Part shown: positions 1-64,000 of the stretch, in pieces
How positions within the stretch are numbered: the first letter of the stretch is position 1
Layout: each line of letters starts with the position of its first letter
Assembly: GCA_028819845.1 (NCBI GenBank)
Contig: JAPPKS010000023.1
Span: forward strand, 1-64,000
Direction of reading: 5' to 3'
Source: Candidatus Poribacteria bacterium
GTDB taxonomy: Bacteria; Poribacteria; WGA-4E; PCPOR2b
DNA length: 64,000 nucleotides
Translations under genes and position numbers: made by a program
Notes under the pieces: model-generated
What the model was told of the DNA's origin: nothing
The model's input: the letters and a program-made list of their open reading frames with translations, nothing else
Databases searched by the model: none

Positions 1-318
1 TCGTGATTCGCAATCAATTCGGATGGGAGAGGTTTTAAAAGCGTTGGGTTTCGCTCCATTCATCGGATCTTGTACGCGGTTAGGTTGACGGGGAATTTGG
101 TTTTCATGGACGGTTTTTGGATGTATCCGCTCTACCCAACCTACAGGAGTTGTGTTTAAGAAACCGAGTTTGCAAGAAAAAAACTCGGTTTCAATTAACA
201 TTTTGCTCGGCTTCAGAGTTTCGGTAGGTGCAGTTAGGAAGCTAAACCTACCGCAGTGCAAAAAATTTATTGGCTTTATTATAATTTGGCGGAAGTCCTT
301 GTTCGGAAGGAACTATTC
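1..318. repeat. Intergenic region with two hairpin repeats
   Basis: No gene is seen before the first coding start at 319. Two inverted repeats stand out. The first has a perfect 12-bp stem, gaaaccgagttt (160-171) with aaactcggtttc (181-192), and a 9-nt loop; a related copy lies at 9287-9318. The second has an 8-bp stem, cggtaggt (222-229) with acctaccg (246-253). Flanking text ('acccaacctaca', 'ttgggttt') looks like dispersed repeat debris. An upstream gene tail or promoter could not be identified. Confidence 0.6.
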
Positions 319-2151
319 ATGGAATACATAGTGTGTTTTATTGGAATTTGTGTGGTTGGCGGTCTCGGTTTGGCTGCCGTATGCGCAGCCGAACAGGGCT
401 ACCGGGAGACGCAGCTTCACGAGAAGGTCGTAGAACGCATTTACCAAGACGGCCGCCGGGTTTTGATGGTGAACGGGGATGAAATCGAAGATAGAACACC
501 GAAACCCGACCCGGCTCCACAGGACATCACGCCCGAGGAACACGAACGCGGATACATCGTCTATCGACGATCAGATTCTGACGGCGTCTTTCGTTTCAGC
601 AGCCCCCAATCCGGTGAGCGAACTGCGGCACTCTCTACGGCTGCTAGTCAGGACGAGCAACGGCACGTGCAGTTTGCCATACGTGCTCTCCGAGATTTGG
701 GGAGGGTAGAGGTAGAACTAGGGGTTTTGTCGAACGGCGATGGGGTCACGCTGCCGGCTTCCGCTGTTTCAGTTCGACCAGTGCGTATCGGAATTTGGAG
801 AGACTATTGGGACCCATTCTTTGTCGAGGCGCCGAAACTCTTAGACCATTATGACGCCATAACCCGCGTGCTCCGCGGACAGAGCCAGCAGTATTGGATT
901 AGTTTTCACGTACCGCCGGGGACACCGGCCGGTAGATTTACAGGGGATGTTTATGTTCGTACCGAGCATGGCAGCGAAGCGTCGCTAAGGCTCGAATTGG
1001 AGGTCTATCCTTTTTCCCTGGCGCCCGGGCGATGGTGGGGCATCTACTACTACGGTTTGACAGGCGAGAATACCGCACGGGACTTTGCGGACATGAAAGC
1101 ACACGGCGTGAATTCGATGCTTATCTGTCCTCCGGGGCACGTAGCGCCCGTGCTTGAGCGAGTCGGTGACCGCGTTACCGCTAGTTTTCCCCACACCGAC
1201 AAGCTCATGGCCGAACTTAAACGTCAGGGTTTTAACAGGCCGGTGCCGTATTATCCCCGAATGTTAAGCTGCCGCGTGCTCGATCTCTTCGACCGTGTGG
1301 ACGGTGTGAAATTCAAACCCGGCGACTATTACGGCCAACGCTGTATCGACTATAAAGCTGAAGACTATCCCGAAGACCTGAAGGAGGTACTCAAAGATAT
1401 TTTTCGCCAAATGGTTCAACACGCTAAGGAAGCAGATTGGCCGGAAATCCTCTGGTTCCTCGTGGATGAACCCGGTGCTGCAGCTCTGCACGAGCGTGAA
1501 CTTGAATGGGCGAAGGTAGAATTCCCCCTGTTTGCAGAGGCATGCCCCGGTGAGAAATTGCTCTGTACGGCGTACTCACGCGACGTGATTGACGCTATCG
1601 GTGTCCGGCTTGATGTGCGTGTCGGGGAGTTGTGGCGCTTTACCGACGACGACCTGCAGCGTACCGACGCGGACGATTCACAGCTCTGGGGTATCCGTTG
1701 GCTGTGTCAGCACAATGCCTACCGTTTTCCGCGGCACTTCGCCGGGTTTGGGCTCGACCGTATGGGGCTTGACGGTTTTACCGAATGGACGTACTACGGC
1801 GCACCCGTCTACCGACCCTACGACCAGATTATTGACTGGCAGGGATGCAGTTACGCCTTTGAAGATGAACATGGGAATCTCCTCAGCACGATTACTTGGG
1901 AAGCGGCGCAGGAAGGCATTGACGATGCCCGCTACGCTGCTACGCTGCGCGCACTAATTTCCAATGGTGAGTCCTCGGTGAACCGGGAGCATCAGCGGCT
2001 TGCCGGAGATGCGTCGGATTGGATTGAAACGCGAATCGCGGCAATTCCAAATCGCCCGGTTACCTTGCCCGAGGCGGAACTGGACGCATTGCGGCGGGAG
2101 ATTGCGAATCAGATTATTGTGCTGATGGACGCGGGACTGTCCGCCGATTAG
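319..2151 (+). CDS. Secreted GH123/DUF4091-like glycoside hydrolase family protein
   Basis: About 610 residues. I place the start at the ATG at 319, preceded by ggaagga with good spacing; the frame is open from 256 but has no better start. The N-terminus (MEYIVCFIGICVVGGLGLAAVCA) is a hydrophobic signal peptide, so the protein is probably exported. A beta-rich N-terminal half is followed by a likely TIM-barrel half containing 'WFLVDEPG', the Asp-Glu pair typical of GH123/DUF4091 proteins. The C-terminal 'TWEAAQEGIDDARY' resembles the 'WE..R.GIDD..Y' signature near the end of that family. The expected role is glycan cleavage in the envelope or outside the cell; the substrate is unknown. Family assignment is from remembered motifs only. 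Confidence 0.6.
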   Translation: MEYIVCFIGICVVGGLGLAAVCAAEQGYRETQLHEKVVERIYQDGRRVLMVNGDEIEDRTPKPDPAPQDITPEEHERGYIVYRRSDSDGVFRFSSPQSGERTAALSTAASQDEQRHVQFAIRALRDLGRVEVELGVLSNGDGVTLPASAVSVRPVRIGIWRDYWDPFFVEAPKLLDHYDAITRVLRGQSQQYWISFHVPPGTPAGRFTGDVYVRTEHGSEASLRLELEVYPFSLAPGRWWGIYYYGLTGENTARDFADMKAHGVNSMLICPPGHVAPVLERVGDRVTASFPHTDKLMAELKRQGFNRPVPYYPRMLSCRVLDLFDRVDGVKFKPGDYYGQRCIDYKAEDYPEDLKEVLKDIFRQMVQHAKEADWPEILWFLVDEPGAAALHERELEWAKVEFPLFAEACPGEKLLCTAYSRDVIDAIGVRLDVRVGELWRFTDDDLQRTDADDSQLWGIRWLCQHNAYRFPRHFAGFGLDRMGLDGFTEWTYYGAPVYRPYDQIIDWQGCSYAFEDEHGNLLSTITWEAAQEGIDDARYAATLRALISNGESSVNREHQRLAGDASDWIETRIAAIPNRPVTLPEAELDALRREIANQIIVLMDAGLSAD

Positions 2152-2325
2152 CACCTAGATGTGATTACAATGGTTGTGCCCGTCCATTCGAAAGCCGTTG
2201 AAAGACGTGGTGCAAGCAGCAGTTAGTCGCCCATGAATTCCGACGTTAAAGCCGATTCCATGGAAATTTAATAGTGTTTCAGAGCGTGCGGCTTGAAACC
2301 GCACCTGCAGGGTGGAGAATTATTG

Positions 2326-3627
2326 ATGTCTTTAGCAAGAAAAATCATACTCGCCGTGTGCTTTACTTTTGCGATAACGTGCAGTGCCTTCGCCCAATGG
2401 CTGCTTGTACCGATGGATAAAGCGCAGACCAACCACCTAAAGGCCTACGGATTGACCTACTGGACGCTGCAAACGCCGCGGGAATACCGGGCGATGTGGC
2501 TATTGAATTACCGCGGCGGCGCCTTCCTATTGAACGATTCGCCCGACGTGCATGTCAAGTCGAAGGCGATGGGAGTTCATGTTGAACCAATGTCTGATCT
2601 CGATTATGGCGAAATTCTCATTGAGATGGAAAATTCCAACATGGATGAAATCCTATTGGAAAAAGCGCCAAAAATTGCGGTTTACGCCCCTCCGGACAAC
2701 ACCCCCTACCGTGACCCTTGGGGCGATGCGGTGAAGATTGCATTGGATTACGCCCAAATTCCTTACCATGTCATCTGGGACAAGGAGGTCGAAAACCAGT
2801 ACCTGCTCACGGAAGGGTTCGACTGGTTACATCTGCACCATGAGGATTTCACCGGACAGCACGGCAAATTCTACGGCTCTTTCAGGGGGCAGGTGTGGTA
2901 CCAGCAGCGAGTCCGACTGTTTAAGCAAGCGGCTACCGAGGCGGGCTTTTCCCGCGTGCCGAGACACAAAGGACATATTGCGCAACTGATTCAGGATTAC
3001 GTCCTCAACGGAGGATTCCTGTTTGCGATGTGTTCGGCGCCAGAAACGTTGGATATTGCAATCGCGGCGGGCGCAGGGCACGTCGATATCGTCGCACCAG
3101 AACTTGATGGAACGCCCACCCAGCCGGACTATCAATCCAAATTGAATTTTAAAAAGACGTTCGGCTTCGAAAACTTCACGCTGCATACAAGCCCCTATCA
3201 ATATGAATTTTCTGATATTGACGACCCGAAACCAGAGCCCGACCCGCTGTCCGGCTTAGAAGATTTCACCTTGTTCGAGTTTTCGGCAAAGCACGACCCA
3301 ATCCCAACGATGCTTACGCAGAATCATGTAGGTAAGGTACGGGGATTTCTTGGCCAGACGACTTCTTTCAATAGAGACACCATCCGCGATTCGGTGACCA
3401 TATTGGGCGACATCGAAGGCACGCCTTATGCAAAATACATCCATGGAAAATTAGGCAAGGGGACGTTCACGTTCCTCGGTGGACACGATCCGGAGGATTA
3501 CCGGCATCTGGTTGGGGAGGGAAGGATTCCGACCAATCTGGATCTGCACAAGCACTCACCGGGCTATCGCCTAATACTGAACAATATTCTGTTCCCCGCT
3601 GCGAAGAAGAAGCCTCAGAAGACGTAG
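2326..3627 (+). CDS. Secreted conserved protein (Bacteroidota-type 'asparagine synthetase B' misnomer family)
   Basis: 433 residues from the ATG at 2326, which has ggtggag upstream. Residues 1-23 form a signal peptide ending in 'SAFAQ'. The mature N-terminus, with 'VPMD..QTNHLKAYGLTYW' and 'WLLNYRGGAF', matches a family I remember from Bacteroidota databases under the name 'asparagine synthetase B'. No glutaminase or ATP-pyrophosphatase domain of a true AsnB is present, so that name should not be trusted. The remainder ('HHEDFTGQHGKFYGSF', 'GGFLFAMCSAPETLDIA', 'GTFTFLGGHDPEDY') resembles class I glutamine-amidotransferase-like flavodoxin folds. The function is unknown. It follows the GH123-like gene on the same strand after a 174-nt gap. 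Confidence 0.6.
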   Translation: MSLARKIILAVCFTFAITCSAFAQWLLVPMDKAQTNHLKAYGLTYWTLQTPREYRAMWLLNYRGGAFLLNDSPDVHVKSKAMGVHVEPMSDLDYGEILIEMENSNMDEILLEKAPKIAVYAPPDNTPYRDPWGDAVKIALDYAQIPYHVIWDKEVENQYLLTEGFDWLHLHHEDFTGQHGKFYGSFRGQVWYQQRVRLFKQAATEAGFSRVPRHKGHIAQLIQDYVLNGGFLFAMCSAPETLDIAIAAGAGHVDIVAPELDGTPTQPDYQSKLNFKKTFGFENFTLHTSPYQYEFSDIDDPKPEPDPLSGLEDFTLFEFSAKHDPIPTMLTQNHVGKVRGFLGQTTSFNRDTIRDSVTILGDIEGTPYAKYIHGKLGKGTFTFLGGHDPEDYRHLVGEGRIPTNLDLHKHSPGYRLILNNILFPAAKKKPQKT

Positions 3628-3772
3628 TCTAAATCAGGATACTCGGGATTGAAGGATTTGCAGGATTTGATGTGTGTAAATTTGAAATGACTATTGGGCG
3701 GCATTTCCTTAAAGATTAGGCGAGGCTGCATGCTTTAAAAATTCACATTTAACACTTGGAAAGAGAAGTGAA

Positions 3773-5149
3773 ATGTCGAACATTCAGAGTGAATTTTCCA
3801 CCGAAGATTACCGAGAAATTGATCGAGCGCACGTTTGGCACCCGCTCTTTCAACATGAACTTTTGAATCAGACAAATCTGATTGTGTTCAAGGAGGCGCA
3901 TGGGACAACCATAGTTGACTCGGACGGACACGAATATTTGGATGCGTATTCAGGTTTGTGGAATGTCATCGTCGGATATGGACGGCAGGAGATTGCCCAA
4001 GCGGTGTATGAGCAGACTCAACAGTTGCACTACTATCCACATACGCAGATAAACATTCCGGCAACGTTACTGTCGGAACGGCTGGCGGAGCTACTTCCGG
4101 GGAACCTCAACCACGTCTATTTCAGCAACAGCGGTTCTGAAGCCAATGAAACAGCAATAAAAATAGCGCGGCAGTACGGCAGGCAAAGGTATCCGGGGCA
4201 GAACCGGTACAAGATAATTGCACGGTACCGAGGTTATCACGGATTCACCTACGGGGCAATGTCTGCAACCGGACAGGTGCTGCGGAAAAAACCTTTTGAA
4301 CCGCTAGCGCCCGGTTTCCTGCACGTCCAGCCACCCTATTGCTATCGGTGTCCGTTTGACTTGAATGATTCGGACTGCGCCATGTTCTGTGCGGATGAAA
4401 TCGAACGAGTCATTCAGTGGGAGGGCGCGGAAACCGTCATTGCAGTAATTGCCGAACCCATCATCGGCGGCGGCGGAGTGATTGTTCCGCCGGACGACTA
4501 TCTTCCAAGACTGAGAGAAATCTGCGACCGCTATGGAATATTGCTCATCCTTGATGAAGTGATTACGGGGTTTGGAAGAACAGGCACGCTGTTCGCGTGT
4601 GAACGGTGGGGAGTGCTACCGGATATCATTACATTGGCGAAAGGGTTGACGAGCGGCTACGTTCCGCTGGGCGCATGCGTCGTCAGCGATGAGGTTTTTG
4701 AAGGATTTCTCGGTGCGCCGGAGGAGGAACGGGAATTCGCGCAAGTCTGCACGTATGCTGGGCACCCTGTGGCTTGCGCTGCGGGTTTGGCGAACCTGAA
4801 AATTATCTCAGACGAACGGTTATGGGAAAACTCCGAGCGTGTAGGAACCTACCTTCTTGACAAACTTGATACGCTGCGATCGATGCCAATTGTGGGAGAT
4901 GTCCGCGGAAAAGGACTTATGCTGGCGATTGAGTTAGTGAAAAACGGCAAATCACATTTAGACACCGCGAAAACAAACCAGATTGTTGCGGCAGTCCGAG
5001 AAAAAGGCATCTTAATCGGAAAAATCAGCCGCGCTGTAGATGAGCCGGAAAATATCCTTTTCGTCGCACCGCCGTTGATTCTCACGGTTGAAGAGGCGGA
5101 TCGCATCTTCGAAACACTCCGCGAGGTACTTGCTAATTTTAGCACCTGA
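3773..5149 (+). CDS. Class III (omega) aminotransferase, PLP-dependent
   Basis: 458 residues, the normal size for class III aminotransferases such as taurine-, beta-alanine- or diamine-pyruvate transaminases. Visible family motifs are 'YFSNSGSEANETAIKIAR' for phosphate binding, 'RYRGYHGFTYGAMSATG', 'AVIAEPIIGGGGVIVPP', 'LILDEVITGFGRTG' and the Schiff-base lysine in 'ITLAKGLTSGYVPLGA'. A Cys-rich insert 'PPYCYRCPF...DCAMFC' follows the central helix and is found in some members. The start is the ATG at 3773, after agagaag. The amino donor cannot be deduced. A dispersed repeat begins about 10 bp after the stop. Confidence 0.85.
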   Translation: MSNIQSEFSTEDYREIDRAHVWHPLFQHELLNQTNLIVFKEAHGTTIVDSDGHEYLDAYSGLWNVIVGYGRQEIAQAVYEQTQQLHYYPHTQINIPATLLSERLAELLPGNLNHVYFSNSGSEANETAIKIARQYGRQRYPGQNRYKIIARYRGYHGFTYGAMSATGQVLRKKPFEPLAPGFLHVQPPYCYRCPFDLNDSDCAMFCADEIERVIQWEGAETVIAVIAEPIIGGGGVIVPPDDYLPRLREICDRYGILLILDEVITGFGRTGTLFACERWGVLPDIITLAKGLTSGYVPLGACVVSDEVFEGFLGAPEEEREFAQVCTYAGHPVACAAGLANLKIISDERLWENSERVGTYLLDKLDTLRSMPIVGDVRGKGLMLAIELVKNGKSHLDTAKTNQIVAAVREKGILIGKISRAVDEPENILFVAPPLILTVEEADRIFETLREVLANFST

Positions 5150-5159
5150 TTGGATAATA

Positions 5160-5375
5160 GGTGACAAAGCCATACTTGTGCGTTTGAGTTGCTATAAGCG
5201 GTGGAACCTCTATCGCGCGGCATTTACTATCGCCCTCGTTAGTCGCTCTGTTGATGCTATTTGGCCGCTTGATTCCATCAAATACCATACTCCAGCATTG
5301 AGCGGGGCAAGATGCCCCGCCTACGGAGGGTAGTGGGTTACTATACACCTGCCGCCCTCTCGGGCTGCATAAAGT
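5160..5375. repeat. Dispersed GC-hairpin repeat, copy 1
   Basis: This stretch is clearly homologous to 50822-51145. Both run through 'caaagccat', 'gcgtttgagt', 'ggtggaac', 'tctatcgcgcgg', 'cgcttgattcca' and 'tactccagcattg', then the perfect hairpin cggggc-aagat-gccccg, 'cctac', and 'ctatacacctgccgccc'. Parts recur at 58408-58605 and near 12650-12730. It lies between the aminotransferase and the tRNA-Sec gene and has no coding capacity. Confidence 0.8.
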
Positions 5376-5468
5376 GAATTTTCAAACGAGTTCTTAAGGG
5401 CTGATACGGATTCACAATCCTACGGCATTTTTTCACGATAAACAACTGTCCCTGACGGCTTTTCACGA

Positions 5469-5562
5469 TGGCGGGAGAGGGTGGGAGTCGAACCCACCTA
5501 CCCACTTGCATGGGCAAGCTGGTTTTGAAGACCAGTAGAGCCACCGGACCCTATCCTCTCCC
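5469..5562 (-). tRNA. selC: tRNA-Sec (anticodon UCA)
   Basis: Read on the minus strand, this 94-nt molecule begins GGGAGAGG and ends CCTCTCCC-G-CCA, giving the 8-bp acceptor stem typical of bacterial tRNA-Sec, with an encoded CCA. The anticodon loop 'CTTCAAAA' carries UCA (complement of 5526-5528). The long variable arm (CTTGCCCATGCAAGTGGGTAG) and the T arm 'GGTGGGTTCGACTCCCACC' are complete. Overall it aligns well with E. coli selC, including 'GGTCCGGTGG' in the D region. It lies 54 bp downstream of selB on the same strand, completing a selA-selB-selC cluster. It decodes in-frame UGA as selenocysteine. Confidence 0.95.
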
Positions 5563-5616
5563 AAAATGAACGGTTAACATTGGACGCATGAGCACCGTGT
5601 TAATGTGCGCAACGGA

Positions 5617-7542
5617 TTATGAACTCTTTTGCGGAGATTTCCGCAGACGGCGGTGGTTTCCCTCGCGTATCGTGAACCCTCTGCCGTCGCAGTATTCCAA
5701 GAACGGCACAGCATATTTACGGCTAGTCTGCGCAAACTCCCGGAATTCAGCGACGGTAATCACGGTTTTTTCTTGGAGGAAACCGGTAAGCAGATTCATG
5801 GTGTTTTCAAATGTCCGAATATGGACAAAGAAGTCATCTGCAATCTTGACAAGCTGTCCAAGATTTACGAGCGCGTAGAATGTCTCTCGAACCGATTGCG
5901 CGGAATATTCCGGAAGTTGCTCGGTTAGCGCTTTTATATTGGGGACGTTTATACCTGCATCCAAAAAGACGGCTTCAACTTTCTCTTTGATTGCCTCCTC
6001 TTGTTCAGAAAATTGGATTTGATGGGACGCCAAACGCAGGAGGTTTCCGTCTTTAACGACCCGCCTCTGCCGGATTAAATCGCCCACAATCTTCTCGAAA
6101 GCAGTTTCATCGAGGTCAAGTTGTAGACGGAGTTGCGCTGTGTTCTGACCGGGTGCGAGCGGCGTCTCTGCGTGGAAACCCTCCAAGGCGCTGATAAGAT
6201 TGGTTTGCGCCCTTTGCAACCGATCCCTAGCGGCAATAAGCCGGCTGCCACCGTTCCAACGCGTTATTTTATGCTCGCGTTCCAGTGCTTTCAGGATTTT
6301 TTCCAGCGTTGAATTCGGATGGCTGAGATAATACCGCAGAGAGTCTTCCGACAAGCAGAGCTCACTCCTTTGCGCAAGCAGCAGATTTATCACGCCGACA
6401 TCGTCAGCCATATTCCATTGATTGAGCGTATGCGCAGTCGCTTTCGCAAACCGCTTGTGGCGCGGCGCAAACGGATTTATCACCGTACCACCTCCGACGG
6501 TATACTGCGATGCGAAATCGCGGACGATAAGCCGATCTCCCCTGAATGTGAGAATTGGCTTCTCTAAGCGCAATTGGATTTGCGCCGTATCGCCCGGCAA
6601 AACAGCTTCATCCACAAGCAGTATCGCCCGACAAAACGCTTCGCTAGTACCGAGATAAAACCGCAGCCGCGTCCAGTGTTCTAACATTCGCGGAAAGGAC
6701 GACAGCACATGGAGTGAAACATCAACGTTGTCCGTCACTCTTGACAAGCCGATTGTGCAAAGTACATCTCCGCGGCGAATTTCTTCTGTCGTGATGCCCG
6801 AAAGGTTCAATGCGGTCCGCTGTCCGGCGTGCGCTTCCTCGGCTGGACGATTGTGAACTTGTATCCCGCGCACACGAATGTCGCGTCCCTGCGGCAATAT
6901 CATAAGCCGTTGTTCGCGGTGTATGGAACCGTCAATCAGCGTTCCGGTAACGACGGCGCCAAACCCCGGCATGGTAAAAATCCGATCCACATAGAGGCGT
7001 GGAATACCGTTGCGGCTCTCTTTTCCTGCAACAGCCGTGACTCTATCGACAATTGCCTGCTTGAGGCGGTCCACGCCTTCTTCAGTCTCAGCCGACACTT
7101 GCACAGTTGGTGCGCCTTCAAGCGCGGTACCCGCCAACATCTCTTGTGCCATCTCGGTAGATTCAGCTAATTCTTCCGCCGTCACCAAATCAATTTTGGT
7201 CATCACCAATATGCCGGTCGAGATGCCGAGGAGATCGAGGATTTCCAAGTGTTCCAAGGTCTGCTCCTGAACACCCTCCTTCGCATCCACGACTAGCAGC
7301 ACAACGTCCATTCCGTAAGCGCCCGAAAGCATATTCCGGATGAACCTTTCATGCCCTGGCACGTCCACGATTCCGGCGCGTGAACCGTCGGGGAGGTCGA
7401 AATAGGCGAACCCCAACTCGATTGACAGTCCTCGTTCTTGTTCTTCCTTGAGCCGGTCGGTTTCGATTCCTGTAAGGGCGCGAATAAGCGCTGTTTTGCC
7501 GTGGTCGACATGTCCGGCGGTGCCGATGATGACGTGCCGCAT
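5617..7542 (-). CDS. selB: Selenocysteine-specific elongation factor SelB
   Basis: 641 residues, similar to E. coli SelB (614). It delivers Sec-tRNA(Sec) to UGA codons and recognises the SECIS hairpin of the mRNA. The GTPase domain shows G1 'GHVDHGKT' (10-17), G3 'DVPGHE' (60-65) and G4 'TKID' (115-118). EF-Tu-like beta-barrel domains follow ('[15 protein letters not shown]', '[24 protein letters not shown]' region). The C-terminal third resembles the winged-helix RNA-binding repeats ('[21 protein letters not shown]', '[21 protein letters not shown]'), ending with the usual '[11 protein letters not shown]' type tail. The start ATG at 7542 follows 'cagga', and selA ends only 4 nt upstream, so the two genes are translationally coupled. 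Confidence 0.96.
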
Positions 7543-7546
7543 AGCG

Positions 7547-8986
7547 TTATCCTGAATTACGGCTCAGGCCTCCCATGACATTTTTGGCCGCATCGGCGAT
7601 CCAATCCAGTTCCTGCTCACCTATCGTTCGAACGTCCATCCAAAACCGATTATCCTGCGTTCGACCGATTACCGGCCTTGATTGAGTGCGGAAATTGGCA
7701 GCGAGCGCATCCGCGGAGGTGTTTTTCGACTCCAAGACTACTGCGAGGCTGGGTAAAGTTTCAATCGGGAGGGAACCGCTGCCAATCTGTGCGTGACTCT
7801 CTTTGATTGCGACAGTCATGTCTTCACCAAAGACTTGAAGCAGGGACGCTTCTAGTTTCTCGGCAACCGTTCGGAGTTCATACATTGATCGGGTACAGCG
7901 GTAAAGCATAGGGAGATTTTCGATTAGTCTGTCTTCATTGAGATAGAGACGTAAAGTCGCTTCGAGCGCAGCGATTGTCAGCTTTCCGACGCGGAACGCC
8001 CGCATCAGCGGATTTTTGCGAATTTGCCGAATTAATTTCGATTTACCGGCGATAATCCCCGCCTGCGGACCGCCGAGCAGCTTATCTCCGCTAAATGTTA
8101 GGATATCGACGCCCGCCTCAATGCGCTCACGAACGACTGGCTCATAAGGTAAATTGTACTTGGTCAAATCGATTAGCGATCCGCTGCCGAGATCTTCCAT
8201 AGTTGGGATGCCATTCCGATGCCCAAGTTCGGCGACCTCTTCTATGCCTGGCGCCGCGGTAAAGCCGACGATTTTGTAGTTGCTGGGATGCACTTTCAGG
8301 AGGAGCGCTGTGTTCTCGTTGATTGCATTTTCGTAATCCTTGAGATGGGTCCGGTTCGTCGTGCCCACTTCCCGCAGGATTGCCCCACTGGCTTCCATTA
8401 CATCGGGAATTCGAAATGCACCGCCGATTTCAATCAATTCTCCGCGCGAGACGATGACCTCCTTGCCTCGTCCCAATGTGTTCAACGTCAGTAAAACTGC
8501 CGCGGCGTTGTTGTTAACGACGGTTGACGCGCCACAACCGGTCAACCGCTGAAGAATAGGTTCAGTGATAAGATCACGGTGTCCACGATTTCCACTCTCA
8601 AGATTGTACTCTAGGTTGACATAGTTACTGGCGGCTTGACGAATCCCTTCACACGCGGATGTGCTGAGAAGCGATCTACCAAGATTGGTGTGGATGATTG
8701 TCCCGGTCACGTTTATTACAGGCAGGATAGAGGAAGCGGTCATGGATTCAAGTTTAGCGCGCGTAATACCGGCAAGTTGCGCATCATCGGGAACATGCGA
8801 GATTTCACGGTTGGCGAGAATTTGCGTACGAATCTCCGCAACCACTGAACGCAGCGCTTCGGTGACGAGATCCCGGGAATACTGTTCCTGAATGTCGAGA
8901 AACCATCCACGAACCAACACCTGCTCAATGGCAGGTATGCGGCGTAAAGCGGCATGTTGTTTTTCGGTCAGGTTATGTTCGGACAT
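7547..8986 (-). CDS. selA: L-seryl-tRNA(Sec) selenium transferase SelA
   Basis: 479 residues from the ATG at 8986. The frame extends to a GTG at 9058, but family homology begins at '[10 protein letters not shown]' and the extra residues look non-native. SelA converts Ser-tRNA(Sec) to Sec-tRNA(Sec) with selenophosphate and PLP. The N-terminal tRNA-binding domain ('[10 protein letters not shown]') is followed by '[17 protein letters not shown]' and '[15 protein letters not shown]'. The PLP lysine sits in '[13 protein letters not shown]' (K302). It is the first gene of selA-selB-selC. No strong Shine-Dalgarno sequence is seen at 8986. selD, needed for selenophosphate, is not in the window. Confidence 0.95.
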
Positions 8987-9084
8987 TTGTGATTGAAGGG
9001 ATATGACGAGTATAAGATTTGTTAGATTGGATTGATTAGGAAAACGGTCACTTACCACCTTTAGCGCTTTGAAACTTCGATATC

Positions 9085-9165
9085 GGACATCTTTACTAAT
9101 TAACTCGGTGTGGTAGACAAATCCAAAGCGGCATCGGGTTACAGAAATATTTTGGAAAGATGTCC
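9085..9165. repeat. MITE-like element with 10-bp terminal inverted repeats
   Basis: ggacatcttt at 9085-9094 is a perfect inverse of aaagatgtcc at 9156-9165, enclosing 61 bp. The left half (to 'gtagacaaatccaaagcg') closely matches 12548-12592. A further left end, ggacatcttt-gtttaac, occurs at 9361-9377, and an isolated right end, ttggaaagatgtc, occurs at 51159-51170. No transposase is encoded. The element sits in the spacer upstream of selA. Confidence 0.65.
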
Positions 9166-9286
9166 ATTATTTGAATTATTGTATTGGCCGCGGATATGGT
9201 TTACACATTGCGCTGGTGTCAATTAGGGAATGGCGATCCAAGCCGACGGGTATGGCGGAGTAGCTTCAATATACTGCTCGGTTAAA

Positions 9287-9318
9287 GAAACTGAGTTTTC
9301 AAGAAAAAACTCAGTTTC
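9287..9318. repeat. Stem-loop repeat, second copy
   Basis: gaaactgagttt (9287-9298) pairs perfectly with aaactcagtttc (9307-9318) across an 8-nt loop, 'tcaagaaa'. It matches the hairpin at 160-192 in length, loop and flank ('caattaac' versus 'caaattaac'). One base pair differs and is compensated: C-G in the first copy, T-A here. The surrounding stretch 8987-9622 holds repeats and a possible promoter but no convincing gene apart from the ORF that begins at 9623. Confidence 0.7.
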
Positions 9319-9485
9319 AAATTAACCTCTGCACCGCTTTTGCGCAAGAGGAAGAATTGCGGACATCTTTGTTTAACACCACTATTTCATATTATATAAT
9401 ATTTCGGTGCATTTAACAACCAAGTAACTCCGCTGCGGCAGACCTTGTACTGACCTCCTCGTATAAGTTCGTCCGGGAATATAGG

Positions 9486-9515
9486 TTTACCGATAGCAGT
9501 GCTGTGTGCTATAAT
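9486..9515 (+). promoter_or_regulatory. Possible sigma-70-type promoter
   Basis: TTTACC (9486-9491), an 18-nt spacer and TATAAT (9510-9515). It would drive the small membrane protein gene at 9623 and the haem operon behind it. The -10 is perfect and the -35 is weak. Confidence 0.4.
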
Positions 9516-9622
9516 AAGGCTGTCTTAATCCAAATAGATGCGGGATTTTTGAAGACTAGCTACAAGTAAAATCACATCATTCCGGGCACTTATGTTCCAG
9601 TAATTTACTGACGGTTAGACCG

Positions 9623-9931
9623 ATGGGCATACAATTTTTTGTTGTCTTTGCGCTATCAATAATTTTCCTATCCATAGGGGTAACGGGGTGCCGTGACTTC
9701 GCTTCCGTAATATGGGATAATGGAACACCCAAGTTGAGTTTCGTTTCGAACACCTCCGCGATTATCCAGTGCGCACTTGGGTTTCTACTATTTTTCATCA
9801 GTCTGTACGTTATGGGATTCTTTCTGTATCTTGAGGAGCGGGAAAGCGGCCGAATTATGAAAAACATCAAGAGTTTCGTGAAGCTCAGGGAGTTTCTTGA
9901 ACGACATCAGAAAGAGGAAACTAGGGAATGA
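9623..9931 (+). CDS. Small membrane protein of unknown function
   Basis: 102 residues with two predicted membrane segments, about residues 4-22 and 46-70. The C-terminal tail is charged (EERESGRIMKNIKSF...). A Cys at the end of the first segment ('GVTGC') could be a lipobox but is not strong. It ends 15 nt before hemE on the same strand and may share its transcript. I do not recognise a family. The Shine-Dalgarno sequence is poor, so it is a moderate-confidence gene. Confidence 0.5.
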   Translation: MGIQFFVVFALSIIFLSIGVTGCRDFASVIWDNGTPKLSFVSNTSAIIQCALGFLLFFISLYVMGFFLYLEERESGRIMKNIKSFVKLREFLERHQKEETRE

Positions 9932-9946
9932 GGATATGGAAAAATC

Positions 9947-11053
9947 ATGAACCCGCCTTCAACGCAAAAACGATTCTCCCACCCGCCAAAAAACGACCTC
10001 CTGCTTCGTGCTGCGCGCCGTCTTTCGGTTGAACGGGTGCCTGTCTGGATGATGCGGCAGGCCGGACGTTCGGATCCGGCTTACAGGGCACTACGCAAAC
10101 GCCTACAACTCCCATTGGAGCAGTTGTTTCGGGATGTCGATCGAGCGATTGAAATTTCGCTCATGCCGCAACGTATTGGGGTTGATGCAATCATCATGTA
10201 TCAGGATATTCTTACGCCGCTCACCCCGATGGGGGCGCACTTCCAATTCGCTCCGGGCCCCGTGTTGACGACACCGATTCGATCGCGAGCACAAGTCGAG
10301 GCGTTGCGACCGGTGCAGCCGCCGTCAGAATTGAAATTTGTAGGGGAAATCTTGAACGGGTTGCGTCAGAGTTTAGCTGGCGAATTACCGGTAGTCGGTT
10401 TTGCCGGCGCCCCGTTGACGCTGGCATTTTTTATGATTGCCGGCAAAAGCCCCATGAATGCGGGAAATGGAGTCTCTAATGCGGCGAGCCTTGTGTTTCA
10501 GTTTATGCGTGAGGAACCGCGTATTTTCCATAATTTGTTGGAACGCCTGACACGGCTGACGATTGATTATCTCAACTACCAGATTGCAGAAGGGGCGCAT
10601 GCAGTGCAACTCTTTGAATCCATCGCGGATATCATTGATCGTGTGTGCTATGAAACCTTTGTTCAGCCTTATCACGAACAGATATTCGCCGAGTTAAATT
10701 CTAATTCAATAACTATTCTGTTTGCGAAGGAATGTCCTCATTTAGATCTCATGCTAAAAGCCGGTGCGGACGTATTGAGCGTCGGCACATGCGTAAATCT
10801 CGCAAAAGCGCAAGCGCAAGCTGCGGGGGAAGCCGCGTTTCAAGGAAACGTGGATAATAAAACCTTACGAGACGGTACCGCCGATGACATTTCGGCTGCT
10901 GTCAACCAATGCTTGAAAGAAGGCGGAAAAATTGGGCATATCCTGAACCTCAGCCACGGACTTTACCGCGATACTCCATTTGAAAATGTGAAACATTTTG
11001 TGAAGGCCGCCAAAGTGTATGATTGGGACAATGAAACCGCCAAAAGAACATAG
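9947..11053 (+). CDS. hemE: Uroporphyrinogen decarboxylase HemE
   Basis: 368 residues, normal for the family. It decarboxylates the four acetate side chains of uroporphyrinogen III to give coproporphyrinogen III in the cytoplasm. The signature 'PVWMMRQAGRSDPAYRALR' is near the N-terminus (33-51); the usual Tyr-Leu after MRQAGR is Ser-Asp here. The catalytic Asp lies in 'MYQDILTP'. 'GFAGAPLTLAFFMIAGK', 'LFESIADI' and the C-terminal 'ILNLSHGLYRDTPFENVKHFV' also match. It opens the haem gene run; the next gene starts 18 nt later. Confidence 0.95.
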   Translation: MNPPSTQKRFSHPPKNDLLLRAARRLSVERVPVWMMRQAGRSDPAYRALRKRLQLPLEQLFRDVDRAIEISLMPQRIGVDAIIMYQDILTPLTPMGAHFQFAPGPVLTTPIRSRAQVEALRPVQPPSELKFVGEILNGLRQSLAGELPVVGFAGAPLTLAFFMIAGKSPMNAGNGVSNAASLVFQFMREEPRIFHNLLERLTRLTIDYLNYQIAEGAHAVQLFESIADIIDRVCYETFVQPYHEQIFAELNSNSITILFAKECPHLDLMLKAGADVLSVGTCVNLAKAQAQAAGEAAFQGNVDNKTLRDGTADDISAAVNQCLKEGGKIGHILNLSHGLYRDTPFENVKHFVKAAKVYDWDNETAKRT

Positions 11054-11071
11054 TCATTTTGAGGCGAGCAC

Positions 11072-12529
11072 ATGATTTCACCGCGAGAAAACCCCTTTGC
11101 GCCAAGAGTTTATGGGAGCCTCGAAAAGGTCACTGACCGAGTTTATCTCTTTCGAAATATTGTCAATTCATCAATTGTTATCGGTGACAACGGGGCCGCT
11201 GTGATTGACACACAAGTTAATCAGCCGATGGCTCGCCGCTTGCTTCAGGCGGTTCGTACTGTGACCGACAAACCGATTCTTTACACGATTAATACGCATT
11301 ACCACTGGGACCACACCAATGGGAATATCATCCTCCACAACGAGGGGGCAACGATTCTCTCAAGGGCGATGACAAAAGAATTCATCGTCAATCGTGCCCC
11401 CCGGCAAAAAGCGTTCCTTCAATCGCGCGGGTTTGAATTGGGCGACGATCCCTATCTGCCCGATGAGACCTTCTCAATGGAAACGGAAATCGATCTTGGC
11501 GGTCAGCCACTCCATCTCATTCACCTCGGCAAAGCGGAAACCGATGATGCCACAGCGGTTCGAATCCCTAGGGAAGGCTGTATCGTTTCCGGCGATACGA
11601 TCATGACGGGAAGCTTTCCCATTTTTGGCCAGCCGGTGATGAATGAGGGGCTCACGGCAAATCACGATTGGATTGATACGATTCGGGAGTTGAGATACTA
11701 TGGGCCGAAACATGTGCTGCCGGGTCATGGTCCCCTTGCCCATGACGAGGAGATTGATTTATTGATTCAGATTGAGGCTTATTTCCTCAAGGAGGTCGAG
11801 GAGCGAGTTGAGCGCGGCATGAAGTTGCCTGAACTCATAGCAGATTTGGAAAGCGCATTGCCCGGATGGATTACGCAAATCGCTGAAGTCTGGGGAACAC
11901 CCCGTTATGCCATCCTGCGAGTGTATCGAGGACTGATTGACGATCCGGAGCCGGGCTGGCAACACCTGAAACCCTCGGCAATACCCACGACAGAAAAAAC
12001 TGCAGTCGAGGCAAGAACGGTTGGGCTTGAGAATTACGACGGATACCGCCAAGCGTCTGAAGAGGCGGAGGAAGGCGGCGACATCGGATTAGCGGTTGAG
12101 ATGCTGCGTGAGTCGGTACAACGGTATCCCGACAAACCCGCCGCATGGGTGGAACTTGCCGAACTGTTATATCGGAGCTCCCGAAGTATATCGAGTATCT
12201 TAGAAAAAGGAGATTTTTTCACGGAGGCGAAAACCGCCATAAGAAAAGCGTTGGATTTAGACCCGACCTATGCCCCGGCATTGCTCTTGATTGGGCAGTC
12301 ACTCATAACAACTGCACATCGTAATGGGGACGATCCAACGCCTGGATTGCGATTTATCCGCCGAGCGTTGGATTTGAATCTCACAGATGCACAACACGCA
12401 CAAGCCAACTTTTGTATTGGACTTTCGCACCGCACCAATGGTGATGAAACGCAGGCGAAGGCCTTTTTTGCCAAAGCCGTTGCGGCTGATGCGAAGTTTA
12501 TGCCGGCTCAGTTGGCGAATATCGCTTGA
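11072..12529 (+). CDS. Metallo-beta-lactamase-fold hydrolase with C-terminal TPR region
   Basis: 485 residues. The N-terminal half is an MBL-fold domain with the metal motif HYHWDH (76-81), later metal ligands around 'VSGDTIMTG', and His in 'VLPGHGPLA'. The region after about residue 200 resembles the helical part of alkylsulfatase-like MBL proteins, and the last 150 residues form TPR-like helices ('AWVELAELLYRSS', 'DPTYAPALLLIGQSL', 'FCIGLSHRTNGDETQAKAFF'). Start ATG at 11072 after gaggcg. It sits between hemE and hemH, but no haem-biosynthetic role is known to me for this type. The substrate is unknown; there is no signal peptide, so it is probably cytoplasmic. Confidence 0.8.
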   Translation: MISPRENPFAPRVYGSLEKVTDRVYLFRNIVNSSIVIGDNGAAVIDTQVNQPMARRLLQAVRTVTDKPILYTINTHYHWDHTNGNIILHNEGATILSRAMTKEFIVNRAPRQKAFLQSRGFELGDDPYLPDETFSMETEIDLGGQPLHLIHLGKAETDDATAVRIPREGCIVSGDTIMTGSFPIFGQPVMNEGLTANHDWIDTIRELRYYGPKHVLPGHGPLAHDEEIDLLIQIEAYFLKEVEERVERGMKLPELIADLESALPGWITQIAEVWGTPRYAILRVYRGLIDDPEPGWQHLKPSAIPTTEKTAVEARTVGLENYDGYRQASEEAEEGGDIGLAVEMLRESVQRYPDKPAAWVELAELLYRSSRSISSILEKGDFFTEAKTAIRKALDLDPTYAPALLLIGQSLITTAHRNGDDPTPGLRFIRRALDLNLTDAQHAQANFCIGLSHRTNGDETQAKAFFAKAVAADAKFMPAQLANIA

Positions 12530-12547
12530 ATTAACCACTAAACACTA

Positions 12548-12735
12548 GACATCTTTCCTATTTAACTCAATGTGGTTGACAAAACCGAAGCGTTAAGGGC
12601 AACCACAAGGGTTGCCCCTTCAGCGCATTAGCCCAATTTGAGGGTAGTCGTTTTACACCTGCCGCCCCGCTGGGGCTTGGGTTGAATTGTGAATCGAAGT
12701 TTCTATACACCTGCCACCCCTCCGGGGTTTCGGTT
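12548..12735. repeat. Composite dispersed repeat in the haem operon
   Basis: The left part (12548-12592) begins gacatcttt and matches the MITE-like element at 9085. A hairpin follows, aagggcaacc / ggttgcccctt (about 12594-12620). Two copies of the 'acacctgccNcccc' unit come next, at about 12654 and 12704, each with a small GC hairpin (ccccgctgggg and cccctccgggg). The same units occur at 5340, 51114 and 58418. The 298-bp gap before hemH contains nothing else recognisable. Confidence 0.65.
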
Positions 12736-12827
12736 TAATGCATTTAGTGCTTTAAAATATTAACAATCAAACAAGTTCTGACATCGATAATTACACCTTA
12801 AAATTGACGTAAAGAGAAAATAACAGA

Positions 12828-13790
12828 ATGACCTTCCCCAACGGATTTGATAGTATATTATTGATTGCATTTGGCGGTCCAACACCCGGATGCTGCACAA
12901 AATATGACGCCTGCCCGGGCGAAGCGCACTGTTTCGTTGAGGGAATTGTCGGGACATCGGCGTCGCAAGCAGATCGGCTCAGAGAGGTTGCCAACCACTA
13001 CACGGCGCTCGGCGGGTTTTCTCCTTTTAACGGGCTAACGTTCAAACAGGCTCGCGCACTTGAAACGACTCTAAAAAATGGCGGTATTGATATTCCCGTT
13101 TACGCCGGGTTTCGGCACTGGACGCCGTACATCCGCGAAGTCATATCGGCGATGGGAGAGAAGAAGCATCGTAGAATTCTTGGCATCATCATGGCGCCCC
13201 ACCAGTCCAAAGTTAGCTGGGATTGGTATCAGCAGACAGTTAGAGAAGCGATTGATGCGATTGATGCGCAGTTAACAATCAGTTATTTAGATCCCTGGTA
13301 TACGAATCCAGGGTACATTCAAGCTATTACCAACGAAATTAAAGTTGCCTGCCAACACCTGTCGAAGGACGGCTTCGATAACGCGTCTTTGATTTTTACG
13401 GCACATGCTGTGCCGCAATCGGTGGCGAAAACCTCGCCATACATCCAACAGTTCGCGGAAACTGCGAGGGTCGCAGCTACCCTCATTGGCAAGAAGGACC
13501 ACAATCTAGCATATCAGAGCCAAGCCGAAAATGCGAAGTTTCCTTGGACGCAGCCCGATATCAATGACCTGATTCGCGAGAAAAAACAGGCAGGCGTTAG
13601 TGGCGTTATTGTGTCTCCGATTGGGTTCTTGTGCGATCACGTCGAGGTGCTCTACGACCTAGACATAGAAGCCAGAACGACTGCCGAGGAATGTGGAATG
13701 CGTTTTATCCGCGCCAAGACAGTCGGCGATCATCCCGAATTTATCAGCATGCTAGCGGCACTTGTACGCGAACGATGCATTAAAGTTTAA
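12828..13790 (+). CDS. hemH: Ferrochelatase HemH
   Basis: 320 residues, the size of classic bacterial ferrochelatases. It inserts Fe2+ into the porphyrin, the last step of haem synthesis. Motifs are 'LLIAFGGP' at the N-terminus, 'YAGFRHWTPYI', the active-site His in 'FTAHAVPQSVA', 'LAYQSQAEN', and 'VIVSPIGFLCDHVEVLYDLDIEA' with the conserved acidic residues. A short Cys-containing insert 'CCTKYDACPGEAHC' follows the first strand and is unusual. The start ATG at 12828 has only a weak 'agagaaa' upstream. hemE lies upstream and hemY downstream. Confidence 0.93.
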   Translation: MTFPNGFDSILLIAFGGPTPGCCTKYDACPGEAHCFVEGIVGTSASQADRLREVANHYTALGGFSPFNGLTFKQARALETTLKNGGIDIPVYAGFRHWTPYIREVISAMGEKKHRRILGIIMAPHQSKVSWDWYQQTVREAIDAIDAQLTISYLDPWYTNPGYIQAITNEIKVACQHLSKDGFDNASLIFTAHAVPQSVAKTSPYIQQFAETARVAATLIGKKDHNLAYQSQAENAKFPWTQPDINDLIREKKQAGVSGVIVSPIGFLCDHVEVLYDLDIEARTTAEECGMRFIRAKTVGDHPEFISMLAALVRERCIKV

Positions 13791-13812
13791 CGACAATCAC
13801 GGAGGTGTTAAA

Positions 13813-15042
13813 ATGAGCGAAAGGCGCAAACCTTATGTCTTTGTAACACTTGAGGGACCGGATGACGGCGGCGATTTTGGCCCGAACACACCGGGCACCA
13901 AAACGAGCGGCCTTCAAGAGGCGATAAACTACGCGCATGAAAACTGTAGAGATGTTTATATCTACGGCGGCCGAGGCGGCATGCATAAAGGAGAGGGCAT
14001 CAATCTCAACGTTTATACGCTTGAGGAAACGTTGAAAATTCCTTGGAGCCAGGATTTCCGATTGGATGGCGGTAATTACTTGCTATCATATCCAAAAAGC
14101 ACCGGGGATGCTATACAAATCGACAGCCAAATGAACTGCAGATACAAGTTTGGCCTCATTGCCAGCGCCACCGAAGACGCGGCGGTGCGTTTTAAACCTG
14201 AAACCCCGGGACCTGATGATTTTGTTGTAATCACCGCCAGCGTATTTGATTTTTCAGCAGCATGCTCGCGCGGCACGGGTATTTTGATTGACACGTCCGA
14301 GGGACCGATTATCAATAGCAAAATTTTCGCCGAAGAAACAAACACCTTTAAAAACGGGGTCTATATACGCGACGACGGTACGGGGAAAGGGGCTTTTAGC
14401 AATAATTGGTTGCAGGTAATGTTTACGAACCAATGCCATGCTACCGAAGACGCCATTGGATTCCGCATAGGGGACCCGGGATCCAGCAAAATCGCTCATA
14501 ACCGTTTTTTTTCGTCTCTTCATGCGCCCACGGGTGTGTATTTTGATGAAGAGACAAAAAGGTTCACGACCCCGGAAGTATTTGAACCGTCACCGGGTGC
14601 GATTGGGGCGGATATTTTCGCCCAAAATAACCGCTTCGAATTTGCGTTCCATGGTAGTAGAGCGCCGGGAAATGACGTTGTGTTTGAAGAGGAGGCGAGA
14701 AACAACACGGTATCTGTTTGGAATCTGCCGCACGGCATCACAAATAAGGCTAGGATTCCGACCAATCGAATTATACAAAATGAGCCTGTCGGTTTTAACG
14801 TTTCCACGCCTGCGATTCCAGCTTCAGGCACGTACCTCGTAAACACTTCCGCTTATCTCGTGGAGGTATTCATTCTATCGCCGGGCCAAGTTGTAGATTG
14901 GACAATTGTAGATGGCGTTGGTAACGCGCAAACAGTGTCAGCCGGGCTATTCGCCGGTCAAACATTTCTCCTAGAGCCGGGCGACAAAGTCATGTTCAAC
15001 TATACGGCTCCCCCAACTTGGCGGTGGAGAGCGTTCAGGTAA
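13813..15042 (+). CDS. Right-handed parallel beta-helix protein, tailspike-like
   Basis: 409 residues from the ATG at 13813, with a strong ggaggtg 5 nt upstream; an upstream in-frame start at 13762 would overlap hemH. The sequence is rich in Asn, Gly and short hydrophobic strands ('GVYIRDDGTGKGAFSNNWLQVMF', 'DIFAQNNRFEFAFHGS'), as in pectate-lyase or phage tailspike beta-helices. The last about 90 residues look like a separate beta-sandwich ('SAYLVEVFILSPGQVVDWTIVDG', 'FLLEPGDKVMFNYTAPPTWRW'). There is no signal peptide and no lyase active site that I can point to. It lies 22 nt after hemH in what looks like one transcript. The function is unknown. Confidence 0.7.
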   Translation: MSERRKPYVFVTLEGPDDGGDFGPNTPGTKTSGLQEAINYAHENCRDVYIYGGRGGMHKGEGINLNVYTLEETLKIPWSQDFRLDGGNYLLSYPKSTGDAIQIDSQMNCRYKFGLIASATEDAAVRFKPETPGPDDFVVITASVFDFSAACSRGTGILIDTSEGPIINSKIFAEETNTFKNGVYIRDDGTGKGAFSNNWLQVMFTNQCHATEDAIGFRIGDPGSSKIAHNRFFSSLHAPTGVYFDEETKRFTTPEVFEPSPGAIGADIFAQNNRFEFAFHGSRAPGNDVVFEEEARNNTVSVWNLPHGITNKARIPTNRIIQNEPVGFNVSTPAIPASGTYLVNTSAYLVEVFILSPGQVVDWTIVDGVGNAQTVSAGLFAGQTFLLEPGDKVMFNYTAPPTWRWRAFR

Positions 15043-15084
15043 AGGTCGAGAACGCCGGCAGTGTTACCCCGAGAGGAATGCGGC

Positions 15085-15870
15085 ATGACGAGAGTCAAGC
15101 AATCTGCGGCGGCATGGTGTTTTGTTCGAGACGGCGTTACCCCGGAGCAGTTTATCCAAGGCGCGGCCGAGATTGGCCTGTCAGCGGTTGAGATGATTGA
15201 TCAAAAATACTGGCCGTTGGCGAAATCGCTCGGACTTCGGATTGCGATTATCTACCGTTCAGGACTCCGATCGGGTCAACCGGTGCACTCAATCGGGTTA
15301 AACAGGCGTGAAAACCACGGTTGGTTAGGTCAAGAACTCATCGAATACATTGAACTCGCTGCTGAAAATGACGTTCCGGGCGTAATCTGTTTCGCCGGAA
15401 ACCGGTACGACGACATCTCCGATGAAGAAGGAATCGATATTACGGCGGAAGGATTGAGCCGGATAATCGCAGTTGCAGAGGAGACAGGGGTGAATCTCTG
15501 CCTGGAGCTGCTCAATAGCAAGATTGATTGCCCCGGATACCAGTGCGACCGTGTCAAATGGGGTGCATCGGTGTGTGAGCGCGTGAACTCGCCGCGGATG
15601 AAACTTCTCTTTGACATCTACCATATGCAGATTATGGAGGGGGATCTCATCCGAAACATTAAGGAGAACATCCAGCATATCGGGCACTTCCACATCGCAG
15701 GAAACCCTGGGCGGCGGGATATGGACGAGACACAAGAGATTAACTGCCGGGCTGTGATACAAGCTATCGCCGAGACCGGCTACGACCTATATGTTAGCCA
15801 CGAATTCATCCCCAAGGGCGATGTGATTGGAGGGTTGAGAGCGGCGTTTCACCGGTGTGATGCGGGCTAG
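15085..15870 (+). CDS. Sugar phosphate isomerase/epimerase, hydroxypyruvate isomerase-like (TIM barrel)
   Basis: 261 residues from the ATG at 15085, which has gagagga 7 nt upstream; an in-frame GTG at 15061 is less likely. This is an AP-endonuclease-2-like TIM barrel. Candidate metal ligands are Glu in 'CLELLNSK', Asp and His in 'LLFDIYHMQIMEGD', His in 'GHFHIAGNPGRRD', and the C-terminal Glu in 'SHEFIPKGD'. This arrangement matches hydroxypyruvate isomerase and related ketose epimerases. The substrate cannot be assigned. Its position just before hemY suggests co-transcription, not a shared pathway. Confidence 0.82.
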   Translation: MTRVKQSAAAWCFVRDGVTPEQFIQGAAEIGLSAVEMIDQKYWPLAKSLGLRIAIIYRSGLRSGQPVHSIGLNRRENHGWLGQELIEYIELAAENDVPGVICFAGNRYDDISDEEGIDITAEGLSRIIAVAEETGVNLCLELLNSKIDCPGYQCDRVKWGASVCERVNSPRMKLLFDIYHMQIMEGDLIRNIKENIQHIGHFHIAGNPGRRDMDETQEINCRAVIQAIAETGYDLYVSHEFIPKGDVIGGLRAAFHRCDAG

Positions 15871-15907
15871 ATTTCAATGCGATGAGTTGCAATTGCGAAG
15901 GAATACA

Positions 15908-17353
15908 ATGGCAGTAAAGCGCGGCGACGCGCGCCGTGCTGTCGTCGTCGGCGGCGGCATCACAGGACTGGCGGCTTGTTACCGTTTGATAACTGAATCC
16001 CGTAAGCGCGGTGTTCCACTTGATGTTAAACTGTTGGAAGCGAGTGAGCGGACGGGAGGCGTAATTCGCACCTCAAAGCAAGACGGTTATATCATCGAAC
16101 ACGGTCCTGATGCCTTTATCTCCACAAAGCCGTGGGCGAAAGCGTTATGCGAGGAGCTTGGGATTGGGGATAAACTCATCGGCACAAACCCGAAGCAGAG
16201 ACGCAGCTTTATCCTTCACAAAGGCGCGTTGCATCCCGTTCCCGAAGGCTTTTATTTGATGGCGCCAGCGTCCTTCCTACCATTTGTGAAATCGCCGATT
16301 TTCACTTGGCGAGGGAAGTTACGAATGGCACTGGATCTCTGCATTCCCCGCCGTCGACACGGCGAAGAGGAATCGGTGGAACATTTCGTTAAGCGCCGGT
16401 TGGGGACAGAGGCGTTCACTCGGATGGCGCAACCGATGATTGGCGGGGTCTACACAGGGGATGCAAAGCATCTGAGTCTGAAAGCGACGCTGCCGCAATT
16501 TCTTGAAATGGAGCAAGCGCACGGAAGCATCATCAAAGCGTTGATTCGGCGGAAGAAACAATCCAAGGCGGAAATCACCGGCACGAGCGGCCCACGTTAC
16601 AGCTTGTTCCTTACGCTTGAACCGGGAATGCAGACACTGGTTGACGCCCTCGTCGGGCGCTTGCCGCCCGATTCTATACAGCTTGGGGCGGAGGCCAGCC
16701 GGATTGAACAGCCTGCTAACCGGGAAGGTTGGCGTGTTCACCTCAATAATCAAGAGACCATTGATACCGATATCGTCTGTCTTGCGCTCCCCGCCACGCG
16801 AGCTGCGTCATTAACGACGACATTTGCCCCCGATCTTTCGGTACTTCTTGCGTCCATTCCATACGCATCCTCCGCTGCAGTGAATTTGGCGTTTCATCGA
16901 AAGCAGATTGAACACCCCCTAAATGGTACAGGTTTTGTTGTTCCGGCTACGGAAGGGCGTTCGATATTGGGGTGTACATTCAGCAGCGTCAAGTTTACAG
17001 GACGCGCCCCTACAGATGAAGTGTTATTGAGAGCATTTGTAGGAGGCGCATTACAACCGAACCAGCTTCTTCAATCTGAATCCGATTTGGTTGCATGTGT
17101 GTTAAAGGATTTGCGTGAAACCCTCGGAATTCGCGGAGAACCGACGCTGTCCATCGTGAGCCATCACAGGCACGCAATGGCACAGTATCATGCGGGTCAT
17201 ATGGACAAAGCGGCAACGATTAAAGCGCAAGCGGGAAGACTCCGGGGACTTGCACTTGCAGGTAACGCTTACCACGGTATCGGTATTCCCGATTGCATTC
17301 ATAGCGGAGAGCAAGCGGCGTATACTCTATTGGAATACCTTGAAACCGTGTAA
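15908..17353 (+). CDS. hemY: Protoporphyrinogen/coproporphyrinogen oxidase, HemY type
   Basis: 481 residues from the ATG at 15908, with gaagga upstream; the frame is open from 15857 and overlaps the previous gene. This is an FAD-dependent oxidase of the HemY (oxygen-dependent, also called HemG) family. The N-terminal dinucleotide motif is 'AVVVGGGITGLAACYRL', followed by 'LLEASERTGGVIRTSKQDGYIIEHGPDAFI'. The middle has 'GTEAFTRMAQPMIGGVYTGDAKHLSL', and the C-terminal FAD contact is 'GLALAGNAYHGIGIPDCIHSGEQAA'. It forms the aromatic porphyrin used by HemH. With hemE and hemH it makes a near-complete late-haem set; no coproporphyrinogen dehydrogenase (hemN/hemF) is in the window. Confidence 0.94.
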   Translation: MAVKRGDARRAVVVGGGITGLAACYRLITESRKRGVPLDVKLLEASERTGGVIRTSKQDGYIIEHGPDAFISTKPWAKALCEELGIGDKLIGTNPKQRRSFILHKGALHPVPEGFYLMAPASFLPFVKSPIFTWRGKLRMALDLCIPRRRHGEEESVEHFVKRRLGTEAFTRMAQPMIGGVYTGDAKHLSLKATLPQFLEMEQAHGSIIKALIRRKKQSKAEITGTSGPRYSLFLTLEPGMQTLVDALVGRLPPDSIQLGAEASRIEQPANREGWRVHLNNQETIDTDIVCLALPATRAASLTTTFAPDLSVLLASIPYASSAAVNLAFHRKQIEHPLNGTGFVVPATEGRSILGCTFSSVKFTGRAPTDEVLLRAFVGGALQPNQLLQSESDLVACVLKDLRETLGIRGEPTLSIVSHHRHAMAQYHAGHMDKAATIKAQAGRLRGLALAGNAYHGIGIPDCIHSGEQAAYTLLEYLETV

Positions 17354-17436
17354 ACGCTCGTTTCACGGTGCTTGCAACGATTCAAACGTAGGCACGTTAA
17401 GTTTTGCAAGCTACGGGGCTGAGGAAATCGGGGGAA

Positions 17437-18537
17437 ATGGGAGACCTGGGAAGATTTATACCGTGTTTTGCGTTTTGCCATTCGAGAATACCGCATTTCG
17501 CATTACTTGTTACATTGATTAACTTAATAATCTTGATATGTGTTTCTCCGATTTCCGTTGTGCACACGCAACAGTCGATCGAGATTGAGGAGGGGGAGAA
17601 TCAAAATCTCGCCAGCACGCATTTGGGGTACGATGATATTTATGACGAGTTTAGGCGGGGCAGATGCAGGAATTGTCACCCGGCAATCTGGCGGGAGTGG
17701 GAGAAATCGCGGCATGCACAGGCATGGAAAGATCCTATTTATCAAAAAGCTGCGAGTGAAATCCCTGATCGGGAAGAGAGTTGCGATCCATGCCATGCAC
17801 CGCAGCCGATTCTGATCACCGGCATCGGAAAGATGCCGAAATTGCGGGCGACAGATCGAGACTCTGGCGTATCCTGCATGGTGTGCCATGTCGATGCGAA
17901 TGGCGGGATGCACGGTCCGCCCGCAAGCATTGACGCAGTTGTACATGTGAACATTACCGACGAGTTTCATCAGACTCCTATTGAACTTTGCGGCACATGC
18001 CACGGTCAGCCCGGCGTGCCTGAATACAATCAATTGGCTAGCTTCAAGCATAGTCCTGCCGCAAAAGCAGGAAAACACTGTGCGACCTGCCACATGCCCG
18101 CCATTAAACGGTTACAGAGCCTTCGGAGCGACGATCCGATTCTGGGCGGGCGCCACACTTGGATTGCGAGCCGCAGTGTTGACATGCTAAAAAGCGCGGT
18201 GGATCTGAAAATTACGTTCTCCGAGAATAAGGCGGTGATTCACGTCACCAACAAGTCCGGGCATGTACTCCCCGGCGGGGGGTTGCGCATCGTCGTTCTT
18301 GATGTGAAAATCTACGATAATAGCGGTTCGATTATTGGGCATGAACAGAATTCAATTTCAGCTACGTCAGGGGAAGGCGGCGATGACAACCGCATCCAGC
18401 CGGGTGTGACTCGGCAGTTCAGATATGGATTTGGTCATGGAGCAGAGATTGAGGCGAAGCTGCGTTATCGACTGCTGCCGACAACGCCGGAATCAGAATG
18501 GATTACGATGGCGGAGGATCGCCAGACTGTGCAGTGA
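17437..18537 (+). CDS. Membrane-anchored or secreted multihaem cytochrome c (5 CxxCH)
   Basis: About 366 residues. I choose the ATG at 17437 (ggggga just upstream), but 17404 is possible. A hydrophobic stretch ('FALLVTLINLIILICVSPISVV') serves as signal or anchor. Five CxxCH haem sites follow: CRNCH, CDPCH, CMVCH, CGTCH and CATCH. The layout resembles the cytochrome c554-like domain of environmental bacteria ('DEFRRGRCRNCHPAIWREWEKSRHAQAW'). The C-terminal about 120 residues are beta-rich without haem sites. It acts in electron transfer outside the cytoplasm. It lies directly after hemY, linking haem supply with a haem user. Confidence 0.85.
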   Translation: MGDLGRFIPCFAFCHSRIPHFALLVTLINLIILICVSPISVVHTQQSIEIEEGENQNLASTHLGYDDIYDEFRRGRCRNCHPAIWREWEKSRHAQAWKDPIYQKAASEIPDREESCDPCHAPQPILITGIGKMPKLRATDRDSGVSCMVCHVDANGGMHGPPASIDAVVHVNITDEFHQTPIELCGTCHGQPGVPEYNQLASFKHSPAAKAGKHCATCHMPAIKRLQSLRSDDPILGGRHTWIASRSVDMLKSAVDLKITFSENKAVIHVTNKSGHVLPGGGLRIVVLDVKIYDNSGSIIGHEQNSISATSGEGGDDNRIQPGVTRQFRYGFGHGAEIEAKLRYRLLPTTPESEWITMAEDRQTVQ

Positions 18538-18748
18538 ATTGGCGAGCACCTTATGATAAATCTATCTTCCTTTATCCTCCAATACAGCGCAATTGAAACG
18601 CCTATGGTCGGGAGGTTAAAGCACGATGCGCATCCGTGAATCTTGAGACTCGCTTGGGAAACAACTCTTGATTCAAGCCGATCTAACCTGCCGTTAAAGT
18701 CCATTTCAGGTTGCCGCTGTCCTGTGATAACTTGTGGAGTGAGAATCA

Positions 18749-19624
18749 ATGAATACAACCTACACATCCCCCGTAAGCAGTTTACTGACCTATGGCGATT
18801 GTCGTGAGTCTCAGGAATGGCCGAACTATCTAGAACTCGGTTTCACCCAAGAGCACATTCCTGAATTGATTCGAATGGCTACAGACCAAGAACTGAATTG
18901 GGGTGACTCAGACGATCTGGAAGTATGGGCGCCCGTGCATGCTTGGCGGACTCTTGGACAATTGCGAGCGGAAGAAGCGATTGAACCGTTGATGTGCTTG
19001 TTCCATGAATTAGAAGAGCTCGACTGGATGAGCGAGGAACTTCCCATAGTTTACGGCATGATTGGTGTCAAGGCGATACCTGCGCTCGAAAGGTATCTAT
19101 CGGATTCTTCTAACAGCATCTATCCACGTCTTAGCGCGGCTTACGGTTTGGAACGTATCGGCATCACAATCCCGGCAGCGCGGGAAGAATGTGTTTCCAT
19201 ACTGACGCATCAATTGGACCGGTTTACAGAACAAGCTCTTGACTTCAATGCACTCTTGATAGCTCACTTGATCAATCTGAAAGGAGTGGAATCCATATCA
19301 AACATACGAAAAGCCTTTGTAGAGGGCTATGTCGAATACGCAGTCTGTGGCGATATCGAAGATGTAGAAATCGAGTTGGGATTAAGAAGTCATCGATCCA
19401 CGCCTGCAAACTACCCTACATTGGCAGACCAGTTTTTCCCTGATTTGAAAGCGGTTCTTTCGCGTCATGAGACCAAGAAGAAAAATAAAGTCGGGAGAAA
19501 TGAACCATGTCCATGTGGAAGCGGTAAGAAATATAAGAAATGCTGTCTCAACAAACCAAAGGAATCGGTGGACACGCAGGAGTTTTCCCCAAAACAGATC
19601 GAATTATCGGAATCAGAGAAATAG
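18749..19624 (+). CDS. SEC-C motif protein with HEAT-like N-terminal region
   Basis: 291 residues from the ATG at 18749, after tggagtgag. The N-terminal 210 residues are helical with HEAT-like repeats ('[22 protein letters not shown]', '[14 protein letters not shown]', '[13 protein letters not shown]'), as in DUF1186-type proteins. The C-terminus carries a full SEC-C zinc motif, '[18 protein letters not shown]', also found at the end of SecA. No partner is obvious. A 33-residue ORF with its own Shine-Dalgarno sequence follows 12 nt later. Confidence 0.8.
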
Positions 19625-19636
19625 GAGATTCAATTG

Positions 19637-19738
19637 ATGCTGAACCATGGAAAAAGAATTCAGGCGATGCAACGAGTTATGAAGCACACAAATGCTGGAT
19701 TAAAAGCCGCCAAAGATAATATAGACCATTTCCGGTAA
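19637..19738 (+). CDS. Possible 33-residue small protein
   Basis: ATG at 19637 with aggag at 19623-19627, which overlaps the stop region of the SEC-C gene; the stop is TAA at 19736-19738. The product is basic and Lys/His rich (MLNHGKRIQAMQRVMKHT...), with no membrane segment. The ribosome binding site and close spacing support translation. The short length and lack of any recognised family argue for caution. Confidence 0.3.
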   Translation: MLNHGKRIQAMQRVMKHTNAGLKAAKDNIDHFR

Positions 19739-19771
19739 AATGAAGTGTTCATGGATTTTTTGTACAGGGTT

Positions 19772-20533
19772 CTACGTTTTGAAATCCCCATGCGATTGGT
19801 TGATTAACGCCGCGCTATAGCCTGCACCAAACCCGTTGTCAATGTTGACGACGGTCACGCCAGCGGCGCAGGTATTAAGCATACCCAAGAGCGCAGCCAT
19901 GCCTCCAAAACTAGCGCCATACCCGACACTTGTTGGAACAGCAATCACGGGTTTATCAACCAATCCACCGACAACACTCGGGAGCGCCCCCTCCATCCCC
20001 GCTACAACTATGATTACGCGTGCTTTGACCAGCGTTTCGTGGTTGCCGAGCAGGCGGTGTAGTCCCGCGACGCCGACATCATACAGGCGTTCGACGCGGT
20101 TTCCCAAAATCTGGGCGGTTTCTACAGCCTCTTCCGCAACAGGGATATCCGATGTGCCCGCCGATACGACCAAGATGCCGTCATGCAATTCCCCAGATGG
20201 CTGACCAACGCTAATAGTTCGTCCAAGTTCGTTAAAATGCGCGGACGCATCAAGGGTAAGCACCGCTTCATAAATTTCCTGGGTGGCGCGAGTCGCAAAA
20301 AGGAGATTGCCCGCCGCCAGAATTCGCCTGCTAATTTCTTTAACGTGATTAACGGTTTTTCCTTCGCAAAAGATAACTTCCGGAAAGCCATTCCGCAGTT
20401 GACGGTGGTGATCGACTTTGGAAAACTGTATATCTTCAAACGGCAGATAGCGCAGTGATTGAATTGCCGCATCAATGTCAATGTCACCGTGCTGAACACC
20501 TTCAAGGAGCGTTTTTAGTTTATCAAGATTCAT
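19772..20533 (-). CDS. larB: Pyridinium-3,5-biscarboxylic acid mononucleotide synthase LarB
   Basis: 253 residues. LarB carboxylates and hydrolyses nicotinic acid adenine dinucleotide in the first step of the nickel-pincer nucleotide cofactor of lactate racemase. The protein shows the PurE-like C-terminal domain: 'VVSAGTSDIPVAEEAVETA', 'RLYDVGVAGLHRLLG', 'VIIVVAGMEGALPSVVGGL' and 'VIAVPTSVGYGASFGGMAALLGMLNTCAAGVTVVNIDNGFGAGYSA'. The N-terminal helical region 'LDKLKTLLEGVQHGDIDIDAAI' is also typical. larC, larE and larA are not in the window. No strong Shine-Dalgarno sequence precedes the ATG at 20533. Confidence 0.92.
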   Translation of the reverse strand: MNLDKLKTLLEGVQHGDIDIDAAIQSLRYLPFEDIQFSKVDHHRQLRNGFPEVIFCEGKTVNHVKEISRRILAAGNLLFATRATQEIYEAVLTLDASAHFNELGRTISVGQPSGELHDGILVVSAGTSDIPVAEEAVETAQILGNRVERLYDVGVAGLHRLLGNHETLVKARVIIVVAGMEGALPSVVGGLVDKPVIAVPTSVGYGASFGGMAALLGMLNTCAAGVTVVNIDNGFGAGYSAALINQSHGDFKT

Positions 20534-20560
20534 ACGCGGCGTTATTCGAAATTCGAGATT

Positions 20561-20599
20561 AAAAAGAAGCCACAGGTGGAAATACGCCCTGTGGCTTCT
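20561..20599 (-). terminator. Rho-independent terminator after the alaS-DUF948-YtxH genes
   Basis: A perfect 12-bp stem, agaagccacagg (20565-20576) with cctgtggcttct (20588-20599), has an 11-nt loop. Read on the minus strand it is followed by TTTTT (complement of 20561-20565). It closes the transcript coming from alaS, DUF948 and YtxH before larB. Confidence 0.8.
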
Positions 20600-20704
20600 A
20601 CTTTCGCGGAAAATTATATGTAATTAGCCTACGTCAACAATGTGAGCGAACAATAGTCAGGGTGATTCGGCGTTCGCACTTTGCCCGACGATAAGCAGAA
20701 AATT

Positions 20705-21067
20705 TCAACTCGCGGACTCGCCATCGGTCTTTTTTGAATTGCCATCTTTTTGAACATCCGCATCTGACAGCTCATCCTTCTTTTTGACGAAGGCTTTTTT
20801 GCCCGCTTTAACGGCTGCTTTCATACCGCCTTTTGTTTCATCAATTCGGTCTTTACCTTGATTGACGAGTTCAGTGGCTCTTCCTTTGGCGGTGTGGACA
20901 GCATCAACAGTCCTGTCTTTGGCATCCATAGAGACTTCACGAATCCTTTTTCGCGTTTCGCTGCCTGCGAATGGAGCCAACAGCAAACTGAGGACAGCAC
21001 CAACCAAACCGCCCATGAAAAAAGCAACTAAGTATCCAAGTCCGCTTCCACGTTCTTCATTTTTCAC
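20705..21067 (-). CDS. YtxH-like membrane-anchored stress protein
   Basis: 120 residues if translation starts at the GTG at 21067. The frame also has an ATG at 21082, but the strong GGAGGT lies inside that extension, 7 nt before the GTG, so I prefer the GTG. A glycine-rich N-terminal membrane segment ('GLGYLVAFFMGGLVGAVLSLLLAPFAG') is followed by 'SETRKRIRE' and a long amphipathic, Lys-rich helix. This is the YtxH layout. It is downstream of the DUF948 gene, a common pairing in bacteria. The function is poorly known; an envelope or stress role is assumed from the family. Confidence 0.75.
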   Translation of the reverse strand: MKNEERGSGLGYLVAFFMGGLVGAVLSLLLAPFAGSETRKRIREVSMDAKDRTVDAVHTAKGRATELVNQGKDRIDETKGGMKAAVKAGKKAFVKKKDELSDADVQKDGNSKKTDGESAS

Positions 21068-21110
21068 TTTAATTACCTCCATTCTCGTAAATTAGATATT
21101 TTTCATTACA

Positions 21111-21629
21111 CTATTCGGAACCATCTTTTTCCTCTGGTTTCCATGATTGACTAAATACCTCCCAACCCGTCTTAATTCCGCTCCACAAACTAATCATGTC
21201 TGAGATGGGAACAGTGAGTTGATCTCGATAGTATTCAGCACGATTGACCGTTTTTTGGGAAAAATCACCGAGCAAGTTCATCAATTCATCTAGCTTGGCA
21301 ACACTCTGATTCACAACCTGCGTCATTTCATGAATGTTGTGTGTAATCGGCTGGACTTCAGATTCGCTAATGTGCTGGATAGAAGCTGTGATTGCATTGA
21401 CATTTTTGAGCAGTTCTGGCAATTCGGTATTCAACGCTTTGACGGACTGATCGACCTCCTTGAGCAAACCGTTTAGTTCATTGTCCACTATTGCTTCTAC
21501 CGATTTGAAGGTGCCGCCGATGTCTCTAAGCACCCTGCCTAAGCGTACAACCAGATATATAGCTGCGCCACTGAGTACGATCAGGAATACTGACAAACTT
21601 AGCTTCCAAACTATCGGAGCCCATTCCAT
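21111..21629 (-). CDS. DUF948-family membrane protein
   Basis: 172 residues. One N-terminal membrane segment ('LSLSVFLIVLSGAAIYLVVRLG') is followed by about 100 residues of coiled-coil-like heptads ('VEAIVDNELNGLLKEVDQSVKALNTELPELL', 'VVNQSVAKLDELMNLL'). This is typical of DUF948 proteins, which often sit beside YtxH genes as here. aaagga precedes the ATG at 21629. alaS ends 57 nt upstream, so the three genes probably share a transcript ending at 20561. Confidence 0.75.
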   Translation of the reverse strand: MEWAPIVWKLSLSVFLIVLSGAAIYLVVRLGRVLRDIGGTFKSVEAIVDNELNGLLKEVDQSVKALNTELPELLKNVNAITASIQHISESEVQPITHNIHEMTQVVNQSVAKLDELMNLLGDFSQKTVNRAEYYRDQLTVPISDMISLWSGIKTGWEVFSQSWKPEEKDGSE

Positions 21630-21686
21630 ATTAAATTCCTTTCTACATCAACTAATGCACAACATCTCAAACTGGCGCAAAATTCT

Positions 21687-24338
21687 TCAATTTAGCTGAT
21701 TGGCGACAATGTTTACGACAGCATCAATCGCACATTGCATCTTGCCGGGTTCCTTGCTGCCACCTTGAGCAAGCTCGGGGCGCCCGCCGCCGCGTCCGTC
21801 AGCAATACGAGTGACTGCCTGAACAATTTTACCGGCTTGCAAGCCGCGGCCTTTTACGAGATCGGGAGTAACACCGGTTATGAATGCAACTTCGTTTCCA
21901 GTTGCCGAAGCGAGGACAATAACGCCGGATTCAAGGCGGTTTTTCAACTCGTCGGCGAGCCGGCGCAGCCCGTCCCGATCCATACGATCCACCACGGAAG
22001 CCACGACGCGGAAACCATCCACGACAACGGCTCGATTCGCGAGATCGACGACACTGGATTTTGCGAGTTTTGCCTGCAGTTCGTTAATCTGTTGTTCAAG
22101 TTCTCGATTGGCTTGCACCAATCTTTCCACCTGTTCCGGCGTACGATGCTTAGGGGTTTTGAGTATACTTCCGATGGAGGAAAGCAAGTCATCTTCGGAA
22201 CAGACATGTTGATAGGCTGAATTTCCGGTAACGGCTTCAATTCGACGGGTACCGGCGGCGATGCTGCTTTCGTTCAAAATCTTGACAAGGCCTATTTCGC
22301 CAGTCGCACGAGTGTGCGTACCGCCGCAGAGCTCCATGCTGTAGCCGCCAATCTCGACCACGCGCACGACGTCGCCGTATTTATCGCCGAAGAACGCGAG
22401 TGCTCCCTTGTCCTTGGCTGTTTGCAGGGACATGGAGTCGATTTCAACTTCGTCATTCATACGAACACAGTGGTTAATGAAGCCTTCAATCTCTCGGAGT
22501 TGATTATCCGTCACGCCTTGAAAGTGCGCGAAGTCGAATCGCAACCGTCCCGGCTCAACAAGTGATCCCGCTTGACTGACATGCGTTCCGAGCACTTTGC
22601 GCAGCGCGCCGTGCAGCATGTGAGTTGCCGTGTGGCTCGCGGCAATGTGCGCTCGCCGGACCGCATCAATCTGCGATGTGACAGGCGTCTGCGGCGTAAT
22701 TTCTCCTTCAATAACCTTGCACTTGTGAACAATCAGATCGGGGTTCGGTTTGAAAGTATCGACGACGTTTAGCTTCGCTTTTTCACTCTCGATTATTCCG
22801 ATGTCACCGACTTGACCTCCCGATTCCGCATAAAACGGCGTGCGGTTGAGGATGGCAGCAACCTCTTCACCTTCGTGGATTCCCGATACCAATTCATCGC
22901 CGCGAATCAATGCGATGACCTTTGCCTCCGCCTCCTCCGTATCATACCCCAAAAATTCGGTTTTCTCATATTCCTTGAGAATTTCTAAATAAACCTCTTC
23001 GCCCTTCCCGCTGCCGCCGGCGGCTTTCCAAGCGGCGCGGCTGCGCTCTTGCTGTGAAGCCATACCAGCGGCGAAGCCTTTTTCGTCGACTGACAGTCCA
23101 CGTTCGCGCGCCAAAATTTCGGTGAGGTCCAGCGGAAAGCCAAAGGTATCGTAGAGTTCAAAAGCGCGTTCACCGGGGACGACAGATTGTTGCTGCGCGT
23201 GGAGTTCATCAAGTGATTTTCCGAGGATTTCCAATCCCCGATCAAGTGTTTGATGGAATCGCCCTTCTTCTCCACGAACTATCTGCTTCACAAACTCCCG
23301 ACGCGGGACGACATCAGCGTAAACCGAGCCGAGCAGTTCGATGACTTTGTCCACGAGCCGATAAATGAAAGGGACATCCATCCCTAACCGTTTTCCATAA
23401 AGAACGGCTCGGCGCAAAATTCTCCGTATTACATAGCCACGCCCTTCGTTAGAGGGCATTACGCCGTCACCGATAGCAAACGTCAGGCAGCGCACGTGGT
23501 CGGCAATGACGCGGTGGGCAACACCGGAAATGTCTTCCGAATACGCGCTATCCGTAATATCGGCGATGACATCAATCAAGGGTGTGAACACATCGGTTTT
23601 GTAGTTTGAATCAACGCCCTGCAAGATTGCCACCGCGCGTTCAAAGCCCATACCCGTATCAACGTGTTTTTCTGGCAACGGATACAATTTTCCCGCTGCG
23701 TCCCGGTTATACTGTATGAATACGAGATTCCAGAGTTCGCGGTACCGATCGCATTTATTGACACCACATTCGTGTGCAGGGTCTTGGGTTGAACATGCCT
23801 CAGGGCCGAGATCTATGTGTACTTCTGAACACGGGCCGCATGGACCGGTATCCCCCATTTCCCAGAAGTTGTCTTTGTCGAATCTGATTACTTGGCTGGC
23901 TGGAACATCGGTTACTGTCGTCCACAGCTTTTCGGCTTCATCGTCATCCAAATGAACCGTTGCCCACAATCGATTTTTCGGAATCTTCCAGATTTCCGTA
24001 ACCAACTCCCAAGCAAATTCGATAGCTTCGTGTTTGTAGTAATCTCCAAAGGACCAATTGCCCAGCATTTCAAAAAAGGTATGATGTCCACCGGAATAGC
24101 CGACCTCTTCTAAATCGTTATGTTTACCGCTGACGCGAATACACTTCTGAGAATCAGCCGCACGTTTATATTCGCGCTGCCCCACGCCCAAGAACACATC
24201 TTTAAACTGGTTCATACCAGCGTTTGTAAACAGCAGGGTCGGATCTTCCGCAGGCACTACCGGTGCGCTGGGAACGACAGTATGACCGCGCTCCCGGAAA
24301 AAATCCAAAAAACTCGATCGAATCTCATTGGATGTCAT
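21687..24338 (-). CDS. alaS: Alanyl-tRNA synthetase AlaS
   Basis: 883 residues from the ATG at 24338 ('MTSNEIRSSFLDFFRERGH'), preceded by gagag; the frame is open to 24371. It charges tRNA-Ala and edits mischarged Ser and Gly. The class II catalytic core begins 'PSAPVVPAEDPTLLFTNAGMNQFKDVFLG'. The editing domain shows the zinc motif 'HIAASHTATHMLHGAL' and 'ELCGGTHTRATGEIG'. The C-terminal C-Ala domain ends 'GGGRPELAQGGSKEP'. Full length for the family. A promoter-like sequence lies at 24478-24507. Confidence 0.97.
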   Translation of the reverse strand: MTSNEIRSSFLDFFRERGHTVVPSAPVVPAEDPTLLFTNAGMNQFKDVFLGVGQREYKRAADSQKCIRVSGKHNDLEEVGYSGGHHTFFEMLGNWSFGDYYKHEAIEFAWELVTEIWKIPKNRLWATVHLDDDEAEKLWTTVTDVPASQVIRFDKDNFWEMGDTGPCGPCSEVHIDLGPEACSTQDPAHECGVNKCDRYRELWNLVFIQYNRDAAGKLYPLPEKHVDTGMGFERAVAILQGVDSNYKTDVFTPLIDVIADITDSAYSEDISGVAHRVIADHVRCLTFAIGDGVMPSNEGRGYVIRRILRRAVLYGKRLGMDVPFIYRLVDKVIELLGSVYADVVPRREFVKQIVRGEEGRFHQTLDRGLEILGKSLDELHAQQQSVVPGERAFELYDTFGFPLDLTEILARERGLSVDEKGFAAGMASQQERSRAAWKAAGGSGKGEEVYLEILKEYEKTEFLGYDTEEAEAKVIALIRGDELVSGIHEGEEVAAILNRTPFYAESGGQVGDIGIIESEKAKLNVVDTFKPNPDLIVHKCKVIEGEITPQTPVTSQIDAVRRAHIAASHTATHMLHGALRKVLGTHVSQAGSLVEPGRLRFDFAHFQGVTDNQLREIEGFINHCVRMNDEVEIDSMSLQTAKDKGALAFFGDKYGDVVRVVEIGGYSMELCGGTHTRATGEIGLVKILNESSIAAGTRRIEAVTGNSAYQHVCSEDDLLSSIGSILKTPKHRTPEQVERLVQANRELEQQINELQAKLAKSSVVDLANRAVVVDGFRVVASVVDRMDRDGLRRLADELKNRLESGVIVLASATGNEVAFITGVTPDLVKGRGLQAGKIVQAVTRIADGRGGGRPELAQGGSKEPGKMQCAIDAVVNIVANQLN

Positions 24339-24477
24339 CAGTGACTTTTCTCTCTGATTTGAAGCCCGCAATTATCTTCCCAATTTCAATCGCTTTCGTT
24401 GAGAATGCTCCTAAAATTGATTGATCAGCCTTACAAATCCGTAAAGGCAACCGCCGTCGGAGCAAGCCTCTATAACA

Positions 24478-24507
24478 AGTATACCAAATTGTGAATCTCA
24501 ATTTCAA
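24478..24507 (-). promoter_or_regulatory. Probable sigma-70-type promoter of alaS
   Basis: On the minus strand: TTGAAA (complement of 24502-24507), an 18-nt spacer and TATACT (complement of 24478-24483). It lies about 140 nt upstream of the alaS start and reads towards it. Confidence 0.6.
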
Positions 24508-24570
24508 GGTTGATAACTATTACTTCGCGGTTGATGTGGGCGAGGATTTGTCAGCCCCTCATATTCGTGC

Positions 24571-26439
24571 TCACTTGGGCGTCAGCATTGCGGTGATGTC
24601 CATCGGTAACTTTACGTCATGTTTGTCCTCGAAGTCCGAAACGCTTGCGTAGTCGTTGCCAAATGCGTCAATGACATTTACTCCCATCGCCTCCGCAACG
24701 GTCAAATCTAATTTGGCTTTCTCCCATTCTCCGACGTGTAACCACGTCTCACCACGATTGTAATAGGCCGCGGCGTAATCACGTTTGAGTTGTATCGCCT
24801 TGTTATAGTCATTGATTGCACAAGTATATTCTCCTTGTTTGTAGAAAGCTACCCCCCGATTGACGTAAGCTTCGGCAAGGTCAGGTTTGAGACTTATCGC
24901 CGTGTTATAGTCTTCAACGGCACGGTTATACTCAGCCTTTTTGCCGTAAGCTACTCCTCGATTGATGTAAGCTCCGGCAAAGTCCGGTTTGAGTTGTATG
25001 GTTTTGTTAAAGTCTGCGATAGCACAGTCATATTTTTCTTTGCCATTATACGCTACCCCCCGATTAGTGTAAGCCTCAGCAAAGTCCGGTTTGAGTTGTA
25101 TTGCTTTGTCACCGTCTTCAATAGCTCGGTCAAAATTGGCAATGTTGTAGTGGGCAATGCCACGATTGCTATATGCGCCTGCATAATCGTCTTTGAGTTC
25201 TATTGCTTTGGTATAGTCCGCGATTGCAAGGCCGAACTCGCCTTTACTCCCGTAAGCTAAACCCCGATTATTATAGGATTCGGCAAGGTTTGGTTTGAGT
25301 TCTATGGCTTTGGTATAGTCCACTATGGCGTGGTCAAACTCGTCTCTATCTCGGTAAACATTGCCGCGATTGTAATAGGCTTCGGCAAGTTTTGGGTTGA
25401 GTTTAATGGCTTTGGTATAGTCGACTATAGCGCGGTCAACCTTACCTTTATCTCGGTAAGCATTACCGCGATTGTTATACGGATCGGCATAATCGTTTTT
25501 GATTTGTATTGCTTTTGTATAGTCTTCGATTGCACGGTCAACTGTGCTTTTTTTATAGTAAGCTTCTCCGCGATTGTAATAGGCTGAGGCGAGATTTGGT
25601 TTAAGGCCTATCGCCTTGTTGTAGTCTTCAATGGCGCGGTCAAACTCGCCTTTATGGCTGTAGGCATTACCACGGTTGTTATATAGTTCGGCAAAGTCAT
25701 TCTTGAGTTGTATTGCTTTGTCATAATCTTCGATTGCCCGGTCATAATTTCCTTTGCCCTCGTAGGCATTACCACGGTTGTTATATGCCTCGGCAAAATC
25801 GTTTTTGAGTTGTATCGCCCGGTTGCAGTCCTCAATTGCAAGGTCATAATCGCCCTTGTCTCGATAGACAAGTCCGCGATTGTTATACGCCGCAGCAAAT
25901 TTGGGTTTAAGTTGTATAGCTTTGTTATAGTCTACAATGGCACGCTCAAACTCGCGTTTTTTCGCGTAAGCCAAACCGCGATTGTTATAGGCGATAGCAT
26001 AGTCTCGTTTAAGTTCTATCGCTGTGGAATAGTCTTCAATAGCACGGTCATAATTGCACTTGATGCCATATACAACCCCACGATTGTAATAGGCTTCGGC
26101 AAATTTGGGTTTGAGCTCTAAGGCTGTGTTCAAATCTGCGATGGCAAGGTCAAACTGGCCTTTATTCGCGTAAGCAACCCCGCGATTGATATAGGCGTCG
26201 ACATAATCGTCGTCTAGTTGTAACGCTATGTCCAAGTCTGCGATGGCACAGTCGTACTCGCCCTTTTCCCTGTAAGCGTAACCGCGAAAGTTGTAGATAG
26301 GTGCGTAGTCTGGTTTCAGTGCAATCGCCTTGTCGTAGTCATCAATCGCACCATTAAATTCCTTTGTGACCAATCTAACATTGCCCCGTTGAAAATAGTT
26401 GTAGTAGCGCGTGTCTTCGTTAGTTAAACTGTCCTTCAC
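24571..26439 (-). CDS. TPR-repeat protein, partner of the FRG gene
   Basis: 622 residues built from about 16 near-identical 34-residue TPR units of the 'DYDKAIQLKPDFAEAYNNRGNAYxxKGxYDRAIE' type. The DNA repeats at about 102 bp, which indicates recent tandem growth. The C-terminus leaves the TPR pattern and ends 'YASVSDFEDKHDVKLPMDITAMLTPK'; the 'MLTP' tail is shared with the TPR protein at 28634. The start is a GTG at 26439 that overlaps the FRG stop (GTGA), so the two genes are coupled. There is no signal peptide, so it is probably a cytoplasmic scaffold or regulator. A role as partner of the FRG protein is inferred from this coupling. Confidence 0.8.
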   Translation of the reverse strand: MKDSLTNEDTRYYNYFQRGNVRLVTKEFNGAIDDYDKAIALKPDYAPIYNFRGYAYREKGEYDCAIADLDIALQLDDDYVDAYINRGVAYANKGQFDLAIADLNTALELKPKFAEAYYNRGVVYGIKCNYDRAIEDYSTAIELKRDYAIAYNNRGLAYAKKREFERAIVDYNKAIQLKPKFAAAYNNRGLVYRDKGDYDLAIEDCNRAIQLKNDFAEAYNNRGNAYEGKGNYDRAIEDYDKAIQLKNDFAELYNNRGNAYSHKGEFDRAIEDYNKAIGLKPNLASAYYNRGEAYYKKSTVDRAIEDYTKAIQIKNDYADPYNNRGNAYRDKGKVDRAIVDYTKAIKLNPKLAEAYYNRGNVYRDRDEFDHAIVDYTKAIELKPNLAESYNNRGLAYGSKGEFGLAIADYTKAIELKDDYAGAYSNRGIAHYNIANFDRAIEDGDKAIQLKPDFAEAYTNRGVAYNGKEKYDCAIADFNKTIQLKPDFAGAYINRGVAYGKKAEYNRAVEDYNTAISLKPDLAEAYVNRGVAFYKQGEYTCAINDYNKAIQLKRDYAAAYYNRGETWLHVGEWEKAKLDLTVAEAMGVNVIDAFGNDYASVSDFEDKHDVKLPMDITAMLTPK

Positions 26440-27215
26440 GGCAGGGCTTCTCCTTCGTTGGCTGTAACAAGTCTTAGGTCATAGGGTTGTTCCTGCGTGT
26501 TTCGTTCAAAAAACCCGAGCAGATCGGAAAATAGTGTTTCTTCCGAGATTCCCATTTTCGCCAAATCCTGTCTCAGATTTTCTTTGTGTTCAGCGGGGAT
26601 GGCAATTTCTTGAGCCATCATCTCACTATCCATTTCGGGCAATCCAAATAAGAATACCGATTGTTGCATGGTCATTCGTTCAGTGTCGACCGTTCGACTG
26701 TCCAGAGTGGGCGACCAAAGATACCACCGTTCTTGGTTCTCACCAAAAAACGCACTTAAATCGCGCTGAAGCGTTTCAAGTGTGTCTATCTCTTTAAGGT
26801 TCTCGTTCTCATTTTCTAACACAAACACCTTGCCATTTATATCCTTATTGGAGCAGGCGACCCAAAGAGCGACTAAGGGGCTGAATGTGAAGTCGATCAA
26901 TCCTGTCGCCACTTTGTTGTGCTGTAGATGTGCCATACACTCTAACGGGTGCAGGGTCCTGTAGGTTGATGGATATCTTAGTTTAATTTCATCAATGATT
27001 TGTTCAAGATACGCCCGCCACAGACGGTGTAATACATCAGAAGATACATCTGATGAATCGCCATGTTGCCTTTCTAAGCGACGATAAGCGCTGCTGTTCA
27101 CTTGCCAGTCTTCATTTTCCTGGCCTCGATAGAGATAACTCTTTTCGGAGGTGGTTATCTTGCCGATTTGGCTGATGTAGTCTGCTAAGCTAGATATTTC
27201 AATTTTACCGTTCAT
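26436..27215 (-). CDS. FRG-domain protein
   Basis: 259 residues. The N-terminal 'SYLYRGQENEDWQVNSSAYRRL' and central 'LECMAHLQHNKVATGLIDFTFSPLVALWVACS' are the hallmarks of the FRG domain (PF08867): the (F/Y)RG motif and the QH..-.T.L.DFT..PLVAL block. The C-terminal part includes 'MTMQQSVFLFG', also usual in the family ('RI..Q.G.F'). FRG proteins are frequent in accessory and conflict-type loci; their biochemical activity is not established to my knowledge. It overlaps the downstream TPR gene by 4 nt. A truncated SDR gene lies just upstream, suggesting that this pair was inserted there. Confidence 0.8.
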   Translation of the reverse strand: MNGKIEISSLADYISQIGKITTSEKSYLYRGQENEDWQVNSSAYRRLERQHGDSSDVSSDVLHRLWRAYLEQIIDEIKLRYPSTYRTLHPLECMAHLQHNKVATGLIDFTFSPLVALWVACSNKDINGKVFVLENENENLKEIDTLETLQRDLSAFFGENQERWYLWSPTLDSRTVDTERMTMQQSVFLFGLPEMDSEMMAQEIAIPAEHKENLRQDLAKMGISEETLFSDLLGFFERNTQEQPYDLRLVTANEGEALP

Positions 27216-27399
27216 TCGTTGATTTACCCATTTTGTGCCCCGATTTGTGCTGTCTAAAGCGGAATTCAGTGAATTTTGGGAATTTCAGTATTTTTTTGAA
27301 GGAATCCTTGCTTATTCTTATCACAGATTGGTTTGGGGGTGTTTCGTTAAAGCGGAAATTGCACTCACATTGCGACAATTTCTCTTGCATCTGCATTCC

Positions 27400-27477
27400 A
27401 AGCCGCATCTCAACCGCTCGGCCGATACCTCGCCCTGTCCCTGTCACAAACGCAGCTTTAATCGTTAGGTTTACCAA
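27400..27477 (-). pseudogene. N-terminal remnant of a short-chain dehydrogenase/reductase
   Basis: Read on the minus strand from the TTG at 27477, the frame gives 'LTIKAAFVTGTGRGIGRAV', the cofactor-binding strand and TGxxxGIG loop of an SDR Rossmann fold. After about 26 residues the similarity stops and unrelated sequence leads to the FRG gene. It overlaps the 3' end of the selenoprotein gene by 20 nt, as a former operon partner might. It looks like a gene cut off by insertion or deletion. Confidence 0.55.
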
Positions 27478-28027
27478 AATCTCTCCCTTCCAGAAAGTCG
27501 TCTAATTCAACTCCGAACGCGTCTGCTATCCGATTGACATAGTTGAAAAAGCCGACAACCTCCACAATGGCGAAGAGCGCCTCGTCGGTAAGTCCATACC
27601 CGCGGAGGCGCTCTAAGTCTGATGGTGTAATAGTGGGCGCGGCTTTTGTTACCTTAACGGCAAATTCAAGGATCGCTTTTGTGGCTTCGTCAATATCAGC
27701 CGTCTGAAAATCCGCCACGATCTGAGCAATCTGCTTGTCAGTGAGTTGTTCCCGCAACTCGTCCGCGTGCGATATTACTCAGTAGCGGCATTCGTTCACT
27801 TTCGATACAACGGTGGCAATCATTTCGCGTTGCATCCGAGTAAGCGGGGACTCTTCGTCGTGCATCACGACTTTGTAGAGTTCAATAAATGCGCGCATAC
27901 TTTTCGGCCGCGCACTGAAAAGTTTGACGATATTGTAAACTCGCCCCACTCGTGCAATTGCCGCGTCGTATTCCTCTTTCACGATGCCAGTTGCATCAGT
28001 CTCTTCTACAGTGTGAATCCATGCCAT
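27458..28027 (-). CDS. CMD/AhpD-like peroxidase-related selenoprotein (in-frame UGA = Sec83)
   Basis: 189 residues if the TGA at 27779-27781 (minus strand) is read as selenocysteine; conceptual translation otherwise stops at residue 82. The two parts are in the same frame and together make one carboxymuconolactone-decarboxylase-like protein of the usual size. The active site reads E-C80-R-Y-U83-V-I-S-H87, where relatives have 'C..C...H', so the UGA replaces the second, redox-active Cys. 'RMQREMIATVVSKVNEC' before it and 'LTDEALFAIVEVVGFFNYVNRIADAFGVELD' after it are typical of the family. GGAG lies 8 nt before the ATG at 28027. A hairpin 18 nt after UGA could serve as SECIS. selA, selB and selC are about 20 kb away. 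The alternative is a nonsense-mutated pseudogene. Confidence 0.85.
27743..27781 (-). promoter_or_regulatory. Candidate bacterial SECIS hairpin after the UGA codon
   Basis: Read on the minus strand, UGA is followed by 18 nt and then GAGUUG-CGGGAA-CAACUC, a perfect 6-bp stem with a 6-nt loop containing three Gs. The apical loop begins 24 nt after UGA, inside the window usual for bacterial SECIS elements, which SelB recognises. The stem is short, so chance cannot be excluded. Confidence 0.6.
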
Positions 28028-28105
28028 CTTTCATTCTCCAATCACAACTGCTAAGCCTTTGTGTCGGGTTTTCATTGTCAAGCAGACACGTCAGTTTGTC
28101 AACGT

Positions 28106-28162
28106 TCATGCCTGTAGGGGTGTCAACATTGCGGCGATGTCCTCCAGCAGCTTTAAATCCAT
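28106..28162 (-). pseudogene. Remnant of the C-terminal tail of a third TPR paralogue
   Basis: On the minus strand the frame reads 'MDLKLLEDIAAMLTPLQA' and stops at TGA (28106-28108). It matches the tails 'LPMDITAMLTPK' and 'KPPEDVATMLTPEE' of the two TPR proteins in this region. No TPR units precede it. It lies in the 205-bp gap between doc and the selenoprotein gene, next to a 'gattaaaggatttcacggatt'-type sequence. Confidence 0.6.
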
Positions 28163-28232
28163 CGCTTGTCTGAATCACGGATGGCCGCGGATTAAAGGAT
28201 TTCACGGATTTATTTTACTTCCTCTGCTTACC

Positions 28233-28637
28233 TTAATCTGTTGGCTCCTCAACCCATGACTGTACATGGTCGGCGATTACCTCAATATCGGTTATTGTCC
28301 CATTTGCAATGTTAAGACCAAGTTCAACAATCGAATCACCAATACCGGGAGGATGGGGACAACCATTCAACTCAAAGATCAGGAGCGCACAGTGCATTCC
28401 GATACGTTTATTCCCGTCCAAGAATACGTGTCCTGTAATAATGTGATGGGCGTAAACAGCGGCTTTTTGTGCCAAAGCCGGAAATAGCTCGGTGTCACCG
28501 ATTTTCTCACTCACCATTTGCACGAGATAGCGCAACTGATTTTCATTCAGCAGCCGATACCGCCCCTCGTGTTCCTCAGCAACCCGCAATATTTCGTCAA
28601 TTGTCAGATATTTCAGACGTTTGCCAGCGTTTTTCAT
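28233..28637 (-). CDS. doc: Doc-family toxin (Fic/Doc fold, 'death on curing')
   Basis: 134 residues, the usual size of Doc. Doc toxins are kinases of the Fic fold that phosphorylate EF-Tu. The core motif is intact: 'HIITGHVFLDGNKRIG', giving H70-x-F72-x-D74-G-N-K77-R78. 'LTIDEILRVAEEHEG' at the N-terminus is also typical. The ATG overlaps the stop of the upstream TPR gene (ATGA), which is the place where a phd antitoxin gene is usually found. No Phd or AbrB-type antitoxin is present nearby, so the TPR protein is the natural candidate partner. Confidence 0.88.
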   Translation of the reverse strand: MKNAGKRLKYLTIDEILRVAEEHEGRYRLLNENQLRYLVQMVSEKIGDTELFPALAQKAAVYAHHIITGHVFLDGNKRIGMHCALLIFELNGCPHPPGIGDSIVELGLNIANGTITDIEVIADHVQSWVEEPTD

Positions 28638-29527
28638 GCCCGATCGTATCTTTTCTTGATTTTCTTAATTGCGATTTCAACGTCGGGTTCCACTGGGTGA
28701 GCCGTGTTCTGCGCTTTCCGTCTCCCCTCGCCAGTTTCCTCTGGTGTTAACATTGTGGCGACGTCTTCCGGCGGTTTGATGCCACTTTTCTGTATGAGGT
28801 CTGCCAAACAATCGGGCTTGAGTTCTATTACCTTGCCAAAATCTTTGCGGGCAAGGTCATACTCTTCTTTGGAATAGTAAGCCATGCCGCGATTGCTATA
28901 GAATCGAACCTCGCTGGTTTTGTATTCTATAGCTTTAGTGAAATCCTCAAGGGCGCAGTCAAGATTCCCTTTCTTGGCGTAAGCCGCACCACGGTTGTTA
29001 TACGCCTCGGCATCATCGGGTGTCAGTTTTATCACTTGACTGAAATCTTGGACGGCACGGTCGACATCAGCCTTTTGTCCGTAAGCCAGACCTCGATTGT
29101 AATAGGTAATGGCATTATCAGGTTTCAGTCGAATTGCTGTGTTAAAATCTTCGATAGCATGTTCAACATCGCCTTGTTGACCGTATGCTAGGCCGCGATT
29201 ATTATAGGCGTGGTCATAATTGGACCACAGGTCTATCGCTTTGCTGAAATCTTCAATTGCTCTATCAATATCGCCTTTTTCACCGTGAGCAACGCCACGA
29301 TTGTTATAGACGGTAGCATCATTGGAATTGAGTTTTATCGCTTTGTTACATTCTTCGATTGCACGGTCAATCTCACCCAATCGGCCAGAATCAATTTGGC
29401 ACATGCGATGTTCCTCAACGTCGTCTAACGTTGAGGTTACTTTTTTGATGCCACCCTTAATATTCCTATCGGGTCTTCCCACGTAATGGTAGTCAAAACC
29501 GGCAGACGTTAAGTTCAGTTGAGGCAT
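28634..29527 (-). CDS. TPR-repeat protein in the antitoxin position of doc
   Basis: 297 residues. A unique N-terminus of about 50 residues is followed by about six TPR units ('AIELWS..YDHAYNNRGLAYGQQGDVEHAIEDF' type). The C-terminal tail begins 'IKPPEDVATMLTPEETGEG' and ends with a basic helix, 'EIAIKKIKKRYDRA'. The tail shares 'DVATMLTP' with the FRG-linked TPR protein. GAGGAG precedes the ATG at 29527. The 4-nt overlap with doc implies coupled synthesis, as in toxin-antitoxin pairs. An antitoxin or regulatory role is inference from position only. Confidence 0.8.
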   Translation of the reverse strand: MPQLNLTSAGFDYHYVGRPDRNIKGGIKKVTSTLDDVEEHRMCQIDSGRLGEIDRAIEECNKAIKLNSNDATVYNNRGVAHGEKGDIDRAIEDFSKAIDLWSNYDHAYNNRGLAYGQQGDVEHAIEDFNTAIRLKPDNAITYYNRGLAYGQKADVDRAVQDFSQVIKLTPDDAEAYNNRGAAYAKKGNLDCALEDFTKAIEYKTSEVRFYSNRGMAYYSKEEYDLARKDFGKVIELKPDCLADLIQKSGIKPPEDVATMLTPEETGEGRRKAQNTAHPVEPDVEIAIKKIKKRYDRA

Positions 29528-29877
29528 AGCTCTTTCTCCTCAAAAATTTCACACACTGTACAGGCAAATAAAACTAATCCGCCGCTATTCGTTTGTGCGG
29601 TGGAGGTATGGCGATAATCATTTTGGGATTTAAAACGACGCAAGTCAATCCTATTGTTGACAATCCTACTGATTCAGTCAGTCTAAGCTATGATGATTGA
29701 GAAAGACCGATTCCCCAAAGTTCACACTGAGAACTTTTCGATTGAATCGACTGTGGAAATCTGATAAGATTCAGACGGCACTATTGAGCAAATTATACGC
29801 CCCGTCCCTGAAATCGTCAAGGGAAAGTGGGGGAACGCGGGCGTTACATCTTAATCAGCGTGAGGCTAGGCAAACAG
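29528..29877. other. Divergent intergenic region between TPR-doc and PhyH
   Basis: No convincing gene. On the plus strand caatcct is directly repeated at 29646-29652 and 29661-29667, followed by the 11-bp palindrome actga-t-tcagt at 29668-29678. These lie about 140 bp upstream of the TPR-doc start and might be an operator. A 30-codon ORF at 29608 was examined and rejected. Confidence 0.4.
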
Positions 29878-30654
29878 ATGACAGCGCATATAACGGCGAC
29901 ACACGAAATTGAATCGGCGATTCACCACTTGGACACGTATGGCTATTGCATTCTCACGAGTCGAATGCCGGTGGATGTTGCCGGTGAGATTGCCGAACGC
30001 TGCTTGGAGATGCAGGACGACCCGCAGTACCAAGCCTACAACTCCGGAAATCCCAATGAAAGCACGACAATGTCGGGTATGTACAACTTGGATGATAAGG
30101 TGTGGCAATTCTTGACTCACCCGGACGTGCTAGCGATTGCATACCACTTCCTCGGCTCGGATTGCCGGGTGACCGAGGTGTGCGCCAAGCCGATTTGGCC
30201 CGGGTCGCTAGGATACGGTCTGCACGTCGATGAAGCCAATTTTTTTCACAAGGTACCGAACGTTCCGTGGCTAATTAACACCATGTGGATGCTCACCGAT
30301 TTCACGGAGAATAATGGCGCCACTGCAGTTGTTCCGATGAGCCACAAATGCCATTTTAAGCAACAGCCGACTGAAATTCCGTTTGAGAGTCCACTTGTGA
30401 AAATCGCTACCGGTCAGCCGGGTTCAGTGCTTCTGTGGCACGGCGGCACACTCCATACTGCTACGCCCAACACGGGAGATGGGGTTCGCGTGGGACTAAA
30501 TATCGCGTATCACGCACGATGGTTCAATCATTACGTCAATACTCACATTGAACCAATCTGGGCTGAGACATACGTACGTATGCCGCCGGAGATGCAAAAA
30601 CTTTTTACCTTGCGGCGCGGCAGGACAAAATCTGAAATTTATGAGGTGGGCTAG
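29878..30654 (+). CDS. Phytanoyl-CoA dioxygenase (PhyH) family protein
   Basis: 258 residues from the ATG at 29878; an upstream GTG at 29827 is less likely. These are Fe(II)/2-oxoglutarate-dependent oxygenases. The iron triad is visible as 'HVDEAN' (His and Asp) and the distal His in 'TLHTATPNTG', followed by the 2-oxoglutarate-binding Arg in 'GVRVGLNIAY'. 'MWMLTDFTENNGATAVVPMSHK' is the typical strand before it. The substrate is unknown; the family hydroxylates many small molecules. It stands alone between the doc region and rpsB. Confidence 0.85.
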   Translation: MTAHITATHEIESAIHHLDTYGYCILTSRMPVDVAGEIAERCLEMQDDPQYQAYNSGNPNESTTMSGMYNLDDKVWQFLTHPDVLAIAYHFLGSDCRVTEVCAKPIWPGSLGYGLHVDEANFFHKVPNVPWLINTMWMLTDFTENNGATAVVPMSHKCHFKQQPTEIPFESPLVKIATGQPGSVLLWHGGTLHTATPNTGDGVRVGLNIAYHARWFNHYVNTHIEPIWAETYVRMPPEMQKLFTLRRGRTKSEIYEVG

Positions 30655-30758
30655 ATTCCGCATACTTTCGGATTCACAGGGATTTGCAATTTCAGAAGGT
30701 TGGCGCGAAATAATTTTTGGATTCCTCCGCAGTTGGCGCGATTGTGTGTTTTCTATGC

Positions 30759-30788
30759 TTGACACATTTTCGAGAAATATGGTATATT
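30759..30788 (+). promoter_or_regulatory. Probable promoter of the rpsB operon
   Basis: TTGACA (30759-30764), an 18-nt spacer and TATATT (30783-30788). It would give a leader of about 120 nt before rpsB, long enough for ribosomal-protein autoregulation, although no known S2-binding structure could be confirmed. Confidence 0.75.
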
Positions 30789-30915
30789 TTGTGTTTTGCG
30801 TGGTCTTTAACAATAAGCGCACTTCCTAATTTCACAATGGGTGCTCAGTTTTTTTCGGAGTTGGATGTGAACGCGAGGGAAGTGTAAGAAAAACCCAAAG
30901 ATTAAGGAGGATTTT

Positions 30916-31704
30916 TTGACAGTTACAATGAAAGAACTCCTGGAAGCAGGGGTTCATTTTGGCCATCAGACACGACGCTGGAATCCCAAAATGGCAAAGT
31001 ACATATTTGCCGAACGAAATGGGATTTACATCATCGATCTTCAAAAAACCTTGGCATTGCTCAAAAAGGCGTGTGAATTCCTGCAGGAAGTTGCTGCCGG
31101 CGGCGGTGCGGTGTTATTTGTCGGCACCAAAAAGCAATCTCAGGAAACCGTGGTGGAAGAAGCCACGAGATGTAAAATGTTCTATGTTAACCATCGCTGG
31201 TTAGGCGGCATGCTTACAAATTTTGAAACTATTAGGCGCAGCAGTGACCGATTGAAAAAACTTGAAACTGATGAGGAGAGCGGTCAATTTGAGAAACTCC
31301 CGAAAAAGGAAGCTATGCAGTTAAGGCGTGAGAAGATTAAGCTGAACAATAACCTCGCGGGAATCAAGACAATGGGGCGCCTTCCCGAAGCTGTGATTGT
31401 CACCGATGTCCGCAAGGAACAGACGGCCGTCCGGGAAGCGAATAAGCTTGGCGTTCCGGTGATTGCAATAGTTGATACGAACTGGGATCCAGACCCGGTT
31501 GATTTTCCAATTCCTGGGAATGACGACGCCATTCGCGCAATTAAGCTAATCTGTTCTGTCCTCGCTAGCGCGATTATCGAAGGACGAGGGGATGCCTTGC
31601 AGGGTGCGGATGACATAGAAATGCCGCAGCCGGAAGACGCGGCACCTACGCCAACGAGCGATGAGAAAGCTGAAGAGGAAACATCGCAACTAGACGGAGA
31701 ATGA
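30916..31704 (+). CDS. rpsB: 30S ribosomal protein S2
   Basis: 262 residues from a TTG start at 30916. aaggagg at 30904-30910 is ideally spaced for this TTG, whereas the in-frame ATG at 30928 is 17 nt away. S2 motifs are '[38 protein letters not shown]', 'VLFVGTKKQ', '[20 protein letters not shown]' and '[32 protein letters not shown]'. The C-terminus has an acidic tail. It heads rpsB-tsf-frr-cdsA-dxr. Confidence 0.97.
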
Positions 31705-31838
31705 TAAATTACACTTTCTGGCTGGACTCACCTCGTTGGATAAGATAACTTCTCGAAAGACACCCCAGATAGAAAAGCAAGCCGATTCAAAGCTTGGCAA
31801 TGGTTTCTGTCAAAACCGAACGGAGGATTAAAAATTTT

Positions 31839-32438
31839 ATGAATATTACCGCAAAAATGGTCAGTGAGTTGCGTGCGCGTACGAGCGCCGGGATTATGGA
31901 TTGTAAGCAAGCCTTAATAAAATCTAACGGCGACCTAGAAGCTGCGATTCAATACTTACGGGAAAAAGGGCTGAAAGCGACGGAACTAAAGAGCGCGCGC
32001 ACGGCATCTGAGGGACTCATCGTATCATACATACATCCCGGCAACAGAATCGGCTCACTGGTTGAACTGAACTGTGAAACTGATTTCGTCGCACGGACGG
32101 AACAATTCCAGAAACTGGCAAAGGACATTGCGATGCAGGTGGCAGCATCCAAACCGAAGTACGTTAGCAAAGCGGATGTTCCGGAAAGCGCTTTGGAATC
32201 CGAAAAAGTAATTCTGAGAAAACAGGCTCTGGATGAGGGCAAACCGGAGCACATCGCTGACAAAATAGTTGAAGGACGGATCTCAAAGTTCTATTCCGAA
32301 GTTTGCTTGCTAGAACAGCCTTACATTCGGGACACCGATAAAAGTGTCAGGCAACTTATCCAAGAAGGCGTAGCGCAACTTGGAGAGAACATTGTAGTTG
32401 GGCGATTTACGCTTTATGTGTTGGCGCAGAGTGAATAA
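31839..32438 (+). CDS. tsf: Elongation factor Ts
   Basis: 199 residues from the ATG at 31839, with ggagg 12 nt upstream. EF-Ts exchanges GDP on EF-Tu. 'LRARTSAGIMDCKQAL' and 'DLEAAIQYLREKG' are the family signatures, and 'ELNCETDFVARTEQF' is the core motif. The length matches the short EF-Ts form with one core subdomain, as in cyanobacteria and Thermus. It lies 134 nt after rpsB. Confidence 0.97.
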   Translation: MNITAKMVSELRARTSAGIMDCKQALIKSNGDLEAAIQYLREKGLKATELKSARTASEGLIVSYIHPGNRIGSLVELNCETDFVARTEQFQKLAKDIAMQVAASKPKYVSKADVPESALESEKVILRKQALDEGKPEHIADKIVEGRISKFYSEVCLLEQPYIRDTDKSVRQLIQEGVAQLGENIVVGRFTLYVLAQSE

Positions 32439-32604
32439 ACATACCGGACGAGTATGGCGCCTTGACACGGGTGTTTTTGTTAAATCCGAAGTGTTGGTGA
32501 CCGGCACGGTGAATATTACGTAGATTTTATGATTTGTGCATAGGATGTACCAGCCTTCTTAGATAACGTGCTGAAATAGCATCCTTAAGATGAGGAGTTT
32601 CCAC

Positions 32605-33189
32605 ATGTCTGAAACGATTATTCGTAATGCAGAGATGCGAATGAAAAAAGCGGTAGAGTCCACGGCAAATAATTTTGCACGGGTACAGACAGGGAGAGCT
32701 TCCCCCTCGTTGTTGGACGGTGTGTTTGTCGAATATTACGGAACGAAGAATCCCATAAATCAGGTTGCAACTATCACGGCGCCCGAACCCCGCGTTATTA
32801 TGATCCAACCTTGGGATAAGACGGTTAGCAAGGAGATTGAAAAGGCGATATCCCGATCGGATTTGGGTTTGAATCCGAATAGTGACGGCAATGTTATCCG
32901 TATACAAGTGCCTGAACTGACAACGGAGCGGCGAAAAGAGCTGGCGAAATATGTCAGCAAGTTAGCTGAAGACGGCCGCATCGCAATTAGGAATATTCGG
33001 CGTGATGCGAATGACGCCATTAAAAAGCTCGACAAATCGGACGCTACATCGAAAGGCAGGAAGGGAAAAGAAAGGGGCGGGGAAAAGAGAAAAGGCGACG
33101 ATGATCCGGTGCAAAAGATAACGGATAAGTATATTGATCAGATTAGCCAGCTACTGAAATCGAAAGAAGTGGAACTCATGGAGTTGTAG
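32605..33189 (+). CDS. frr: Ribosome recycling factor
   Basis: 194 residues from the ATG at 32605, after gaggag. RRF splits post-termination ribosomes with EF-G. 'NFARVQTGRASPSLLDGVFVEYYG' and 'VPELTTERRKELAKYV' are family hallmarks, and the C-terminus 'KSKEVELMEL' fits. A low-complexity, basic stretch (about residues 149-167, 'SKGRKGKERGGEKRKGDDD') replaces the usual helical linker and adds some 10 residues. The usual pyrH gene between tsf and frr is absent: only 166 nt separate them. Confidence 0.96.
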   Translation: MSETIIRNAEMRMKKAVESTANNFARVQTGRASPSLLDGVFVEYYGTKNPINQVATITAPEPRVIMIQPWDKTVSKEIEKAISRSDLGLNPNSDGNVIRIQVPELTTERRKELAKYVSKLAEDGRIAIRNIRRDANDAIKKLDKSDATSKGRKGKERGGEKRKGDDDPVQKITDKYIDQISQLLKSKEVELMEL

Positions 33190-33432
33190 GCATCTCGCCT
33201 TAACGCTACCTTGATGTGCGTCGCCCACACGGATGAAAGTCTGAATTCACAATTCTGTAGAGGAACGTTCCCCTCGTGTAGAACCAGAATCAAACTAAGC
33301 GATTTTTTAAACCTAAGATGTAACGTGCAAAGATAGGTCAGTTGGAATTTGTGCATGGGTGCATATTCCGGCCGATTCGTTCTGTTATGACCGCATGACT
33401 CACTTTTCCCATGACTGTACCGTCCCTAACCG

Positions 33433-34254
33433 ATGTTCTGGAAGCGAGCAGTCAGTTGCGCCATCCTAATCCCTATCGTCATCTTCGCTGTTCAGTGGAG
33501 CGATCCCCGTCTTTATTTCGCTCTGGTAATCGGCGTAACGTTCCTCATGCTGGTCGAATTCAGCCGATTATGCAAGTCAATCGGAATGACAGAGATTCGG
33601 GTTGCTGTCGTAGCATCAGGAATCCTATTTTGTGCGTCAGCACTCATTGACCGTCTTGCCGTTGAATTTGTTCTCGCCCTTACGCTTTTTTTAGCCTTCG
33701 CCTTCCAAATTCTTCATCGCCAAATTAACAGCGCATTCATGGCAATAACGACCACCATAACGGGTGCGGTTTATATCGGCTGGATGTTTGGGTATCATCT
33801 GATATTGCTGCGAAAATTAAACGCTTCTTTGGGCGAGTCAGTTGGCAGCGAATTAATTTTATTCCTAGTTGTAGTTACGTGGTGCGGTGACACAGCCGCC
33901 TATATCTTGGGAAGATGGTTGGGCAAACACAAATTGATTCCCCAAATCAGTCCTGGAAAAACGGTTGAAGGCACCATTGCCGGCTTGTGTATTGGCGCAA
34001 TTGGCGGTCTTGTTATTTGGCATTTATTGCTTGAAGAGATGTTCGGTCCTGTGCACGCATTGGGTCTTGGAATACTGCTAGGAATTGTGAGCCAAATTAG
34101 CGATTTAAGCGAATCAATTGTCAAACGTACCGCTGATGCCAAAGATTCAGGTACCCTGATACCAGGGCATGGAGGATTTCTTGATCGCTGTGACAGTTTG
34201 ATTTTTTCCGCCCCAACCCTTTATTACTACTTTCAATATGCCATTCACGCTTGA
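33433..34254 (+). CDS. cdsA: Phosphatidate cytidylyltransferase CdsA
   Basis: 273 residues with about seven to eight hydrophobic segments. It makes CDP-diacylglycerol from phosphatidate and CTP in the inner membrane. The signature near the C-terminus is 'SESIVKRTADAKDSGTLIPGHGG', followed by 'FLDRCDS'. 'GDTAAYILGRWLGKHKL' and 'SPGKTVEGTIAG' are also typical. No Shine-Dalgarno sequence is obvious at 33433. The uppS gene, commonly just upstream, is missing. dxr follows 14 nt after the stop. Confidence 0.93.
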   Translation: MFWKRAVSCAILIPIVIFAVQWSDPRLYFALVIGVTFLMLVEFSRLCKSIGMTEIRVAVVASGILFCASALIDRLAVEFVLALTLFLAFAFQILHRQINSAFMAITTTITGAVYIGWMFGYHLILLRKLNASLGESVGSELILFLVVVTWCGDTAAYILGRWLGKHKLIPQISPGKTVEGTIAGLCIGAIGGLVIWHLLLEEMFGPVHALGLGILLGIVSQISDLSESIVKRTADAKDSGTLIPGHGGFLDRCDSLIFSAPTLYYYFQYAIHA

Positions 34255-34268
34255 TTGGTAGGTTCGAT

Positions 34269-35447
34269 ATGAAACGCTTGGCGATTCTAGGTTCAACGGG
34301 GTCAATTGGAAAAAGTGCGCTCTCCGTTGTCCAAACCCATCCTGGCAAGTTCACGATTGCTGGACTTGCTGCTAATACTTCGGTTGACCTACTAGAACAG
34401 CAGATTCGCCAATTTCGCCCTAGGCTTGCGGCATTAAACGATAGTGACACCGCTAATCAGCTTCGGGAACGCTTGACGGACTTGAAATCTGTTGAAGTGC
34501 TTTCAGGTAAAGAAGGGGTGTTAGCGATAGCGAGGATGGAGGAAGTCGACTTGGTTATCGAGGCCATCGGAGGGAGCGCAGGATTGCTGCCGACGTTGGA
34601 AGCGATTCAAACTGGCAAGGATTTGGCGTTCGTCAACAAAGAAGTGTTAGTCATGTGCGGTTCTTTGGTTATGAGTGCGGTCGAAGAGTATGGTGTCAAT
34701 CTGTTGCCTGTCGATAGCGAAATTAGCGCGATTCTCCAATGCCTTGCTGGTAGGCTAAGCGATAATCCACAAGAACGCAACCAGATTAATCGCCTCATTC
34801 TAACAGCTTCCGGCGGCCCATTCCGCCAAACACCTCTAGATCAACTCCATTCCGTGACGCCCCAACAGGCACTGAAGCATCCCACGTGGAACATGGGGAA
34901 TAAAATCACGATTGACTCGGCAACGATGATGAACAAGGGACTGGAAGTCATCGAAGCGAGATGGTTATTTGACATAGAACCGTCACAGATTGATGTGATA
35001 GTTCAGCCGGAAAGTATCATCCATTCAATGGTCGAATTTGTGGATGGCTCCTACCTAGCTCAACTGAGCGTCGCCGATATGCGGGTTCCGATCCAATACG
35101 CTTTAACTTATCCCCGCCATCTGCCGACCCCTGCTCCGAATCTTGACCTTGCTCAAATCCGCAAACTACATTTCGAACCTGTTGATTTCGAGAAGTTTCC
35201 CTGCCTGTCGCACGCTTATACTGCCGCCAAAGTTGGCGGGACACTGCCCACCGTTCTTAGCAGCGCCGATGAGGTTGCGGTCAGTGCTTTTCTAAATGAG
35301 CACATCGGGTTTATGGACATACCGACGATTATTGAAACTGTCATGAATCAACATGACGTAGAACTTGAACCGAACCTCAATGATATTCTAGCTGCCGACC
35401 GGTGGGCAAAATCCACCGCCCATCAGTTAATCCAGAGCCTGTATTAA
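34269..35447 (+). CDS. dxr: 1-deoxy-D-xylulose 5-phosphate reductoisomerase
   Basis: 392 residues from the ATG at 34269, with ggtagg upstream. It converts DXP to MEP in isoprenoid synthesis, using NADPH. 'LAILGSTGSIGKSAL' is the NADPH motif, and the metal-binding 'PVDSEISAI' carries Asp and Glu. 'TASGGPFRQTP', 'HPTWNMGNKITIDSATMMNKGLEVIEA' and 'QPESIIHSMVEFVDGS' complete the active site. It is the last plus-strand gene of the cluster and faces the 1559-residue TPR gene. Confidence 0.97.
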   Translation: MKRLAILGSTGSIGKSALSVVQTHPGKFTIAGLAANTSVDLLEQQIRQFRPRLAALNDSDTANQLRERLTDLKSVEVLSGKEGVLAIARMEEVDLVIEAIGGSAGLLPTLEAIQTGKDLAFVNKEVLVMCGSLVMSAVEEYGVNLLPVDSEISAILQCLAGRLSDNPQERNQINRLILTASGGPFRQTPLDQLHSVTPQQALKHPTWNMGNKITIDSATMMNKGLEVIEARWLFDIEPSQIDVIVQPESIIHSMVEFVDGSYLAQLSVADMRVPIQYALTYPRHLPTPAPNLDLAQIRKLHFEPVDFEKFPCLSHAYTAAKVGGTLPTVLSSADEVAVSAFLNEHIGFMDIPTIIETVMNQHDVELEPNLNDILAADRWAKSTAHQLIQSLY

Positions 35448-35492
35448 GTTCTGTTGTCGATAGCGTGCATGCTTTGCGACAGTGTGATTAAA

Positions 35493-38400
35493 TCATTCCC
35501 CGCTGCTGCCACTGCCAGTACGCCGAGGAATGCCCTGTGATTTCATGTAGGATGTGATTGACGCGATTTGCTGTTGAGCTCGCCTTAACACTTTGTTGAC
35601 CTGCGGACTTACCGGAGGTTCTATCTCGTATTTTTTCCAGAGCTTGTCAAACCAATCGAGTGCATCGTTGTAATAGTTATCGTCTTGGTCAGCCAACACC
35701 ATGTAAGCTTCCCCGATTTGGGCAAGAGAGAGATCTCCGTATTTGGTGTTGGGATAAGCATTGATGATTTCGTTGAATTCAGCAATTACTTTTTCAAGCG
35801 CCGGCTTTTGGGCATCACCACGTGTCCCCTTTGCTTTGTCAAAATTATCACTGGTTTGAATATAGAATGAACTTGCGAGCGCCGTTTCCGTTTCCACCAG
35901 ATATCCTGAAGCAGTATTTTTGGAATCCTGATCGATACCCGGCACTTTCAATGCCCGGCGGTATTGCTCGACAGCCAAGTCGTAGAGACGGATGCGCTCG
36001 GCATTTTCCATATCTTGTACCGAACCTTGGTTAAAATAATCGTTTCCGAGGTTGATGAACGCTTGAGCGGCGTAGGGGGTATCTGGGTAGTTCTTTGCGA
36101 GAATCTCGTTTATATCAAAGATTTTCGCATTCCATTTTTCCTTCATTTCCGCATCGTCCCCCGCGTCTTCAGCCAAACGTGAATAACTGGCAGAAATCGC
36201 GTTAAGCGATTCGGCTGCTTTTTCATGCTGCGGACTCAAGCCGCGGACTTTTCCATACTCATCAATTGCCTTCAGGAACTTCTGAGCGGCGAAGTAAGAT
36301 TCTCCTGCCTGATATTGCCACAATGGCGCATCCCCTGCATTTGGGAAGCGGCGAACCAGTTCTTTGAACGAAGGCACGGCTCGTTCAAAGTAGGCTACGG
36401 TTTGATCGGAATATTCAGCATCCAGCCCGAGTTGAATTCGACCGAGTTCAAAATAGGCGGATCCAATGTATGTCAATGCAGTCATGATATTGTCCGTCAA
36501 TTCATTCGAGGCTGGAAAAATCCCTTTATCGACATAGTCCATGAAGAGCGTCAACGCATCGGTTGCCGTTTCAAGATCGACTTTTGGCTCTTCCGTCAGT
36601 TTAATCTGAGAACCAATCGAATAGGAAATCTGACCTGCTTGGAAAAGCGCATTTTGGACAAACGGAATCACTGCCTTCTCAGCATTTTCAATCGGCGCAG
36701 CGATTTCATGGACTTTCAAGTAAGTCGCAGCAGCTTCTCGGCTTCCAAGGATATACGGTTTCATATCGGCGCCCACTTGATCTGAAAAGAGCTGATACGC
36801 CCTGTCGAAATATAAGAAACCAAGATTATACTGGGCGGACACTTTCTGCGGTACCGTTTGGGCAGCCTGCCGCGCCATCTCAGCCTGAGCGATTGCCTCG
36901 TCTAATCGACCCAATTTCACATACAGGTCCGATTTACGAATTCCAGCGTCTGCCACCATTGCTTGAATGTTTTTGTCGGATTCATTGGCAAAATCGGTCG
37001 TAACAACCTCATATGCCTGTAATGCGTTTTCAAGCTCGGTTAGCTTCGTTTCATAAATCAACCCTGAACGATAGTACGACTGTGCTTTAACGAGTGCATC
37101 GCCTACCAATTGAACGGCGTTCTGGTAGTTGAGCAAAGCATCACTATACTGTTGCAGATGCGCGTCTTGCGCATAAGCCATTGCGAAATAAGAGCGCCCC
37201 TTGCGGTCAGCGTCATCCGTATTTTGGATAACATGCTGATATTCTTCGACAGCGGCGGCATGATTTCCGACAGACGTATTCAATTCCGCAAGCCGAGTGT
37301 GAGCTTGATGGATTAAACTCTGACGCGCCTCATCTTCAGTTTGTCCTTCATACGCGGTTGTTTTCTGGAAGGCTTCGATTGCCCCCATCGAATCATCCAA
37401 ACCAAATCTTGCAAGCCCCAAAGTGTAGTAGGCACTAATCATGGCATCAACACCGGGATTTGTCTCGACTGCTTGCATAGCATAATTGGCAGAATTTTGG
37501 AATGACAATTTTTTGGTGCCATCGTCCGAAGCGTCTTGCCCTAACTGATAATAACATACCGCGATTTGGTACAACGCATTTTTCAAAAGTTCATTGCCTG
37601 GGAACATCTCAACGAACATTTGGTATTCGGGAATTGCTTTTTCATACTCCTTAGCACTGTAAAGCGAATGTCCAACCTTTAACTGTGCGCGTGAGCGAGC
37701 GTCTTCGGGCGCTGCCGTATTATTTGCAATGCGCTTGAGACTCGCTAGGTGCGCAGCCATATCCTCTTCGGATTCAATACCTTGCTGTTCGATTGCAGTG
37801 GCTTTTACGAGGTCTATATGACCTAGCGTCTTTCTAATTTTGTCGTCGTCGCTGTTCCCGTATTTGGCAGCGGCGAGGTCGGCGACTTCAAGTACATTCG
37901 GCCACAAAGAGGCATCACCCTGTTTAGCCAAATCGCGATAAGCGAGGACAAGGCCATAGTAACCCTCAATAGCATTTGGGCTGTCACCGTATTGCTCAAT
38001 GACTTTTTGGAATGCAACGACGGATTTTTCTAGTAAGGCTGAATCGTCGTCCGCCGCTTTATAGTAACAAAGCCCAATCAGGTATTGCGCGTCGTCTGCA
38101 TATTCACCCTCTGGGTTTCTAGCAACAATACTTTCGTATTGAACAGCAGCTTCAGCGAATCGTCCTTCGGAACGCAGCAGGTCAGCCAGCTTAATCTCGG
38201 CTAGTGAGCGGTTATCTGGGCTCAACGAGTCAAGAATTGATTGGTATGCTGCCACAGCTTGCGACGGATTGCCTTCCCTGACGTGGCTTTGTGCGATTAA
38301 TAACTGTGCCCGCTCGTAATTTTCACTACCGGACGGGATGGATGCGTAGAGTGCACGCGCATCGTTCCACTGATCCAGTTTCTCATGCGCAAGTGCTTGG

Positions 38401-40172
38401 TTCATTTTGCAAGCCTCAACCTGCTGTGGACGTTCCGCAAAGTCGTCATAGCGACCATCTTCAACACCACCTACAAACGCTTCGTCATTGAACCTATCTA
38501 TTGCTTCTTGATAGGCGACGATTGAATTCTGCAGCAGTGATTCATTGAACACAGCGTCAGAATCTCCTTCACGGTAATCTGCCGGTTTGCTAGCTTCATA
38601 GTAAGCACGCCCTTCCTGAAATTTTCCAATCAACTTAATGGTGTGAAATTTCGGCAACTCCGGATATGCCCAAAGTTTTGCATATTCTGCTGCCGCTTCG
38701 GCATATTGTTTGAAGTCGTTAAATTTCATCTCAGCGAACTTAAGCTGCACTTCGGCTGCGAGAATATCGAACTCCGGATCGGCGCGGTGTTTATCTATAA
38801 ATTCGCGTGCGACCCTTTCGAGTTCATCCTTTCGTCCGAGATCGTTCAATGCCCAAATTGCGCCGTAGAGTGCATGAGGCGCAACGGGATCTGTTGGGAA
38901 TTCATCAATCGCTGTTTGATACCACTGCAGAGCCGTTTCAAAGTATCCTACCGCTTGATCGTTCTGACCGGAGAGTTTCAGATTAGTTGCCAATTTATAG
39001 TGGGATTCGCCCATTTGATAAGTAACATAGGGCTTAAAGTCAGTATGATCGGGGTGTTCATCAAGGACGCGCTGGTATGCCGCGACCGCTTCATTCCAGT
39101 CTTGCAGCTTGAAGTAGCTATCTGCGATTCCCAACTTGCCCTCAGCGACGAAGTTGCTTTCAGGATACTCTTCCAGCAGCTTATTATAAGATACAATAGC
39201 ATTTGGATAATCTTCTTGATCGTAATACGTGCGGCCAATCGTCGCCTGAATTTCAGCCTGAAGATCGCGGTCTTCCGTGTTTTGCAAAGCGAGTTCATAG
39301 TTGACTCGGGCGTTGTCATAGTCTCTCTGTTTCGCGTAAATCGTACCCATATCGAAGTATGCCGCGGTGACGTATTGGCTATCGGGGAATTTCGTAATGA
39401 ATGTCGAGTAGCGCCCAATGGCTTCTTCATCACGGGCAAGTTGGTTCAAACAGAAAGCCGCTTTATACATCGCTTCTGCTTGCAACTCCGGGTAATTCTT
39501 AAATTCTTCGGTGGCCAGCTTGTCGAATTCCTGATAAGATTGCTCGTAGTTTTTTTCATTAAGAAAAGATTGGGCAATTAGATGCTGTGCGTCATCTTTG
39601 AAATCCGAGTTTGGGAACCCGTCGAGCACCTCCTTAAAGGCATGGCGGGATTCTTCATACTTTTGCAGCTTATAGTTAAGTTGGCCGATTGCGTACCAGG
39701 CGTTTTCAACAAACAAGCTATTTGGGAAGGTTTCGATTAACGCCTGAAATTTGGGTTCTGATAGCTCGAATTTTTCTTGCTTGTAAAGAATATGCCCCCA
39801 GAGGTAAGTTATACCCTCTTGGTGTTTGGGCACGCTCGCGTCCGCGGCAACTTTTTCAATATATTCTACCGCCGTGTCATAGTAGTTAACATCTCCCGAT
39901 TGTTCGGCCCATTTGGAATAGCTGACCGCAATCTTGTAATGTGCGAGTGTGTGGAAATCCCTATCAATGACTTCAGTCTTAACGCCCCATTTTATTGATT
40001 CTTCAAGGGCTTGGTTATATCCATCGATGGCGCGTTCATAATCAGCTTGGCTAAAGTGTTCCTCTGCATCATTATATAACCGTTCGACCTTCTTGGAACT
40101 GCCGGATGGCCAAAACAGAACAGCGAGTAAAGCAACTCCGCCAAGTATTCCTAGTGTTTTCGGGTTCATCAC
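35493..40172 (-). CDS. Very large TPR protein with N-terminal membrane anchor
   Basis: 1559 residues. The N-terminus 'TLGILGGVALLAVLFWPSG' is a single membrane anchor or uncleaved signal, so the repeats probably face the periplasm. Nearly all the rest is TPR-like repeats of BamD/YbgF style ('AIVSYNKLLEEYPESNFVAEGKLGIADSYFKLQDW', 'YPNTKYGDLSLAQIGEAYMVL'), roughly 35 to 40 units. It follows an ECF sigma gene and its anti-sigma gene, 90 nt after the latter, and is probably under their control. The function is unknown; an envelope scaffold is plausible. Large antisense ORFs inside it are shadows. Confidence 0.85.
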   Translation of the reverse strand: MMNPKTLGILGGVALLAVLFWPSGSSKKVERLYNDAEEHFSQADYERAIDGYNQALEESIKWGVKTEVIDRDFHTLAHYKIAVSYSKWAEQSGDVNYYDTAVEYIEKVAADASVPKHQEGITYLWGHILYKQEKFELSEPKFQALIETFPNSLFVENAWYAIGQLNYKLQKYEESRHAFKEVLDGFPNSDFKDDAQHLIAQSFLNEKNYEQSYQEFDKLATEEFKNYPELQAEAMYKAAFCLNQLARDEEAIGRYSTFITKFPDSQYVTAAYFDMGTIYAKQRDYDNARVNYELALQNTEDRDLQAEIQATIGRTYYDQEDYPNAIVSYNKLLEEYPESNFVAEGKLGIADSYFKLQDWNEAVAAYQRVLDEHPDHTDFKPYVTYQMGESHYKLATNLKLSGQNDQAVGYFETALQWYQTAIDEFPTDPVAPHALYGAIWALNDLGRKDELERVAREFIDKHRADPEFDILAAEVQLKFAEMKFNDFKQYAEAAAEYAKLWAYPELPKFHTIKLIGKFQEGRAYYEASKPADYREGDSDAVFNESLLQNSIVAYQEAIDRFNDEAFVGGVEDGRYDDFAERPQQVEACKMNQALAHEKLDQWNDARALYASIPSGSENYERAQLLIAQSHVREGNPSQAVAAYQSILDSLSPDNRSLAEIKLADLLRSEGRFAEAAVQYESIVARNPEGEYADDAQYLIGLCYYKAADDDSALLEKSVVAFQKVIEQYGDSPNAIEGYYGLVLAYRDLAKQGDASLWPNVLEVADLAAAKYGNSDDDKIRKTLGHIDLVKATAIEQQGIESEEDMAAHLASLKRIANNTAAPEDARSRAQLKVGHSLYSAKEYEKAIPEYQMFVEMFPGNELLKNALYQIAVCYYQLGQDASDDGTKKLSFQNSANYAMQAVETNPGVDAMISAYYTLGLARFGLDDSMGAIEAFQKTTAYEGQTEDEARQSLIHQAHTRLAELNTSVGNHAAAVEEYQHVIQNTDDADRKGRSYFAMAYAQDAHLQQYSDALLNYQNAVQLVGDALVKAQSYYRSGLIYETKLTELENALQAYEVVTTDFANESDKNIQAMVADAGIRKSDLYVKLGRLDEAIAQAEMARQAAQTVPQKVSAQYNLGFLYFDRAYQLFSDQVGADMKPYILGSREAAATYLKVHEIAAPIENAEKAVIPFVQNALFQAGQISYSIGSQIKLTEEPKVDLETATDALTLFMDYVDKGIFPASNELTDNIMTALTYIGSAYFELGRIQLGLDAEYSDQTVAYFERAVPSFKELVRRFPNAGDAPLWQYQAGESYFAAQKFLKAIDEYGKVRGLSPQHEKAAESLNAISASYSRLAEDAGDDAEMKEKWNAKIFDINEILAKNYPDTPYAAQAFINLGNDYFNQGSVQDMENAERIRLYDLAVEQYRRALKVPGIDQDSKNTASGYLVETETALASSFYIQTSDNFDKAKGTRGDAQKPALEKVIAEFNEIINAYPNTKYGDLSLAQIGEAYMVLADQDDNYYNDALDWFDKLWKKYEIEPPVSPQVNKVLRRAQQQIASITSYMKSQGIPRRTGSGSSGE

Positions 40173-40261
40173 AATCTCCTTTTGAGTTTTAAGTTAAGCA
40201 TAAGGTATTAAGAGGCGTTAACATCTATCACCTCGTAGCTTCAGCTAAAGTATTTGCAGGG

Positions 40262-41182
40262 TCACAAAATTTTCTCGAGTGATAGATCCGGCAACTGAAC
40301 ATCCGCCAACACTCCACTCGTAAAGCTGCTCGACCGGTTATCTTTCCTTTCAAATCTATAAGAAATGTTAATCACCGCCCTTAAGGGTTGCGAATAATCT
40401 TCTCTAGAGAGGTAAGGTTCCGGGGTTGATAACTGAGCGAAAACCAATGAATCTGAAGATGAATCATGAGTTATAATCTCTTTGAGTCCCTCGCCATCAT
40501 TTCCAGAGGTAGGAGGATTCCCATTCCAATCCAAGTATTCTGTAGTCAAATCAGTAAGGTTGGATTGTCGGAGTGTTTTATGAACGAACCGATTCGGTGA
40601 AGATGGGGATATTGTCGCGATTTTTTTAAGATTATCCCTAACAAGATTACGGTCCATTTCAACATGTGCGTGATAACTCGGCGGCGCATTTAAAAACTGC
40701 GGCGCACCAGGTGGATAAAGCCGTTCGTTGCGACTTGTTTGAAATCCTTGGTACACCAACAGCGTCGTGAGCATAACGAGAAAGATGACCGCATAAGCGG
40801 GCGATAATCTCGCCCATCGCCAACTCCACTGAACGGGGTGTCGAATTAGCGAATTCAGAAAGAAACAACACCGGTCGAAAATCCTTGGACTTCCAGCTAC
40901 AAATAAAAACGATTCAACTAAACGCCTCCACCATGTGGGCCGCGGTCTTTCCTCTATCACTCGCTGGAGTTGCTGCCAAAACAAGCTGTCATAACCATCG
41001 GGGGGAGTCGGGGGAACGTAATAATGAAGTAATGCCTTCGTATTTCTTAAGGACTTCACTTCTTTCCGACAACCGCGGCAAATCCCAAGGTGTTGCGCAA
41101 TGGCGACAGTTTGACCCCTAGAGAGTGTACAGTCTATGTAGTCAGATAAATAACGCTGAACGGATCGGCACTGAGGTTTCAT
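40262..41182 (-). CDS. Transmembrane anti-sigma factor with zinc-finger (zf-HC2) domain
   Basis: 306 residues. The N-terminus has the anti-sigma zinc motif H31-x3-C35-x2-C38 ('HLGICRGCRK'), with an upstream Cys at position 5. A single membrane segment lies at about 128-147 ('SPAYAVIFLVMLTTLLVYQG'), and the last 155 residues would be periplasmic. It starts 43 nt after the ECF sigma gene, the normal order for a sigma/anti-sigma pair. It is expected to hold the sigma factor inactive until an envelope signal is received. Confidence 0.85.
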   Translation of the reverse strand: MKPQCRSVQRYLSDYIDCTLSRGQTVAIAQHLGICRGCRKEVKSLRNTKALLHYYVPPTPPDGYDSLFWQQLQRVIEERPRPTWWRRLVESFLFVAGSPRIFDRCCFFLNSLIRHPVQWSWRWARLSPAYAVIFLVMLTTLLVYQGFQTSRNERLYPPGAPQFLNAPPSYHAHVEMDRNLVRDNLKKIATISPSSPNRFVHKTLRQSNLTDLTTEYLDWNGNPPTSGNDGEGLKEIITHDSSSDSLVFAQLSTPEPYLSREDYSQPLRAVINISYRFERKDNRSSSFTSGVLADVQLPDLSLEKIL

Positions 41183-41225
41183 GATTACCTCATTTTTCTA
41201 ATGAAACAAGGTACAGCCTAAAATC

Positions 41226-41816
41226 TTACGGAGAGAGATTAGTCAATTCCACATAAGATTTCAACCGCTCCCTGAGTTTTTTTCTGGCGTAGTGCAAACG
41301 AGATCTTACAGTGCCCTCAGAACAGTTGAGAATTGACGCAATTTTGGGATGCGTTAATCCTTCAAACTCGTGCAAAATTACAACCATTCGATGCTTAATT
41401 GGCAAACTATTTACTGCCTGAGTAACGTGTCTTTGTAGTTCTTTCCTTTCAACACTCAAATGAGGGTTATTCCTAAAATTGGATGCACGCTTCAATTCTG
41501 AACGAATTTGAGTTTCGGTTGTTCCAGAGAGCGGGGCTTCACGACGGCGTTCCCGGCGTTTGACAAGGTTTATTGCCTGATTGACAACAATGCGATAAAG
41601 CCAAGTTTCAAAGGCAGATTCCTTCCGAAAGCTATGAATCGATTCATAAACTTTCAAAAACGTATCTTGCATGACATCGTTAGCGTCTTCGTGATTTTTG
41701 GTAATCTGGAAAGCTAGACGGTAGACATGCCTTTTGTGTTTCTCGACAATAACCGCTAACGCCGTCATATCTCCTGCGCGGAGATCTTCGATAAGCAAAC
41801 ATTCGGTTCGTTCCAC
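41226..41816 (-). CDS. ECF-type RNA polymerase sigma factor
   Basis: 196 residues. Sigma-2 region: 'YRLAFQITKNHEDANDVMQDTFLKVYESI' and 'ETWLYRIVVNQAINLVKRRERR'. Sigma-4 region: 'LPIKHRMVVILHEFEGLTHPKIASILNCSEGTVRSRLHYARKKLRERL'. The linker is about 45 residues, as in RpoE-like ECF factors. It heads a three-gene run with the anti-sigma factor and the 1559-residue TPR protein. It may control its own operon; an ECF promoter upstream was not identified with confidence. Confidence 0.93.
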   Translation of the reverse strand: MERTECLLIEDLRAGDMTALAVIVEKHKRHVYRLAFQITKNHEDANDVMQDTFLKVYESIHSFRKESAFETWLYRIVVNQAINLVKRRERRREAPLSGTTETQIRSELKRASNFRNNPHLSVERKELQRHVTQAVNSLPIKHRMVVILHEFEGLTHPKIASILNCSEGTVRSRLHYARKKLRERLKSYVELTNLSP

Positions 41817-41966
41817 TGGGCATTATCTCCCTAGTTTTCCACTTTCAAGTTATATTAGACAACGAAGGCTCAAAAACCGTTCAAAAAATTTTGGATGTTT
41901 TCTCATGCCCATTAAGCAGCCAATTTCCGTTGCCAGGAAAACGAAAATCTGCGGAACACCGCGGTG

Positions 41967-43466
41967 CTAATCACATGTGTAACTCAGCAACAATTCCCGT
42001 TTAGGCGGCGAGACACGGTGGTTGGCTAAATTTCGTTGATTCATATAATACACATGGATGGATTGAAGTTGTTCCATTTCGATGTGCGACTCGTTCCACC
42101 GGCGGCACAAATACTCTCCATAATGGATTCTATATGGGTCTCCCAACTTTACGAATTTCCGCATATACCTCCGCCACCGTGCGCTCTCGTAGAGCGAAAT
42201 CACCAGATCGGGTTTTTCCCACAGAACTTCTTCCCCAGGCTTCAAAAGGTTTACCCTCGTACCATCTTTCAGTTGCCCGGTGATAACGAACCATCCATTT
42301 TTTTTCGACGGTCCTGCGAACACCCCCCAAGCCTGATCCAACCCAAGGGCATATCCAACTGGATTGATAACATCAGGGAAAAACCGATAGAGCGGTTTAT
42401 TGGCGGTTCGAAGGTTCCAAAACAACACGTAAATCATCAGAAACACAACGGCGCCATTCAACAGGCGCGCCCAAATCGTCTTGTTTCCTTGGCGATTGAG
42501 TGCGGGTGACTTTATTTTCAGGCGATCCCAGACCCAACTTGGAATGAATAGAAGCCACGCAGCGCTACAGATATATCCGAACAGCCACAACTCGAGACAA
42601 AGCCCCATGCCCAAGTGAAACAACCAAAACGCCGCGATGATACCGCACCGAATCGGACCCTTGGCAACAATGGGGAACAGTGCGAGCAACGGCCCAAATA
42701 GCTCAAGCCCCAATGTGCCATAGTTGAGCAACTTCAAAATGATTGGGTTAGCATCAAGAAGCCACTTTCCGATGGGCGTCACATACCGATCGAGCATCAA
42801 CGCATAATAGACACCGTCACCTTGGATATACCATGTATTGCGTGATTTCAATAACCCAGCGAACCAGTATATTATGCAGACCTGCAGCAGTATTGCCGCT
42901 GCACTTATGGAACGGACAGCGCTTGAGGCGCGGCGGGAACCCCGGTTCCGACAAGCATCAACGCCGAAACGGCTGCCAAGCGGCAAAAACATACTCCAAA
43001 ACAACAACACTCGCAGCACATGGTCACCGCCTTGAAGTACCTGCGGGTTTCGCCGATGCAACGACAGTATCAATAGCCAAACAATCGGAGTTACTAGCCG
43101 TGTATGGTAACCAACGAGCATTGCAAGGGCGAATGCACCCGTAATGAGGAATAAAATCGCTTGAAACTCAACGGAACCATTGAACAAGTGCAGCGAAAAT
43201 CCCCCTAAGGGAAGCCGCTTTCGCGCCGGTGCTATCGGCCATGCACCTTCGTCCGCATAATGCGCAGTCAAATCACCCGCACGCGTCAACAAGTCAACCA
43301 GAATCAATGTGGCGATTGCAATGCGAAACACCGCTAGTGACCGCAAATCTATCGAAAGTACTTCGCAGATTCTGGGAAACCACAGCGACGATTTGCTTGC
43401 CAAGAATGTGTAAAGGTTTGTGAGTTTCAACCCGCCTGTCCCAAAAGTACAATCCCGGTTTCTCAC
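41967..43466 (-). CDS. HTTM-domain (vitamin K-dependent carboxylase-like) membrane protein
   Basis: 499 residues. Several hydrophobic helices and the block 'LAVFRIAIATLILVDLL...LTAHYADEGAWP' followed by 'HLFNGSVEFQAILFLITGAFALAMLVGYHTRL' match the bacterial HTTM domain, related to the membrane part of gamma-glutamyl carboxylase. 'LQVCIIYWFAGLLKSRNTWYIQGDGVYYAL' is also typical. A soluble C-terminal region of about 130 residues follows ('DQAWGVFAGPSKKNGWFV'). The start at 43466 is GTG and not well supported. The function of bacterial HTTM proteins is unclear. Confidence 0.8.
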   Translation of the reverse strand: MRNRDCTFGTGGLKLTNLYTFLASKSSLWFPRICEVLSIDLRSLAVFRIAIATLILVDLLTRAGDLTAHYADEGAWPIAPARKRLPLGGFSLHLFNGSVEFQAILFLITGAFALAMLVGYHTRLVTPIVWLLILSLHRRNPQVLQGGDHVLRVLLFWSMFLPLGSRFGVDACRNRGSRRASSAVRSISAAAILLQVCIIYWFAGLLKSRNTWYIQGDGVYYALMLDRYVTPIGKWLLDANPIILKLLNYGTLGLELFGPLLALFPIVAKGPIRCGIIAAFWLFHLGMGLCLELWLFGYICSAAWLLFIPSWVWDRLKIKSPALNRQGNKTIWARLLNGAVVFLMIYVLFWNLRTANKPLYRFFPDVINPVGYALGLDQAWGVFAGPSKKNGWFVITGQLKDGTRVNLLKPGEEVLWEKPDLVISLYESARWRRYMRKFVKLGDPYRIHYGEYLCRRWNESHIEMEQLQSIHVYYMNQRNLANHRVSPPKRELLLSYTCD

Positions 43467-43645
43467 GAGTACGGAATTTCCGAGGAGGCTCGCTCAATTC
43501 AATTTTCTACAACAACCGTCAATCTAGCGCACGCGGTACGTCCGAAAACCGATGCCTGCGCAAGTTACGGTCGGGAGTCGAATAGATATCTGACGCCACG
43601 GGTTTTGACCATTTTTTCCACGTTTCACGCCGCTTTTTCAGCTAT

Positions 43646-44971
43646 TTATTCATTTTCACCTACTCGGGGTTCTTCTCGGCCTTTGTTTTCTTCCCTCCTT
43701 TTGGAATTCCGCAGCGTTTTGGAGATTTGTGAATCGAATTGATCGGAAATTCCAAGTAAACATTCCAGTAATTTAACTCCGTCCTGATAATTCCCGACAA
43801 GTATTTCGCTCTCACCTGCAGCGATTAACCGTCTGATAGCGTTCATGTCAACGGACGCCAGTCTCCGATACATCGCCCTAGTTTTATCCCATGCAGCTAC
43901 CTCTTTATAGCAAATTCCAAGGTTTAGATAGAGGTTAGGAAGGTCTATATCGCGCACCCCCAGATCGAGGGCTTTTTCTAAACAAGCGCCGGCACGCTTG
44001 TAATCTTCCGACATATAATGCATTAAACCCAAATTATAGACTACATCATTCAGCAAAGCGCCATCTCCAGCCATACTTGCCTTTACGTCTGGCCCCTCAA
44101 GTAAACCGCTTGCCTTCAACAGACGACGTGGATTGTATCCAAATGTTGGCGATGCCAACCAACTTTTGAATTCCGCCCGTCGATTTAGGGATGGCTTTGG
44201 CGCCGCATCGCGTATCTGGGTAAGCGTTTGATTTTTGTTATTCGGAAGCGGCTCGGGCGGTAATTTTGCCGATGTTTCCGCATTGGAAACCACAAAGCCA
44301 CCAAGTGCTGCCAGTCGTTGCTGCGCAAGCGCGCATTCCTCCGCCGCATTTGGAAACTCAGCAATTACTCGCCGATAGGTCTCCGCCGCATTTTCTGAGG
44401 AATTAAGGGATTCATGAATTGTTCCGACCTTCAATAACACTCCAGGAATACGCGAATCAGCGGGGTAACGGGTTTCATAATTTGCTAACGCTTTGAGCGC
44501 AGCCGTGTTTGCCCCCAGTTGGACGTAGCAATCGGCAAGATGCAATCGTGCTGTTCGAGTTCGTGGATCCTGGGAAAAATCTAGGATGAATTGAAGGTAT
44601 CTGTTCCGGGCATCATCATAGCTCCCGTTTTCATAGCTCCGGTTTGCAAGCAGCCACAACGCATCACCCGCCTGTGAACTTGTCGGATAAGATTTGACGA
44701 TTTTCTTAAAAATCTTTATTGCTTTTTCATCTTCACCGGGCTGTCCGCTGTAAATCATCCCAATTTTGAGATGGGCAATTCGAGCTTGTTCTGAGCCGGG
44801 ATTGGCTCGCATAATCTGTAAGTTACGGACTATCGCGCTTTGAGGGCTTCCATCGGGAAGTTGATTTTCAATGCGCAACATGGGTGACCGGGAGGAACAA
44901 CTCATCGCCCACAAGAAGAACCAAATTGCTCCGAGACGAAACATAACGTACCGCAGGGCACACGTTGCCAT
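43646..44971 (-). CDS. TPR lipoprotein, BamD/YbgF-like
   Basis: 441 residues from the ATG at 44971; the frame is open from a TTG at 45007, and an internal ATG at 44944 is also possible. The N-terminus 'FRLGAIWFFLWAMSCSS' looks like a lipoprotein signal with a weak lipobox before Cys. Four to six TPR units follow ('AIKIFKKIVKSYPTSSQAGDALWLLANRSYENGSY'), as in outer-membrane assembly lipoproteins. After a Pro/Asn-rich linker come more TPRs ('NDVVYNLGLMHYMSEDYKRAGACLEKAL'). The tail is very charged ('KRREENKGREEPRVGENE'). Confidence 0.75.
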   Translation of the reverse strand: MATCALRYVMFRLGAIWFFLWAMSCSSRSPMLRIENQLPDGSPQSAIVRNLQIMRANPGSEQARIAHLKIGMIYSGQPGEDEKAIKIFKKIVKSYPTSSQAGDALWLLANRSYENGSYDDARNRYLQFILDFSQDPRTRTARLHLADCYVQLGANTAALKALANYETRYPADSRIPGVLLKVGTIHESLNSSENAAETYRRVIAEFPNAAEECALAQQRLAALGGFVVSNAETSAKLPPEPLPNNKNQTLTQIRDAAPKPSLNRRAEFKSWLASPTFGYNPRRLLKASGLLEGPDVKASMAGDGALLNDVVYNLGLMHYMSEDYKRAGACLEKALDLGVRDIDLPNLYLNLGICYKEVAAWDKTRAMYRRLASVDMNAIRRLIAAGESEILVGNYQDGVKLLECLLGISDQFDSQISKTLRNSKRREENKGREEPRVGENE

Positions 44972-45079
44972 AGGGATATGAGTATCTTCTACGAAACGCA
45001 AGTTCAAATGATGGTTGGCTATCTAGCGCGCACGACCCACTGAATGTCCATTGAAACGTCTACAAACCGTAATGAAAAA

Positions 45080-45120
45080 CAAAAAAGGACAATATGTACA
45101 CGACATATTGTCCTTTTTTG
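45080..45120 (-). terminator. Strong bidirectional terminator
   Basis: An 18-bp perfect stem, caaaaaaggacaatatgt (45080-45097) with its complement at 45103-45120, has a 5-nt loop. It has T-runs on both strands. It lies 37 nt after the stop of the lipoprotein gene at 45157 and ends that transcript. Confidence 0.85.
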
Positions 45121-45156
45121 CATACTGGAACCTTTAAGCTAAAATAAAAACCGCAA

Positions 45157-45855
45157 TTATTCTTTGCCTTTGGTTGTGAATGAAATTGAGTCGGACAATT
45201 CATTCCCGGCTCCGTCCGCGGTCGAAACTGAAATCTCATACGATGTTTCGTTGCCAAGTTCCGCGCCTTTTGCAGGAACAATTGTTACAGAGTTATCACT
45301 CCATTCTGCCAACCAATTGAGCGCGTCTCCACCCTCGATTGAGATTGAGATATCGCCCTCGCTAACATTTTCGCTGAACGTAATGGAGATGCCGTCCGTG
45401 TTCAGTCCTGCCGGGTCAACGTCTTTGTCACCGTCACTTACCGAACTGTCCGTAATGGTGGGCGGGTCCGTATCAGCGGTTTCTTGTATGGTTAAGGCGA
45501 CACTTGCCGATCCGGCAGTACCGTCTTTGTTTGTCCAGCCGATGTTCAGCGTTGCGCTCCCCGCCGGCAAATTAAGACCTGCAAGATTTAAGGACCAGGT
45601 TTTCCCGGAACCCGCAGCAGCCGTGCCATTAACCGTCACGCCGTCAACTGCTTCATCCAGCGTAATTGTGAGGTTCGCATTTGGAGCAACTTCGCTGCCC
45701 GCTGCGGGCGACGTAGTAGCGGTCGTCGCCGAAGGCTGTTCCACAGCTTCGTCCTCGCCATCGTCCTCACCAGTCTCGTCGCCACCACAGCCGACCATAA
45801 AAACAACTAGCATTGCAGCCATTATAACAGCTAAGGTTCTCAACAATTTTTGCAT
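45157..45855 (-). CDS. Lipoprotein with bacterial Ig-like (SbsA/Big_5) domain
   Basis: 232 residues. The signal peptide 'LRTLAVIMAAMLVVFMVGCGG' ends in a clear lipobox (M-V-G-C). An acidic, Thr/Ala-rich linker follows. Two beta domains come next; the second, 'DTDPPTITDSSVSDGDKDVDP...ISITFSENVSEGDISI' to 'ISVSTADGAGNELSDSISFTT', is a Big_5/SbsA Ig-like fold. It is likely anchored in the outer membrane or exposed at the surface. It is flanked by a terminator downstream and a long non-coding gap upstream. Confidence 0.8.
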   Translation of the reverse strand: MQKLLRTLAVIMAAMLVVFMVGCGGDETGEDDGEDEAVEQPSATTATTSPAAGSEVAPNANLTITLDEAVDGVTVNGTAAAGSGKTWSLNLAGLNLPAGSATLNIGWTNKDGTAGSASVALTIQETADTDPPTITDSSVSDGDKDVDPAGLNTDGISITFSENVSEGDISISIEGGDALNWLAEWSDNSVTIVPAKGAELGNETSYEISVSTADGAGNELSDSISFTTKGKE

Positions 45856-46696
45856 TAGATTACTCCTTCATGAAAGAAATTTAAAAACGACAAAATGACT
45901 GTGTCAAATTTTTGCAACCTGATACAGTTTTCAACGTCAAATCCTTTGTATTCCCTCTCGGGAAGATGGTTAAGACGAATATTCAGACCGCTGTTGGAAA
46001 CGCCTTCGACCCAACAACAATTCCAAATTGAAATTGAAACGTTGTTTGAAATCAGATGCGAGCATTTTCGATTGACAAACGCTCTTGTGTCTTGCTTTTC
46101 CTGAAACGTGGATTATAGTCTACCAAATTTTACAATTTTTGTAAAGAAAAATCTTCACATAAATTGAAAAATTCGGTCATTAGTAAATCCTGCTTCAACG
46201 AGCATTGCTGAAAACTCAAGCGTTGGTTATTGGAATAACTGTTTCAGATAAAGTCTTCCTGCCAACAATAGCCGCAGCCCGTTGATTCACATGCGCAGGT
46301 TTACGCTTTTTGCAAAGGATTGCCGGTGGGGCCGGTATTTACCGATTCAAACGCGAGCCAAAGTTCTCTACCGGACACATATACAGTTTTAGTCATTTTC
46401 CGCCGCCACGCTCAATCTCAAACTAAGGCATTTGGGCGGAAAAACCAGACACATACAGAAACTCTCGCCCATTCTCTTTTTGAGAATGGCGCAAGTATAG
46501 CACATTACAAAAAACTTTGCAACAAAAAATTGAACGGTATTTCTCAACCGCAACCAAATGATCAGAAAACTCGAATTCATGCTTGTTAGCGCAACCGAAC
46601 GAACTCTGAAATCTTTGTAAATCAATCCCAATATCAATTAGCTATGCTCTTAAGCCTACGTGAGGCGAATTACTTGCCCGTTACGGCAATTTCCGG
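45856..46696. other. Non-coding AT-rich gap
   Basis: No gene supported in 841 bp; the ORFs of 69 to 89 codons lack family features and ribosome sites. On the minus strand at about 46110-46145 there is a TTTACA and a TATAAT/TAGACT cluster that could be the promoter of the lipoprotein gene at 45855, but the spacing is ambiguous. Confidence 0.45.
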
Positions 46697-47593
46697 TTAA
46701 TCCCCCCATGCGGTGCCTCGGGGAACCCACAACCATTGCCCTTCATAAATTCGATCGCGGTCAAAATCGTAATCATCTTGATTAGCTTCGACCAGCCTTG
46801 GCCAGAGTTTGTCGTTGTCATAAACCTCCGGGCGAGCGGCAATCGTTGGGAGTGTATCACCTTTACGAACATGGTATCGGTTCACCTTCTCAGGTGAAGC
46901 AATTGTAAAGCTAAACGAATAAGGTTCAGACATAGCGTTGCCAGCCGTGTCCGTGACACCGGACACAGTAACACTGTATTGCCGCCCTGCCCGCATCGGT
47001 GCGTCCGAAACAAAGGTCACCATATTGTCGGATCCGCCGATATTTCCCAAAACTGGACCGGATTCCTGGCTCATTGAGTCCGGGGTCGGTTCAACTTGAA
47101 CTGCAATAGCGCCTGATTGACTATCGACGTTTTCGTCAAAAGTAATCGACACGGCAACATTCACCTTCAGTGAATCATCATACTCAGCTATTATTGTCCC
47201 GTCTGAAGGTTCTGACGCAGTAATGTTCGGCGGGGTAGCATCAGTGTAAACGAATTTTTGACCTAATGTCACCGGTTCTTCAGGTTTACTGTTGTTTGTT
47301 ACCACAACTGCAGCGGATTGCCCCGCTGCGCCCGCCGGCGTTACTGCTGTAATTTCAGTTTCGCTTGGAACATTTACATTGGTGCCCGCTTTCCCGTCGA
47401 AAGTCACAACCACACCGTTCTTCATGTCAAACTTGTCGCCTGAGATTCTGACCGTTGTCCCACCTGTCTCCGGCCCTTCAGTTGGGCTCATACTTTGCGG
47501 TTCAGGTGGAGAAGCGCAACCCGCGCAGCCGGATATCCATGCGGCCACAAATGTCAAAGCAACAATTGTTGTGAAATTTCTGAATTTCCTCAT
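46697..47593 (-). CDS. Lipoprotein with IPT/TIG, Ig-like and LysM domains
   Basis: 298 residues. The signal peptide ends in the lipobox 'WISGC'. Residues about 35-115 form an IPT/TIG domain ('MSPTEGPETGGTTVRISGDKF'), about 122-232 a Big_5 domain ('TPPNITASEPSDGTII', 'YSVTVSGVTDTAGNAMS'), and about 242-295 a LysM domain ('NRYHVRKGDTLPTIAA...LWPRLVEANQD'). LysM binds peptidoglycan, so the protein may link the outer membrane and the wall. A strong promoter lies at 47687-47715. Confidence 0.85.
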   Translation of the reverse strand: MRKFRNFTTIVALTFVAAWISGCAGCASPPEPQSMSPTEGPETGGTTVRISGDKFDMKNGVVVTFDGKAGTNVNVPSETEITAVTPAGAAGQSAAVVVTNNSKPEEPVTLGQKFVYTDATPPNITASEPSDGTIIAEYDDSLKVNVAVSITFDENVDSQSGAIAVQVEPTPDSMSQESGPVLGNIGGSDNMVTFVSDAPMRAGRQYSVTVSGVTDTAGNAMSEPYSFSFTIASPEKVNRYHVRKGDTLPTIAARPEVYDNDKLWPRLVEANQDDYDFDRDRIYEGQWLWVPRGTAWGD

Positions 47594-47686
47594 GCGTTTT
47601 TCTCCTGAACAATTAAGGTTTGAAAATCACCCAATGCGAAGTCGCGTAGCGATTAAAGCGGTTATATTCAATCGGCAATTTCTTCT

Positions 47687-47715
47687 AGTATACAGGCTAA
47701 CACGAACTTTGTCAA
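47687..47715 (-). promoter_or_regulatory. Strong sigma-70-type promoter of the LysM lipoprotein gene
   Basis: On the minus strand: TTGACA (complement of 47710-47715), a 17-nt spacer and TATACT (complement of 47687-47692). It lies about 95 nt upstream of the ATG at 47593. Confidence 0.75.
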
Positions 47716-47777
47716 CAGCAAAAAGGACTGAATGTGACCAAATGCCGTTTGCCGTCTGCGACGCGTAGGCCTAAGTT

Positions 47778-49037
47778 CTATAGTCTTACAATATCTGCAC
47801 CAACGTTCGCTAATTTCGTTTCGATAGATTCATATCCCCGATCGATGTGGTAGACACGAGCTACAACGGTTTCACCTTTTGCCACCATACCGGCGAGTAC
47901 CAAAACCGCCCCGGCCCGAAGGTCGGATGCCATGACTGGCGCTCCACTGAGCTTATCGACGCCGCGTATTATGGCGCGGTTGCCTTCAATGTCGATATTG
48001 GCGCCCATACGGTTTAGTTCGCTGACATGCATGAATCGATCGGTATGAATAGTTTCCGTAACTGTACTGATTCCAGGGGTAACACTGAGAAGTCCAATAA
48101 TCTGTGCCTGCATGTCTGTCGGGAAACCTGGGAATGCCTCTGTATTCACGTCGATAGCGGCTAATTGGCGAGGCGTTGTTACACGAACGCCATTTTCTTC
48201 CCAATCCAATTGAACACCTGCCTCAAGTAGCTTGTCTGAAACTGCACCAAGGTGATCGCGGAGCGCATTTTGCACAAAGACATCGCCGTTAGTAATTGCA
48301 CTAGCTACCATAAATGTGCCTGTCTCAATGTCATCTGGAATCACGGTATACTCAGTGCCGCGTAATTGCTTGACACCGTGAATTTTTAGAACTGGTGTTC
48401 CAACGCCTTGTATTTCTGCTCCCAACGCATTGAGAAAGTTCGCAAGATCGACGATGTGCGGTTCACGAGCGGCATTGCGAATGGTTGTTGCGCCTTCCGC
48501 CAATGCAGCGGCCATCATGACGTTCGCTGTTGCGCCGACGCTTGGCCCATACCTGCCCTTCAAATTCATTTTAGCGCCAATCAATCGATCGGCTTCCGCA
48601 GTTATGTAACCGCCTTCGACCGTAATTCTTGCTCCCAGGCACTCTAACCCTTTCAAGTGCAGGTCTATAGGACGCGGCCCAATCGAGCATCCACCAGGAA
48701 ACGCGACTTTTGCCTTACCTAAGCGCGCGACGAGGGGACCCAAAACGTACACTGATGCGCGCATCTTCCGAACCAAATCATAGGGCGCTTCGTAAGCCAT
48801 GCGGTTTATCGGCTTGATATGGAGCGTGGCATTTTTGTACTTCGCCGTTGCTCCCAGCGTTTCAAGGACACCGCATAGCGTCTCAACGTCCCTGAGATTT
48901 GGAACATTGTGGATGACGCTTGCGCCATCCGCTAAGATTGCTGCAGCAATGGCAATGGGAAGTGCGGCGTTTTTTGAACCGCTGACGGATACGGTGCCTT
49001 CAAGCCGTTTGCCGCCATTGATAACTAATCTATCCAT
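47778..49037 (-). CDS. murA: UDP-N-acetylglucosamine 1-carboxyvinyltransferase MurA
   Basis: 419 residues. It transfers enolpyruvate from PEP to UDP-GlcNAc, the first committed step of peptidoglycan synthesis, in the cytoplasm. The catalytic Cys117 is in 'FPGGCSIGPRPIDLHLKG', so it should be fosfomycin-sensitive by family knowledge. Substrate-binding Lys22 is in 'VSGSKNAALP'. 'VGATANVMMAAALA' and 'DLRAGAVLVLAGMVAKGET' are also typical. aaggagg precedes the ATG at 49037 with good spacing. Confidence 0.97.
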   Translation of the reverse strand: MDRLVINGGKRLEGTVSVSGSKNAALPIAIAAAILADGASVIHNVPNLRDVETLCGVLETLGATAKYKNATLHIKPINRMAYEAPYDLVRKMRASVYVLGPLVARLGKAKVAFPGGCSIGPRPIDLHLKGLECLGARITVEGGYITAEADRLIGAKMNLKGRYGPSVGATANVMMAAALAEGATTIRNAAREPHIVDLANFLNALGAEIQGVGTPVLKIHGVKQLRGTEYTVIPDDIETGTFMVASAITNGDVFVQNALRDHLGAVSDKLLEAGVQLDWEENGVRVTTPRQLAAIDVNTEAFPGFPTDMQAQIIGLLSVTPGISTVTETIHTDRFMHVSELNRMGANIDIEGNRAIIRGVDKLSGAPVMASDLRAGAVLVLAGMVAKGETVVARVYHIDRGYESIETKLANVGADIVRL

Positions 49038-49356
49038 CGTACAGCCTCCTTGTTATCTAATTGCCGGTGTCATGTCGTATCAAGCACGTGTGAGGACAAA
49101 TTGGCAAGTCTCGATTTTACTTATGTTCCAATTCCTTAATGGCATGACACTAGCAAAATGACTTCCTTGTGTTATGAACCAACGATATCAACACGCCGTT
49201 CGTTTCGCCGAAGGCTAAACCGGTTTTAAATTCAGATGCACGGTGTCTAGAGAACGCCGCGGCTGCATTCCGCCGCATGTTATGGATTTGCTGCGGGGAT
49301 GTTGACTGATGAGTGTTGATCGGCGAGGAATTGTGGTTCCGTTTGTGTATCGGTTT
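49038..49356. other. Non-coding gap between murA and the cytochrome c gene
   Basis: No supported gene in 319 bp. Short ORFs here run antisense to, or extend beyond, the cytochrome gene and have no family features. No terminator or repeat was recognised. Confidence 0.4.
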
Positions 49357-49920
49357 CTAGAAGGGTCTGCCCATCCGGTTGAGGGCTGCAGGGACTTCAT
49401 TCCTAACGGGTTTGATTGTTTTCAGATACGCCCACATCGCCTTAAGATCGGCATCGCTCATGTTTGCGTAAGCGTCTTTGGGCATCGGCGGGAGAATGCG
49501 CCGATTATTTTTGTCACCTTGATGGAATCCGGTCCGCATTGCATCAATAAACATCTTTTCTGTCCATTCACCGAGTCCAGTTTCGTTATGGGGCGTCAGA
49601 TTCGCGGCAAACGTTGTTCCGAAGGGACCAGAAAATGCGGCTAGAGTAGGAGCAGTTAACATGAAAATATCCTGTTGTATCAAACTAAAATTGTATTTGG
49701 GATGTGGTGCATTTGCCGGATGTCCGGCGAGATACATCCTCATGTTTGGTTCAGCTCCCGCACGCGGCGTGTGACAATGACCACAAGCCCCGACCGCATC
49801 CACAAGATATTTTCCGCGTTTGACCATGTCGCCTTGGCTTTGAGCACGATTAAAATTAAGTATCGTGAGCGTTAATGTTGAAATAATTATTGCCCCAAGT
49901 ATCCACCTTTTTTTGCTCAT
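49357..49920 (-). CDS. Exported monohaem cytochrome c
   Basis: 187 residues. An N-terminal membrane or signal segment ('WILGAIIISTLTLTILNF') is followed by a single haem site, CGHCH, in 'LVDAVGACGHCHTPRAG'. The distal Met is probably in 'RRILPPMPKDAYANMSDADLKAMWAYLKTI', as in class I diheme-like cytochromes and alcohol dehydrogenase cytochrome subunits. gaaggg precedes the ATG at 49920. It acts in periplasmic electron transfer; the partner is unknown. Confidence 0.87.
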   Translation of the reverse strand: MSKKRWILGAIIISTLTLTILNFNRAQSQGDMVKRGKYLVDAVGACGHCHTPRAGAEPNMRMYLAGHPANAPHPKYNFSLIQQDIFMLTAPTLAAFSGPFGTTFAANLTPHNETGLGEWTEKMFIDAMRTGFHQGDKNNRRILPPMPKDAYANMSDADLKAMWAYLKTIKPVRNEVPAALNRMGRPF

Positions 49921-50177
49921 CCCTTCTGTCCCCTTTTATGATGTTTAGTAAACCGACTCAAAAAACTCCAATCTATAGTGAATTATATTACTACTTGTAA
50001 ACGTAATCAATATTGGCGTTTGCCCATGCACCGATTGAACCCAATTATTTTGATTGCCCTACGCCTTCAAATTCGGCTTGATCCAACGAGCGAAGTTTGA
50101 TAGACTTTTCACGAGAAATAAGAGCGAATTTATGCTTTGCTTTCAACGCAGCACATCAACGCGGAATGAGGCCAATT

Positions 50178-50588
50178 ATGGACTGTATTTTTTGCGCTAT
50201 AGCTGGGAACGCAATACCAGCTACGAAAGTCTACGAAGAAGACCAGATTCTCGCTTTTATGGATATCAACCCGGCGAATCCGGGACATCTTCTTGTCATT
50301 CCGAAACGACATTACCGAAACATTTTTGACATTGACGCCGAGACGGCTGGAAAGATTATGCAAGTTGGAACGCAGCTTGCGAGCGCCATAAAAACAGCCC
50401 TGAATCCAGATGGGCTCAATTTGTTACAGTCGAGCGAGTCCGCGGCATTCCAAACTGTATTTCATTTTCACTTACATCTCATCCCACGTTGGGAAGACGA
50501 TACGCTAGTTCTGCCGTGGAAACCTCAACAGGGCGATATTAATCAGATTGCGGAAGTTGCGGATAAAATTAGACAGCACATTCAATAA
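50178..50588 (+). CDS. HIT-family nucleotide hydrolase/transferase
   Basis: 136 residues from the ATG at 50178 ('MDCIFCAIAG'), with gagg upstream; in-frame starts at 50097 and 50166 are less typical. The HIT motif is 'HFHLHLIPR' (His-x-His-x-His), with 'MDINPANPGHLLVIPKRHY' upstream as usual. The two N-terminal Cys are the common zinc-binding pair. Members hydrolyse adenosine phosphoramidates or Ap4A; the exact substrate is unknown. Confidence 0.92.
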   Translation: MDCIFCAIAGNAIPATKVYEEDQILAFMDINPANPGHLLVIPKRHYRNIFDIDAETAGKIMQVGTQLASAIKTALNPDGLNLLQSSESAAFQTVFHFHLHLIPRWEDDTLVLPWKPQQGDINQIAEVADKIRQHIQ

Positions 50589-50821
50589 CCGGTACAGGTG
50601 ATTGCTTTTGCAGTGCGGAGATGTCAATCCAACCGTGGCGCAAGATGTGAAAATTGTTTAGAACCTATGGGGATTACTGCGGTTATCTTCATTCCACGTG
50701 AACGCAGGCAGTGATTGATTCTATCGGATATGAATCCCCTGTGGAGCAATCTGATTAAATTACTTGTCACACTCAAAAATTATGAGCGTGAAATATTTTT
50801 CCAAGAGTTTGTTTGAACAAT

Positions 50822-51170
50822 TGGTGCCAAAGCCATTCTTGGGCGTTTGAGTCGGTATAACCGGTGGAACTTCTATCGCGCGGTTTTTCTATCGCCTTCG
50901 CTATTCGTTCAATCGATTTTATTCGGGCGCTTGATTCCACCAAGTGCTTTACTCCAGCATTGTGCGGGGCAAGATGCCCCGCCTACAAGGCGTGGTGATA
51001 CACGCTGGCCAAGGAAGTTCTCTAGCGCGCGGGATTTACTATCGCCCTCGTTATTCGCTCAGTTGATTCTATTCAGGCGCTTGAACCCCGCCTACCGACG
51101 GTAGTGGGGTGCTATACACCTGCCGCCCCTCCGGGGCTATCGGGCGGTGGAATTATTTTGGAAAGATGTC
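50822..51170. repeat. Dispersed GC-hairpin repeat, copy 2, with internal duplication
   Basis: Homologous to 5160-5375 from 'caaagccat' through the gcggggc-aagat-gccccgc hairpin. About 130 bp are then partly duplicated ('tagcgcgcgggatttactatcgccctcgtt' versus the first unit), ending in 'ctatacacctgccgcccc' and the right-end sequence ttggaaagatgtc (51158-51170) of the MITE-like family. The rest of the gap, 50589-50821, has no recognised feature. Confidence 0.75.
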
Positions 51171-51208
51171 TATTAATCAGATGCGGCTTCATGCCAAAAT
51201 TCTTGGTC

Positions 51209-51245
51209 AAAAAAAAGGCAGGAGGCGAAATTTCTACCTCCTGCC
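51209..51245 (-). terminator. Rho-independent terminator of the Isc-like genes
   Basis: A 9-bp GC-rich stem, ggcaggagg (51217-51225) with cctcctgcc (51237-51245), is followed on the minus strand by a T-run (complement of 51209-51216). It lies 22 nt after the IscA-like stop codon. Confidence 0.85.
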
Positions 51246-51267
51246 ATGTTTTTTCGTGAAAACGAAC

Positions 51268-51609
51268 TTATACGCTGAAAGATTCTCCGCAGCCACATGT
51301 AGACTTCGCATTGGGGTTGGTGATTTTGAAACCTGAATCCATTAATCCGTCTGCGTAATCTAGCGTTGAACCGGCGAGGTAGAGCGTACTGCGTGGATCC
51401 AGAAAAATTTTTACACCATAATGCTCAAAGACTTTGTCGCCACTTCGTGGTTCGTCGAATCCAAGTTCGTACTGAAAGCCGGAACACCCCCCACCAACCA
51501 CCTTCATACGCAAGCCGTACTCTTTCTCAGCGTCGTAATCATCATCATTTTTTGCCGTTTCAAGCAATGTGAGCGTTTTCTTGGCGGCCGATTCCGTTAC
51601 AGTAATCAT
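51268..51609 (-). CDS. A-type iron-sulfur carrier (IscA/ErpA/HesB family)
   Basis: 113 residues from the ATG at 51609, which has aggaggaggg upstream. All three conserved cysteines are present: one in 'GGGCSGFQYELGFDE' and the pair in 'STCGCGESFSV' at the C-terminus. A-type carriers receive Fe-S clusters from a scaffold and pass them on. It begins inside the 3' end of the IscU-like gene (50-nt overlap) and is followed by a terminator. Which subfamily it belongs to cannot be decided by eye. Confidence 0.92.
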   Translation of the reverse strand: MITVTESAAKKTLTLLETAKNDDDYDAEKEYGLRMKVVGGGCSGFQYELGFDEPRSGDKVFEHYGVKIFLDPRSTLYLAGSTLDYADGLMDSGFKITNPNAKSTCGCGESFSV

Positions 51610-52003
51610 ACGAACCCTCCTCCTTTCTAATTTCTCGAATTTCACGCGAAAAATAGTCGTGAATTGCTGTCTTCAACACCTCTACAGCTAGCGCAAGAAA
51701 TCGAGTTTTGTCTGGCGGCAGGTTACCGAGTACCGCCTCAACTTGAGAATCTGTAATATTCAATGCTTCTTCGATTGAAATCCCTTTGATGAGTTCGGTT
51801 AATGCTGAATTTGCCGCAATCGCAGCGACACAACCAATGGTCCTGAATTTAGCGTCAACAATCCGGTTTTGGGAAATTTTGATTGTGAGTTTCATCAAGT
51901 CACTATCTGCGGGGGTTCCGACGATTCCTACCCCATCCGCATCCTTAATCGTACCGAGATTGCGCGGATATTTGTAATGATCGATAACCTGTTGCGTATA
52001 CAT
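51560..52003 (-). CDS. IscU/NifU-N-like scaffold lacking most cluster ligands
   Basis: 147 residues. The IscU fold is clear: 'MYTQQVIDHYKYPRNLGTIKDADG', 'FRTIGCVAAIAANSALTELIKGISIEEA' and 'LPPDKTRFLALAVEVLKTAIHDY'. IscU normally has Cys in 'A/S-C-G-D' at the first site, where this protein has 'ADSD' (Asp kept, Cys lost). The second Cys is present. The third site 'H-C' is 'R-F' here. So two of three cysteines and the His ligand are missing, and a standard [2Fe-2S] scaffold role is doubtful. It overlaps the IscA-like gene by 50 nt, and the last 17 or so residues are encoded in that overlap. No iscS lies adjacent. Confidence 0.85.
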   Translation of the reverse strand: MYTQQVIDHYKYPRNLGTIKDADGVGIVGTPADSDLMKLTIKISQNRIVDAKFRTIGCVAAIAANSALTELIKGISIEEALNITDSQVEAVLGNLPPDKTRFLALAVEVLKTAIHDYFSREIREIRKEEGSYDYCNGIGRQENAHIA

Positions 52004-52197
52004 AATGATTTAATGTTTTCAAGCTACACTGAAGGCATCGGTAAGTTAGCATAATTATATTCCACTACGCTGCAAATGTCAAATGTCATTTTCGAAACCC
52101 GTACTGAAATTACAATTATCATGACTGCTTAATTCTGAGCGGCAGTAACGTTTGATTTTAGGTATCAAACGCCCGTCAATTGCCTTCGACAAATCCA

Positions 52198-52226
52198 TTT
52201 ACTTTGTCGAAGAATTGATGTATAAT
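52198..52226 (+). promoter_or_regulatory. Possible promoter of the GT2 operon
   Basis: TTTACT (52198-52203), a 17-nt spacer and TATAAT (52221-52226), about 140 nt upstream of the GT2 start. The remainder of the 363-bp gap, 52004-52366, holds no recognised gene. Confidence 0.5.
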
Positions 52227-52366
52227 CAACAAAAATTGATGTCACAAATTTTATGTTTTAATTATTTTCAAGCGGGCGACTATATAGAAACCAAAACGGC
52301 TAATGCGCAAGACGTAGTGTAACTTCCAAGGGAAGCGAGCTGTACGCACAGGTTATTGAATTCAAG

Positions 52367-53395
52367 ATGTCCAATTCCCAAAAGAACGACAGAGAAAAAG
52401 TTGACCTCTCGATTGTCATTCCGGTATTCAATGAGGAGGAGAATCTCCACGACCTTTACAGCCGACTAACCGATGCGCTTTCAAAACTCAAGGAATCGTA
52501 TGAAATCATCTTTATTGACGATGGAAGCACTGATCTCAGCTTTGAGATTCTGCGCAAGATGGCTCAGACGCATACCAATATTCACGCTATCCGTTTTCGC
52601 CGTAACTTCGGGCAGACTGCTGCGATGAGTGCGGGCTTCGATTATGCATGCGGCGAAGTGATTGTGCCGATGGATGCCGATCTTCAGAACGACCCATTCG
52701 ATGTAGAGCGGCTGCTAGAGAAATTAGATGACGGTTACGACATTGTCAGTGGGTGGAGAGCGAATCGACAAGACGGTTTTTTTCTGCGCCGCATCCCATC
52801 AATTCTCGCAAATCGCCTAATCTCCTGGATGACGGGCGTTTACCTCCACGACTTTGGATGTACCTTGAAAGCCTACCGACGTGAAATACTCGAAAACATT
52901 AACTTGTACGGCGAGTTGCACCGTTTTATCCCAGCATTTGCAAAACTGATTGGCGCCCGAATGGCGGAAATCAAGGTGAGGCATCACCCACGTGCACGCG
53001 GGAAATCGAAGTACGGCATTTCTCGCACAATTCGGGTCATTTTGGATCTCATCACAGTTAAGTTTCTCATGAGTTATTCAACGCGTCCAATCCAGATTTT
53101 TGGCCTATTTGGCTTAATCTTCTTCCTCTCGGGAATTTGCATTTGCGGATATCTTTCGATTGGGAAATTGTTTTTCCCGGCGGGCGTTGAATCAGGCATT
53201 TTGTCCTATCTTTACGCAGCCACTGGGGAGCGCGGATTTAGTCTAATTGAACGCATGCCGATGCTGATTTTGGGCGTGCTACTTCTGTTTACAGGCATCC
53301 AGTTCATCACAATGGGACTAATAGGCGAATTGGTAATTAGGACTTACCACGAATCTCAGAAGAAGCCGATTTACGTCATCCGCGACATCATCTGA
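52367..53395 (+). CDS. Family 2 glycosyltransferase, polyprenol-phosphate sugar transferase-like
   Basis: 342 residues. The GT2 domain shows 'LSIVIPVFNEEENL', 'EIIFIDDGSTDLSFEIL', 'VIVPMDADLQNDP' (DxD) and 'DFGCTLKAYRREIL'. Two C-terminal membrane segments follow ('IFGLFGLIFFLSGICICGYL', 'MLILGVLLLFTGIQFITMGL'). This layout matches DPM1/ArnC/GtrB-like enzymes that move a sugar to a polyprenyl phosphate. It is followed by an SMR-like membrane protein, similar to ArnC/ArnE-F pairings, suggesting transfer of a sugar across the inner membrane. Confidence 0.9.
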   Translation: MSNSQKNDREKVDLSIVIPVFNEEENLHDLYSRLTDALSKLKESYEIIFIDDGSTDLSFEILRKMAQTHTNIHAIRFRRNFGQTAAMSAGFDYACGEVIVPMDADLQNDPFDVERLLEKLDDGYDIVSGWRANRQDGFFLRRIPSILANRLISWMTGVYLHDFGCTLKAYRREILENINLYGELHRFIPAFAKLIGARMAEIKVRHHPRARGKSKYGISRTIRVILDLITVKFLMSYSTRPIQIFGLFGLIFFLSGICICGYLSIGKLFFPAGVESGILSYLYAATGERGFSLIERMPMLILGVLLLFTGIQFITMGLIGELVIRTYHESQKKPIYVIRDII

Positions 53396-53539
53396 AGAGA
53401 AAGAATGCCGAGTAAATGGGCAGTGCGCAGATTCAACCATTTTCCCACCTAATAGCGGAATGATTTGACGATTGGATTTCGTCTCGAAAATAACGGATTG
53501 AACTCACATTAGAAGAAACTGAAGGAATGCGCCTCGCTG

Positions 53540-53923
53540 ATGAACAATGGCTTAAGCTTTAGAATATTCATACTACTCGTATTAAATGTGTTATTAACAG
53601 TTGGCGGGCAACTGCTGCTCAAGCGAGGGATGATGGCTGTGGGCCCGGTTCAGTCCCTGCGAGACGCAATTCCCAAGCTCGTCCAAGCCTTATTCAATCC
53701 ATTCGTCATTGGCGGAATCTCGGTGTACGGATTTACAATGATGATTTGGCTCATCATATTATCACGCGTTAAATTGAGTGTTGCCTACCCAATGATTAGC
53801 CTCGGCTATGTTATGTCAATTCTGCTGTCGTGGTTATTTCTTAAAGAATCCGTGCCTAAGATTCGAATCATCGGGGCGGTTGTAATCTGTATCGGTGTTT
53901 ATCTGGTTGCCCGCAGCGACTGA
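53540..53923 (+). CDS. Small EamA/SMR-like transporter (ArnE/ArnF type)
   Basis: 127 residues with four predicted membrane helices. 'LNVLLTVGGQLLLKRGM', 'VKLSVAYPMISLGYVMSILLSWLFLKESVPKIRIIGAVVICIGVYLVARS' is the typical SMR/EamA half-transporter pattern. Proteins of this kind flip lipid-linked sugars such as undecaprenyl-phosphate-aminoarabinose. The gene lies 144 nt after the GT2 gene and just before another membrane protein. Confidence 0.85.
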   Translation: MNNGLSFRIFILLVLNVLLTVGGQLLLKRGMMAVGPVQSLRDAIPKLVQALFNPFVIGGISVYGFTMMIWLIILSRVKLSVAYPMISLGYVMSILLSWLFLKESVPKIRIIGAVVICIGVYLVARSD

Positions 53924-53939
53924 TACAGCGGAGGTCAAA

Positions 53940-54656
53940 GTGGCAGAGATGAGCACCGTGAAGCGATCGTACCTAGCGATGCTTTTATCAATTGTTCCAG
54001 GAATGGGCCAACTCTATTTGCGCAAACCGCTGAAGGGTTTGATTCTGTTTCTGGGAGTATCCTCTGCGGGTGCGGTAATTTACATCAGTTCGCTTCCTGT
54101 AAATGATTGGCGCGACTTGGTACGCTTCGATGGACTTGAAACATGGTGGAAATCCCGCCAGGCTGGCATAGAGTCGCGGGAGAATGCTGGAAAGTCCGAA
54201 CCTACCGCCGTGAAAGCAAAAGAATATCATGAGCGCGATTACCATTTGTACACATTTGACGACAACTTCCTGTTTCGCATTGACGCGCAGTTCCAACGGC
54301 ACTTAGACAGAAAAAGCATCTCGGAAAAATTGCTGCGAATATTTAAGGACAATAACATCCTGCTCTCTAAGGAAGCCATTGTTTCTATAAAGAAACCCAA
54401 CACCCGATGGATTATCTCGGACGGAAATCGCACATACGCGGTCAGGAAAGTAGATGGGCAGTTAAACATTTTTGCTGTTAAGAATTTAATGTATCGCCCA
54501 TCCTGGAAGTTAAAAATTAGCGGCTTTATTCAAGGCATTGCCTTCTGGATCTATGCGGTCTTTGATAGTTGGAAGGGACGGCGAGGATTCAATCGGCGGG
54601 CACTTAAGAAAAAATTGAAGAAAACTGAACGAGATTCAGTAGAAGAGAGTGAATAA
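53940..54656 (+). CDS. Membrane protein of unknown function (TM2-like N-terminus)
   Basis: About 238 residues. A GTG at 53940 is 4 nt after gaggt; the ATG at 53949 is the alternative. The N-terminus 'MLLSIVPGMGQLYLRKPLKGLILFLGV' resembles the 'PG.GQ.Y.....G...F' pattern of TM2/DUF5683-like proteins, with two membrane helices. The middle is a soluble region without recognised domains, and a third hydrophobic segment ('FIQGIAFWIYAVFDSW') lies near a very basic C-terminus. It is 16 nt after the SMR-like gene and probably in the same operon. Confidence 0.65.
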   Translation: MAEMSTVKRSYLAMLLSIVPGMGQLYLRKPLKGLILFLGVSSAGAVIYISSLPVNDWRDLVRFDGLETWWKSRQAGIESRENAGKSEPTAVKAKEYHERDYHLYTFDDNFLFRIDAQFQRHLDRKSISEKLLRIFKDNNILLSKEAIVSIKKPNTRWIISDGNRTYAVRKVDGQLNIFAVKNLMYRPSWKLKISGFIQGIAFWIYAVFDSWKGRRGFNRRALKKKLKKTERDSVEESE

Positions 54657-54782
54657 ATCGATGATGGTGCGATAAAGAGTTGAATAAGCAAACGATGGCT
54701 TTAATTGAGCCGTGAGACATTAGCGTATTCATGTGATGAACGAAATTTAAATACATGCGGATTGGGTCAAGAAAGGAAAATC

Positions 54783-55154
54783 ATGCCGTTTTTTGCTTCT
54801 GAGAAACTACCCAAAATGCAATTATTCCCCGGCGCGCTCAGCGGCATTGTCGCGGGCGAAAATTTGCTTCTCTCTTTCCTCGAAATGGAAGAGGGGAGTG
54901 AAGTTCCGGCGCACAGCCATCCACACGAGCAAGCCGGTATTTTATTATCGGGGAAGATGCGATTCAGGATTGGTTCAGAGGAATGCCTCATGGAAGCAGG
55001 GGATGCATTCATTGTTCCCCCGGACGTGGTGCATTCGGGGAATGTAGTAGAGGGGCCGGCGCGTGTTTTGGATATCTTCGCCCCACCCCGAGAAGATTAC
55101 ATCGATAGATACAATAAGTATACGAGCACGTCAGTGCAGACTCTGTGGGAATAG
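54783..55154 (+). CDS. Small cupin-domain protein
   Basis: 123 residues from the ATG at 54783, with aaagga upstream. The cupin motif 1 is 'PAHSHPHEQAGILLSGKMRFRIG' (metal His/His/Glu) and motif 2 is 'AGDAFIVPPDVVHSG'. This is a single-domain, probably metal-binding cupin; the substrate is unknown. It stands between the membrane operon and the protease gene. Confidence 0.87.
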   Translation: MPFFASEKLPKMQLFPGALSGIVAGENLLLSFLEMEEGSEVPAHSHPHEQAGILLSGKMRFRIGSEECLMEAGDAFIVPPDVVHSGNVVEGPARVLDIFAPPREDYIDRYNKYTSTSVQTLWE

Positions 55155-55252
55155 GGGGTATCTGGCATTACTACAGATGGCAATGAGTTCCACCGTGCGA
55201 GTTTGGTGTAATTTTTTCCCAATCTTTGAGTCCGAGCTAGAAGAAGGCATTA

Positions 55253-58200
55253 ATGCAATCCAAACAGTCTAACGAGCACAATCCATACCGTAAAAACATA
55301 ACATATTCGCAATGCCCCTCGGTTAATCTCTACCCGGGCCAACAACTCCGCGGCTTTGAGGTAAAAGCCGTCACGCCAATCGACGAACTGCGAGCTACGG
55401 CTATTGAACTCGCCCATGAAAATAGCTGCGCACGGCTACTGCATCTCTATGTGGAGGACACCAGAAACTGGTTTTCAATCAGTCCGATGACTCCGGCACC
55501 CGACGATACGGGTGTACAACACATTGTTGAACACTCCGTAATGTCGGGATCTCGAAACTATCCGGTCAGGAATGTGTTTTTTGAAATGATGAAGATGAGC
55601 CTGGCAAGTTTTGACAGCACGAATGCTATGAACGCGGTCGACCACGCCTATTACTATGCTTCAAGCGGTGTAAAAAAAGACCTATTCAACCTTGCCGAGG
55701 TATTCTTTGATTCCGTTTTTCATGCGCTGCTGACCGAGCAGACATTCAAACGCGAGGGGCACCATCTTGAGCCTGTGGATCCAAATCAACCGACTGGCGG
55801 CTTAAAATTTAACGGGATTGTCTATAATGAGGTGAAAAGCGGTAAATCCGATCCAAGAGCGTGCTTTTATCTCGCCGTGACCGCCGGACTTTTCCCCGAC
55901 ACCTGCTACGCCAACAACGGCGGTGGAGATTCTGTGGTAATGCCGAATCTTACCTACGAAGGTTTCAAAACCTATTACAAAACCTACTTTCATCCGAGCA
56001 ACTGTTACTTCTTCTTATACGGGAATATTCCAACAGACAATTATTTGGAGTTTCTCGCTGATAAACTTGGAGCCATTCCAAAAACTGAAAAAGACGCGGG
56101 GCTCCACCCACTTCGACCGGAAATTTCCCGCCAACCGAAATGGAAATCTGCAAAGACGGTGAGAGTCTGCTATCCGATTGGAGCAGATGAGCCGCTCACC
56201 GAAAAGACACATCTGATGCTCAGTTGGTTAATTGGCGATGCAACCGATCCTGAGGACACCGTATTGTGCCGAATATTGAGCCTTCTCCTCTTTGGCAATG
56301 AGGGGGCGCCCCTCCGAAGAGCGATAATAGGTTCCAGACTAGGTACCGACGTATTCGACAGCGGGTTCATGGACGGACTAACCGGTCCGAACAGCACATT
56401 TCACGCCGGACTGTTAGGCAGCGAAGCGGATCGAATTGACACATTCACGGAATTGGTTCTAAATACATTAGCAGAAATTGCAGACGCAGATATTGACACG
56501 GAAACGGTTGAGGCTGCGTTTCAACAACTCACATATGAATATCAAGAAGTTACGCCGAAGTTACCGTTTCAGATGATGAAGCGAGTCATAAACGCTTGGA
56601 TATATGAAAAGGAACCGACCCTCTTTCTTAAGATGGGAGCATGTCTGTCAACTATCCGCAAACGATGGGAGCAGAACCCCCGAATTTTCAATGATTTAAT
56701 TCGGGAAAGACTGCTTAATAACCCGCATCAATTGACGACTGTCCTTTCGCCTGATCCGGGTATGCAAGCTCGGCTTGACGCTAATGAGAATCAGCGTCTG
56801 GAAAAAATACGCGCGCAATTCAGTGATGAGCAGGTGAGACAGATTGCCGCGGAAGCCGGCGAACTAGAGCGCTTAAACGATCAACCGAACTCACCGGAGG
56901 ATTTGGCTAAGTTGCCGCAACTGCAGGTCGCCGATCTGCCGGAGAAGCCGCTGCACATTCCCACAACCGTGGAATCGGTCAACGGACGTCCCCTCCTCCG
57001 CACCGAAGTTTATTCAAACGGTGTGAACTACGTGGAACTAAGTTTTGATTTGCAAGGATTGCCACAGCATATATGGGAGTGCCTTCCCAGGTACACGAAT
57101 GCCGTTGGTAAGTTTGGCGCCGGCAATCTGGATTACCAACAGATAGCGCAACGCACCGCGGCAGCTACCGGAGGTGTTGAATGCACTCCGACGTTTAGCA
57201 CGCACGCTCTTAATCCAAGCCGACCAGTGTGGAACGTGCAGTTTCGATTGAAAGCGCTTGACGATAGGATTGAGGATGCTATGTGTTTACTGCAAGATTT
57301 GGTATTCGCAGCGAACCCGCACGATAAGGAGCGTTTATACGTTGTGCTCAATCAGGCAATGACAGCATTTCGGACTTACATGCAGGGTTACCGCGGCCCA
57401 AATATAGCCAACCATCATGCTGCACGCGGGTTTTCGCCGCAGGCATACTTATCGGAAATAGTCTTTGGACTCCCTCAGTTGCGTAGGATTGAAAACCTGC
57501 TCAATCGATTTGACGAATGCCATGAAGAACTCAGTGAGAACCTGGCACAGATTCGAGATTTCCTGTTGGTACGCGGCCGCGTCACGGCAAGTTTTGCCGG
57601 TTCCGATAATGCATACAAATTGTTTCAAAGCAGATTTGGCGAGTGGGTTGACAGAATGCGAAAAGAGCCTGTGCAGCCAGCGCCAACAGGATTCAAACCT
57701 ATTGAGGAATATCCGCGCGAAGGACTGGCGGCGCCAGTTGATGTAGCGTACTGCACGCAAGTAATGCCGGCGCCGCACTACTCGCACAAAGACTCAAGCC
57801 TTTTGACTGTAGGAGCGAACATCGTTGCATATGACTATGCGTTCAAGGAAATCCGTCTCAAAGGGAACGCCTATTATGGATCGTTCGCTTACAACCCTTT
57901 TGAAGGGCGAATATACCATGACTCCTTCGCTGATCCGCACATTGCTCGCACGCTAGACGTTTTCTCACGGACGGGTGACTATGTCAGAAAATCGGAGTGG
58001 ACGCAGACCGATATTGATCATGCGATTATTTCGAGAGCGGGGGATTTCCAAAAGACACTCCGACCTAGCCAAGCCGCAGCCGATGCGCTCACGAATCATC
58101 TCACAGGTCAGACGCAGGAAGTTATTGAAGAAAAATATGACCAACTGCGAAGCGCAACTCCTAAGGAGGTAAAGCGGGCAATGCTCCAAGTTCTTGAGGA

Positions 58201-58300
58201 AAATCGGGATAAAGCCTCGGTTTGCGTCGTGGCGAGCCGCGAGAAATTAGAAGCCGAAAACAAGAAAATGGCAACCCCATTGAGCATTGAGGACATCTAG
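55253..58300 (+). CDS. Presequence protease-like zinc metallopeptidase (M16C)
   Basis: 1015 residues, as in PreP/Cym1-type proteases made of two M16 halves. The inverted zinc motif HxxEH is 'HIVEH' (90-94) in 'DTGVQHIVEHSVMSGSRNYPVR', and the distal Glu is in 'GIVYNEVKSG'. The conserved block 'FFEMMKMSLASFDSTNAMNAVDHAYYYAS' is typical of the subfamily. There is no signal peptide, so it should degrade short peptides in the cytoplasm. agaagg precedes the ATG at 55253. Full length. Confidence 0.93.
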   Translation: MQSKQSNEHNPYRKNITYSQCPSVNLYPGQQLRGFEVKAVTPIDELRATAIELAHENSCARLLHLYVEDTRNWFSISPMTPAPDDTGVQHIVEHSVMSGSRNYPVRNVFFEMMKMSLASFDSTNAMNAVDHAYYYASSGVKKDLFNLAEVFFDSVFHALLTEQTFKREGHHLEPVDPNQPTGGLKFNGIVYNEVKSGKSDPRACFYLAVTAGLFPDTCYANNGGGDSVVMPNLTYEGFKTYYKTYFHPSNCYFFLYGNIPTDNYLEFLADKLGAIPKTEKDAGLHPLRPEISRQPKWKSAKTVRVCYPIGADEPLTEKTHLMLSWLIGDATDPEDTVLCRILSLLLFGNEGAPLRRAIIGSRLGTDVFDSGFMDGLTGPNSTFHAGLLGSEADRIDTFTELVLNTLAEIADADIDTETVEAAFQQLTYEYQEVTPKLPFQMMKRVINAWIYEKEPTLFLKMGACLSTIRKRWEQNPRIFNDLIRERLLNNPHQLTTVLSPDPGMQARLDANENQRLEKIRAQFSDEQVRQIAAEAGELERLNDQPNSPEDLAKLPQLQVADLPEKPLHIPTTVESVNGRPLLRTEVYSNGVNYVELSFDLQGLPQHIWECLPRYTNAVGKFGAGNLDYQQIAQRTAAATGGVECTPTFSTHALNPSRPVWNVQFRLKALDDRIEDAMCLLQDLVFAANPHDKERLYVVLNQAMTAFRTYMQGYRGPNIANHHAARGFSPQAYLSEIVFGLPQLRRIENLLNRFDECHEELSENLAQIRDFLLVRGRVTASFAGSDNAYKLFQSRFGEWVDRMRKEPVQPAPTGFKPIEEYPREGLAAPVDVAYCTQVMPAPHYSHKDSSLLTVGANIVAYDYAFKEIRLKGNAYYGSFAYNPFEGRIYHDSFADPHIARTLDVFSRTGDYVRKSEWTQTDIDHAIISRAGDFQKTLRPSQAAADALTNHLTGQTQEVIEEKYDQLRSATPKEVKRAMLQVLEENRDKASVCVVASREKLEAENKKMATPLSIEDI

Positions 58301-58407
58301 GACGCACGTAGTTGAACGCCCAAAGGTTCGTATTCGAGGTAGGAGTCTGTACAACTTGAATTCTCGCAACCAAAGACGATTCATTAATGTTGTCGAGCAC
58401 CAACTCA

Positions 58408-58605
58408 ATGCGGCACACCTGTCGCCCCGCTGGGGCTATGTGCGGGGCAAGATGCCCCGCCTACGGGGTGTGGTGGCGAACGCGGGACAAGGAAGATCTC
58501 TATCGCACTCTCTAATCAGTCGCTTGATTCCATCAAATACGTTGGTCTAGCATTGTGCGGGGCAAGATGCCCCGCCTACAAGGTGTGGTGGCGTACGCAG
58601 TTTTT
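58408..58605. repeat. Dispersed GC-hairpin repeat cluster, copy 3
   Basis: The unit 'cacacctgtcgccccgctgggg' type is followed by two cggggc-aagat-gccccg hairpins (about 58441 and 58558), each with 'cctacNNggtgtggtggcg' after it. Between them are 'tctctatcgc' and 'cgcttgattccatcaaatac', also found in copies 1 and 2. The gap 58301-58697 contains no gene. Confidence 0.75.
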
Positions 58606-58697
58606 CCGGATGCGAGAGAACGCCGTTTGATGCATCGGCTCGTAAGTCCGGCTATTGCACAAATATGAGGAGTACGGTGAAGCATCAGGAATATGGC

Positions 58698-59249
58698 ATG
58701 AAAGCGTTATGGATTCGCTTCAGTCTCGTTTTGCTAACGGTTACGTTTGCTTGTTCGGATAGAAACTCTCCGGACCACGTTGCCGAAGATTTCATCTATA
58801 ACTACTATCTGCGTGCGAACCAGGAAGCTGCGCTGCATTTGAGCGAAGCGTTGGCTGAAGAGAAATTAAAATCGGAAATCGAATTATTGCGTAACGTCCG
58901 CCAGCCGGGTGAAGCGCCGGACAGTCCGCCGAAAATTAAGTATAAAATGATAGGGAAAAAAGTCTACAATGAAAGCGTTGTCCGGTTAAAGAATGGGAAA
59001 GAAATCATCGGGGTAGTTGAAGGAAATGATAAAAACGCACCTACAGCGTTCACAATTAGACCCCGCGATGGCGAGAGCATGACAATGCCTAGCGGCGAGG
59101 TTGACCGCATCGTCGAACAGAAGCGTGTTTTTTTCAGCTATCGACTGACGGTCAAGGACGCTGAAAACTTGATTCCGCCCCGCACCGCTGTGCTTTACAC
59201 TGAATTAATCGAAGGCGAGTGGAAGGTCGTGAATTTTGACGAATACTAA
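58698..59249 (+). CDS. Putative lipoprotein of unknown function
   Basis: 183 residues from the ATG at 58698, with agga upstream; the frame also opens at 58665. The N-terminus 'LWIRFSLVLLTVTFACSDRN' is a lipoprotein-like signal with a weak lipobox. 'AEDFIYNYYLRANQEAALHLSEALA' resembles DUF4878-like secreted proteins with a short helical domain. A beta segment follows, 'VVRLKNGKEIIGVVEGND'. No recognised family. It converges on rtcB 5 nt later. Confidence 0.6.
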   Translation: MKALWIRFSLVLLTVTFACSDRNSPDHVAEDFIYNYYLRANQEAALHLSEALAEEKLKSEIELLRNVRQPGEAPDSPPKIKYKMIGKKVYNESVVRLKNGKEIIGVVEGNDKNAPTAFTIRPRDGESMTMPSGEVDRIVEQKRVFFSYRLTVKDAENLIPPRTAVLYTELIEGEWKVVNFDEY

Positions 59250-59254
59250 AGGTT

Positions 59255-60709
59255 TTAGCCCTTTATTACACCGACTGGACGCATGCGCGCAACCCGCCGC
59301 GAGAGACCTGCCGCATCAACAACTTTGACGACTTCATCGACATCTTTGTAGGCTTCGGGGACTTCCTCGTGGAGTGTTCGCCGACCCTCAGCCCGCACAA
59401 AGATTCCCTGTTTTTCAAGATGCTGAGCAATGGCGCGACCCTTTGTTAACTCCACCGCTTTACGGCGGGAAAGCATACGTCCTGCACCGTGGCAGGTGGT
59501 TCCCCAAGTCTGTTCCATCGCCGATGGGCTTCCGACGAGGACGTAAGATGCGGTTCCCATGTCGCCGGGGATTAGCACGGGCTGCCCAATATTCTGGTAC
59601 TTCTCCGGAATTTCAGGGTGTCCGGCTGGAAAGGCTCGCGTCGCGCCTTTGCGATGGACGAACAATTCACGTTCCTCACCGTCCACAAGATGTTTCTCAA
59701 ATTTCCCAATGTTGTGAGCAACATCGTAAACTAACTCCAACCCTAGTTCATGTTCGCTGGTTTCGAAAAAGTCCATGAATACCTGCCGCACCCAGTGCAT
59801 GATGCACTGACGATTATTCCAGGCATAGTTTGCGCCGCAAGCCATTGCGGCGATATAGTCTTCTCCCTCTTTCGAGTTTATTGGCGCGGACGCGAGTTGG
59901 CGGTCGGGGAGGTTGATTCCATACTTTTTGGCAACGTCTATCCATGTCTTGACGTGCTCGTCGCACACTTGATAGCCGAAGCCGCGTGAACCGGTGTGAA
60001 TCATCACGCAAATTTGCCCTTCGGATAACCCCATGACCTCTGCTGCCTCGCGATAGAGCACTCGATCGACTACTTGAACTTCTAGGAAGTGATTCCCGGA
60101 ACCGAGCGTGCCGAGCTGGTTTTTCCCGCGCTCAAGTGCGCGTTTGCTAGGCGCGCCAGCGTCGGCGAAATCCAGAAACCCGTTTGCCTCCGTAAATTGG
60201 AGATCTTCAATATTGCCGTATTCGCGCTCAACTGCCCAGCGTGATCCTTTCGAAAGCATCTCCTTTTCTTCCTGAACGGAGAGCCGTATCTTTCCACTGG
60301 AACCCACGCCGCATGGGATATTGTCAAACAGCTTGCCCACGAGACTTTTGATTTTGCCATCTACGTGTTTAATGTTGAGGTTTGTCCGTATCAGACGCAC
60401 GCCGCAGTTTAGGTCGTAACCGATTCCGCCCGGAGAGACAACACCGTCCGCTTGTGGATCTGTCGCCGCAACGCCGCCTATTACGAATCCATAACCCCAA
60501 TGCAAGTCTGGCATAGCGAGCGAATGTTTTACGATTCCCGGCAAATGCGCCACATTTGCGACTTGTTGCAAGGCTTCGTCGCTCTTCGCTTGCCGGAGCA
60601 ATTTCTCGTTCGCATAGACTATTCCATCAACACGCATCCCTTTCATATAGCTTTTTGGGATACGCCATCGGTATTGGTCAATTTTTGATAGAGGTATATT
60701 CTTGGACAT
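59255..60709 (-). CDS. rtcB: RNA-splicing ligase RtcB
   Basis: 484 residues, the classic RtcB size. It joins RNA 2',3'-cyclic phosphate ends to 5'-OH ends with GTP and Mn2+. Motifs are 'AMPDLHWGYGFVIGGVAA', 'GGIGYDLNCGVRLIRTN' (Cys102 metal ligand), 'MIHTGSRGFGYQVCDEH', 'VYDVAHNIGKFEKH', 'IPGDMGTASYVLVGS' and the guanylylated His in 'TTCHGAGRMLSRRKA'. No rtcA or rtcR is adjacent. The Shine-Dalgarno sequence is weak. Confidence 0.96.
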   Translation of the reverse strand: MSKNIPLSKIDQYRWRIPKSYMKGMRVDGIVYANEKLLRQAKSDEALQQVANVAHLPGIVKHSLAMPDLHWGYGFVIGGVAATDPQADGVVSPGGIGYDLNCGVRLIRTNLNIKHVDGKIKSLVGKLFDNIPCGVGSSGKIRLSVQEEKEMLSKGSRWAVEREYGNIEDLQFTEANGFLDFADAGAPSKRALERGKNQLGTLGSGNHFLEVQVVDRVLYREAAEVMGLSEGQICVMIHTGSRGFGYQVCDEHVKTWIDVAKKYGINLPDRQLASAPINSKEGEDYIAAMACGANYAWNNRQCIMHWVRQVFMDFFETSEHELGLELVYDVAHNIGKFEKHLVDGEERELFVHRKGATRAFPAGHPEIPEKYQNIGQPVLIPGDMGTASYVLVGSPSAMEQTWGTTCHGAGRMLSRRKAVELTKGRAIAQHLEKQGIFVRAEGRRTLHEEVPEAYKDVDEVVKVVDAAGLSRRVARMRPVGVIKG

Positions 60710-60782
60710 ATTCTCTTATCGCCTTTGATTTGGTATCGTCTGACAACATCAGCAAAATGAATTGAAATTCAGGATGCCGGTA

Positions 60783-61946
60783 TCATACGGGTATAAGCTC
60801 AGGTAAATTCACCCAAGCGCGGGTTTTCCAGGATTCCATGCCTTTTTCAGCCAATTGAACGCCCTTCGCGCCTTCCAAAAAATCCCACGGGAATGGCTGG
60901 TTTATAACAACATGTTTGAGGAAGAGTTCCCACTGCACCTTAAATGCATTGTCGTAACTCTGCGGATTCGCAACTTTAGACCATCCTTCCGAAAAATTGA
61001 TGGGTTGTTCGATATCGGGATTCCAAACGCAATTCGGGGTGTCGCCAAGTGATTGAATCCAGCAATCGCGCAATCCGGCAATAGCAGAGGCTTTTGTTCC
61101 GTCAACTTGAAGGGTCAGAAGATCGTCACGCCGTACTCGTACCGCCCAAGATGAATTGAATTGCGCCACAATACCGCCTTCCAAATCGAAAGTGGCGTAT
61201 CCGGCGTCTTCAGCGGTACATTGATAAGGCACTCCCGATTCATCGCGGCGCGATTTAACATGTGTCGCGCCGAAACAGGAAATTGCTTTTACATTTCCAA
61301 AAAGGTTGTCGAGCAGATAGCGCCAGTGACATAGCATATCTAGGATGATTCCGCCGCCGTCCTCCTGGCGGTAGTTCCAAGAAGGCCGCTGTGCGGGGAT
61401 AGTATCCCCGTCAAAGACCCAATATCCGAATTCTCCGCGAACCGACAGAATTCTGCCTAAACTCCCCTTTTTAATTAGCCCTTCTAATTTTTTGATGCCG
61501 GGCAACCAGAGCTTATCCTGAACGACGCCATTTTTGAGTTTAGCCTTCGCCGCAGCTTGATATAACCGATAAGCCTCCTCTGTTGTAGCAGCCGATGGTT
61601 TTTCGCAATAAATGTGTTTGCCAGCGGCAATCGCCTTTTGCACCGAATCGACCCGCATTGAAGTCGTCTGTGCGTCAAAATAAACAGGATATGCCGAATC
61701 GGACAGTGCATTCTCCAAATTAGTCGTCCACTTGTTTACGCCGGATAATCGCGACAGTTCTTCCAATTTTGCAGGATTGCGGCCAACCAGTATCGGATTA
61801 GGCATTATAACTTCCGAATTGCCAATTTCTAACCCCCCTTGCTTAATGATCGCAAGGATTGAGCGAAGCAGGTGCTGATTGGTTCCCATTCGGCCGGTTA
61901 CTCCGTTCATAATTATACCGACCCGGTGGATTTTGGATTTATGCAT
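60783..61946 (-). CDS. Gfo/Idh/MocA family oxidoreductase
   Basis: 387 residues. The Rossmann start is 'VGIIMNGVTGRMG', followed by the family signature 'KAIAAGKHIYCEKPSA' with the catalytic Lys of the EKP motif. The C-terminal domain has 'SWNYRQEDGGGIILDMLCHWRYLLDNLFG', with the Asp-x3-His typical of this family. It probably oxidises a sugar or inositol-type substrate with NAD(P). It is divergent in the N-terminal loop ('GVTGRMGTNQH'), where GxGxxG is usual. A class V aminotransferase gene lies 96 nt upstream on the same strand. Confidence 0.88.
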   Translation of the reverse strand: MHKSKIHRVGIIMNGVTGRMGTNQHLLRSILAIIKQGGLEIGNSEVIMPNPILVGRNPAKLEELSRLSGVNKWTTNLENALSDSAYPVYFDAQTTSMRVDSVQKAIAAGKHIYCEKPSAATTEEAYRLYQAAAKAKLKNGVVQDKLWLPGIKKLEGLIKKGSLGRILSVRGEFGYWVFDGDTIPAQRPSWNYRQEDGGGIILDMLCHWRYLLDNLFGNVKAISCFGATHVKSRRDESGVPYQCTAEDAGYATFDLEGGIVAQFNSSWAVRVRRDDLLTLQVDGTKASAIAGLRDCWIQSLGDTPNCVWNPDIEQPINFSEGWSKVANPQSYDNAFKVQWELFLKHVVINQPFPWDFLEGAKGVQLAEKGMESWKTRAWVNLPELIPV

Positions 61947-62042
61947 CGTAGGGATTTGTTATGTGTTTATTTGGGTTAATCAATACATCCCGACATGGTG
62001 CTTTGGTTGAAAGCAGAGTATATCAGCTTGCGTCTATTTTGG

Positions 62043-63170
62043 TCACAATTCTGATAGCGCTTTAAGAAAATGGGTAACATCGGAACTTCCGTTGTAGAGA
62101 TGCGTCGAAATCCGCACGCGCCCAAATTCGCCCCAGCACAATATTCCCTGTTCAGCCAGTTGATTCTGAATTCCTTCAGCATCTTCAATCCGAAAACAGG
62201 TATTGCCCGACCGCGCAGCACGGCGCTGAGGCGTGATAACCGCAAATCCCAGATTCTCCAGTCCGGCAGTGACCTGTTCGGATAGAGAGATGGCGTGATG
62301 CGCAATACAATCTATACCGATCGAAAGCAAACATTCAAGCGATCGGTCAAGGTGCATTATCACCAACATGGCAGGATTCCCCGGCTCTAGAAGACTGGGC
62401 ATGGGTTTTTCTGCAGCATCCGGCAACCGCTCGGCTTGTTGTGCAGGCCATACCGCTAAGTTGCGCCAACCAAAACAGGAAGCCTCAATTTGTTCTTCTG
62501 CCCGTTTGCTCAAATAGCAAGGCGCAGCTCCATGCGTAGCGAGCATCCACTTATAACTGCTGCTAATGGTGAGATCTGTTAACGCCGCGGGTACGTTCAA
62601 GACTCCGGATGAGTGCGTCGAATCTACGGCAAAAAGCACGCCCCTCGACCGCGCACCGTTAGATAGCTGATGCAGGTTCAAACACTGTCCTGTATAAAAG
62701 CTCACATGGCTTACCGCCAATACCCGGGTTCGTGAATCTACCGCATCCAGCAAATCTTCCTCGTGCACAATCCAGTTGCGGTGAGGCACAAACCGCACCT
62801 CTACGCCCAAGGACTTAAGGCCTCTCCAAGCGTAGGCTACCGGCGGAAACTCTAAGTTGGTTGTCACGACATTATCACCCGATTTCCAGTCAAGTCCACG
62901 CGCCAGCCAGTTCATTCCCTCCGATGCTGACGGCATGAACGCAATCCGATCGGGCGGAACATTCCAGAGTGTGCCCATCCGTTCCCTGCAACGCTCGCCT
63001 CGTGCGTAAATCTCTGCCCTACCATCAGAACCAGCGCTTTTCAATCGAGCAAAGTCTCCATGCACTGACTGCTGCGCTTTTAGCCATGGCGCTTCGCCGC
63101 CCACGCACAGATGTGTTACACCCTCCAATCCTACAAATTCATCAGGGGACATTAGTGGTTTAATTTGCAT
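62043..63170 (-). CDS. Class V aminotransferase-fold protein (cysteine desulfurase/isopenicillin epimerase-like)
   Basis: 375 residues. PLP-fold motifs are 'FMPSASEGMNWLARGLDW', 'VVTTNLEFPPVAYAWRGL', 'VLAVSHVSFYTGQCLNLHQL', 'LFAVDSTHSSGVLNV' and the Schiff-base Lys in 'SSSYKWMLATHGAAPCYLSK'. The Cys of the cysteine-desulfurase active loop is not clearly present, so it may be an aminotransferase or epimerase of the IPNE type. Its role with the neighbouring oxidoreductase is unknown. Confidence 0.85.
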   Translation of the reverse strand: MQIKPLMSPDEFVGLEGVTHLCVGGEAPWLKAQQSVHGDFARLKSAGSDGRAEIYARGERCRERMGTLWNVPPDRIAFMPSASEGMNWLARGLDWKSGDNVVTTNLEFPPVAYAWRGLKSLGVEVRFVPHRNWIVHEEDLLDAVDSRTRVLAVSHVSFYTGQCLNLHQLSNGARSRGVLFAVDSTHSSGVLNVPAALTDLTISSSYKWMLATHGAAPCYLSKRAEEQIEASCFGWRNLAVWPAQQAERLPDAAEKPMPSLLEPGNPAMLVIMHLDRSLECLLSIGIDCIAHHAISLSEQVTAGLENLGFAVITPQRRAARSGNTCFRIEDAEGIQNQLAEQGILCWGEFGRVRISTHLYNGSSDVTHFLKALSEL

Positions 63171-63232
63171 AACGAGAATTAATTCGTCCTTTACACCCGT
63201 TAGTGTATAAGAATTACATCACTTAAACTGAA

Positions 63233-63868
63233 TCACTCATGTTTTGCACGCTCAATCTCGGCAAGGAGTTGACGCGACGCTAATACCGGATCCGGTTGCG
63301 CACACACGGCCGAAATGACAGCGACTCCATGCGCTCCTGCTCGAATGGTTTCATAAGCAGTATCAGCAGTGACCCCGCCAATCGCAATGACCGGACGATT
63401 GGTCTTTTTCGACACCCGTCGAAGAGCGTCCAAACCCTTTGGAGATTCGGCATCTCGTTTCGACGATGTCCTGAAAACGGGCCCGAACCCAATGTAGTCT
63501 GCACCATCCGTGACAGCTTGCATCAGATGTTCTTCCGTACGCGCGGAAGCGCCAATGATTGCCTTCCGCGGGAAAATTCTGCGCCCAATTGCAATCGGCA
63601 AATCTTCTTGTCCCAAGTGCACCCCCGCTGCGCCAACGGCCAACGCGATATCCGCCCGATCATTGACGATTAAGGGTACTCCATACCGCCTGCAAATGGA
63701 TTGGAGCCCTTCTAAAGTTTCTATCAACTGACGGGTCGTGCCAGTTTTCTGCCGAAACTGAATTGTATCGGCGCCTCCTTTGATTGCCATCTCTGCTAAC
63801 TGGTAATGGTTGAATCGAGTTTGGGTAGTTGTGTCGGTGATGACATGGAATACACCAATGCTTTTCAT
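63233..63868 (-). CDS. thiE: Thiamine-phosphate synthase ThiE
   Basis: 211 residues from the ATG at 63868, with aggga upstream; the frame extends to 63889. It couples HMP-PP and thiazole phosphate to thiamine phosphate. Family blocks are 'KGGADTIQFRQKTGTTRQLIE', 'VPLIVNDRADIALAVGAAGVHLGQEDLP', 'IIGASARTEEHLMQAVTDGADYIGFGPVF' and 'RPVIAIGGVTADTAYETIRAGAHGVAVISAV'. No TPP riboswitch was recognised upstream and no other thi gene lies next to it. Confidence 0.95.
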   Translation of the reverse strand: MKSIGVFHVITDTTTQTRFNHYQLAEMAIKGGADTIQFRQKTGTTRQLIETLEGLQSICRRYGVPLIVNDRADIALAVGAAGVHLGQEDLPIAIGRRIFPRKAIIGASARTEEHLMQAVTDGADYIGFGPVFRTSSKRDAESPKGLDALRRVSKKTNRPVIAIGGVTADTAYETIRAGAHGVAVISAVCAQPDPVLASRQLLAEIERAKHE

Positions 63869-63949
63869 GGCTTTTTCCCTAGTCAACAATGCGATTCGAG
63901 CAAGACAACCCGAAAGCTTTCATGGCAGTCCAAAGTGGAAGAGAATTTT

Positions 63950-63978
63950 TTGACGGGAGATGAATGATACGGTATAAT
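63950..63978 (+). promoter_or_regulatory. Near-consensus sigma-70 promoter reading out of the window
   Basis: TTGACG (63950-63955), a 17-nt spacer and TATAAT (63973-63978). It points to the right; its gene would begin beyond position 64000. It is divergent from thiE. Confidence 0.7.
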
Positions 63979-64000
63979 TTAAACTCTTCGCAAGTTTAGA

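Follow-up and report, generated by a model that had tools for sequence, protein, structure and literature searches.

The window, a 64,000-nucleotide stretch of contig JAPPKS010000023.1 from a Candidatus Poribacteria bacterium (assembly GCA_028819845.1, positions 1 to 64,000), carries on its minus strand a gene at 27458-28027 that standard annotation will truncate at residue 82 or cut in two. The frame opens with an ATG at 28027, closes with a TAA stop at 27460-27458 and contains a sole in-frame TGA at 27781-27779. The initial annotation had described two minus-strand segments in one frame, split by this TGA, which when joined read E-C-R-Y-[UGA]-V-I-S-H; translation bears out both points, giving 189 codons plus the stop and the motif E79-C80-R81-Y82-U83-V84-I85-S86-H87, in which the UGA (candidate Sec83) occupies the second position of CxxU. 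Apart from it, this copy contains no further stop and no frameshift. A Shine-Dalgarno-like GGAGA is intact, and the promoter-like site of the gene is at chance level. Across the whole window, 28 frames are split by a single TGA.

The read-through protein matches the NCBIfam family TIGR01926, peroxidase-related proteins of the CMD (AhpD-like) type, with an E-value of 6.5e-44 and 149.8 bits (cut-off 81.8 bits) over residues 2-174 of 189, and a match of this strength spanning the UGA indicates that the reading frame is more than chance. The Pfam CMD domain is also detected (47.7 bits, E 1.6e-12; cut-off 23 bits), so that the earlier description of a full CMD-family protein stands, with the correction that the closer family, TIGR01926, had been missed. 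Two families annotated as (seleno)proteins, NF041238 (AhpD_rel_CFYUT) and NF053654 (GroundWater_YciW), were considered and set aside, as the protein scores 78.8 and 26.1 bits against curated cut-offs of 175 and 310 bits, respectively. The AlphaFold model (pLDDT 89.3) has 2prr as its best PDB match in Foldseek (TM 0.86, rmsd 1.5, 30% identity), and the AhpD-like helical fold that characterizes TIGR01926 is thereby predicted for the window protein. The alignment of homologues shows no variation at E68, C80, Y82 or H87, and at position 83 it varies only between Sec and Cys. By profile match and a position map that assumes an ungapped stretch of 38 residues, E68-C80-Y82-U83-H87 fall on Glu118-Cys130-His132-Cys133-His137 of Mycobacterium tuberculosis AhpD, which are the published proton-relay set of that enzyme.

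The UGA is a fixed feature of the gene among its relatives. A scan of species genomes yielded 37 homologous loci, and the aligned codon is TGA in 26/26 Poribacteria loci and in nine from Gemmatimonadota, while two loci, L031 from Gemmatimonadota and L038 from an actinomycete, have Cys in the column. A search of 85 Poribacteria genomes, whose matches overlap in many genomes with the 37-locus scan, returned 54 matches from 51 genomes, 49 of them with the in-frame TGA; the remaining five are two fragments that fall short of the column and three distant Cys paralogues of 30-32% identity. Every Poribacteria homologue above about 35% identity that covers the column has TGA, including all 27 rows of clade A, to which the window gene belongs, and in close homologues the codon is never TAA, TAG or Cys. 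In the Cys homologues the second Cys of CxxC thus stands opposite the UGA, which is conserved in related genomes; these are two of the checks that the initial annotation had proposed. Neither a column devoid of Cys and Sec nor additional stops and frameshifts, which it had named as grounds for rejection, were found in the window copy or its close relatives. Comparison of the window gene with eight homologues gives a dN/dS of 0.07-0.25 upstream of the UGA and 0.06-0.18 downstream of it (the pair with L037 could not be scored downstream), and these low values after the UGA indicate that the region behind it is constrained as protein. Among more distant relatives, extra stops occur in G022 and G025, which may hold decaying copies. 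The clade B copy of G022 (L061, G022:C1:3747719-3748219), which is probably a pseudogene, carries, within the SECIS stem, a TAG in place of the CAG of its relatives, the pair being kept as A-U, together with a second TGA, and the clade C copy of G025 (L065, G025:C150:71636-72067), possibly a decaying one, has a TAA in addition to the TGA. No relatives of the gene were found in the phage collection or among viral contigs.

Downstream of the UGA lies a predicted bacterial SECIS hairpin, GAGUUG-CGGGAA-CAACUC (27743-27760, minus strand). Its six-pair stem starts 18 nt after the UGA, as had been noted from the letters, and its 6-nt loop, CGGGAA, starts 24 nt after it. The published bSECIS rules call for a stem of 4-16 bp, a loop of 3-9 nt with a G in its first two positions, a loop distance of 16-37 nt from the UGA and an MFE of -7.5 or lower (PMC13188914). 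The window hairpin fits them with 6 bp, a 6-nt loop, 24 nt and -7.9 kcal/mol, the energy being reached only with flanks (the 18-nt core alone has -5.4 kcal/mol). The flanked fold has a z of -1.2, and a 54-nt fold starting at the UGA prefers a different structure over the six-pair hairpin. SECIS-like hairpins also follow 6 of the 28 frames split by a single TGA in the window, the present gene among them, for which reason the hairpin alone was rejected as proof; it is weak by itself, and the case is carried by homology, UGA conservation and covariation.

The hairpin covaries; the sequences are related, and the counts are therefore not independent events. In 24 distinct clade A sequences all hairpin cells pair, compared with 18-46% for slid partners, and in clades A and B together 99.4% of cells are paired against 18-42% in slid controls. 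Three of the six pairs show changes on both sides across the two clades (G-C/C-G/A-U, U-A/C-G and G-C/A-U), none of 500 shuffles reaches the observed covariation score or paired percentage, and RNAalifold returns six pairs identical to those proposed. At the codon level, positions 91-96, which overlie the hairpin, show the strongest synonymous constraint of any six-codon window in the gene; Leu91 is TTG in 27/27 sequences, although less than one fifth of the leucines in these genes are encoded by TTG, and the six pairs are kept in 27/27 clade A sequences as opposed to a mean of 11% under synonymous recoding. In clades A and B the hairpin starts about 18 nt after the UGA, with stems GAGUUG or GACCUG. 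The distant clade C Poribacteria (L062-L066) and Gemmatimonadota (L027-L036, except the Cys copy L031) appear to use another hairpin that begins some 10 nt behind the UGA (ACGCAGA-GUU-UCUGCGU; ACGGAG-AGGAU-CUCCGU).

The machinery for selenocysteine is encoded in the same window, as the initial annotation had recognized: tRNA-Sec (selC) at 5469-5562, found by ARAGORN, the Sec-specific elongation factor selB at 5617-7542 (TIGR00475, E 1.2e-111) and the Sec synthase selA at 7547-9058 (TIGR00474, E 2e-178), all on the minus strand. Elsewhere in the genome, outside the window, selD (G000:C10:184709-185632) has an in-frame UGA of its own in a CAGU motif, KCAG[UGA]ASK, the usual form of Sec-containing SelD; a possible hairpin lies behind that UGA. 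The genome therefore holds selA, selB, selC and selD, the complement expected of a bacterium that makes selenoproteins. Within the phylum, selB exceeds the cut-off in 76/85 genomes and the selenoprotein gene is present in 51/85, so that co-occurrence of the two is uninformative. Five genomes (G029, G032, G048, G059 and G060) have the TGA gene and no selB over the cut-off; all are at most 83% complete.

Taken together, the conservation of the UGA, the covarying hairpin, the family match, the machinery and the active-site alignment make it very likely, on sequence grounds, that the UGA is decoded as Sec, as first proposed, and there is little doubt in our reading that the gene encodes a TIGR01926 AhpD-like selenoprotein with UGA83 decoded through SelB and the downstream hairpin. 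The hairpin just after UGA83 would recruit SelB with Sec-tRNA-Sec, and the Sec-tRNA-Sec borne by SelB would be used to read the codon as selenocysteine. Sec83 would then stand at the position of AhpD Cys133, with Cys80 and the proton-relay residues E68, Y82 and H87 as partners, and with them it should give rise to a selenenylsulfide as the enzyme cycles as a thiol-dependent peroxidase or disulfide reductase. What we infer here is the incorporation of Sec, the peroxidase chemistry and the substrate.

In clade A relatives the gene lies between a gene for a 427-aa protein upstream, which is without a family match, and one for an SDR oxidoreductase downstream, while its present neighbours in the window encode a Fic/Doc protein and an FRG-domain protein. 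Stubs of both usual partners are apparent on the minus strand. That of the SDR oxidoreductase (27400-27471; tblastn E 1.3e-4, 62.5% over 24 aa) retains 24 residues and has lost its start codon, and a continuous DNA alignment of 83% over 653 nt runs through the gene into it. The apparent upstream stub (about 28030-28067), about a dozen codons ending in RHKGLAVVIGE and a TGA, was recognized by eye in comparison with L004; it is a short stretch that was not among the tblastn matches, and the DNA alignment reaches its last ~20 bases. A 45-nt dispersed repeat (28166-28210), which occurs in many copies here and in related genomes, lies about 100 nt beyond the upstream end of the fragment. The tree places the window gene within clade A, whose members come mostly from another family of the order (a 15-row group, 99/90), rather than beside clade B, which represents the gene's own family. 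One genome of that own family, G017, has one copy from clade A and one from clade B. The stubs of both partners and the clade A placement, which the initial annotation did not mention, together with the two copies of G017, suggest that a fragment of about 0.7 kb was acquired horizontally; ancient paralogy with loss of the partners is less likely. A broader picture, in which the SECIS was re-invented or relocated within one family and the window gene is a captured stand-alone fragment that carries its own SECIS without its operon partners, seems to us evenly balanced between true and false.

The end branch of the window copy is longer than in its sisters (0.16 vs about 0.03) and its operon partners are lost, which means that it might have been silenced recently. 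That the family is a functional selenoprotein and the window copy a transferred passenger, no longer expressed, would agree with the stubs on both sides, the lost SDR start and the lack of a significant promoter, but the reading is an unlikely one, given that the GGAGA, the catalytic residues and the hairpin are all intact and that dN/dS between this copy and its sister is 0.12 overall and 0.087 downstream of the UGA. Far less probable still is a pseudogene in which the UGA really ends translation: the missing partners, the longish branch and the damaged clade B copy of G022 would fit such decay, yet the same codon is UGA in dozens of genomes, this copy is free of other lesions, dN/dS stays low behind the UGA and the hairpin covaries. 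The insertion of some other amino acid, by general recoding or near-cognate readthrough, would equally leave the frame open past the UGA, but it can hardly be credited: distant relatives have Cys in the column, the window holds Sec machinery and a SECIS-like hairpin that covaries, and its other genes are closed by ordinary stops.

Read as a selenoprotein, the gene adds a well-supported group, present in 51 of the 85 genomes searched, to the sponge-associated phylum Poribacteria, and its product is, as predicted from sequence, very probably a selenium-containing enzyme of the antioxidant type. The group also provides a natural series of covarying SECIS elements and an instance in which a selenoprotein gene has apparently moved laterally. 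The CxxU AhpD-like type itself is already known, and the window gene adds a Poribacteria member to it: studies of the Sargasso Sea in 2005 (PMC1088965) and of the GOS data in 2008 (PMC2398784) described AhpD-like/CMD CxxU selenoproteins, and TIGR01926 appears with CxxU in a 2026 review (PMC13188914), which assigns one such family to it and cites the Sargasso Sea work; the initial annotation did not mention this entry. Among the papers searched, none combined Poribacteria and selenoproteins.

Among characterized proteins, M. tuberculosis AhpD (1gu9/1knc) shares the active-site positions Glu118, Cys130, Cys133 and His137 with the window protein, which differs in having Sec for Cys133 and Tyr for His132, the latter as in Pseudomonas aeruginosa PA0269 (PMC3141380), and overall similarity to AhpD remains remote (profile E 0.0011). 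The best relatives with solved structures are the TIGR01926-like peroxidase-related proteins 2prr, 2pfx, 2oyo, 3c1l and 6k40, with ~30% identity and TM of about 0.8-0.86; in the three for which alignments were displayed (2pfx, 2oyo and 3c1l), the second position of the motif is Cys, in contrast to the UGA of the window gene. NF041238 is a related CxxU domain, but the window protein lies under its cut-off. The known AhpD-like CxxU selenoproteins resemble the window gene in the CMD/AhpD family, the CxxU motif and the bacterial SECIS after the UGA, whereas the window gene differs from them in belonging to Poribacteria, with clades and operon partners of its own.
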